NCBI GenBank assembly: GCA_005881215.1
Contig: VBDZ01000011.1
Location: forward strand, 1 to 33,625
Reading direction: 5' to 3'
DNA length: 33,625 bases
From: Chloroflexota bacterium
GTDB lineage: Bacteria; Chloroflexota; Dormibacteria; CF-121
Every line of letters begins with the position of its first letter. The stretch's first letter is position 1. The notes beneath the pieces were generated by a model, which was given only the letters and a program-made list of their open reading frames with translations, was not told where the DNA came from and searched no databases. Made by a program: the position numbers and the translations under genes. Of this stretch, positions 1-33,625 are shown in pieces.

Positions 1-1
1 G

Positions 2-490
2 CCCGGAGCCGAGGGTCTGATCTTCCTGCCGTACCTCACCGGCGAGCGGACCCCCTATTTCGACTCCACGGCGAGGGGCGCCTGGATCGGGTTGCGCCTC
101 GGGCACACCCGGGGTCACCTGCTGCGTGCCGCGCTCGAAGGGGTGGCGTTCGCCGTTCGTCAGGGGCTGGAGGCGCTGGCCGCCACCGGCGTCCCGATGA
201 CCGAGCTCCGCCTGGCCGGCGGCGGCTCGTTCGACCGGCGCTGGCGCCAGCTGCTGGCCGACGTCATGGACCAGCCGCTGCTGGCCACGCCGACCACGGC
301 GGTCTCGGCGCTTGGCGCCGCCCTACTCGCCGGGGTTGGGTTCGGCGCCTGGCCCGATGCGCAGCGGGTTGCGGCCCTGGCGGCGTCACCCCAGCTGGTG
401 GCCACCCCGGGCCCCGCCAGCGACGCGTACCGCGAGCCGTACTGGCGCTATCGCCAGCTCTATCTGCCGATCGCCGCCGCACTCGCCTGA
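2..490 (+). CDS. FGGY-family carbohydrate kinase, C-terminal part (xylulokinase-like)
   Basis: The frame is open from the window edge, so the 5' end lies outside; 162 residues are visible. FGGY kinases phosphorylate sugars such as xylulose or glycerol with ATP in the cytoplasm. The visible part matches the second actin-like (ASKHA) domain. It has a GERTPYFD segment followed by an ARGAWIGL segment near the start. A LEGVAFAVRQGLEAL helix and a LRLAGGGSFDRRWRQLLADV stretch follow, the latter resembling the adenosine-binding glycine-rich loop. The later helix with SALGAALLAGVG is also typical. The resemblance is closest to xylulokinases, but substrate cannot be read from the C-terminal half. It ends 3 bp before the stop of the convergent phosphotransferase gene. 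Confidence 0.85.
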   Translation, partial: PGAEGLIFLPYLTGERTPYFDSTARGAWIGLRLGHTRGHLLRAALEGVAFAVRQGLEALAATGVPMTELRLAGGGSFDRRWRQLLADVMDQPLLATPTTAVSALGAALLAGVGFGAWPDAQRVAALAASPQLVATPGPASDAYREPYWRYRQLYLPIAAALA

Positions 491-493
491 GGG

Positions 494-1483
494 CTATCGC
501 CAGCCGGTGCGGCGCTTCAGCCACTCGAGCGCCGGCACGCCTTGGTCGCGCTGAAACGCGCGGACCGTTGGGAGGCCGGGTGGTGGCGGAAGTCGTGACC
601 CTCGGATCATGAAGCCCGCGGCGGCGGCGACGACGGCCGTCACAGCCGCAGCCGGGGCCCGACGCCCGACTGGATGCGCATCGAAAATCTCCCATGGCTT
701 CGGGCCACGTTGCATGGCGACGCTCGGCAACATGAACGCCAGGTCGACCCATGCTGCCCCACGGCTCGCCCAGGGCCAGTCGATGAAGAACACCCGGGAG
801 GGTGTCAGCAGGATGTTGTCGGCCCGCAAGTCAGTGTGGAGGAGCGTTGTCCCTCCCGAGGCGGCATCCGATGAGAGCGCCTCGAGGGCAACCAGCTCGG
901 CGAGGTGTCGCTGAGCCCAGGGGTCAACACCTCGCAAGTCGTCCTGGCCCGACTCGACGCCGGCTGCGAGACGACTCCAGCCTGCAAAGACCATGGGCAT
1001 CAGTTCGCTCACCGGCTCCACGGCGATCGGTGCAGGAGTCAAGGCAGCGGTCAACTCCCCAACCGCGTCGAGGACACGATCGAGTTCGGCTTGCTGCCAC
1101 GGCGTTCGCGGCGTGGTTCCTTCGATGTCCTCGAAGATCAATGCGATCCAATCCCCGTCGTCGTAGGAATCGAGCAATCGCGGTGTGGGTACCGACGTCG
1201 GCAGAGCCGCCGCGATGCGAGCTTCGCGCCTGTGCATTCCGGGCGAATCCGGATTGATCGACCCGCTAACGGCCTTGACGAAGGCTGACCGACCATTGGC
1301 CAGTCCGAGTCGCGCAGCCACCCCGGGTGAAAAGCCACCGGACTGGGTATCGGCTCGGGTGACGGCTGAGCCGAGACGGGTCTCGAGGCCGCGCCGAACA
1401 TGATCCGGAAGCTGCGCCCATTGCAGCCGCTGCCCGGTGGCCGGCGTGAATGCAAGGTCGTCGGGTGGTTTGGAGATGCGCAA
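494..1483 (-). CDS. Aminoglycoside phosphotransferase (APH)-fold kinase
   Basis: This 329-residue protein has the APH/choline-kinase fold, whose members transfer phosphate from ATP to a small-molecule hydroxyl. The catalytic loop is LLHTDLRADN (HxDxxxxN, about residue 215). The metal-binding IDW motif follows in FFIDWPWAS, about 15 residues later. An FSPGVAARL segment near residue 50 is the glycine-rich loop, and AFVKAV supplies the ATP-binding lysine. The true substrate is unknown; many such genes in soil bacteria are not resistance genes. The frame stays open far upstream across the opposite-strand CDF gene, but the family-like sequence begins at ISKPPDD. I therefore chose the TTG at 1481-1483. 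The start is divergent from, and within about 15 bp of, the CDF start. Confidence 0.8.
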   Translation of the reverse strand: MRISKPPDDLAFTPATGQRLQWAQLPDHVRRGLETRLGSAVTRADTQSGGFSPGVAARLGLANGRSAFVKAVSGSINPDSPGMHRREARIAAALPTSVPTPRLLDSYDDGDWIALIFEDIEGTTPRTPWQQAELDRVLDAVGELTAALTPAPIAVEPVSELMPMVFAGWSRLAAGVESGQDDLRGVDPWAQRHLAELVALEALSSDAASGGTTLLHTDLRADNILLTPSRVFFIDWPWASRGAAWVDLAFMLPSVAMQRGPKPWEIFDAHPVGRRAPAAAVTAVVAAAAGFMIRGSRLPPPPGLPTVRAFQRDQGVPALEWLKRRTGWR

Positions 1484-1489
1484 TAAGAT
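1484..1489 (+). promoter_or_regulatory. Putative -10 element (TAAGAT) of the CDF exporter gene
   Basis: TAAGAT lies 7 nt before the ATG at 1497 with no Shine-Dalgarno sequence between, a spacing that would give a leaderless mRNA. No convincing -35 box is visible. It sits immediately beside the divergent TTG start of the phosphotransferase. Confidence 0.4.
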
Positions 1490-1496
1490 AAAGCCA

Positions 1497-2447
1497 ATGC
1501 AGCTCGCGAACGTGAGCTCCGGCGCCGCCGCCCGGGTGCGGCTGGCCCTCCTGCTGACTGCGATCGTGCTGGCCGTTGAGGTGGTCGGCGGACTCTGGGC
1601 GCATAGCCTCGCCTTGCTCAGCGACGCCGGCCACGTCGTCACCGACCTGGTGGTGCTGGCGCTCTCGAGCTTTGCTCTGGCCCAGGTGCAGCGGCCGGCC
1701 AGCGCCCGGCGCAGCTTCGGATACCAGCGGGTGGGCATCCTCGTCGCGCTGGCAAATGCCCTGCTGCTCGGGGCGATCGTGGTCGGGATCGTGTTCGAAG
1801 CGGTTCGCCGGCTGCAGCATCCGGGAGCGGTACAGGGCGGTCTGATGGCCGCCGCGGCCGTGGTCGGGCTGGTCATCTCGTTGGTCATCGCCCGCTCACT
1901 CCAGCCGATGCAGGGTGACCTCACGGTGCGCAGCGCGCTGATGCACATCTGGGGCGACGCCTGGGCATCCGGCGGGATCATCGTCGCCGGGGTGCTGATC
2001 GTGCTCACCGGGTGGCTACCGATCGACCCGTTGCTCAGCCTCGCGATCGCGGCGCTGATCGCCTGGAGCGCGTGGCGGGTGGTCAAGGCGGGGGTCGACA
2101 TCCTGCTCGAATCAACCCCCTCGGACCTGCGGACCGACTCGGTCGTCACCGCCGTGAAGCGGGTGCCGGGCGTGCGCGACCTGCACGACCTCCACATCTG
2201 GTCACTCGGCGCCCAGACCCGGGCCATGAGCGCCCACCTGTTGATCGATGACCAGCGGGTGGCCCAGGCGCAAGACATTCTGGCCGAAGTCCGCGAAGTG
2301 CTGGCGCACGAGTTCGAGATCGAGCACACCACCATCCAGTTCGAAAGCCTGGTGTGCCGGCCGGGCGACGTCTTCTGCGTGCAGCCCGACGGCCATCCGC
2401 ACCTCGACGATGCCCACGACCGGATGACGCGTCGAGCGGCCGGCTGA
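1497..2447 (+). CDS. Cation diffusion facilitator (CDF) family metal exporter
   Basis: This is a 316-residue inner-membrane antiporter of the CzcD/ZnT type, expected to export Zn2+ or another divalent metal in exchange for protons. The paired metal-site motifs are visible: D43 and H46xxxD50 in LLSDAGHVVTD (TM2), and H150xxxD154 in LMHIWGDAW (TM5). About six hydrophobic segments occupy residues 15-205. The cytoplasmic C-terminal domain follows, with the VPGVRDLHDLHIWSLG segment typical of CDF proteins. The frame is open further upstream (GTG 1437, ATG 1476), but the family-like part starts at MQLANVSS and a TAAGAT box lies just before it. The metal specificity is not determined by what is visible. 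Confidence 0.9.
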   Translation: MQLANVSSGAAARVRLALLLTAIVLAVEVVGGLWAHSLALLSDAGHVVTDLVVLALSSFALAQVQRPASARRSFGYQRVGILVALANALLLGAIVVGIVFEAVRRLQHPGAVQGGLMAAAAVVGLVISLVIARSLQPMQGDLTVRSALMHIWGDAWASGGIIVAGVLIVLTGWLPIDPLLSLAIAALIAWSAWRVVKAGVDILLESTPSDLRTDSVVTAVKRVPGVRDLHDLHIWSLGAQTRAMSAHLLIDDQRVAQAQDILAEVREVLAHEFEIEHTTIQFESLVCRPGDVFCVQPDGHPHLDDAHDRMTRRAAG

Positions 2448-2466
2448 TGGATCCACTGCGGCGCGG

Positions 2467-3357
2467 TTGAGCGACGCCGAGCGGCGCCGTGCGCTCTTCG
2501 TCGTCAACCCGGCCCTGCCGCGGACCGGTAGCGATTTCGGCAAGCGGCTTCTCGAGCTCGCCGGCGAGCTCGGGTGGGAGGCGATGGTGCTGGAGACGAG
2601 GGCCGGTCTCAATGTCGAGGCGATCGGGGCCGCCCTCGCCCGCCGCGATTTTCAGCTGGTGCTGGCGGCCGGCGGCGACGGCACCGTGGCCGAGGTGATG
2701 GCCGCAGCGCACCAGCGTGACCTGCCGATGGCGATCGTGCCGCTCGGCACAGCAAACATCGTGGCTCGAGAGCTCAAGCTGCCGGCCTCCTGGCGGGCCG
2801 CGACGCGCCGGGCCCTGGAACATTTTCCGCATACCCGCGCCGTCGACCTGGTTCGCGTCAACGACGGCTACTCCGCGCTGGCGGCGGGGATCGGCTTCGA
2901 CGCGACCGTCATGCGCTACACGCCCACGCTGCTCAAGTACTGGCTGGGCCGCGCCGCCTACTTTCTGGCCGGCGCCTGGTGGCTACCGCGCGCGCCCCTG
3001 TTCGACTGCACCATCCGGGCCGACGGCGAGGAGCTCCGGCTGACGGCGGTGGTGGTGCTGGTGGTAAACGCGGGCATGCTGGGCGCCGCGCCGTTCCGCT
3101 TCGGACCGGACATCGCCATCGACGACGGCTGGCTCGACCTGTGCGTCTACCGGCCGCGCAACGCGCGTGAGCGCGCCGGTGTGTTGTGGAGCCTGATTCG
3201 CCAGCGGCCCGACGGCGTCAGCATGCTGCAGCGCAAGGCGCGCTCGATCGAGATCAAGGCGCCCGAAGTCCAGTGGCACGAGGTCGACGGTGACGTCCAT
3301 CGCGGCAACGTGCTCCGGGCCCAGATTGTTCCGGGCGGGGTGCAGGTTGTCAGCTGA
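2467..3357 (+). CDS. Diacylglycerol kinase-like lipid kinase (DagK/YegS family)
   Basis: This 296-residue protein is of the diacylglycerol/sphingosine kinase family, which phosphorylates lipid hydroxyls at the membrane using ATP. The nucleotide-binding motif GGDGT is at residues 69-73, followed by the PLGTANIVARE segment with the expected Gly-Thr-Ala-Asn. The C-terminal beta-sandwich shows FRFGPDIAIDDGWLDL and HEVDGD, both family hallmarks. The substrate could be diacylglycerol (lipid recycling) or another lipid. The start is a TTG 19 bp after the CDF stop, so it is probably co-transcribed with the exporter. Its end overlaps the next gene by 11 nt. Confidence 0.87.
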   Translation: MSDAERRRALFVVNPALPRTGSDFGKRLLELAGELGWEAMVLETRAGLNVEAIGAALARRDFQLVLAAGGDGTVAEVMAAAHQRDLPMAIVPLGTANIVARELKLPASWRAATRRALEHFPHTRAVDLVRVNDGYSALAAGIGFDATVMRYTPTLLKYWLGRAAYFLAGAWWLPRAPLFDCTIRADGEELRLTAVVVLVVNAGMLGAAPFRFGPDIAIDDGWLDLCVYRPRNARERAGVLWSLIRQRPDGVSMLQRKARSIEIKAPEVQWHEVDGDVHRGNVLRAQIVPGGVQVVS

Positions 3358-3814
3358 ATCGCGGGGGTCCATCCCGGTCGTCAATGCCCGGTTTCCCTGG
3401 GCACTGTTTCTGCCGCTGGCGGGCGTCACCGAGGCGGGCGGCGTGCTGTTGCTGCTCGCCGGTCGAAGCATTGGCTGGGCGGCGATCGCCGCACCGCTGG
3501 TCGGGTTCTTCGCCATGCGCGGCCCGGTGCGCCCGCGCTTCGAGTTCTCGGACGACGGGGTGATCTTTCGTCGCTCCGGCAAAAGCCCGCTCCTGCCCTG
3601 GGATGAGATCGCTGCCGTCGCCCTGGTCAAGGCCGGCGGCCGAACCGTGCTGGCGTACCGGCTCAAGCCGGGGGTCGCGGTGATGAAGCGCCATCCGGGG
3701 GCCGGATTCCTGCGCGCGAAAGGCCTCGATTTCGACGGCGGCTACTTCGTCGACCAGATGACGGCGTCGCCGCAGGAAATCTTGGACGTGTTCCAGCAAC
3801 ATCTGGGTCGCTGA
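3347..3814 (+). CDS. Small membrane protein with PH-like domain
   Basis: I do not recognise a named family with certainty. The 155-residue product has two hydrophobic segments near residues 18-55 (FPWALFLPLAGV, then GGVLLLLAG and AAIAAPLVGFF). A beta-rich cytosolic part follows, with FEFSDDGVIFRR and LLPWDEIAAVALV. This matches the layout of bacterial PH-domain (STM3941-like) membrane proteins, whose roles are mostly unknown. The frame opens at 3290 inside the lipid kinase gene. I prefer the TTG at 3347, which overlaps the kinase stop by 11 nt and suggests translational coupling. The gene is convergent with the large fusion gene downstream, 19 bp away. Confidence 0.6.
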   Translation: MSAESRGSIPVVNARFPWALFLPLAGVTEAGGVLLLLAGRSIGWAAIAAPLVGFFAMRGPVRPRFEFSDDGVIFRRSGKSPLLPWDEIAAVALVKAGGRTVLAYRLKPGVAVMKRHPGAGFLRAKGLDFDGGYFVDQMTASPQEILDVFQQHLGR

Positions 3815-3833
3815 CCGGGAGGCTGCGTGCGGC

Positions 3834-6422
3834 TCAGGCCTTGCGCGCGAAGTAACGGTGAAAGGCCTCGATGATGTGGTCGAGGTCGTTGCGCTGCAGG
3901 CCCTGGTGACAGCCGATGGCAAACCCCCGCCGGTTGATGCGGGCCGCCACCGGGTACTGCGGTTCGAGGTCGCCAAAGAGTTTTCGATAGACGGGCTGAT
4001 TGATCAGCGGCATCAGGTGGCGGGTCTCGATGCCGGCCATCTCCAGATGGAGCAGGAGGGCTTCGCGGTCGACGCCATCCTTGACGATGACCGGGTACAT
4101 CATCCAGGCGTGCTCGGTGTCCTTGCGTACCGAGGGGAGTTGGAGATACCGGGTGAGATCGGCGAGGCCGCTGGTCAAGACGGCGGCGTTTTCCTGGCGG
4201 CGGCGGAGAATGTCCTGGTAGCGGGCGAGCTCGCCGACGCCGAGCGCTGCCTCCATCTCGGTCGCCCGGTAGCTGTAGCCGACGTGGATGAACGAAAAGC
4301 GGCGGGCCACCATCTGCTTGAGGACGTCTGTGTCCTGGGTATCGTCGTCATCGATCGACAGGTAGATGTTGTCGCGCCCGTGGTTCATCAGGCTCTTCAT
4401 CAGCGTCGCCAGGCCGTCGTCGTTGGTGGTGGCGAAGCCGCCGACGCCGGTCACGATCAGGTGCGCCACATAGCTGGAGAAGCAGGCCACGTCGCCCCAC
4501 GACCCGGTGGGCCGACCTTTGTAATGCACGAACATCGTTTCGCAAGAGTCCTCGATCACGCGCAGGTCGTTGGCCTTTGCGAAGGCCATGATCGGGTCCA
4601 TCTCACAAGGCTGGCCAAAGAGGTGCACCGGCATCACGGCGCGCGTCCGCCGGGTGAGATGCTTCGACAGCTGCGCCGGGTCGATGCCGACGTGGTCTGG
4701 CTCGACGTCGACGAAGACGGGCTTGAGGCCGTTCTGCAAGATGACATTGGAGCTGGCCACGAAGGTCACCGCCGGGACCAGCACCTCGTCGCCCGGTTTC
4801 CACTGGTACTGCTCCTTGAGCGCGTGCACCGCCACCTGCAGGGCGCTGGTCCCGCTGTTGCAGAAGATGGCGTACCGCCGATCGTGCAGCCGGGCGAATT
4901 CCTGTTCGAAGCGCTGGCTGTACTCGCCGTATGAGAGGCGGTTCTTGTTGAGGACGTCATTGACGTACTCGCGCTGGAGCGCGCTGATCTCGGCGGTACC
5001 CAGCCCGATCCGCGCGGGTGCGCCTTGCGGTGCCGGGCGCGCAAGGGGGGTGAGGGCGCCGGCACCCTTACGCATGATGGCGATCAGGTCGGTCGGTTGC
5101 CCGTCGGCCACGTAACCGCGCTGCCGCAACATCGTCAGCACGTTGGCGCGGTCGGTCCGGTTGAAGCCCAGGATGACGCGCCCCGCCGGGGCCAGCACCC
5201 GGTCGAGCTCATCCACCGCCGGCTCCTGTGCGGCCGGCTGCCCGGGGCTGCCCCAGAGGGCCAGGTCGAAGCTGCGGTCGGGAAACGGTAGCGACGTCAA
5301 TGAGCCGCGCAACAGCGGCCGGCCGAACCGTCGCGCCCAGCGGAGCTTGTTGAGCCGATCGTCGATGCCGACCGCCTCCGGCAGGCTGGCCAGCAGCGGG
5401 TCGGCGCCGCACTCGAGCGCCAGGGTTCGGTGGCTACCTTGCGACGCGTCCTCGATGGCGGCCATTCGCCGCCGCGCGCGCGCCCGCCGGAAGGGGTTAT
5501 ACGAACTCAACGACCAGCTCTCGTAATCGGCCGAGGCCGGCGCGTTGCGTAGCTGGCGCAGGCGCCAGAAGGTGCGCAGGTAGGAGACGACGAACTGCAG
5601 CAACATCACATGCGAGCGCCCCGTGAAGCGCGCCTTGTGATGCAACGGCACCTCGACCACCTGATGGCCATCCGCGACGATCCGCAGCAGGATGTCCTCC
5701 AGGACGTCGAAGTTGCGACCCTCGACGGCGATCGTCTTGATCACCGACTGGCGGTAGAGCCGAAAGCCGGACGACATGTCGCGGAACTGCACGCCCAGGC
5801 CGAAGCCGTACACCCGGTTCAGGATCCGGCTGAAGAGCTTGCGATAGATGGGCATGTCGGCCCGCCCGCCTTCGACGTAGCGGGATGCGATCACCAGGGC
5901 GGCATTGTCCCGCTCGGCCCACATCGCCTCCAGGAAGTCGGGATCGTGCTGATGGTCGCCGTCCATGGTGGCGACATACCGACCGCGGGCGACGCCGAAG
6001 CCCATCCGCAGCGCCCCACCGTAGCCGGGCTCGGTCTGGCGCGCCACCCGGGCTCCGCCCTCGGCCGCCACCCGGGGGGTGCCGTCGGTCGACCCGGCAT
6101 CGACGACGATCACCTCGTAGCTGAGGTGCAGCCGCTCGAGTACGGCCCGGATCCTCGGTAGCAGCGTGCGGAGGTTGTCAGCCTCGTTCCAGGCGAGCAC
6201 CATGATCGTCAGGTCGACCATCGGGGCGAGCACCGTGGCGGGCGCGTCGATCGCCGGCTCGGTCAGGTCCGGGATGCCGTCCACGACCGGGAAGCTGTGG
6301 CCGCCCAGGCAACGGGCGACGTCGGCCTCGACCACGCGAAGCCGAAGCCGGCAGCGCGGACAGGCGAGGTCCGCGGGCAGCGGATTGGGCTGCTCGAACC
6401 AAAGTGAATTTGCGAAGGTCAT
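3834..6422 (-). CDS. Four-module fusion: zinc ribbon, GT2 glycosyltransferase, methyltransferase-like domain, DegT/DnrJ-type PLP domain
   Basis: The product is 862 residues. Residues 20-56 form a Trm112-like zinc ribbon (C21PRC24, C38, H42). Residues 70-290 form a GT2 transferase of the dolichol-phosphate-mannose synthase type: VLAWNEADNL, VVDAGSTDGT, MDGDHQHDPD and the GG-ADMP acceptor region. Residues 330-450 resemble a class I methyltransferase, with SLTSLPFPDRSFDLALWG and LDRVLAPAGRVILGF, but the SAM loop is degenerate. Residues 475-862 form a DegT/DnrJ/EryC1/StrS fold: CNSGTSALQVAV, VPAVTFVASSNVI, VIEDSCET with PLP-pairing D625. At the Schiff-base position the sequence is SSYVAHLIVTG, giving His654 (codon 4461-4463) instead of lysine, as in the ColD and RfbH sugar 3-dehydratases. 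No cysteine cluster like that of RfbH is visible. I infer a surface-sugar enzyme whose donor and product are unknown. Confidence 0.88.
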   Translation of the reverse strand: MTFANSLWFEQPNPLPADLACPRCRLRLRVVEADVARCLGGHSFPVVDGIPDLTEPAIDAPATVLAPMVDLTIMVLAWNEADNLRTLLPRIRAVLERLHLSYEVIVVDAGSTDGTPRVAAEGGARVARQTEPGYGGALRMGFGVARGRYVATMDGDHQHDPDFLEAMWAERDNAALVIASRYVEGGRADMPIYRKLFSRILNRVYGFGLGVQFRDMSSGFRLYRQSVIKTIAVEGRNFDVLEDILLRIVADGHQVVEVPLHHKARFTGRSHVMLLQFVVSYLRTFWRLRQLRNAPASADYESWSLSSYNPFRRARARRRMAAIEDASQGSHRTLALECGADPLLASLPEAVGIDDRLNKLRWARRFGRPLLRGSLTSLPFPDRSFDLALWGSPGQPAAQEPAVDELDRVLAPAGRVILGFNRTDRANVLTMLRQRGYVADGQPTDLIAIMRKGAGALTPLARPAPQGAPARIGLGTAEISALQREYVNDVLNKNRLSYGEYSQRFEQEFARLHDRRYAIFCNSGTSALQVAVHALKEQYQWKPGDEVLVPAVTFVASSNVILQNGLKPVFVDVEPDHVGIDPAQLSKHLTRRTRAVMPVHLFGQPCEMDPIMAFAKANDLRVIEDSCETMFVHYKGRPTGSWGDVACFSSYVAHLIVTGVGGFATTNDDGLATLMKSLMNHGRDNIYLSIDDDDTQDTDVLKQMVARRFSFIHVGYSYRATEMEAALGVGELARYQDILRRRQENAAVLTSGLADLTRYLQLPSVRKDTEHAWMMYPVIVKDGVDREALLLHLEMAGIETRHLMPLINQPVYRKLFGDLEPQYPVAARINRRGFAIGCHQGLQRNDLDHIIEAFHRYFARKA

Positions 6423-6431
6423 CTCAGGCCA

Positions 6432-6450
6432 GGCGCCGGGCGCCGGCGCC
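6432..6450. other. GC-only inverted repeat in the divergent promoter region
   Basis: GGCGCC, a 7-nt loop and GGCGCC form a 6-bp perfect stem, and the loop can also pair alternatively. It lies 10 nt upstream of the minus-strand fusion gene, inside its likely 5' untranslated region. It could affect translation or be a protein site; nothing more can be said. Confidence 0.3.
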
Positions 6451-6474
6451 CCGATGTAACGGAGTCTTGACGCT

Positions 6475-6480
6475 TAACCT
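6475..6480 (+). promoter_or_regulatory. Putative -10 element (TAACCT) of the DUF1786 gene
   Basis: TAACCT ends exactly 6 nt before the GTG start at 6487, and no Shine-Dalgarno sequence is present. The same arrangement recurs at several other starts in this window, which fits leaderless transcription. Confidence 0.4.
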
Positions 6481-6486
6481 GTCAGG

Positions 6487-7596
6487 GTGGCGCGGCCGCG
6501 TATCCTCGCCGTCGACGTCGGCACCGGGACTCAGGACATCCTGGTCTTCGAGGCGGGCACGGTGATCGAGAATGCGGTGCAACTGGTGATGCCGTCCCCC
6601 ACGGCGCTGCTCGCCGAGCGAGTCAAGCAGGCGACCGCCGATCGGGCGGACCTGTTCTTGAGCGGCGTGATGATGGGCGGGGGCCCGGACCAATGGGCGG
6701 TGGAGGCCCACCTGCGCGAAGGCCTGCGCGTCTATGCCACTCCCGATGCGGCACGAACCTTCGACGATGACCTGGACCGGGTCGAGGCGATGGGCGTGCG
6801 CGTGGTCGACACGCTCGAGGCGGCGAACGGCGCTCGCCGGCTGGAGATGCGCGACTTCTACGTCCCGGAGCTGATGGAGGCGCTACGGGCCTTCGGGGTC
6901 AGCACCGCCTTCGATGCCGTCGCGGCGGCCGTCTTCGACCACGGCGCCGCGCCGCCGGGTGTCAGCGACCGCCGGTTTCGTTTCGACTACCTGCGCGGTC
7001 AGGTCGAGCGCGGCATCGGGCTGGCGGGGTTCGGCTATCTCAGCGACGAGATCCCGTCGCGGATGACCCGCATGCAGGCGGTGGCGGACAGCTGGACGGG
7101 AGCAGCGCCACTCTTCCTGATGGATACGAGTCCCGCCGCGATCCTGGGTGCCCTCGATGATGGCCGGGTCGCCGACGCGCGGCGGCCCATGGTGGCCAAC
7201 CTCGGGAATTTCCACACGATCGCCACGCTCCTCGACGGCCAGCGGATCGTCGGACTCTTCGAGCACCATACCGGTGAGCTCAGCCGCGAAAAGCTCGAGG
7301 GCTACCTCGACGCGCTCGCCGCCGGCCAGCTTTCCAACCAGGCGATCTTCGACGACATGGGACACGGGGCGCTGGAGCTCGGACCGGTGACGGCGCCCCC
7401 CGAACTGTTCGCGGTCACCGGCCCGCGGCGCGGCTTGCTCGACGGCTCACGATTGCGTCCGCACCTGGCGGTGCCGCACGGCGACATGATGCTGGCCGGG
7501 TGTTTTGGATTGTTGCGGGCACTGACGGTCCGATTGCCCGAGTTTGCCCCCGCGATCGATAACGTGCTGAGACGAAGCGGATTCGAAACCGGCTGA
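6487..7596 (+). CDS. DUF1786 family protein (ASKHA-like fold)
   Basis: This 369-residue protein begins with ILAVDVGTGTQDILVFE, which resembles the phosphate-1 loop of actin/Hsp70/sugar-kinase folds and is the signature of DUF1786. A second region, MVANLGNFHTIATLLDG near residue 237, looks like a phosphate-2 type loop, and GLFEHHTGELS follows. The family has been labelled a putative pyruvate-formate-lyase activator, but I see no radical-SAM CxxxCxxC motif, so that label should not be used here. The substrate and role are unknown. It is transcribed divergently from the four-module fusion gene with a 64-bp gap. The GTG start is supported by the TAACCT box 6 nt upstream. Confidence 0.8.
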   Translation: MARPRILAVDVGTGTQDILVFEAGTVIENAVQLVMPSPTALLAERVKQATADRADLFLSGVMMGGGPDQWAVEAHLREGLRVYATPDAARTFDDDLDRVEAMGVRVVDTLEAANGARRLEMRDFYVPELMEALRAFGVSTAFDAVAAAVFDHGAAPPGVSDRRFRFDYLRGQVERGIGLAGFGYLSDEIPSRMTRMQAVADSWTGAAPLFLMDTSPAAILGALDDGRVADARRPMVANLGNFHTIATLLDGQRIVGLFEHHTGELSREKLEGYLDALAAGQLSNQAIFDDMGHGALELGPVTAPPELFAVTGPRRGLLDGSRLRPHLAVPHGDMMLAGCFGLLRALTVRLPEFAPAIDNVLRRSGFETG

Positions 7597-7613
7597 GGGG
7601 CGCGCGCCACCCG

Positions 7614-7619
7614 TAGAAT
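7614..7619 (+). promoter_or_regulatory. Putative -10 element (TAGAAT) for the MoxR-VWA operon
   Basis: TAGAAT lies 33 nt before the TTG start at 7653. A purine-rich AAAGAGG at 7640-7646 stands 6 nt before that start. Unlike most promoters here, this one would give a leader with a ribosome binding site. Confidence 0.4.
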
Positions 7620-7652
7620 CGGAAGGCGTCACCACATTCAAAGAGGTTTGTA

Positions 7653-9047
7653 TTGGAGCACCCCACGACCATCGCCCAGCTTCGACAGAGTGAGTACCGC
7701 GTGCTGCCGGTCAAGGAGGAGATGCGCAAGAACCTCGTTCGCAAGATCAAGGCGAGCGACGTCCTGTTCCCCGGCATCATCGGCTATGACGAGTCCGTTA
7801 TCCCGCAAGTGGAGAACGCCATCCTGTCGGGCCAGGACGTCGTCTTCCTCGGCGAGCGGGGCCAGGCGAAGAGCCGGCTGATCCGGTCGCTGGTCAGTTT
7901 GCTCGACGAGCAGGTCCCGATCATCGACGGCTGCGAAATCAACGACAGCCCGTATGCGCCCATCTGCCGGGCCTGCCGGGACCGGGTCGCGACCCAGGCC
8001 GACCGGGTGGGGGTGCGCTGGATTGCCCCCGACGAGCGCTACAGCGAGAAGCTGGCCACGCCCGATACGTCGATCGCCGACCTGATCGGCGAGGTCGATC
8101 CGATTCGGGTCGCCGAGGGAAAGTACCTGGCCGACGAGCTGACCATCCACTACGGCCTCGTACCGCGCACCAATCGCGGCATCTTCGCCATCAACGAGCT
8201 GCCCGACCTGGCGGAGCGGATCCAGGTAGGTTTGCTGAACCTGATCGAGGAACGCGACGTCCAGATTCGAGGTTTCAAGCTGCGCCTGCCGATTGATGTC
8301 TATGTGGTGGCCTCCGCGAACCCAGAGGACTACACCAACCGAGGGCGGATCATCACCCCGCTCAAGGATCGGTTCGGGGCGCAGATCCGCACCCACTATC
8401 CGCGCAACATCGAAGACGAGATCCGGATCGTGGAACAGGAGCGGACCGACTTCCAGGATCGAGAGCTCACGGTGATCATGCCCGACTTCATGAAAGAGAT
8501 CGTGGCCGAGGTGACCCAGCTCGCCCGCCGCAGCCCGAAGGTCAACCAGCGGTCGGGGGTGAGCGTCCGGATCTCGATCACAAACTACGAGAACCTCGCG
8601 TCGAACGCGTCTCGCCGCGCGCTGCGTACCGGCGAGACGGAAGCGGTGCCCCGGATCAGCGACCTGCCCTCGATCATTCCTTCGAGCGCCGGCAAGCTCG
8701 AGATGGAAACCTGGGAAGAGGGTGATGACCAAACGGTGCTGGAGAAGATCATCAAGACGGCGGTACTCAACGTCTATCGGCGCCACTTCGAGGCCAGCCA
8801 GTTCACCGAACTGGTCCAGCGGTTCGACGCCGGGCTCACCTTCGAGGTCTCGGAGGGCCAGCCGGCCGAGCGCTACATGACGATGCTGCGCGAGCTGCCT
8901 GGGATGGAGAAAGCTTTGAAAGGCCTGGGTCTCGACAAGCGACCCGCGCTGGCCGCCTCGGGGGTGGAGTTCGTGCTCGAGGGGCTGCATCTCAGCAAGC
9001 GGATCAACAAGACGGAAATGGACGGCGCCGCCATCTACGCCGGCTAG
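7653..9047 (+). CDS. MoxR/ChlI-like AAA+ ATPase
   Basis: This 464-residue AAA+ ATPase is of the magnesium-chelatase-I/MoxR clade, which remodels protein partners with a VWA protein. Walker A is GERGQAKS (residues 67-74). The Walker B position reads GIFAINELPDL, so the usual Asp-Glu is Asn-Glu. Sensor 1 is VVASANPEDY, and DRFGAQIRTHYP continues the AAA+ core. Three cysteines (C94, C105, C108) sit in the insert after Walker A. The insert is atypical for plain MoxR proteins and might bind metal. The TTG start is chosen for the AAAGAGG site upstream. The stop is directly followed by the ATG of the VWA gene, indicating one operon and one complex. Confidence 0.85.
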   Translation: MEHPTTIAQLRQSEYRVLPVKEEMRKNLVRKIKASDVLFPGIIGYDESVIPQVENAILSGQDVVFLGERGQAKSRLIRSLVSLLDEQVPIIDGCEINDSPYAPICRACRDRVATQADRVGVRWIAPDERYSEKLATPDTSIADLIGEVDPIRVAEGKYLADELTIHYGLVPRTNRGIFAINELPDLAERIQVGLLNLIEERDVQIRGFKLRLPIDVYVVASANPEDYTNRGRIITPLKDRFGAQIRTHYPRNIEDEIRIVEQERTDFQDRELTVIMPDFMKEIVAEVTQLARRSPKVNQRSGVSVRISITNYENLASNASRRALRTGETEAVPRISDLPSIIPSSAGKLEMETWEEGDDQTVLEKIIKTAVLNVYRRHFEASQFTELVQRFDAGLTFEVSEGQPAERYMTMLRELPGMEKALKGLGLDKRPALAASGVEFVLEGLHLSKRINKTEMDGAAIYAG

Positions 9048-11039
9048 ATGATCTCGCGCTCCAACCGCTACGAGCGCTGGGACGGATCGCAAGAGCCCTT
9101 CGGCCGCGACGCCGAGGACCTCTTCGACCGGCTCGCCGAAGACCTGTTCCAGGGTGGTGACTTCGACTACGCCCTGCACCGGTTGATGAGCCGAGGCTGG
9201 CGCGATCGACAGGGCCGCAAGCTGCCCGGCTTCGAGGAAATGCTCGAGCGGCTCCGCCAGAAGCGGCTGCAGCAGTTGAAGCGCTACAACCTGAACGACG
9301 TCTTCGGCAATATTCGCGAGCGGCTGAATGACATCCTCCGTCGCGAGCGCCAGGGGATCAACGAGCGCCTGGAGCAGGCGCCAGAGAGCGCGAAGCGAGT
9401 GCTGCAGCGGATCACCAAGAAGAAGCTGCAGGAGCTCGACCGCTTACCCGAGGACGTCGGCGGGGCCATCCGGGAGCTCAACGACTACGAGTTCATGGAC
9501 GAGGGCGCCGCCCAGGCCTTCCAGAAGCTGATGGAGGAGCTCAAGCAGCAGGTCTCGCAGACCTACTTCAAGAACATGACCCGTACCATGCAGCAACTCC
9601 GCCCCGAGCAGCTGGGCGAAATCAAGGAGATGCTCAGGGCCCTCAACCAGATGCTGCGTGATCGGCTGGAGGGCAAGCCGCCGAAATTCGAGCAGTTCAT
9701 GCAACGCTTCGGGCATTTCTTCGGTCCCAATCCGCCGAAGACGCTCGACGAGCTGATCCAGCACCTGGAGAGGCAGATGGCGCAGATGGAGTCCCTGATG
9801 CAGTCCCTCTCGCCCGAGATGCGCCAGCAGATGCAGGACCTACTCGAATCGACACTCAACGATCCGGAGCTGCAGGAGCAGATGGCGGAGCTGGCGGCGC
9901 AGCTGGAGCTGATGTCGCCTCGTCCCGGACTCGGCAGCCGCTACGCCTTCTATGGCTCGGAATCGCTGCCGCTGCAGGAAGCGCTCTCCTTGATGGAGCG
10001 GCTGCAGGGGATCGAAGACCTCGAATCGGCCCTGCGCGAGGGCTACCAGGGACGCCAACTGACGCCCGAGCAATCGGCGCAGCTGCAGCAACTGCTGGGG
10101 TCGGACGCCCGCCAGGCCGCCGACCAGATGAGTGAATTGGCCTCGCAGCTGGAGAAGAAGGGCTACGTGCAACGCGGCCGGCGCGGCATGGAGCTGACCC
10201 CGCGCGGGATGCGCCGCATCGGGCAGAAGGCGCTGCGCGATCTGTATACCCGATTGAAGCGCGACCGCTTCGGCGATCACCCGATCAGCGTGCGCGGCCT
10301 GGGGTCGGAGCGGTCTGACGAGACCAAGGTCTACGAGTTCGGGGACGCGTTCAATCTCAATGTCGAGCAGACCTTGATGAACGCCCTGCGTCGTGAAGGG
10401 CCACGAGAGCCGATCCGGCTCAAGACCGACGACTTCGAGGTCTACCGCTCGGAGTTCAGCGCCCAGTCCGCGACCGTGCTGATGATCGACATGAGCCGGT
10501 CGATGCCGCTGCGGGGCTACTTCTACGCCGCGAAGAAAGTGGCGCTGGCCCTGGATGCCCTGATCCGGAGCCAGTTCCCGCGCGATTTTCTCCAGGTGAT
10601 CGCCTTCAGCGATTACGCCCGTCCGGTCAAGTCGCACCAGCTGGCGGAGCTGACCTACAACGAGTCCATCTACGGCACCAACATCCAGCACGGGTTGATG
10701 CTGGCCCGCCAGTTCCTCAACCGGCACAAGACCGGGAACAAGCAGGTCATCATCGTGACCGACGGCGAGCCCACCGCCCACATGGAAGGTCAGCAGGCGG
10801 TCTTCTTCTACCCTCCGCTGCCGGAGACCTTTCAGAAGACGCTGCTCGAGGTGCAGCGCTGTACCCGCGAGCACATCGTGATCAACACCTTCATGCTGGA
10901 CAACGACTATCACCTGGTCTCGTTCGTCAAGCAGATGACCCGGATGAACGGGGGGCGGGCCTTCTTCGCCAGCGCCGATCGGCTGGGCGATTACGTTTTG
11001 CTCGACTACGTCGACCGGAAGCGCAAAGCCAGCCGCTGA
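9048..11039 (+). CDS. VWA-domain protein, partner of the MoxR-like ATPase
   Basis: The product is 663 residues. The C-terminal third is a von Willebrand A domain with a complete metal-ion-dependent adhesion site: D481MSRS485, a Thr in YGTNIQHGL, and Asp in VTDGEP. The N-terminal 400 residues are charged and helical, rich in Leu, Gln, Met and Glu, with several likely coiled-coil segments around residues 65-290 and no membrane segment. VWA/MoxR pairs act as chaperone-like modules that insert metals or assemble enzyme complexes. The client is not identifiable from this locus. The ATG follows the ATPase stop codon with no gap. Confidence 0.85.
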   Translation: MISRSNRYERWDGSQEPFGRDAEDLFDRLAEDLFQGGDFDYALHRLMSRGWRDRQGRKLPGFEEMLERLRQKRLQQLKRYNLNDVFGNIRERLNDILRRERQGINERLEQAPESAKRVLQRITKKKLQELDRLPEDVGGAIRELNDYEFMDEGAAQAFQKLMEELKQQVSQTYFKNMTRTMQQLRPEQLGEIKEMLRALNQMLRDRLEGKPPKFEQFMQRFGHFFGPNPPKTLDELIQHLERQMAQMESLMQSLSPEMRQQMQDLLESTLNDPELQEQMAELAAQLELMSPRPGLGSRYAFYGSESLPLQEALSLMERLQGIEDLESALREGYQGRQLTPEQSAQLQQLLGSDARQAADQMSELASQLEKKGYVQRGRRGMELTPRGMRRIGQKALRDLYTRLKRDRFGDHPISVRGLGSERSDETKVYEFGDAFNLNVEQTLMNALRREGPREPIRLKTDDFEVYRSEFSAQSATVLMIDMSRSMPLRGYFYAAKKVALALDALIRSQFPRDFLQVIAFSDYARPVKSHQLAELTYNESIYGTNIQHGLMLARQFLNRHKTGNKQVIIVTDGEPTAHMEGQQAVFFYPPLPETFQKTLLEVQRCTREHIVINTFMLDNDYHLVSFVKQMTRMNGGRAFFASADRLGDYVLLDYVDRKRKASR

Positions 11040-11050
11040 TCGCGACTCGA

Positions 11051-11056
11051 TAGAAT
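11051..11056 (+). promoter_or_regulatory. Putative -10 element (TAGAAT) of the methyltransferase gene
   Basis: TAGAAT lies 9 nt before the GTG start at 11066, with no Shine-Dalgarno sequence. Transcription would begin at or within about 3 nt of the start codon. Confidence 0.4.
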
Positions 11057-11065
11057 CCGCCGCGC

Positions 11066-11947
11066 GTGCCACGGGATCGAATCGCGGAACACAACAAGAA
11101 GATGTGGGAACGGCTGGCCAAGGCCGCGATGAATTACACGCGTCCGTTCGGCCGGCCCCCGAAGTCTCCCGCGGGCATGCGCCGGTTCATGGATCCCAGG
11201 GGCCGGCTCAAGGGGCTGCGCCTGCAGGGCGCCCGGGTGCTCGGCCTGGCGGCCGGTGGCGGCTGGGACCCGGTGATCTTCGCCAAGCTGGGGGCGCAGA
11301 CCACCGTCTTCGATATCTCGCCGACCCAGCTCAAGACGGTGCGCGAGCTGGCGGCCCGCCAGCGGGTCACGCTGCGGCTGGTCCGCGGCAACATGAAGGA
11401 CCTTTCGGTGTTCAAGGACGAATCCTTCGACCTGGTCTGGCACTGTCACTCGCTCGTGTTCACCGACGACGCGGTTCGGGTGCTCAAGGAAGTCGGGCGG
11501 GTGCTGGCGCCCGGCGGCACCTACCTGCTGTCCACCATGCATCCGACCACGCTGCGGCTCTACGGCACCTACCGGGACGGGGGCTGGCGACCAAAGATCA
11601 CGTATTTCGAAGACAAGCCGGTGCCCTACGTCGATGAGTGGGGGATGACCTGGACCCTGGGCAACAAGAAATTAGTCGCGCCCACCATCGAGTTTGGCCA
11701 CCGCTTCGAAACCATCGTCAACGGCATGGCTGCGGCGGGGATGGTGGTGGACGGGATCTGGGAGTTCTCCCCCGGGGACGACGACGAGACGGAGCCAGGC
11801 AGCGACGCCCACCTCGACACGCTGTTCCCCGCCTTTATCGAGGTGCGCGGCCGGAAACTGGCGCCGACCGCCTTTGTGGCCGATAAGCGGCCAGCAGCGC
11901 GGCGCGCTGTGGCGGCGAGAGGTACTTCACGGCCTCGCGCACGGTGA
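11066..11947 (+). CDS. Class I SAM-dependent methyltransferase
   Basis: This 293-residue methyltransferase has the Rossmann motif I as VLGLAAGGGWDP (about residue 58). The acidic end of strand 2 is TVFDISPTQL, motif II-like sequence is FDLVWHCHSLVF, and motif III is RVLAPGGTYLLST. This matches the Methyltransf_11/UbiE-type group acting on small molecules; the acceptor is unknown. The GTG start leaves only 26 bp after the VWA gene and contains its own TAGAAT box. The last 37 codons overlap the 3' end of the convergent AlkD-like gene on the other strand, and the basic tail may be dispensable. Confidence 0.83.
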   Translation: MPRDRIAEHNKKMWERLAKAAMNYTRPFGRPPKSPAGMRRFMDPRGRLKGLRLQGARVLGLAAGGGWDPVIFAKLGAQTTVFDISPTQLKTVRELAARQRVTLRLVRGNMKDLSVFKDESFDLVWHCHSLVFTDDAVRVLKEVGRVLAPGGTYLLSTMHPTTLRLYGTYRDGGWRPKITYFEDKPVPYVDEWGMTWTLGNKKLVAPTIEFGHRFETIVNGMAAAGMVVDGIWEFSPGDDDETEPGSDAHLDTLFPAFIEVRGRKLAPTAFVADKRPAARRAVAARGTSRPRAR

Positions 11948-12647
11948 CGCCCGACGCGACGGTGCAGCGCGGCAACAGCCAGCGGTAGACGACGTCGGGT
12001 TGTCGCTTCCCGGTCTCCCGCAGCACCCAGCCGATCGCCTTACGAATGAAGAACTCGCGTTCCGCCAGCATGGCGTCGGCGTAGCGCGCGAATCGCGGAA
12101 AGTCGCCCTGGCCGCGCCGCAGTGGCCGGAGCAGCGCCAGCATCGCGGCGCGCCGGATCCAGAAGTCGTCGTCCCGCGCCCAGCAGTCCAGCCTCTGCGC
12201 GAGGTGTGAGGAGCGTTGCAGCAAGGGCCCGACGATCACGATGGCCAGCTCGTCGACGAAGGCCCACGTCTTCGACTCGCGGATCAAGCGCTCCAAAACG
12301 CCAATGTCGGCCGGCCGCAGCAGAGCCTGGAACTCCTCCAACAAGAGGACGGCGGTCATCCGGGTTTCGAAGACCTGGCGGCGCCAGAGGGCCGAAACCA
12401 CTTTCAGCAACTGGCCTCGGCCGAGCGATGGATGCTCGCGCGTGATGGCGCGAACCATCTGGCGCATGGCCGGCAGCGTCGCGCCGATAAACTCGAGGTC
12501 GCTCTTCAAATAGGCCTTCTCGGCGACCGCGCGCCGCGGATCCCGCTGACGCCGCAGGTTCGCCTCGATCTGTGACGCCAGGATCGAGGCGGACGCCTTA
12601 GTGGAGCTTGGGGAGGACCTGCTTGCCGAAGACGTCGATCCACTCAC
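11835..12647 (-). CDS. AlkD-like DNA alkylation repair protein (HEAT-like repeats)
   Basis: The AlkD family consists of HEAT-like repeat glycosylases that excise bulky or cationic alkylated bases without base flipping. Supporting segments are YLKSDLEFIGATLPAMRQ near the N-terminus, KTWAFVDELA and FWIRRAAMLALLRP in the middle, and EFFIRKAIGWVLRETGK near the C-terminus. The start is uncertain. Family-like sequence begins at ILASQIEANL, where only a CTG (12579-12581) is available, while the nearest GTG is at 12645-12647 inside the oxidoreductase gene. I give the GTG but the Ser-rich first 20 residues are probably not native. The 3' end overlaps the convergent methyltransferase by 113 nt. Confidence 0.75.
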   Translation of the reverse strand: MSGSTSSASRSSPSSTKASASILASQIEANLRRQRDPRRAVAEKAYLKSDLEFIGATLPAMRQMVRAITREHPSLGRGQLLKVVSALWRRQVFETRMTAVLLLEEFQALLRPADIGVLERLIRESKTWAFVDELAIVIVGPLLQRSSHLAQRLDCWARDDDFWIRRAAMLALLRPLRRGQGDFPRFARYADAMLAEREFFIRKAIGWVLRETGKRQPDVVYRWLLPRCTVASGVTVREAVKYLSPPQRAALLAAYRPQRRSAPVSGRAPR

Positions 12648-13578
12648 GCTGGTTCCGCCCGACGTTGTGGAGGTAAACGCGGTCGAAACCGAGATCGATG
12701 AACTTCTGAATCTCGCGACGATGCGCGTCGACATCTGACGAAATCAGCATCCGGCCCTTGAAATCGTCGGGTCGAACGATCTTCGCCATCTGCTCGAAGT
12801 CATAGGGTGAGCGGATGTCCGCCTTGGGGAATTTCATCCCACCATTGGGCCACTGCTGCAGGGCATTGCGCATGGCTTCCTCATCGGTCGGCGCCCACGA
12901 GAGATGGAGTTGGAGGATCTTGTGCAGCGTCGCTGGATCCCGGCCGGCCTCGCGTGCGCCTTTCTCGAATCGCTCGAAGACCGTGCCGATCTTCTCTTCC
13001 GGAGCGCCGACCGTGATGATGCCATCGCACAGTCGCCCCGTCTTCTCCGCGGTAACCGGCCCGGCGGTGGCCACATAGATCGGTGGGGGCTGCTCCGGCA
13101 TGGTCCACAGCCGCATTGTCTCCATCTTGTAGTAGGCGCCCGCGTGCTTGACGTCTTTGCCCGTGAACAGCTTGCGAATGATGTCGATCGACTCGAACAT
13201 GCGGTTGATGCGCTCTGCCACCTCGGGCCAGTAGCCGGCGACGATGTGCTCGTTGAGCGCTTCGCCGGATCCCAGGCCCAGCCAGAACCGGCCCGGGTAC
13301 ATCGCCGCCATGGTGGCCGCGGCCTGGGCGATGATCGCCGGGTGTGAGCGGAACGATGGGCAGGTCACCCCCGGCCCGATATCACCCCGGGTGTGCTCGG
13401 CCGCGGCCGTCATGAACGACCAAACGAAGGACGCGTTGCCCTGCTGCGGGGTCCACGGCTGGACATGGTCGGCAGCCATTACTCCGGAGAATCCGGCGGC
13501 CTCGGCCTGCTCGCAGAAACCAACCAGCTCACGCGGAGGGAATTGCTCCAACATCGCCGCATAGCCGATGTGCGACAT
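12598..13578 (-). CDS. LLM-class F420-dependent oxidoreductase, FGD-like
   Basis: This 326-residue luciferase-like monooxygenase-fold enzyme is close in layout to F420-dependent glucose-6-phosphate dehydrogenase (FGD). Residues aligning with FGD's active site are present: D37-H38 and W42 in AADHVQPW, and E106 in GLGSGEALNE. The non-prolyl cis-peptide neighbourhood fits TCPSFRSHPAIIAQ. The phosphate-binding residues of FGD cannot be confirmed, so the substrate may not be glucose 6-phosphate. The cofD-cofC-cofE genes lie about 1.1 kb away on the other strand and would supply the cofactor. The AlkD-like gene continues downstream on the same strand with overlapping ends. Confidence 0.85.
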   Translation of the reverse strand: MSHIGYAAMLEQFPPRELVGFCEQAEAAGFSGVMAADHVQPWTPQQGNASFVWSFMTAAAEHTRGDIGPGVTCPSFRSHPAIIAQAAATMAAMYPGRFWLGLGSGEALNEHIVAGYWPEVAERINRMFESIDIIRKLFTGKDVKHAGAYYKMETMRLWTMPEQPPPIYVATAGPVTAEKTGRLCDGIITVGAPEEKIGTVFERFEKGAREAGRDPATLHKILQLHLSWAPTDEEAMRNALQQWPNGGMKFPKADIRSPYDFEQMAKIVRPDDFKGRMLISSDVDAHRREIQKFIDLGFDRVYLHNVGRNQREWIDVFGKQVLPKLH

Positions 13579-13593
13579 CGCGGCCGTCCCGGG

Positions 13594-13848
13594 CTAGCGG
13601 TTGAAGCGGCTGGTGGTCGACATCGTGTCGGGGCGCGGCCGGGCGAACGACGCGACCACGGCCCCGGCGGCCAGGATGACCAGCGCCAGCACGAAATGCT
13701 TCAACCGGAAATGCGGCCCGGGCAGGATCAAGCTCTCGCTCGAGGTGCGGACGACGAGGTAGAAGACCGCCGCCACGAGTCCAACGAAGAACAGCACCAG
13801 CCCGACCCAGAAGGCCATCGGGTTGTTTTGAAGCGGGTTGTCTTGCAT
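13594..13848 (-). CDS. Small two-helix membrane protein
   Basis: The 84-residue product has two hydrophobic stretches, about residues 12-34 (FWVGLVLFFVGLVAAVFYLV) and 51-66 (FVLALVILAAGAVVAS), and a polar N-terminus. I do not recognise a family. A strong Shine-Dalgarno AAGGAGG lies 5 nt before the ATG, one of the clearest in the window. It sits 17 bp downstream of uppP on the same strand and is probably co-transcribed, which hints at an envelope-associated role but proves nothing. Confidence 0.7.
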   Translation of the reverse strand: MQDNPLQNNPMAFWVGLVLFFVGLVAAVFYLVVRTSSESLILPGPHFRLKHFVLALVILAAGAVVASFARPRPDTMSTTSRFNR

Positions 13849-13865
13849 TCGTCCTCCTTGAGGCG

Positions 13866-14708
13866 CTAACGGCTGAGCAGGATCAGGGAGAGGATCCCGA
13901 ACGCCGCGCAGTAAATCGCAAACGGATCAAGCCGTCCCACTCGAAAGTATCGCATGAGGTATGCCACGCTCACGAAGGCGGCGGCGCCGGACACGACACC
14001 CGCGAGCAAGTAGACGGGCAGATGCGGCAGCGCGGTGGACGTGAACAAATCGGGAATCTTGAGGACGCCCGCCCCCAGGATGACCGGGGTGGCGAGCAGG
14101 AAGGCGAATCGGGCCGCGGCCTCGTGGGTCAGATTGGCGAGCAGGCCCGCGACCATGCTGCTGCCGGACCGGGAGATCCCGGGCAACAGCGCCAGGATCT
14201 GCGCCGAGCCGATGCCGACCGCGGACCGCACGCGGAGCCGGTCGAGCGGCGTGCGCCCCTCCTCGGCCGCGATGGCGTGACGCCGCAGGCGTTCGCCCCC
14301 GAACATGATCGCGCCGTTGATGATCAGGAATGCGGCCGCCGCCCGTGGACTGGCGAAGAGGGCTTGCACCTGCTTCTGGAACAGGGCGCCGACCAGCCCC
14401 ACCGGGATGGTGCCCAGAATCAAGCGCCAGCCGAGGCGCTCGTCGGGGGTGCCCTGCAGCTGGCCGGCGATCACGCTGCGCAGCACCGCCCGAACGATGG
14501 CCAGCCAGTCGCGCCAGAAATAGATCACCAGTGCGATGGCGGTGCCGACGTGGAGCAAGACCACGAAGGCGAGGAAGGTGGGGTCGGCCTGATTGACGTT
14601 CCAGTGAAGCAGGGAGGGAAGGATCACGGTGTGCCCCAGGCTGCTGACCGGGAAGAGTTCCGTGACGCCCTGCAGCAATGCCAATACGAGGGCCTGGAAC
14701 AGCGACAT
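13866..14708 (-). CDS. uppP: Undecaprenyl-diphosphatase UppP (BacA)
   Basis: This 280-residue polytopic membrane enzyme dephosphorylates undecaprenyl diphosphate to recycle the lipid carrier of peptidoglycan and other wall polymers. Both family signatures are present: QGVTELFPVSSLGH with E17, S22-S23 and H26, and LLPGISRSGSSM with the catalytic R180. Length and about seven to eight hydrophobic segments fit the family. Some BacA proteins confer bacitracin tolerance. The ATG is only 19 bp from the divergent cofD start, so its promoter must overlap the cofD promoter or coding sequence. A weak AGGAAA precedes the start. Confidence 0.93.
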   Translation of the reverse strand: MSLFQALVLALLQGVTELFPVSSLGHTVILPSLLHWNVNQADPTFLAFVVLLHVGTAIALVIYFWRDWLAIVRAVLRSVIAGQLQGTPDERLGWRLILGTIPVGLVGALFQKQVQALFASPRAAAAFLIINGAIMFGGERLRRHAIAAEEGRTPLDRLRVRSAVGIGSAQILALLPGISRSGSSMVAGLLANLTHEAAARFAFLLATPVILGAGVLKIPDLFTSTALPHLPVYLLAGVVSGAAAFVSVAYLMRYFRVGRLDPFAIYCAAFGILSLILLSR

Positions 14709-14715
14709 CGTTTCC

Positions 14716-14721
14716 TATGAT
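14716..14721 (+). promoter_or_regulatory. Putative -10 element (TATGAT) of the cofD operon
   Basis: TATGAT ends 6 nt before the cofD ATG, so the mRNA should be leaderless. It lies in the 19-bp gap between uppP and cofD. No clear -35 hexamer is visible at 16-18 nt spacing. Confidence 0.5.
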
Positions 14722-14727
14722 GCTGTA

Positions 14728-15678
14728 ATGAGCGCGGGGCCCGTCGTCGTCCTGGCCGGCGGCGTCGGCGCGGCCCGCTTCCTGCGAGGCTTGGTGCGGG
14801 TGGTCCCAGCGGACGACCTGGTCGTCATCGGCAACACCGGTGACGACATGTGGTGGCAGGGGCTGTACATCGCGCCCGACCTGGATACCGTGACCTACTG
14901 GCTGGCCGGGGTGGCGGATGAATCGAGGGGCTGGGGCCTCCGGGGAGATACCTTCACGGCGCAGGCGGCCCTGGCCGACCTGACATCCGAGGCCTGGTTC
15001 CAGCTGGGCGACCGCGACCTGGCCACGCACCTGTATCGAACCGGTCGGTTGAGTCGCGGGGTGCCGCTGCATCAGGTCACGGCTGAGCTTGCTGAGCGGT
15101 TCGGGGTCCGCAGCCGGATCCTGCCGATGAGCGACGACCCAGTGGAGACCCGGCTCAAGACCGCGGCCGGCGACCTGCATTTCCAGGAATACTTCGTCCG
15201 CGAGCACTGGCGCCCGCTGGTGCGCGAGATCTACTGGACCGGCATCGAGGCGGCCCGGCCGGCCCCGGGCATCGCGGAGGCGGTGGCGGCGGCGCGGGCG
15301 GTCCTGATCGCCCCCAGCAACCCGGCCATCAGTATCGGACCCATTCTTCGGGTGCCCGGAGTGCGCAGGCTGCTCACCGCCGTCCGGGGTCGCACCGTCG
15401 CCGTCTCGCCGCTGATCCAGGGCCGCGCGGTAAAAGGGCCGACGGTCGAGCTGATGCGGGCCGAGGGAATCCGGCCGGATGCCCTGGGGGTGGCGCAGCT
15501 CTACCGCGACCTCGCGGCCGGCTTCGTGCTCGACGCGGCCGATGCGGCGCTGGCTCCGGCAATCGCGGCCATGGGCTACCGCGTCGCCGTGCGTCCCACG
15601 CTGCTCGACGACATCGCGGCAGCCCGCGAGGTGGCGGTCGCCGCGTTGGACCTCTTGCGCCAGCCGGCGGCCGCGTGA
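14728..15678 (+). CDS. cofD: 2-phospho-L-lactate transferase CofD/FbiA
   Basis: This 316-residue enzyme transfers the phospholactyl or phosphoenolpyruvyl group from its GDP-activated form to the deazaflavin Fo, making F420-0 or dehydro-F420-0. The N-terminal VVVLAGGVGAARFLRGL is the family's glycine-rich motif. It is followed by IGNTGDD and GDRDLATHLYR, and later by APSNPAISIGPIL with the conserved Ser-Asn-Pro. The frame remains open to 14629 inside uppP, but the family sequence and the TATGAT box support the ATG at 14728. Its stop overlaps the cofC start (GTGA). The enzymes making Fo itself (CofG/CofH or FbiC) are not in this window. Confidence 0.94.
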   Translation: MSAGPVVVLAGGVGAARFLRGLVRVVPADDLVVIGNTGDDMWWQGLYIAPDLDTVTYWLAGVADESRGWGLRGDTFTAQAALADLTSEAWFQLGDRDLATHLYRTGRLSRGVPLHQVTAELAERFGVRSRILPMSDDPVETRLKTAAGDLHFQEYFVREHWRPLVREIYWTGIEAARPAPGIAEAVAAARAVLIAPSNPAISIGPILRVPGVRRLLTAVRGRTVAVSPLIQGRAVKGPTVELMRAEGIRPDALGVAQLYRDLAAGFVLDAADAALAPAIAAMGYRVAVRPTLLDDIAAAREVAVAALDLLRQPAAA

Positions 15679-16343
15679 CGCTCGCCATCGTCGTTCCGGT
15701 CAAGTCGCCCAAGCGGGCGAAGCAACGGCTCGATTCCGTGATGTCGGAACCCGAACGCAGCCGTCTGGCAACAGCCATGGCGCGTGACGTCTTCGCCGTC
15801 GTCGCCAAGTTCGATGAGGCGGCGCGCTTCGTCGTCTCCGATGACCCGGATGTCCTGGCGGAGGGCCGGCAGTTTGGGCTCGAACCGGTTGAGGATCGAG
15901 CCGGGCAAGGGCAGAGCGCGGCGGTGGGGCAGGGCTTCACCCTCGCCTGGGAGCGCGGCTTCCCGGTGGCGCTGACGATTCCGGGCGATGTGCCGGGGAT
16001 CACCATTAGCGAGCTGCGGCGGTTCAGCGATTACCGGCGGGAGATCGAGGTTCTCCTGGCGCCGGACCGCGGTCGGATCGGCACCAACGGGCTGCGGCTG
16101 GCACCGCCCCACGCCATCAGCCTGGCCTTCGGCGAGGACAGCTTCAATCTTCACCGGGCCGCCGCCGCACGCGCGAATCGCAGCTTTGCGGTGCTCGAGG
16201 TCGAGGGCCTTCGCTATGACCTCGATACCCCCGACGACGTCGTCGCGTTCATTCGTCTTGGCCGGGAGACCGCGACCCTGGAATTGCTGCGCGAGCTGAA
16301 CGTGCTCGACCGCGTTTTGGCCGCCACGCCGCCGCACGCTTGA
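15675..16343 (+). CDS. cofC: 2-phospholactate/phosphoenolpyruvate guanylyltransferase CofC/FbiD
   Basis: This 222-residue nucleotidyltransferase activates phospholactate or phosphoenolpyruvate with GTP to give the donor used by CofD. The N-terminal VPVKSPKRAKQRL is the nucleotide-binding motif. Asp in TIPGDVPGI is the metal site, and GTNGLRLAPP with FGEDSFNLH are conserved in CofC proteins. Which three-carbon acid is used cannot be told from the sequence. The GTG start shares 4 nt with the cofD stop, and the stop overlaps the cofE start in the same way (TTGA), so the three genes are translationally coupled. Confidence 0.93.
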   Translation: MTLAIVVPVKSPKRAKQRLDSVMSEPERSRLATAMARDVFAVVAKFDEAARFVVSDDPDVLAEGRQFGLEPVEDRAGQGQSAAVGQGFTLAWERGFPVALTIPGDVPGITISELRRFSDYRREIEVLLAPDRGRIGTNGLRLAPPHAISLAFGEDSFNLHRAAAARANRSFAVLEVEGLRYDLDTPDDVVAFIRLGRETATLELLRELNVLDRVLAATPPHA

Positions 16344-17089
16344 CGCCGGTCTCGATCTATCCCGTCCCCGGCCTGCCCGAGATCGGACGCGATGCGCCGC
16401 TGGCCAATCTGATCCTCGAGGGCATCAATGCGCTCGGCATGTCCCTCGAAGCCGGCGATGTGGTGGTGATCACGCAGAAGGTAATCTCAAAAGCCGAGGG
16501 ACAGGTCCGGCGCCTCGACGCGGTACGCCCGTCAGCCCGCGCGAAGGAAATCGCGAGCCGGATTGCGTATGACCCTCGCCACGTCGAGGTGATCCTTTCC
16601 GAGTCGGTTCGGGTGGTTCGCGAGGCGCCAAGGGTCTTGATTACCGAGACCCGCCACGGATTCGTGTGCGCGAATGCCGGGGTGGATCGGTCGAATACCG
16701 GCGGGGTGGAGCTGGTCGTGCTGCTGCCCGAGCGGCCGGATGAATCGGCGCAGCGGCTTCGAGAGGCACTCGTGACGGCGTCAGGGGTGGAGATCGGGGT
16801 GGTGATTTCGGACAGCTTCGGCCGGCCCTGGCGTGAGGGGCAGGTCAACGTCGCGATTGGCGCCGCCGGGGTGGTGGCTCTGCGCGACTATCGCGGCGAT
16901 CGCGATCCCGATGGCTATCAGCTGCAGGGAACCGAGCTCGGCGTGGTCGATGAGATCGCCTCCGCCGGCGAGCTGGTTATGGGGAAGCTGGACCGGGTGC
17001 CGGTCGCCCTGATCCGTGGGGCCGCCGTCTCGGGAGATGGTCGCGTCCACGACCTGTTGCGCGATCCAGCGACCGACCTGTTTCGATGA
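16340..17089 (+). CDS. cofE: Coenzyme F420-0:L-glutamate ligase CofE
   Basis: This 249-residue GTP-dependent ligase adds glutamate residues to F420-0. Diagnostic segments are DVVVITQKVISKAEG near residue 40, the HGFVCANAGVDRSN motif near 106, and ISDSFGRPWREGQVNVAIG near 157 with the metal-binding Asp. It corresponds to the ligase domain alone. The C-terminal nitroreductase-like domain found in actinobacterial FbiB, which reduces dehydro-F420, is absent. The TTG start overlaps the cofC stop and the stop overlaps the next ATG (ATGA). Confidence 0.94.
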   Translation: MTPVSIYPVPGLPEIGRDAPLANLILEGINALGMSLEAGDVVVITQKVISKAEGQVRRLDAVRPSARAKEIASRIAYDPRHVEVILSESVRVVREAPRVLITETRHGFVCANAGVDRSNTGGVELVVLLPERPDESAQRLREALVTASGVEIGVVISDSFGRPWREGQVNVAIGAAGVVALRDYRGDRDPDGYQLQGTELGVVDEIASAGELVMGKLDRVPVALIRGAAVSGDGRVHDLLRDPATDLFR

Positions 17090-17568
17090 AGATCGGTCTG
17101 ATCGCGGATACGCAGGGAGGTTTCGACCTGGAGGCGCTGCTGACCTACGTCGCCCGGGAATTCGCCAGCGTCGATGAGATCTGGCATGCGGGTGACTGGG
17201 GCAGCGAGGAGGTTCTGACCGGGCTTGGCCGGTTGGGGCGGCTTGTGGTCGTGAATGGAAATGCGCCAAACGATCCACGATACCCGACGACGATCGAGGG
17301 CACGATCGGGCGCTGGCGGGTCGGGATGGTCCACGACCTGGACAAACGGCGAGCGCGCTGGGCGGCGGGCTACGACGTCGTGATCCACGGCCACACCCAC
17401 CGCTGGCGGGATGAGGTGGTCGGTCGCACCCGTTTCATTAACCCGGGAACGGCGACCCGACCGCAGTTCGGCGGTACCGAGCGGACGATGGCCCGGCTTA
17501 CGTTCGGTAACGAGTTGGTTGTCGAAAAGCTGATGCTGCCGAAGTTCGCGCGAACGCCAGCGATATGA
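17086..17568 (+). CDS. YfcE-like metallophosphoesterase with Asp-x-Gln first motif
   Basis: This 160-residue calcineurin-like phosphoesterase is of the small YfcE/MJ0936 type, which hydrolyses phosphodiesters with two metal ions. Metal motifs are D37 in HAGDWG, N59 in VVNGNA, H83 in MVHDLD, and H101-G-H103-T-H105. The first motif, usually Asp-x-His, reads IADTQGG, so Gln10 replaces a metal ligand. This may weaken one metal site or change specificity. The ATG overlaps the cofE stop (ATGA), coupling it to F420 synthesis. A role in trimming F420 intermediates or a GDP product is conceivable but is only inference. Confidence 0.82.
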   Translation: MKIGLIADTQGGFDLEALLTYVAREFASVDEIWHAGDWGSEEVLTGLGRLGRLVVVNGNAPNDPRYPTTIEGTIGRWRVGMVHDLDKRRARWAAGYDVVIHGHTHRWRDEVVGRTRFINPGTATRPQFGGTERTMARLTFGNELVVEKLMLPKFARTPAI

Positions 17569-17569
17569 T
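17564..17569 (+). promoter_or_regulatory. Putative -10 element (TATGAT) of the moaD-moaE gene
   Basis: TATGAT ends 6 nt before the ATG at 17576, identical in sequence and spacing to the cofD promoter. It overlaps the end of the phosphoesterase gene, so moaD-moaE may be expressed separately from the F420 genes. Confidence 0.45.
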
Positions 17570-17575
17570 CGATCC

Positions 17576-18247
17576 ATGAACGTCAGGGTGGTCTTGTTCG
17601 CCAAGCCCCGTGAACTGGTTGGCCAGCCGAACTTAGAGTTAGCGCTACCGGCCGGAGCGACAGCGGCCGACGCCTGGAGCCAGCTCAGTAGCCGCTACGA
17701 TCTGGGTCCCCTCCCACGATCGTTCCGCTGCGCGGTGAATTCGGAATACGCCGGCTGGAACGATCCGCTGAAGGAAGGCGACGAGCTCGCGGTCATCCCG
17801 CCGGTGAGCGGCGGGGCCATCGGTGAGCGCCATGGGCTGGTGGCCTTGCGTGAGGAGCCGCTCGACCCGGCCGCGATCGCCGACCGGATCCGCAGCATAG
17901 ACGAAGGCGCGCTGGTGGTATTCGAGGGGATCGTCCGCGCCCACTCGCGCGGCAAGCAGGTGCGTGCCCTGGTGTACGAAGCCTATGGCTCGATGGCGCA
18001 GAAACAAATGGAGCAGCTGGCCGATGAGGCTCGGCGTCGCTGGTCGATCCTGGACCTCACGGTCGTGCACCGAACCGGCACGCTGCAGGTGGGTGAGATC
18101 AGCGTGGTGATCGCCGTGACTGCGTCGCATCGCGGTGAGGCGTTCGACGCCTGTGAATGGCTGATCGACGAGCTCAAGCACACCGTGCCGATCTGGAAGA
18201 AAGAGGTCTACACCGAAGGCGAAGCTTGGATCGACGACCGCCCGTAA
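17576..18247 (+). CDS. Fused molybdopterin synthase MoaD-MoaE (MoaX type)
   Basis: This 223-residue protein carries both subunits of molybdopterin synthase, which adds two sulfurs to precursor Z in molybdenum cofactor synthesis. Residues 1-80 are the ubiquitin-like MoaD part, ending in VIPPVSGG with the Gly79-Gly80 that normally forms the C-terminal thiocarboxylate. Residues 83-223 are MoaE, with ASHRGEAF (H185, R186) and the catalytic lysines K201 and K208 in LKHTVPIWKKE. In the mycobacterial fusion MoaX, cleavage after the Gly-Gly is required for activity; the same is expected here. No other Mo-cofactor gene is in the window. Confidence 0.93.
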   Translation: MNVRVVLFAKPRELVGQPNLELALPAGATAADAWSQLSSRYDLGPLPRSFRCAVNSEYAGWNDPLKEGDELAVIPPVSGGAIGERHGLVALREEPLDPAAIADRIRSIDEGALVVFEGIVRAHSRGKQVRALVYEAYGSMAQKQMEQLADEARRRWSILDLTVVHRTGTLQVGEISVVIAVTASHRGEAFDACEWLIDELKHTVPIWKKEVYTEGEAWIDDRP

Positions 18248-18298
18248 TCGCAGGTTCGCCGGACGCTGAGCCGTTTCCAAGGTCAGGAGCGTGTGCGA

Positions 18299-19366
18299 TT
18301 GCAACAGCCGCTAAACCCCCGCCCGCGCCCGTCGTGGAAGACAGACCTTAGCTCAGCACAGTTCGGGACAATCGCCGAGGATCTCGTGGCCGTGGCGCTA
18401 GCCGCCGCGGCCAGTGGCTCTGGCACAGTGGCCAGGCCGTTGGTCGATCGGGGCGTCGACCTCTACCTGCGACGCTTGCGAACGCTTCTGACCATCCCGA
18501 TCCAGGTGAAAGCCTGCCGGCATGTAAGCCCGGACGGCACGGTCAGCGAGGACTTTGCCATTAGCGATATTCCCGACGCCGCCAGGGGCTACTGGGCTAT
18601 GGTCCACGTCCCGCCTCCATATGACCAGCTGTATCGCCGGCTGTATCTCATTCCCATTGATGAACTGCGTCGACGCTGTCTGCGGCTCAACTCGCACGGG
18701 GTTCAGTCGCTACGGTTTATCGCTGACTTCGCCGGCACTGTTGAAGACATCTGGTCTCCGTTTGCCGTCGACATCGAGCATGTATCTGATTGGCTTGCGG
18801 CGATACCGGGCTGGGCTGGGCCAGTTCGCTCGATTCCTGCGGCCGGGAAACTCGATGCCGTCAGCACATCCGACGACCTGGGCACTGTGGGCATGGCCAG
18901 CCTCACGACGCTCTGGGCGACGGCGGAGCTAGAGCGTGCGGCGAACGGCGGAATCATGGTCGCCGAGGATCGAATTCGCCTCGATACCGTTACGCTCTTG
19001 ACTCATCACCTGGGCACCGGGCGGTTCGCCGGACTGCATCTGAGAACGGCTATCTTCAACGACACGCGTCGCACGCATTTTGAGGTTAAGCGTCCGCACT
19101 TCTTCGTTGATCCGAATCTATGGGTATCGCTCGTGTTGTTGCGGCCGGACCTTCGGGTGCACGATTTCGGCCTCCTCATGCCGTCGGGAGATATTCCGGA
19201 GCTCGGCTATTCCGAAACTCTGACGCTGGATCCATTAACCAGGCGGTTCCGCAAGTATCGGATCGCGAGCGCCGAGTTTGGATCGACTTACCTGAGCAAT
19301 GCCTTCCACATCACAGTCCAAAGCTCCTTAGCCGATCGACAGGCCGACTTGCCGATGGCGGGCTAG
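18299..19366 (+). CDS. Hypothetical protein with PD-(D/E)XK nuclease-like N-terminal domain
   Basis: I do not recognise the 355-residue product as a whole. Counting from the GTG at 18293, the first 125 residues contain FGTIAEDLVAVAL (E29), GVDLYLRR (D56) and IPIQVKAC (Q71, K73). These fit the E, D and (E/Q)xK order of PD-(D/E)XK endonuclease folds, with a following beta strand and helix (YLIPIDELRRRC). The remainder, about 230 residues, has no motif I can name. GTG 18293 has too short a gap to the AGGAG at 18285-18289, so TTG 18299 is preferred. It ends 13 bp before tRNA-Gly, a position often used by accessory or defence genes. Confidence 0.6.
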   Translation: MQQPLNPRPRPSWKTDLSSAQFGTIAEDLVAVALAAAASGSGTVARPLVDRGVDLYLRRLRTLLTIPIQVKACRHVSPDGTVSEDFAISDIPDAARGYWAMVHVPPPYDQLYRRLYLIPIDELRRRCLRLNSHGVQSLRFIADFAGTVEDIWSPFAVDIEHVSDWLAAIPGWAGPVRSIPAAGKLDAVSTSDDLGTVGMASLTTLWATAELERAANGGIMVAEDRIRLDTVTLLTHHLGTGRFAGLHLRTAIFNDTRRTHFEVKRPHFFVDPNLWVSLVLLRPDLRVHDFGLLMPSGDIPELGYSETLTLDPLTRRFRKYRIASAEFGSTYLSNAFHITVQSSLADRQADLPMAG

Positions 19367-19369
19367 AAT
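19364..19369 (+). promoter_or_regulatory. Putative -10 element (TAGAAT) of tRNA-Gly
   Basis: TAGAAT ends 10 nt before the first base of the tRNA and overlaps the end of the preceding coding sequence. It matches the TAGAAT boxes at 7614 and 11051. Confidence 0.45.
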
Positions 19370-19379
19370 TGCGCTCGAC

Positions 19380-19452
19380 GCGGGAGTAGCTCAGCTGGTA
19401 GAGCGCCTGCCTTCCAAGTAGGTGGTCGCGGGTTCGAGTCCCGTCTCCCGCT
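19380..19452 (+). tRNA. tRNA-Gly (anticodon TCC)
   Basis: The 73 bases fold as a complete cloverleaf. The acceptor stem pairs GCGGGAG with CTCCCGC, the D stem is GCTC/GAGC, and the anticodon stem is CCTGC/GTAGG with one G-U pair. The anticodon loop is CTTCCAA, giving anticodon TCC. The T arm is GCGGG-TTCGAGT-CCCGT. The discriminator base is T and CCA is not encoded. It reads GGA and possibly other GGN glycine codons. Confidence 0.96.
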
Positions 19453-19578
19453 AATGCTGAGCTTGAGCTTGGTGGCTTCGCCTAGCCGCTTTGACGGCCG
19501 TGGTGACGGCACCGAGGACCGATGGTATTTTCCGCCCCTGGTCCGTCCCGGATGGCCAACTGCGGTCGAGTACCGGCC

Positions 19579-20487
19579 CTAGCGCGCTTTGTTGCTGTCG
19601 AGGACTTCGCGAAGTTTGCGCGCGAACTCTTCAGGCTTACCCGCATATCCCCCCATTTCGGGGCCCACGAATCCGCCATGGTGGCTCGGGAAGACTGTCG
19701 CCTGCTGACCGAGCAGCTCAGCGGCAGCCAACGACGTGCGCCAGGTCACCGTGCCCTGCGACTCCTCGCCAACGGCAATCACGATCCGCGTCGCTGCCCC
19801 GGACAGTGCTTTAAAGTCTGGACGGTAGGCCGTGATCGGCCGGGATCTGCCTGATAGCAGCGGGTCGTCCCGCGAGCCGTCATCGTCTGCCGGCATCCCG
19901 AACTGGGTTGGATCCGCCGGCGGCTGCGCGAAGTATTTGTCGTTGAACTCGCCTTGCCACGACGTCATCCTGATGAAAGTCGCCATGCCGGCCCATCGCC
20001 CGTTGGCCTCGTAGGCGTTGCGAACGCCGTCCTCAGCCCGGTCGGCCTCCTTGGCGTCCGGAAGAAGTGCGAGGAGCGGCGGCTCATGTGCCACCAAGGT
20101 GGTCACGTCCCGGGGATAGGCCGCTACGAGTGCGAGCGCCGTCACGGCGCCACCACTGCTCGCGAACATCTCGACCGGGCCGGCCCCTAGCGCTTCGATC
20201 AGCGCGTGAAGGTCGCGCGCCTGGAGGTTCGGTGCGTTTTCGACCCGACCGTCTTTGCGGTTGCTGCGGCCGAGGCCACGCGGATCATAGGTGACAACTG
20301 TGCGGTCGGGGAAGTGTGAGGCCAACGTCTGGAACCCGCTGGCGTCCATGGGCTGGCCGATCATGAGAAGCATTGGGCGGCCGTCGGCGGTTGGCAGCGG
20401 CCCGTGGACGTCGTAGACGATGTCGGTCTCGGGAGTTTGGAGCGTGTGCGTCGTCTTTGTTACAGCTTCGGAGGTCCCCTTTTTCAT
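19579..20487 (-). CDS. Alpha/beta hydrolase
   Basis: This 302-residue alpha/beta-hydrolase-fold protein has an unknown substrate. The nucleophile elbow is FASSGGAV (S111), where the first Gly of the usual GxSxG is Ala. The oxyanion region is LLMIGQPMDASGF and the strand-4 segment is VVTYDPRGLGRSNR, with the conserved Asp-x-Arg-Gly. The base His is in FPSHHGGFVG near the C-terminus. Such proteins include esterases and epoxide- or haloalkane-processing enzymes. The frame continues 25 codons further upstream, but ATG 20485-20487 is preferred because a TAAAAT box lies 10 nt before it. It is convergent with tRNA-Gly; the 126 bp between them hold nothing I can identify. Confidence 0.8.
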   Translation of the reverse strand: MKKGTSEAVTKTTHTLQTPETDIVYDVHGPLPTADGRPMLLMIGQPMDASGFQTLASHFPDRTVVTYDPRGLGRSNRKDGRVENAPNLQARDLHALIEALGAGPVEMFASSGGAVTALALVAAYPRDVTTLVAHEPPLLALLPDAKEADRAEDGVRNAYEANGRWAGMATFIRMTSWQGEFNDKYFAQPPADPTQFGMPADDDGSRDDPLLSGRSRPITAYRPDFKALSGAATRIVIAVGEESQGTVTWRTSLAAAELLGQQATVFPSHHGGFVGPEMGGYAGKPEEFARKLREVLDSNKAR

Positions 20488-20497
20488 AACGGGTCCA

Positions 20498-20503
20498 ATT
20501 TTA
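20498..20503 (-). promoter_or_regulatory. Putative -10 element (TAAAAT) of the alpha/beta hydrolase gene
   Basis: On the minus strand TAAAAT lies 10 nt before the ATG at 20487, within an A/T-rich patch that stands out from its GC-rich surroundings. No Shine-Dalgarno sequence is evident. Confidence 0.35.
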
Positions 20504-20608
20504 TAGAGCCTGGATGCGGCGCTAGCCTGATGTTGAGGAGCTGGCTCTGCGGCCGCTGTCAAGAGGCTGTGCGACCGACCGTCGTTGCAACGCTGCTAAT
20601 TCACCCCC

Positions 20609-20992
20609 ATGACCAGCAGCCACAGCATCAGCGCTAATTCGCGGAGGAAGCCGACGCAGAACGCGCGGAGCGTCTACACCTTCGTGGGCAACCCGAAGGA
20701 AGCGCTCGAGCGCGGGCGACCTTCCGGGATCTTCGGCCCCGGCGCGTGGGACAGCCAGGTTGCCCTGACGCTTCAGCAGAGCGAGGTTGTCCTTGACGCG
20801 GCGTGCAGTCTTCTTGCGCTCGGCGCTGGCGACCACATGGTGAGCACGCCACGCGCGGCCCTCGTGGCAATGGGCATGAAGCATGAGACGATCCGGCAGG
20901 AAGACGAGGCGACGCTGGCCCGCATCGGCATTCGCCCCGTTGGCCGCTACGGCGGCGAAACGGTTGGCGGCGGCTTGCCGGTGCCCGAATAG
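20609..20992 (+). CDS. Hypothetical protein, 127 residues
   Basis: I do not recognise this product. It starts with a polar, Ser-rich and basic N-terminus, then reads as a plausible globular domain (GIFGPGAWDSQVALTL, SEVVLDAACSLLALGAGDH, RIGIRPVGRYGGE). Third codon positions are GC-rich with many GCG and ACG codons, which supports coding. The reading frame on the opposite strand is rich in Arg, His and Ala and looks like a shadow. It ends in TAG immediately followed, in the same frame, by the ATG of the next ORF. No SD or TAnnnT box is convincing upstream. Confidence 0.4.
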   Translation: MTSSHSISANSRRKPTQNARSVYTFVGNPKEALERGRPSGIFGPGAWDSQVALTLQQSEVVLDAACSLLALGAGDHMVSTPRAALVAMGMKHETIRQEDEATLARIGIRPVGRYGGETVGGGLPVPE

Positions 20993-21391
20993 ATGGCCCA
21001 GCTGCCGGAGTTCAACGCGCTCACGCCAGCGGCGCAAGCGATGGTGATGCAGGGGTACTCGTTCGACGTGGCGATCGCGACCGCGGCCCAGCAAGCGGCT
21101 GACGCCGTAGCTGCGGCGCAAGGTGACGCTGGCGTGCTCGTGGTGACGGCGCACGAGCCGGTGCTCGACCCGAAAGGCCATCGGGTTGGCCGCACGCCGG
21201 GTCCCGGTCAGTTGCCGCAGTTCTCCGCGCTGCCGGCCAAGGCGCAACAGCAGTGCCAACTGCTGGCGGAGCTTGCGGGCCTGATCGTCTCCCCAGCTCG
21301 GGTCGATCTCGCTTGCCGCCGGGGCACTCGGCTTGCAGCCGAAGAGCTTCACCTGCTCAGTGTATGGGTCAGAGGGCGGCGGCCAGCCTGA
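20993..21391 (+). CDS. Hypothetical protein, 132 residues, with an internal repeat
   Basis: The function is unknown. The product is Ala- and Gln-rich in its first half (ATAAQQAADAVAAAQG) and contains two related segments, QLPEFNALTPAAQ (DNA 20999-21037) and QLPQFSALPAKAQ (21209-21247), matching at 8 of 13 residues. The last 40 residues are basic and less protein-like. The ATG is directly after the TAG of the upstream ORF and in the same frame. The two could therefore be one gene interrupted by a stop, or two coupled genes. GC-rich third positions continue through the first two thirds. The 154 bp downstream to the lipoprotein gene show nothing clear except its promoter. Confidence 0.4.
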   Translation: MAQLPEFNALTPAAQAMVMQGYSFDVAIATAAQQAADAVAAAQGDAGVLVVTAHEPVLDPKGHRVGRTPGPGQLPQFSALPAKAQQQCQLLAELAGLIVSPARVDLACRRGTRLAAEELHLLSVWVRGRRPA

Positions 21392-21534
21392 AGACATGGG
21401 CCCTCTGTTCAATCCGGACAACGGGCTTTCGGAGAGTCGTGCAGCACGGATCTAGATGATTCGCGAGGACTCGACCACAGAACCATGCGCGTAGGCGCGA
21501 TTTCGTGAAACAGATCAGACCTCGGCGCGTTCAC

Positions 21535-21540
21535 TATTAG
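21535..21540 (+). promoter_or_regulatory. Possible -10 element (TATTAG) of the lipoprotein gene
   Basis: TATTAG lies 5 nt before the ATG at 21546 with no Shine-Dalgarno sequence. It departs from the TAnnnT pattern at its last base, so the assignment is weaker than for other genes here. Confidence 0.25.
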
Positions 21541-21545
21541 CCGGA

Positions 21546-22406
21546 ATGAAACGAGCCACAGTGTGGCTGCTCGCAGCTCTATGCCTGGGCGGTTGCGCCT
21601 CCCCAGCCCGTGCGGCGGACTCCCCAAGCCAGGTGCTGTCGGTGGCGCTCCAGACGATGTCGGCCCTCAAGACTGCCTACGCCGACTATACGCGGGCTCA
21701 GGTCTATCACTTTCCGGTCGATTATCCATGGCCGCCGGCAACCTTAGGAATGCCGCCGCACACCTACAGTCTGGACCTCTCAGGGACCGGTGAGGTGGCG
21801 TTTCCGGACCGCTTTCAGTACATGATCACAGTCCGCCTGGGTCCGAACTTCCAGAGCGAGGTGGAGCTCATGTCCATACAAGGAATCATCTACGAACAAG
21901 ATGGCGCTCACCTCGATTTTGGCGGAAGCGTGACGCCGACCTGGAGCAAACCGAAAAATACGCAAAACCTTCTTCCCGTCGACCCGTTCAAGACCCTGCA
22001 GCGCCTGAGGGGCACGCTTGCGCCCCGGGACCTTGGAGACACCACCATCGCCGGCGTCCGAGTGCACCATTACGCAATGGAAATGGATCCGGTCAAACTG
22101 ATTGCCGAGGAGGCCATGGCTCTGGCGGATCCAAGCCTGCGACCGGCGCTTCAGGACGCCATTCTGAAGGGAACCTTCAACGTCGAGGTGTGGATCGGTG
22201 TCGATGACCATCTCATACGCCGGATCAGCACCGTTGAGGCGCGAAGGGACACGATTGCACTGCATAACGCGGAGACCAACAGCGCCGCGCCGCCGGGAGC
22301 CTCCGATCAGGGCATCGTCGCAATCAGCGACCGGATCGTTCTCAACTTCCACGACTTCAACAGCCTGGTCACCATCAAGCCGCCGAACCTTCGACAAACG
22401 CCCTAG
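21546..22406 (+). CDS. Secreted lipoprotein of unknown function (LolA/LppX-like size and layout)
   Basis: This 286-residue exported lipoprotein has a signal peptide of MKR followed by a hydrophobic core and the lipobox LGGC (C17). The mature part is mostly beta-rich with alternating hydrophobic residues, for example YSLDLSGTGEVAFPDRFQYMITV and HYAMEMDPVKLIAEEAM. It ends in an IVLNFHDFNSLVTIKPP segment. The layout resembles LolA-fold lipoproteins such as LppX/LprG, which bind lipids, but no signature residue proves it. It is probably anchored to the outer face of the cytoplasmic membrane. Confidence 0.75.
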   Translation: MKRATVWLLAALCLGGCASPARAADSPSQVLSVALQTMSALKTAYADYTRAQVYHFPVDYPWPPATLGMPPHTYSLDLSGTGEVAFPDRFQYMITVRLGPNFQSEVELMSIQGIIYEQDGAHLDFGGSVTPTWSKPKNTQNLLPVDPFKTLQRLRGTLAPRDLGDTTIAGVRVHHYAMEMDPVKLIAEEAMALADPSLRPALQDAILKGTFNVEVWIGVDDHLIRRISTVEARRDTIALHNAETNSAAPPGASDQGIVAISDRIVLNFHDFNSLVTIKPPNLRQTP

Positions 22407-22462
22407 CCTCGGTGCCCTTGAGCGCCGATGCATAATCGCGTTTACGAAGGGCGGCGTCTAAG

Positions 22463-22999
22463 TTACCGTGGACGGGCGGGCACCTTCTTCGATTCCGCGG
22501 GCTCGCCCTCGAAGGCCCGCCGCAACTCGGCGAGGTCGAGCTTCTTCATCCCGAGCATCGCCTTCATGGCCCGTTGCGCCTTGTGCTGATCGGGGTCATT
22601 CAGCATTTTCTCCATCTCGGTCGGAACGACCTGCCATGACAGACCGAACCGGTCCTTGAGCCAGCCGCACGGCCCTTCCTCGCCACCCTGCGTGAGCGCG
22701 CTCCAGAAGTAATCCACTTCCTCCTGGGTTTCACAGTTGATGACGAACGAGATGGCCTCCGAGAAGGCGAACTGCTGGGGCCCGCCGTTCAGCGCCGTGA
22801 ACTCCTCACCTTCAAGCTGGAACCGAACGACCATGACGCTGCCCGCCGGCCCGGGTCCGGCCTCTCCGTATCGGGAAACGTCAAGAACTTTGGACTCACC
22901 TCGGTTCGAGCCGGGGCACTTCGAGAAGACTGAGACGTAGTGGTCCGCCGCGCCGTCCGCCTGATCGTCGAACCAAAGCATCGGGGTGATCTTCTGCAC
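22463..22999 (-). CDS. PhnB-like VOC family protein
   Basis: This 178-residue vicinal-oxygen-chelate protein is of the PhnB/3-demethylubiquinone-methyltransferase-like group. Family segments include ITPMLWFDDQADGAADHYVSVF at the start, FTALNGGP and FAFSEAISFVINCETQEEVDYFW in the middle, and DRFGLSWQVVPTEM near residue 117. The C-terminal KAMLGMKKLDLAELRRAF is also typical. Its biochemical function is not established; it is not an actual methyltransferase. The start is GTG, preceded by a strong GGAAGGAGG 6 nt upstream. No obvious partner gene is adjacent. Confidence 0.85.
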   Translation of the reverse strand: MQKITPMLWFDDQADGAADHYVSVFSKCPGSNRGESKVLDVSRYGEAGPGPAGSVMVVRFQLEGEEFTALNGGPQQFAFSEAISFVINCETQEEVDYFWSALTQGGEEGPCGWLKDRFGLSWQVVPTEMEKMLNDPDQHKAQRAMKAMLGMKKLDLAELRRAFEGEPAESKKVPARPR

Positions 23000-23104
23000 T
23001 GGTTTTCCTCCTTCCTACTTCACTACTGTCCACTATGACTGGTCGGGGCCATCAGACTCATCGGTCTCCTGAAACTTAAAGCGCTGATCACCGTCCTATT
23101 GGCA

Positions 23105-23537
23105 GTGGGCGTTTACGGACAGCGAGCCGCGCGGCATGGAATCATGGTGCTCTGTTGCGTCGCCGTGCTGGCCGCCGGTTGCGGCAACGCGACCGCGCAA
23201 TTCCCGTCCAACAGCGGGCAAGCTTGTCCGGTGGCCAGCCCTCAACAGCTCATCGACGACCACCTGTGCCTATGACCTCACCGGGGTGCTCGTCTGCTCC
23301 GCGGCACAATACATGACGGTCGTAACGCGGAGCAACGGCAAGAGCGTCTTTAGCAACGCCACTAGCAGGCTGCTCTTTGTCAGCCAGTGCGTCAACGGCA
23401 AGCTCACCCGGACGCCGCTCTTCGACTCGACATTCCAAAACTACTTCTGGAGCTACGACAACAACGGCCTCAAGCTGCTTCAGCTGCGGTTCTACCAGCT
23501 ACCGACAACGGTAGTGGCAAGCGGCAGCGCTTGCTAG
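23105..23537 (+). pseudogene. Small lipoprotein gene with an apparent frameshift
   Basis: Two frames must be joined to make a sensible protein. From GTG 23105 the first frame gives a basic n-region (GQRAARHG), a hydrophobic core and a lipobox, VLAAGC. It continues to a TGA at 23273-23275. The second frame, open from 23136, gives junk at first but from about 23262 reads TTCAYDLTGVLVCSAAQYMTVV and continues as a well-formed Cys- and aromatic-containing domain to 23537. Only the second half resembles a real mature protein, and only the first frame has a signal peptide. A single-base change near 23220-23275, real or a sequencing error, explains this. I cannot assign a function. Its 3' end precedes a strong terminator. 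Confidence 0.55.
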
Positions 23538-23550
23538 GCAAGGCAAGGGG

Positions 23551-23584
23551 GACGGTACACCCGAAAGGGCGTGCCGTCTTCTTT
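23551..23584 (+). terminator. Rho-independent terminator
   Basis: GACGGTACACCC, loop GAAA, GGGCGTGCCGTC form a 12-position stem with one A-C mismatch and one G-U pair. TTCTTT follows directly. It sits 14 bp after the small lipoprotein frame and just before the next promoter. Confidence 0.8.
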
Positions 23585-23591
23585 GGCTCGA

Positions 23592-23597
23592 TACATT
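23592..23597 (+). promoter_or_regulatory. Putative -10 element (TACATT) of the TOPRIM gene
   Basis: TACATT ends 6 nt before the GTG at 23604, matching the spacing seen at cofD, moaD-moaE and the LAL regulator. It lies 8 bp after the terminator's T-run. Confidence 0.4.
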
Positions 23598-23603
23598 GTC
23601 TGA

Positions 23604-24164
23604 GTGGAGACCCCTCGTACCGTCGTCCTTGTGGAAGGGCGTAGCGACCAACTCGCGCTCGAGGCGCTGGCCAAACGCCGTTTTAGAAATCTCGACTCTG
23701 AGGGCGTTGCCATCGTGCCAATGGGGGGTGCGTCGAACCTCGGAAGCTTCCTGAATGTCTACGGGCCACACGGTCTGAATGTCAGACTCGCGGGCCTCTG
23801 CGACGCAGGCGAGGAGCGTGACTTCCAGCGCGGCCTCGAGCGCGCCGGTCTCGGCTCCAACCTCACTCGCGACGAGACGGAACGACTCGGTTTCTACGTC
23901 TGCGTCGCAGACCTCGAGGATGAGTTGATCCGCGCTCTCGGCCCGGCCGCCGTGGAACACGTTATCGATGCGCAGGGCGACCTCGCGTCGTTCCGCTCGT
24001 TCCAGAACCAGCCCGAATGGCGCGGACGAACCATCGAGGCGCAGCTCCGGCGATTCTTCGGCACTCGCGGCGGCCGCAAGATCCAATCCGCGGCCTCGCT
24101 CGTCGACGCGCTCGATCTCAACCGAGTGCCTCCGCCGCTGGACGGACTACTGGCCTACGTCTGA
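23604..24164 (+). CDS. TOPRIM-domain protein (OLD-nuclease-like TOPRIM, stand-alone)
   Basis: This 186-residue protein starts with a TOPRIM fold. The glutamate motif is VVLVEGRSDQLALE (E11) and the acidic motif is LAGLCDAGEE (D67, E70, E71). A conserved C-terminal part includes VCVADLEDELIRALG and GTRGGRKIQSAASLVDAL. TOPRIM domains of this type occur at the C-terminus of OLD-family ATP-dependent nucleases. Here there is no ATPase domain on the same chain or next to it. It may cleave or bind nucleic acid with divalent metal; the biological role is unknown. It ends 4 bp from the stop of the convergent hydrolase. Confidence 0.8.
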   Translation: METPRTVVLVEGRSDQLALEALAKRRFRNLDSEGVAIVPMGGASNLGSFLNVYGPHGLNVRLAGLCDAGEERDFQRGLERAGLGSNLTRDETERLGFYVCVADLEDELIRALGPAAVEHVIDAQGDLASFRSFQNQPEWRGRTIEAQLRRFFGTRGGRKIQSAASLVDALDLNRVPPPLDGLLAYV

Positions 24165-24168
24165 CGGC

Positions 24169-24831
24169 TCAGCGCAGCTCTAGATATTGGCCAAACCACT
24201 GGCTGGCAAGCGCGGCCACCTGTTCGAGCGCGCCGGGCTCCTCGAAAAGGTGAGTGGCGCCGGGCACGATCACGAGGCGCTTGATGCCGCCAAGCTCGGC
24301 GAGTGCCCGGCGATTGAGGTCGATGACGACCTCGTCCGCCCCACCAACGATCAGCAATGTCGGCTGCCGAATTCTGGCGAGGACCGGCAGGGCGAGGTCC
24401 GGGCGTCCTCCGCGGGAGACGATCGCACGCACCGTTTCCGGCCGATCGACCGCGGCGATCAAGGCAGCGGCGGCCCCGGTCGACGCGCCGAAGTACCCGA
24501 TCGGCAGCGCAGCCGTGGTGCCCTGGGCGGCCAGCCAGTCGGTCACGCCGCCGAGCCGCTCCGCCAGCAGGTCGATGTCGAAGCGAAGCTCGGCGGTCGC
24601 CTGGTCGATGACATCCTCGTCCTGCGTAAGCAGGTCGACGAGAAGAGTGGCCAGGCCGGCCGTGCGCAGAACGTCTGCCACGTACCGGTTACGAGGGCTA
24701 TGCCGCCCGCTGCCGCTGCCGTGGGCGAAGACGACGATCGCGCGGGCGCCGTTGGGAATTCGGAGGGTGCCGTCCAGCTGGACGCTCCCGACCGGGATGC
24801 GGACCTGTCGGTCCACCGCGTGGGCGGGCAT
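24169..24831 (-). CDS. Dienelactone hydrolase-like alpha/beta hydrolase
   Basis: This 220-residue small alpha/beta hydrolase has a complete triad: S117 in YFGASTGAAAAL, D166 in IVGGADEVV, and H194 in VPGATHLFEE. The oxyanion region is VVFAHGSGSGRHS. The group is often found alone or fused to a phosphoribosyltransferase domain; here it stands alone. The substrate is unknown, with esters or lactones most likely. A TATGAT box lies 8 nt before the ATG on the minus strand. It is convergent with the TOPRIM gene. Confidence 0.84.
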   Translation of the reverse strand: MPAHAVDRQVRIPVGSVQLDGTLRIPNGARAIVVFAHGSGSGRHSPRNRYVADVLRTAGLATLLVDLLTQDEDVIDQATAELRFDIDLLAERLGGVTDWLAAQGTTAALPIGYFGASTGAAAALIAAVDRPETVRAIVSRGGRPDLALPVLARIRQPTLLIVGGADEVVIDLNRRALAELGGIKRLVIVPGATHLFEEPGALEQVAALASQWFGQYLELR

Positions 24832-24839
24832 CGGCCCTG

Positions 24840-24845
24840 ATCATA
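24840..24845 (-). promoter_or_regulatory. Putative -10 element (TATGAT) of the dienelactone hydrolase-like gene
   Basis: On the minus strand TATGAT lies 8 nt before the ATG at 24831, with no Shine-Dalgarno sequence. It is identical to the -10 elements of cofD and moaD-moaE. Confidence 0.45.
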
Positions 24846-24881
24846 GGCAGCGCCTCTGTCATCCTTACCGGCGCAAGTCCC

Positions 24882-25523
24882 ATGCGGGGAATTAAGCGGC
24901 GCTACAACGACCTGGCGGGAACCAACCTCGATCGGCTCGCCGGGATCTCCGACGGCATCTTCGCGGTCGCCATGACGCTGCTGGTGCTGGGGCTCAGCGT
25001 CCCCACGATTAGTTCCCGGAGCACCGACGCCGACTTATGGCAAGCCTTGCTCAGGCTCGGCCCGAGTGTCCTGATTTACATCATGAGTTTCATGACACTT
25101 GGGATTTTCTGGGTCGGTCAGGGGACGCAGCTGAGTCGGCTGGTGCGTAGCAATCGCAATTACGCCTGGCTGCAGCTCGGGTTTCTATTTGCGGTGACCC
25201 TGGCGCCATTCTCGACAGCAGTGCTGGCCCGCTTTCCGACCTTGCGGGTCGCCCTCGTCGAGTACTGGCTCAACATCGTCCTGGCGGGTGGGATGCTGCT
25301 GGCCAGCGCGGAGTACGGCCTTCGCGCCCAGCTCTTCCACGAGGGGGAAAGCCCCGAGCTCGCCAGACTGTTTCGGGGTCGGATTCTGATCGCCCAGAGC
25401 CTCTACGCATTCGCGACCGCCCTCTGTCTGGTCTTTCCCACCTGGGTCAGCATCACCCTCATCGTGCTGGTTCAGCTGAATTACGTGCTTGCGCCCCGCA
25501 TCCCGTTTCTGCATCGCTTCTGA
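24882..25523 (+). CDS. TMEM175 (DUF1211) family potassium channel-like protein
   Basis: This 213-residue membrane protein begins with LDRLAGISDGIFAVAMTLLVLG. It is the TM1 signature of TMEM175 proteins (R18, S23, D24), where the Ser-Asp follows a basic residue and lines the pore. About six hydrophobic segments follow, including IMSFMTLGIFWVGQ. Bacterial members form tetrameric K+-permeable channels. The canonical FSD is ISD here, a mild change. The start at ATG 24882 has no recognisable ribosome binding site. The gene is divergent from the dienelactone hydrolase-like gene. Confidence 0.86.
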   Translation: MRGIKRRYNDLAGTNLDRLAGISDGIFAVAMTLLVLGLSVPTISSRSTDADLWQALLRLGPSVLIYIMSFMTLGIFWVGQGTQLSRLVRSNRNYAWLQLGFLFAVTLAPFSTAVLARFPTLRVALVEYWLNIVLAGGMLLASAEYGLRAQLFHEGESPELARLFRGRILIAQSLYAFATALCLVFPTWVSITLIVLVQLNYVLAPRIPFLHRF

Positions 25524-25559
25524 CGGGTCACGACAGCGAATCAGCCATAGTTTGCGATC

Positions 25560-26735
25560 ATGCGCCGAAAGGTTGGGATGGAGCACGCCAGGCAGCTGGC
25601 CATCGCTCGTCAACGGCTGAGCGGACCACGACCGAGACCCGTGACGGCTGACGACATCCATGCGCTGGTGCGAGCGATCGGCTGCCTCCAGCTCGATCCG
25701 ACCTCGATCGTGGCCCGCAATCACCTGCTCGTTCTGTTCAGCCGCCTCGGTCCATACGACCCCAAGCTGGTCGACGCCCTGCTGTGGGACGAGCGGCGCC
25801 TGTACGAGTACTGGGCGCACAGAGCCTCGATCGTTCCGACCGAGGACCGGGCGCTTCATGCCGCACTGCCCCCGCCCTGGGCCAACCGAAACCGAACGAC
25901 CGAGTCGTGGATGACCGTGCGCGCCCAGTCCGGCAGGCTGGTTCTCAAACGGCTCGCCGCCAACGACACGGTACGTGCCTCGGACTTCGTCGAACACGCC
26001 GAGAAGTACGAATCGGGTTGGGGACTGCGCAGCCCCGTCTCCGACAGCATCGCGCTGCTGTGGTTCCAGGGCAAGATCGTGCCCGCCGGCCGGGTTGGAG
26101 GAGGGCGGCGGTGGGCGCTGGCAGACCGATGGTTCGGCGCGCCTCCTGGGAAGATTCCGAAGCCGGAGGTAGCCGTGCGCGAGGCCGCGGTCCGCTCCTT
26201 GCGAACGCTCGGGGTCGCCACCCAGCAGCAGGTCAAGGACCATTTCATTCGCGGCCGGTACCACGGACTGCCGAGCAGGTGGAAGCAGCTCGAAGCCGAC
26301 GGGGTCATCATTCCGGTAGACCTCGGACTCAAAGGCGATTGGTACATCCATGCCGAGGACCTCGACCTGCTGGAACAACTCGAAGCCGGCGGGTTCGAGC
26401 CGAGGACGACGCTGCTGTCGCCATTTGACAATCTGATCTGCGATCGCAACCGCACGCTCGCCCTGTGGGGTTTCGACTTCAAGCTCGAGATCTACGTGCC
26501 CAAGACCAAGCGCTGGGGGTACTTCGTGATGCCGCTCCTGCACGGCGACCGGATCGTCGCCAGGGTCGACCTGGCCGCCGACCGAAAAGCCGGAGTTCTT
26601 AATGTGATCGGCGAGCGTTGGGAGCCGGCTTGGGATGGCAGCCGCCGACCGGTCGGGCCGGCGCATCATGCGCTGGACGAACTGGCGTCGTTCCTCGGCG
26701 TGACCGTCAGGCGCAAGCGTATGAGGTTGCCGTGA
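25560..26735 (+). CDS. YcaQ/AlkZ-type DNA glycosylase (HTH_42 family)
   Basis: This 391-residue winged-helix protein is of the AlkZ/YcaQ superfamily. These glycosylases remove bulky adducts or unhook interstrand crosslinks. The catalytic motif reads GCLQLDPTSIVARNHLLVL with Q44-L-D46, that is QxD as in YcaQ, rather than the QxQ of azinomycin-resistance AlkZ. Later segments, WAHRASIVP near residue 81 and LLSPFDNLICDR near residue 290, are also family hallmarks. The function is therefore probably repair of alkylated or crosslinked DNA. A CATAGT box lies 8 nt before the ATG. An AraC regulator follows after 4 bp. Confidence 0.86.
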   Translation: MRRKVGMEHARQLAIARQRLSGPRPRPVTADDIHALVRAIGCLQLDPTSIVARNHLLVLFSRLGPYDPKLVDALLWDERRLYEYWAHRASIVPTEDRALHAALPPPWANRNRTTESWMTVRAQSGRLVLKRLAANDTVRASDFVEHAEKYESGWGLRSPVSDSIALLWFQGKIVPAGRVGGGRRWALADRWFGAPPGKIPKPEVAVREAAVRSLRTLGVATQQQVKDHFIRGRYHGLPSRWKQLEADGVIIPVDLGLKGDWYIHAEDLDLLEQLEAGGFEPRTTLLSPFDNLICDRNRTLALWGFDFKLEIYVPKTKRWGYFVMPLLHGDRIVARVDLAADRKAGVLNVIGERWEPAWDGSRRPVGPAHHALDELASFLGVTVRRKRMRLP

Positions 26736-26739
26736 TGCG

Positions 26740-27162
26740 ATGAGCCGCGCGGTCGAGGAACTCAACCGGCGGATGCTGCGCGCCCGCGACGCGATGGATC
26801 GCGCCTATGCGCAACCGCTAGACATTCCCCAACTGGCCCGGGTCGCGAACGTCTCCGAGGCGCACTTCATCCGGACCTTCCGTGGCACCTTTGACGAGAC
26901 GCCGCACCGCTATCTGCAGCGCCGGCGAGTGGAGCGCGCCATGTACCTGCTGCGCGCGACCGAGCGCAGCGTGACGGACGTCTGCCTCGATGTCGGCTTC
27001 ACCAGCCTCGGCACCTTCAGCCGCAGCTTTCGCCATATCGTCGGCGAGGCGCCCGCCACCTATCGCCGGCGCGGGCCGATCAAGGCTGTCCCGAACTGCT
27101 TCGCGATGGCGTGGACACGACCCAGCAGTTTTGGAGAAGCCGTGGCGCGGAAGATCGTCTAG
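26740..27162 (+). CDS. AraC-family transcriptional regulator, DNA-binding domain only
   Basis: The 140-residue product is essentially the double helix-turn-helix AraC domain. The first helix-turn-helix is IPQLARVANVSEAHFIRTFR (about residues 29-48). The second lies in SVTDVCLDVGFTSLGTFSRSF, with the conserved GF-S--FSR-F pattern. There is no effector-binding domain, so the signal may come through a partner or by expression level. The ATG lies 4 bp after the glycosylase stop, and the gene is followed by a VOC protein in the same orientation. An AraC domain next to a glyoxalase-fold gene is a common pairing, and the regulator may control it. Confidence 0.88.
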   Translation: MSRAVEELNRRMLRARDAMDRAYAQPLDIPQLARVANVSEAHFIRTFRGTFDETPHRYLQRRRVERAMYLLRATERSVTDVCLDVGFTSLGTFSRSFRHIVGEAPATYRRRGPIKAVPNCFAMAWTRPSSFGEAVARKIV

Positions 27163-27194
27163 CGTGGAGCGCGATCGTCAACCGCACATTTCAT

Positions 27195-27200
27195 GGAGGT
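27195..27200 (+). promoter_or_regulatory. Ribosome binding site deciding the VOC gene start
   Basis: GGAGGT lies 7 nt before the ATG at 27208 and overlaps an in-frame ATG at 27193. This makes 27208 the likely start and the upstream ATG spurious. Confidence 0.75.
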
Positions 27201-27207
27201 GTATCCA

Positions 27208-27666
27208 ATGTTCAACGCGCTGCTGATCTCGTCGCTCTACGTTCTCGACCAGGACAAGGCGCTCGATTTCTACGTGGGAAAGCTCGGTCTCGAGGTCAAC
27301 ACCGACCAGGACCTGGGCTTCATGCGCTGGCTGACCGTCAACGTTCCCGGCGATGCCCGCCAGGTGCTGCTGGAGACGCCGGGCGCGCCGGGGCTCGACC
27401 CGAAGACGGCCGAGCAGGCGCGCGAGCTCGTGACCAAGGGTGCAACCGGCGGCCACCTGTTCTTCACCACCACCGATTGCTGGAAGACCTACAACGAACT
27501 TCGGGCGAAGGGCGTCGAGTTCACCGAGGAACCGACCGAGCGACCCTACGGCATCGACTGCGGTCTGCGCGATCCCTTCGGCAATCACATTCGGTTCTCG
27601 CAGCCGCTGGCAGCCGCGGCCCCGGTGGGAAGCGATGAGAAACGCAGCGCCCGGCCGTCTAAGTAG
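27208..27666 (+). CDS. VOC family protein (glyoxalase/dioxygenase superfamily)
   Basis: The 152-residue protein has the paired beta-alpha-beta-beta-beta units of the vicinal oxygen chelate fold. Recognisable parts are [23 protein letters not shown] at the start, [28 protein letters not shown] in the second half, and the end motif [19 protein letters not shown]. The His in GGHLFF is a likely metal ligand, and other ligands are not obvious. Such proteins include glyoxalases, fosfomycin-type resistance enzymes and dioxygenases, and the substrate is unknown. The AraC regulator is directly upstream. Confidence 0.85.
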
Positions 27667-27673
27667 GGTGGGT

Positions 27674-27679
27674 TAACCT
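27674..27679 (+). promoter_or_regulatory. Putative -10 element (TAACCT) of the BNR/MoaD-like pair
   Basis: TAACCT lies 22 nt before the ATG at 27702, with GAGGAGG 6 nt before that ATG. This would be a leadered mRNA with a strong ribosome binding site. Confidence 0.35.
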
Positions 27680-27701
27680 AGCCTTTTACGAGGAGGACGG
27701 G

Positions 27702-28817
27702 ATGAGCGGAGTTCGGGTGCTGGTTGGGACGAAAAAAGGCGCGTTCGTGCTGACATCAGATGGCAAGCGCCAGGGTTGGGAGGTCAACGGGCCCCACTTC
27801 GGTGGGTGGGAGCTGTATCACATCAAGGGTTCACCGGCCGATCCGAACCGTCTCTATGCCTCGCAGTCGACCGGCTGGTTCGGCCAGCTCATCCAGCGCT
27901 CCAATGACGGCGGCAAGACCTGGGAGCCGGTGGGCAACAAGTTCGTCTACGAAGGCGAGGCCGGCACCCACAAGTGGTATGACGGCACGTCGCGGCCGTT
28001 CGAGTTCAAGCGCGTCTGGCATCTGGAGCCTTCCCTCGATGATCCGGACACGGTCTACGCCGGGATCGAGGATGCCGCCATCTTCCGCACCACCGACGGC
28101 GGCCAGAACTGGCAGGAGCTTCCGGGCCTGCGCCAGCACCAGACCGCGGCTGACTGGGCGCCGGGGGCCGGCGGCATGTGCCTCCACACCATCATCCAGG
28201 ATCCGAAAAATCCGAAGCGGCTCTTTAGCGCCATCTCGGCGGCCGGCGCCTTTCGCAGCGACGATGCCGGCGAGACCTGGCAGCCGATCAACCGCGGCCT
28301 TCACTCGGAGGGCATCCCCGACCCGGATGCCCCGGTCGGCCACTGCGTGCATCGGATCGCCCTTCACCCGTCGCGTCCCGACGTCCTCTATATGCAAAAG
28401 CACTGGGACGTGATGCGAACCGACGATGCAGGCGGCTCGTGGCGTGAGATCAGCGGCAACCTGCCGACCGACTTCGGGTTTCCCATCGACGTGCACGCGC
28501 ACGAGCCGGAGACGGTCTACGTGGTTCCGATCAAGAGCGACTCCGAGCACTACCCGCCGGACGGCAAACTGCGTGTCTACCGCAGCCGGTCCGGGGGTGA
28601 TGAATGGGAGCCGCTCACCCGGGGGCTGCCGCAACAGGACGTCTACCTCAACGTGCTGCGCGACGCGATGTCGGTCGATTCGCTCGATCCCTGTGGGATC
28701 TACTTTGGGACGAGCGGCGGCCAGGTATACGCATCGGCCGACGCCGGGGACAGCTGGACGCCCATCGTCCGAGACCTTCCGGCGGTTCTGTCGGTGGAGG
28801 TGCAAACCCTGCCGTGA
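27702..28817 (+). CDS. BNR/Asp-box beta-propeller protein (sialidase-like repeats)
   Basis: The 371-residue product carries about six Asp-box repeats of the S-x-D-x-G-x-x-W type: SNDGGKTW (67-74), TTDGGQNW (130-137), [23 protein letters not shown] and SADAGDSW (345-352). These mark a beta-propeller like those of sialidases, VPS10 proteins and photosystem-stability factor HCF136. The Arg triad and Tyr of true sialidases are not evident, and there is no signal peptide, so a cytoplasmic binding or scaffold role is more likely than glycosidase activity. A GAGGAGG site supports the start. The stop overlaps the MoaD-like start (GTGA). Confidence 0.85.
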
Positions 28818-29110
28818 TTCGAGTCGTCCTGCCGACGCACCTGCGCCGGCTGGCGCAGGTGGGCGGCGAGGTGCAGCTCGAGGTGCAGGGTCAGGCGACG
28901 CAACAGTCGGTGCTGGACGCCCTGGAGGCCAGCTACCCGATGCTGCGCGGGACGATCCGGGACCAGGTCTCGCACCAGCGTCGGGCGTTCATCCGGTTTT
29001 TCGCCTGCGAGCAGGACCTGTCCCTCGACTCGCCGGATGCCCCGTTGCCCGACGCGGTTGCGACCGGGGCGGAGCCACTCCTCGTGGTTGGCGCCATGGC
29101 TGGCGGCTAA
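28814..29110 (+). CDS. MoaD/ThiS-like ubiquitin-fold small protein
   Basis: The 98-residue product has a beta-grasp layout, with [14 protein letters not shown] at the start, [17 protein letters not shown] as the central helix, and [11 protein letters not shown]. It ends exactly in VVGAMAGG. A terminal Gly-Gly is the feature that lets MoaD, ThiS and bacterial ubiquitin-like proteins be adenylated and thiocarboxylated or conjugated. The frame is open far upstream inside the propeller gene. The GTG at 28814, sharing 4 nt with the propeller stop, gives a normal MoaD-like N-terminus. There is no activating E1-like enzyme in the window, and molybdopterin synthesis is already covered by the MoaD-MoaE fusion, so a different role is likely. 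Confidence 0.85.
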
Positions 29111-29150
29111 GGTCCGGGCGCAAATCCTATGGATCTCGGTCCGCCCGGGC

Positions 29151-29178
29151 TTGCCTTTGCACAAAACGGCGCTACGCT
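29151..29178 (+). promoter_or_regulatory. Promoter of the first LAL regulator (TTGCCT-N16-TACGCT)
   Basis: A -35-like TTGCCT (29151-29156) and a -10-like TACGCT (29173-29178) are separated by 16 nt. The ATG follows 6 nt after the -10 box with no ribosome binding site. It is one of the few places here where both hexamers can be proposed. Confidence 0.45.
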
Positions 29179-29184
29179 GGGCCA

Positions 29185-32058
29185 ATGGCTTCGGATTTTG
29201 TTGGACGAGGGGTCGAGCTGGCCCGGCTCGAAGCCGTCTGCTCGCGAGCGAAGCGTGAGGGCAGGCCAGCCGCGGCGCTGATAACCGGACTTCCGGGGGC
29301 GGGCAAGACGCGCCTGCTTGCCGAGTTGCGCAGTCGGCAACAAGGCCAACAAGATGTCACCGCCTTGAGCATCGTGGGGTATGAGACCGGAACGCAGGTG
29401 CCGCTGGCTGCCGCCGGCGAGCTGCTCCACGCGCTAGTAAAGGTGCCCGGCGTAGGCGCACGGCTCGAGGCGGCTCTCTTCGGAGCCAGCCCCGCTGAGG
29501 ATCGTCCGCTCGAACCCCTGCGTATCTTCGAGGCGGCGCATCGCTCGTTGCTTGGGCTCCCCGGCATGACCCTGCTCTTCATCGACGATCTCCAGTGGGT
29601 CGATGAGCTCTCGGTTGCCCTCTGTTCGTACCTCGTTCGTTCAGCGGATGGGGAAGGCAAAGCTGTTGCCTTAATCGCGGCGAGCCGCCCGGCGGGTGCC
29701 GGCTCGGCTTTCTACGACTCCATGACGGCGGACCTGGGGTCCGACCGCGCCGCCACGATGGTGCTTGGCCCACTCGAACGCGATCAAGCCGTTCGCCTTG
29801 CCCGGCAGCTCGCCCCGCACCTGGCCGCAGAGCGAGCCACGGAGCTCTGGTCGCTGGCGCAAGGCTCACCGTTCTGGCTCGGTGTCCTCGCTCGGAGCGC
29901 GGATGAGCGCGATCTCACCGACTACCTGGTCGCACGAGAGCGTCGGCTTTCGCGCGACTCGAGGCGGTTACTCGGCGTTCTCGCCGTCGCTGGGCGCCCG
30001 CTGCCTTTGCCAGAGGTCGACGCGATCGTTGCCTGGCATGAGACGCGCACCGAGCAGGCGGTCGCCGAGCTTGAACGGTCGGGCCTCGGGGTTGTGGAAG
30101 GAATCTCCGTTCGTCTGGCACATGACCTGATCCGCTCATGGGCCGAAGCGCAACTACCCTCAGCCAGCAGGCGAGAGCTTCATGTGAACATTGCCGGCTG
30201 GCTGGACAAGCAGGCGAACGGTGATCTTCAGCTTCTGCTGGAGGCGCTCGTCCATCGTCGTGAGGCTGGACTCGATGTAGGCGATCTGGCGCTCCGCATC
30301 CTTCAGTCGCCGCGGCGTCGACTCCTCGGACGCGAGGGGTTGAAGGATCTCTCTCAAGTCGCTGACGCAGGAGGGTTCTCGGGACCGCTCGCCGCCGCCC
30401 TCCACGATCGCGTGGCTCTGCTTGCCAGTGAGCTGGGTGAGCACCGCGTCGCGATGGAGCGCTGGATCCAGCTGGCGGCAAACGTTACCGACCCTTCGCT
30501 CGTGGCGAAGTGCTACCTGGGCGCCTCACGCGCTGCTTCGCGGATTGTTGAGCGGAGGGAAGAGGCGCTGCCGCTGCTGAATCGCGCTCGAAGTCAGAAG
30601 ACCGCTGATCCGGCTATCACTGTTGAGATCGGGGCGCACCGTGCCAGCCTGCTCCGACTGCTGGCGCACCGGACAAACGACGCTCGACAGGCTGCGGAGC
30701 AAGCGGTGCGTGACGCACGTACGCTTTGGGCGCATCGGGATCCCAGCGAGATCAGCGCTCGGGAACGAGAGGCTTACACATTAGCGCTGCAGGCTGTTTT
30801 TGATGCCGCGGTTATGGAAGAAGACACGTCTGAAATGTTGCGCATCTCGGAGGAGATGGCGCAGGTGGCCCGTGGTTCGGAGGAGCCGGCGATCTCCGCG
30901 GCGCTCAATATGTCGACTACGCTGTGGGATCTCGGCCAGATGGGCGAGGCCGTCGACCATGCGCGACGCGCTTGGCTGCATTCACATGAGCAGATGCTGC
31001 CGATGCTCACCCTCGCGGCAGGCTCGGTCCTTGCCCCAGAACTGATCGACGGAGGGCGCTGGAGCGAGGCGGAAGAGGTTACGTCGGAGTGTGCGGAACT
31101 CGAGCGCCGAATCGGAGGTGCCGTAGAGCGCCTGGCTATGGCGAAGGTGGCGACACACTCGATCCATGAGCTGCGGCATCTGATCTGGTTCTCGCGCGGG
31201 GACTGGCGGGACGCCGCGTCCAGCGTCGAGCGCGAGGTCGGTCTCCAGCCTGATCCGCACTACCGGCTACACCTTCACTGGGCCTTGGTCGTCTGGCTGG
31301 CGAGGTGCGGCAGGGGAACGCGAAGTGTGGACTTCGACCGCCACGCCGCAGCGGCCAGAGATGACGCCGTTGCCGCCGGTTGCCCGAGATGCGCCCGCGA
31401 GACGGCACTCAAATTGGCCGAAGGTCTGGCTCGCCTGGGACGCGTGGATGATGCCCAGAAGACACTGGCAACGTGGGACGAGTATGGGCGTCCAGCAAAC
31501 GTGCGCGACCAGCTCTGGCGCCGGCACGTCGGCGCCCTGATCGGGCTTGCGAAGCACGAGGTCTCCACCAGCATTTCGGAGCTCGAGACGGTCGTGGCCG
31601 ACAGGATGAGGTTAGGACTGATGGCCGGGTTGCTTTGGGCCCGGCTCGATCTTGCCGCTGCGCTCCTCGGCCGTGAGCCAAGCAGGGCCGCAAACGAGTT
31701 CCGACAGGCGGGAAATGAAGCGAGCACGGCCGGTGCAACGACCGAGCAGCGTCTCGCTGAACTCGGGCTGCGCCGGCTCGGCGTCCGCACGTGGCGGCGT
31801 GGTCGTGCATCGAGTGCCGAGGCCGGGCTGGACAAGCTGAGTGAGCGAGAACGGCAGATCGCGATACTCGTCGCGGCTGGCAACACCAATCCCGAAATCG
31901 CGGACAGGCTCTTCCTTTCACGTAAAACCATCGAGCGGCACGTTTCCAACGTTCTCGCGAGGACCGGCGCCCGCAACCGCACCGACCTCGCCCGACTGGT
32001 CAGCCGGTTGACGTCACCGTCGGGGTCGGTGCCTGGGGGAGTCCCGGGCCGGGGCTGA
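29185..32058 (+). CDS. LAL-type ATPase regulator with LuxR C-terminal HTH
   Basis: This 957-residue protein belongs to the large ATP-binding LuxR (LAL/MalT-like) regulators. Walker A is ITGLPGAGKTRLL (K41), Walker B is LLFIDDLQWVDE (D134-D135), and the STAND-like AAA_16 domain occupies roughly the first 350 residues. The middle 500 residues are helical, consistent with TPR-like repeats. A GerE/LuxR HTH ends the protein from about residue 885: LSERERQIAILVAAGNTNPE and LFLSRKTIERHVSNVLART. Such proteins sense a ligand, bind ATP and activate transcription. The true start is ATG 29185 at MASDFVGRG; the frame is open much further upstream but that part is antisense to or overlaps other genes. Targets are unknown. 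Confidence 0.9.
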   Translation: MASDFVGRGVELARLEAVCSRAKREGRPAAALITGLPGAGKTRLLAELRSRQQGQQDVTALSIVGYETGTQVPLAAAGELLHALVKVPGVGARLEAALFGASPAEDRPLEPLRIFEAAHRSLLGLPGMTLLFIDDLQWVDELSVALCSYLVRSADGEGKAVALIAASRPAGAGSAFYDSMTADLGSDRAATMVLGPLERDQAVRLARQLAPHLAAERATELWSLAQGSPFWLGVLARSADERDLTDYLVARERRLSRDSRRLLGVLAVAGRPLPLPEVDAIVAWHETRTEQAVAELERSGLGVVEGISVRLAHDLIRSWAEAQLPSASRRELHVNIAGWLDKQANGDLQLLLEALVHRREAGLDVGDLALRILQSPRRRLLGREGLKDLSQVADAGGFSGPLAAALHDRVALLASELGEHRVAMERWIQLAANVTDPSLVAKCYLGASRAASRIVERREEALPLLNRARSQKTADPAITVEIGAHRASLLRLLAHRTNDARQAAEQAVRDARTLWAHRDPSEISAREREAYTLALQAVFDAAVMEEDTSEMLRISEEMAQVARGSEEPAISAALNMSTTLWDLGQMGEAVDHARRAWLHSHEQMLPMLTLAAGSVLAPELIDGGRWSEAEEVTSECAELERRIGGAVERLAMAKVATHSIHELRHLIWFSRGDWRDAASSVEREVGLQPDPHYRLHLHWALVVWLARCGRGTRSVDFDRHAAAARDDAVAAGCPRCARETALKLAEGLARLGRVDDAQKTLATWDEYGRPANVRDQLWRRHVGALIGLAKHEVSTSISELETVVADRMRLGLMAGLLWARLDLAAALLGREPSRAANEFRQAGNEASTAGATTEQRLAELGLRRLGVRTWRRGRASSAEAGLDKLSERERQIAILVAAGNTNPEIADRLFLSRKTIERHVSNVLARTGARNRTDLARLVSRLTSPSGSVPGGVPGRG

Positions 32059-32177
32059 GCCGACGGTCCGCCACCCGTCCCGAAAAATGAGGGAGCTCAC
32101 CGATGAACACCGCGCCAGCACCCCATAACCTGCGAGTGATGAATTCGACCAGTTCACTCGGGTCAAGGAGAAGAGAA

Positions 32178-32474
32178 ATGCAAACGACACTGGCGCTTCG
32201 CAAATTTTCGATCAACTCGATGTTGGCGACGTTCGCGGTCATCTGCGCGCTGGCAGCGGGCGCGGTGGGCGGCTACCTGCTGAAAGGCCAGGCCGCTTCA
32301 GCCGTGACAACCGCCGCTCAGCAGCCCTTGGCTGCGCAGACGAAGCACGTGGCACCTCCTGTCGATCTGCCCGAGGAGAACGTCAACGTGGCCGATGCGG
32401 TGGACCGTGCAATCGCCCATAGCGCAGGCGCAGCCATTCCTGGCAACACGTTCAGCTCGAGAACGGGCGACTAA
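32178..32474 (+). CDS. Small membrane-anchored protein between two LAL regulators
   Basis: The 98-residue product has one hydrophobic segment, about residues 15-34 (MLATFAVICALAAGAVGGYLL), after a short basic N-terminus. A 60-residue polar, presumably extracytoplasmic tail follows. I recognise no family. AAGGAG lies 7 nt before the ATG at 32178. An in-frame ATG at 32103 also has a GAGGGAG site at 7 nt, which would add 25 residues and is a real alternative. Codon use is ordinary. It sits between two large LAL regulators, so it may be a target gene or a signal protein. Confidence 0.55.
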   Translation: MQTTLALRKFSINSMLATFAVICALAAGAVGGYLLKGQAASAVTTAAQQPLAAQTKHVAPPVDLPEENVNVADAVDRAIAHSAGAAIPGNTFSSRTGD

Positions 32475-32500
32475 CGGCTGCCGCGCAGCTTCAACTTGGT

Positions 32501-32541
32501 GGGCGGGCCGACGCGCTCTCGCGAGAGCAGCCGGCCCGCCC
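32501..32541 (+). terminator. Long GC-rich hairpin, possible terminator
   Basis: GGGCGGGCCG (32501-32510) pairs perfectly with CGGCCCGCCC (32532-32541), and the loop contains a second perfect hairpin, GCTCTC-GC-GAGAGC. There is no T-run after it, so it may be a Rho-independent-like stop of weak type, an mRNA stabiliser or a regulatory structure. Confidence 0.5.
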
Positions 32542-32629
32542 CCGCTCTCCCTGCTTGGCGCGTTGCCCCAACCGGCCGCCCACAACCATTGGTCCGAACT
32601 CCGTCGCGATACCGGCCGAAGAACCTCAA

Positions 32630-32635
32630 TAAGAT
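32630..32635 (+). promoter_or_regulatory. Putative -10 element (TAAGAT) of the second LAL regulator
   Basis: TAAGAT is identical to the box before the CDF gene and ends 10 nt before the ATG at 32646. An in-frame ATG at 32634 overlaps it and is therefore a less likely start. Confidence 0.35.
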
Positions 32636-32645
32636 GGGGGGTCTG

Positions 32646-33625
32646 ATGGAGCGCGCCCTCTGCCCTGTGCTGGTCGGTCGTGAGCGCGAGCTCAGCCTTC
32701 TCGAGGATGCCCTGCTGGCCGCGCACCGTGGCAATGGACAGGTGATGGTGATCGGTGGGGACGCCGGGGTGGGGAAGACGCGGCTGGCGTCCGAACTTCA
32801 GGAGCGGGCCCGGCGCGCCGGAACGGCAGTCATGCTTGGCGCGACCAGCGAGGCTGACGTCGCGCTACCCTACCTGCCGTTCATCGAGGCGATCGGCAAC
32901 TATCTTGCCACCGCGGAGCTCGAGTCGATCAAGCTCCAGCTGGGGCCGGCAACCTGCCGCCAGCTGGGCCAGCTGCTCCCGCAGTTCGAGTTCCAGACCA
33001 CCTTGATCGATCCGGGGGAGCCGGCCCAGGCGAAGCTGCGCCTCTACGAGGCCATCCTGGCCTTCTTTCGATACGCGGCGGAGCGCAGTGGGCTGCTCCT
33101 GGTACTCGAGGACTTCCATTGGGCGGATGCATCGAGTCGCGAGCTACTCGAGTACATGGCCCGCCGGGTGCGGCGCCGAACCCGGATCTTGCTGGTTGTC
33201 ACCTATCGCAGCGACGAGATCAATCGCCGCCATCCGCTCCTTCCCCTGATCCAGAGGTGGCAGCGCACCGGCACGGCCGAGCAGATCCAACTCGAGCCGC
33301 TGCCGGCGAGTGGCATCGCCCGAATGGTCAGTGAGATCTTCGAAAACGCCCCGGTGGAGGCCGATCTCCGCGACTTCCTGCACGAGCGAACCGAGGGGAA
33401 TCCCTTCGTCCTCGAGGAGTTACTCAAGGCGGCGCTCGACCGGGGCGATATCTTCCCCACGGCGGGCGGTTGGGACCGTAAGGCCATCCACGAGTTGCGA
33501 CTACCGCCGACCGTCAAACAGGCCATCCTGCTCCGCGTCGAGCGCATGACTGCCGCCCAGACGGAGATCCTGCGGGCCGCCGCGGTGCTGGGGCGATCCT
33601 TCGACTACCGGATGCTCGTCGGTGT
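32646..33625 (+). CDS. LAL-type AAA_16 ATPase regulator, N-terminal part
   Basis: The frame is open from ATG 32646 to the window edge (326 codons), so the C-terminus, including any LuxR HTH, is outside. It opens with LVGRERELSLLEDALLAA, the typical AAA_16 entry. Walker A is VIGGDAGVGKTRLA (K44) and Walker B is LLLVLEDFHWADASS near residue 155. TYRSDEINRRHPLLPLI (sensor-1 region) and RTEGNPFVLEELLKAAL follow. It is related to the regulator at 29185 but shows clearly different residues, so the two are not recent duplicates. Its partner signal and targets are unknown. Confidence 0.87.
   Translation, partial: MERALCPVLVGRERELSLLEDALLAAHRGNGQVMVIGGDAGVGKTRLASELQERARRAGTAVMLGATSEADVALPYLPFIEAIGNYLATAELESIKLQLGPATCRQLGQLLPQFEFQTTLIDPGEPAQAKLRLYEAILAFFRYAAERSGLLLVLEDFHWADASSRELLEYMARRVRRRTRILLVVTYRSDEINRRHPLLPLIQRWQRTGTAEQIQLEPLPASGIARMVSEIFENAPVEADLRDFLHERTEGNPFVLEELLKAALDRGDIFPTAGGWDRKAIHELRLPPTVKQAILLRVERMTAAQTEILRAAAVLGRSFDYRMLVG

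Follow-up and report, generated by a model that had tools for sequence, protein, structure and literature searches.

The 862-aa protein encoded on the minus strand at positions 3834-6422 of contig VBDZ01000011.1 from a Chloroflexota bacterium (assembly GCA_005881215.1) probably combines a ColD-like sugar C3 dehydratase with a GT2 glycosyltransferase of the polyprenyl-phosphate type, with a methyltransferase remnant as a bridge between them. The window, i.e. the whole stretch of DNA that was analysed, comprises positions 1 to 33,625 of this contig, and the reaction is predicted from sequence and structure comparisons. More tentatively, and we consider this unlikely, the single polypeptide may make a 3-deoxygenated GDP-sugar that its own GT2 domain passes to polyprenyl-phosphate, with the dehydratase forming a separate, Fe-S-free branch in Chloroflexota and Armatimonadota. 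The enzyme class itself is known and the branch is little-known. A fusion of this kind, with GT2 and ColD-like dehydratase in one protein, was not found described in the open-access literature that we searched.

Domain layout and recurrence of the fusion

The gene is a single frame without interruption, has an ATG start and encodes, in this order, a zinc ribbon, a GT2 domain, a degenerate methyltransferase and a ColD-like DegT-fold domain. Pfam searches with the protein matched GT2 (PF00535) at residues 72-230 (E 4e-26), Methyltransf_11 weakly at residues 344-418 (25 bits) and DegT_DnrJ_EryC1 at residues 481-854 (E 5e-93). We delimited the GT2 domain to residues 66-295 (5538-6227), the degenerate class I methyltransferase to residues 330-450 (5073-5435) and the DegT-fold domain to residues 471-862 (3837-5012), all on the minus strand. 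The DegT-fold domain is predicted to be a ColD-type 3-dehydratase from Pfam, tree, model and Foldseek results. The Trm112-like zinc ribbon (residues 18-55; 6258-6371, minus strand) was below Pfam significance in the fusion protein itself. It was recognized by its retained C-x2-C...C-x3-H pattern and by alignment with the free-standing sister gene L063, which passes the Trm112p model (27.9 bits, cut-off 22); the match was marginal in L069. The four-module chain of the preliminary description is thus borne out by the open reading frame, Pfam and alignment with sister genes.

The preliminary description had proposed a search for the same domain order. We scanned the genomes of 84,980 species (one genome per species) and found two more full-length fusions, both in Chloroflexota MAGs (L002, 90% identity; L003, 76% identity). 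From Armatimonadota, the same scan yielded L004 (58%), a free-standing relative of the DegT part. It also gave numerous distant DegT proteins, all of them with Lys in the Schiff-base column. A class-level search returned two genomes that are apparently the same as those of L002 and L003 (G055 and G053, respectively) and a fourth fusion species (G052), the protein of which (L043) was ~57% identical to ours in the GT2 domain and 78% in the DegT domain. The fusion is therefore present in the genomes of four species, all of them MAGs with 75-90% completeness. His occupies the Schiff-base column in all four proteins, and none of the three further species has Lys. The three further genes (L002, L003 and L043) contain no stops and are similar in length. 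An assembly or frame artefact is ruled out by this recurrence of the open fusion in three further species. A phage or viral origin was also rejected, as there was no match among viral contigs and phage matches were distant only.

A search at phylum level added free-standing DegT relatives with identities of 58% (L046/L049), 49% (L047/L050) and 41% (L048/L051), all of which have His. The free-standing His relatives belong to Armatimonadota and two other Chloroflexota. Sampling the classes of G128 and G355 produced no further close members of this free-standing clade.

No glycan cluster surrounds the fusion gene in the window. A YegS/diacylglycerol-kinase-like gene (2467-3357, plus strand) and a DUF1786 gene (6487-7596, plus strand) serve as synteny markers on either side of it; the other neighbours are genes for cation efflux and for a PH-like protein, and an ATPase/VWA pair. 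Further along the window, genes for a Luciferase-like monooxygenase, BacA (undecaprenyl-pyrophosphate phosphatase) and CofD lie at 12598-15678, where F420 metabolism probably adjoins an undecaprenyl-phosphate recycling enzyme. The frame at 28426-32058 (plus strand) encodes 1210 aa with AAA_16 and LuxR-type (GerE) domains. Its first part overlaps, in a different frame, the gene before it (27702-28817); its true start probably lies further downstream.

The Schiff-base site and class assignment

At the column of the Schiff-base lysine the fusion protein has His654 (CAC, 4461-4463, minus strand), which aligns to ColD His188 and RfbH His220. The Asp that pairs with the PLP ring is retained as Asp625 (GAC, 4548-4550, minus strand), equivalent to ColD Asp159. 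Codon reading and alignment thus agree with the preliminary description, which had claimed both residues. Column 654 is Lys in 13/13 distant aminotransferases that we compared, and His in all seven members of the clade formed by the fusion proteins and their close relatives (the query clade), three of which are free-standing. Asp625, Ser649 and an insert loop (residues 684-706; 4305-4373, minus strand; located by alignments) are retained alongside the invariant His. This loop is common to 3-dehydratases and mostly missing in aminotransferases.

We calculated a maximum-likelihood tree of 25 proteins (12 with His and 13 with Lys), including RfbH from Salmonella and Streptomyces and ColD from E. 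coli O55. All 12 His proteins, namely ColD, RfbH, the query clade and two Fe-S types, fell into one group apart from the 13 Lys aminotransferases (100/99). Within it the seven members of the query clade formed their own group (100/98), distinct from ColD and RfbH. ColD, on a long branch, joined RfbH (98/96) and not the query clade, and the two Fe-S types paired together. As the tree separates the query clade from ColD, we do not file the DegT domain of the fusion as a strict ColD. At columns A551, A653, R683, F711, F834 and G837 the fusion protein has the His-type residue, found in 11-12 of the 12 His rows versus 0-2 of the 13 Lys rows.

Among solved structures, GDP-perosamine synthase, E1 and ColD are nearest in sequence. 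A full-length model was unreliable in its N-terminal half (mean pLDDT 64), and we used a model of the DegT domain alone (pLDDT 91, pTM 0.89). Modelling of this part had been suggested in the preliminary description, and Foldseek matched the model to E1 (TM 0.88 by query length), perosamine synthase (0.86) and ColD (0.85).

Candidate substrate and proposed reaction

Gene order around free-standing relatives bears on the substrate. In L050, GMD (7226-8245) is followed by a fucose-synthase-like gene (8248-9207) and the His enzyme (9207-10436). The His enzyme of L004 (7971-9188) lies 11 bases before GMD (9200-10198); two epimerase-like frames come next, and the second of them enters a masked stretch. 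Both GMD proteins score above the curated cut-off (517.6 bits in L050 and 541 bits in L004). In E. coli O55, colD adjoins a gene of the GDP-L-fucose-synthase family, and gmd is located elsewhere in the same cluster. The fusion gene itself does not lie beside GMD, which is found elsewhere in the genome of the window: contig C152 (G000:C152:34851-37868, L057) carries an RMD-like gene, ManC and GMD in a row near the contig end, where 'RMD-like' is a reading of the sequence with no curated model naming it. A fucose-synthase/ColC-like gene was not found in this genome beyond SDRs at 26-29% identity. Because of the GMD operons of the relatives, the likeness to the ColD cluster and the presence of GMD and ManC in the fusion's own genome, we infer that GDP-4-keto-6-deoxymannose would be the likeliest substrate of its dehydratase.

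Members of the family with and without the fusion have GMD, 15 of 18 genomes in total, so that GDP-4-keto-6-deoxymannose is probably a general precursor there. GMD was not detected in G052, a 90%-complete genome that bears the fusion. Being family-wide and missing in G052, the presence of GMD was dropped as fusion-specific support. Alternatively, the same mechanism could act on CDP-, dTDP- or UDP-4-keto-6-deoxyglucose, which the GT2 domain would then use as well. The missing GMD of G052 would fit this reading, as would the other 4,6-dehydratase-like SDRs that each of the four genomes with the fusion has. We consider it improbable given the GMD genes in the operons of free-standing relatives; moreover, GDP-perosamine synthase, the nearest relative of solved structure, acts on GDP-4-keto-6-deoxymannose, and G052 may simply be incomplete.

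In the reaction that we propose, the DegT domain would be a PMP-dependent nucleotide-sugar C3 dehydratase. The substrate would be an NDP-4-keto-6-deoxyhexose, of which GDP-4-keto-6-deoxy-D-mannose is the likeliest, and PMP would condense with its C4 ketone. His654 would then take a proton from the cofactor, whereupon the C3 hydroxyl would leave, and the dehydration product would hydrolyse to a 4-keto-3,6-dideoxy sugar. A transamination, with glutamate for example as the amino donor, would regenerate PMP in place of an Fe-S electron relay. The GT2 domain probably takes a GDP-sugar, and the methyltransferase domain, having lost its SAM-binding motif, is probably a mere spacer or scaffold. Three enzymes of PMP-dependent 3-deoxygenation are well characterised, E1, ColD and SpnQ; in the chemistry of ColD and E1 a His acts as acid/base, E1 uses an Fe-S relay and ColD regenerates PMP with glutamate (PMC8987622).

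The cysteines of RfbH bear on the choice between an Fe-S relay and ColD-like chemistry. C251, C253 and C261 of RfbH lie in the insert loop, which has no Cys in the fusion protein (N685, Y687 and T695 at these positions) and lacks these cysteines throughout the seven-member query clade, as judged by alignment. The remaining one, C193 of RfbH, has its counterpart in C627, but a Cys at this position is also found in ColD, which holds no cluster. Three of the four [2Fe-2S] ligands are therefore missing, in keeping with the preliminary description, which had seen no RfbH-type cysteine cluster, and this loss makes ColD-like chemistry the likelier one. A 3-dehydratase like RfbH/E1 or SpnQ would instead have its intermediate reduced by electrons from a partner reductase, not hydrolysed. 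RfbH is indeed the nearest curated model (NF011936, 247.9 bits), the C-terminal half of L004 scores best with E1 (107 bits with RfbH/E1 versus 56 with ColD) and C627 is in place. However, the RfbH cut-off of 423 bits is not reached, and the clade-wide loss of three cysteines together with the Cys of cluster-free ColD speaks against such a relay, which we regard as quite improbable. As it lacks the full set of cysteines and scores below the curated threshold, the DegT domain of the fusion is not filed as RfbH.

Two RfbH-like His enzymes (L051:9270-10541 and L075:5992-7194) have four loop cysteines spaced C-x-C-x2-C-x8-C and no equivalent of E1 C193. They may represent an alternative mode of Fe-S cluster binding among 3-dehydratases. 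The L075 enzyme adjoins a gene annotated as GDP-L-fucose synthase.

We compared the fusion gene with L002 and obtained dN/dS values of 0.053 for the DegT domain, 0.063 for the GT2 domain and 0.183 for the methyltransferase. The DegT and GT2 domains are under strong purifying selection, and the methyltransferase is under looser selection. The decay of the adjoining methyltransferase and the loss of Lys could be read as signs that the DegT domain is a pseudoenzyme, which lost catalysis with the lysine and became a structural or regulatory partner of GT2. The low dN/dS of the domain (0.05) argues against this reading, as do the invariant His, the retained 3-dehydratase columns, Asp625, Ser649 and loop, and the location of free-standing relatives in GMD operons; we consider it very improbable. 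Even less probable is a GDP-perosamine-synthase-like aminotransferase with another Schiff-base lysine, which would accord with the top sequence and fold match and with K536, the only clade-invariant lysine, but K536 belongs to the helix that follows the phosphate-binding SGT motif and lies off the Schiff-base strand and column, the tree excludes every Lys row, and the insert loop and G837 are of the dehydratase type.

Neither a fused homologue with Lys nor another Schiff-base lysine was seen. That the change from Lys to His marks a ColD/RfbH-like enzyme, as first proposed, is supported by the tree, the class columns, the insert loop, the GMD operons of the relatives and purifying selection.

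Origin of the fusion and comparison with known systems

The best PDB relatives of the GT2 domain are dolichol-phosphate mannose synthase (83 bits) and ArnC, and its acidic DxD-type motif (MDGD) is retained. The equivalog cut-offs for AglJ and ArnC were not reached by the fusion protein. Judging from Pfam, these relatives and dN/dS, the domain resembles glycosyltransferases of the polyprenyl-phosphate type, and we predict this type for it. At L051:9270-11299, a GT2 gene resembling dolichol-phosphate mannose synthase lies ~60 bases downstream of an Fe-S-type 3-dehydratase gene. This pairing, as separate genes, is a hint from an independent source at an association of GT2 with 3-dehydratases.

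Sister species of the same genus have, at the same locus, a free zinc ribbon-GT2-methyltransferase gene of ~497 aa (L063, L065, L064 and L070). It adjoins the YegS-like kinase/PH-like pair in all four and also lies beside the DUF1786 gene in L063 and L065. The methyltransferases of these sisters are intact (VLDVGCGSS ... SEVIEH). Alignment with them revealed that the GCGSS and SEVIEH motifs are gone from the fusion, that the SAM-binding VLDVGCGSS has become TLALECGADP and that ~30 residues after the core are deleted. The Methyltransf_11 score is 25 bits in the fusion versus 65 bits in L063. From the free and intact genes at sister loci we infer that a ColD-like gene was joined to such a gene and that the methyltransferase decayed.

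In G052 the conserved locus (C137) is occupied by L069, an unfused GT2 gene whose methyltransferase has decayed, and the fusion (L061) lies on another contig (C172). L069 branches inside the fusion group, so that either the DegT part was lost after duplication or the decay preceded the fusion. The presence of both genes suggests a duplication in which the DegT part was lost.

The 3-deoxygenation that PMP enzymes carry out is unusual chemistry. The set of E1, ColD and SpnQ is extended here by a further well-supported 3-dehydratase branch, which lacks the Fe-S cysteines and comes from phyla with little glycobiology, and which helps to sort 3-dehydratases from the many proteins annotated merely as DegT aminotransferases. 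It is usually difficult to assign a glycosyltransferase partner to a 3-deoxysugar, and the fusion points to a candidate; in the sister genomes, the step from free gene to fusion can be seen.

Like ColD of E. coli O55 (PDB 2gms, 3b8x), the query dehydratase has the DegT fold, the His (His188 in ColD), the Asp (Asp159) and an insert loop without a cysteine cluster, and its free-standing relatives are located with GMD and fucose-synthase-like genes. In contrast to free-standing ColD, it is fused to GT2 and a decayed methyltransferase, shares ~26% identity with ColD in a structural alignment and lies on a separate branch of the tree. With RfbH/E1 (PDB 3bcx), the closest 3-dehydratase by bit score, it has in common the DegT fold, His220 and the PMP-type 3-dehydratase columns; it differs in the three missing [2Fe-2S] cysteines, a score under the curated cut-off and a gene context in which no CDP-sugar genes were seen. 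GDP-perosamine synthase (PDB 3bn1, 3dr4) is the top sequence and fold match and likely shares the substrate, but is an aminotransferase with a catalytic Lys and no insert loop. The sister genes L063, L065, L070 and L064 match the fusion in N-terminal architecture and chromosomal neighbourhood, and differ from it by an intact methyltransferase and the absence of a DegT domain.
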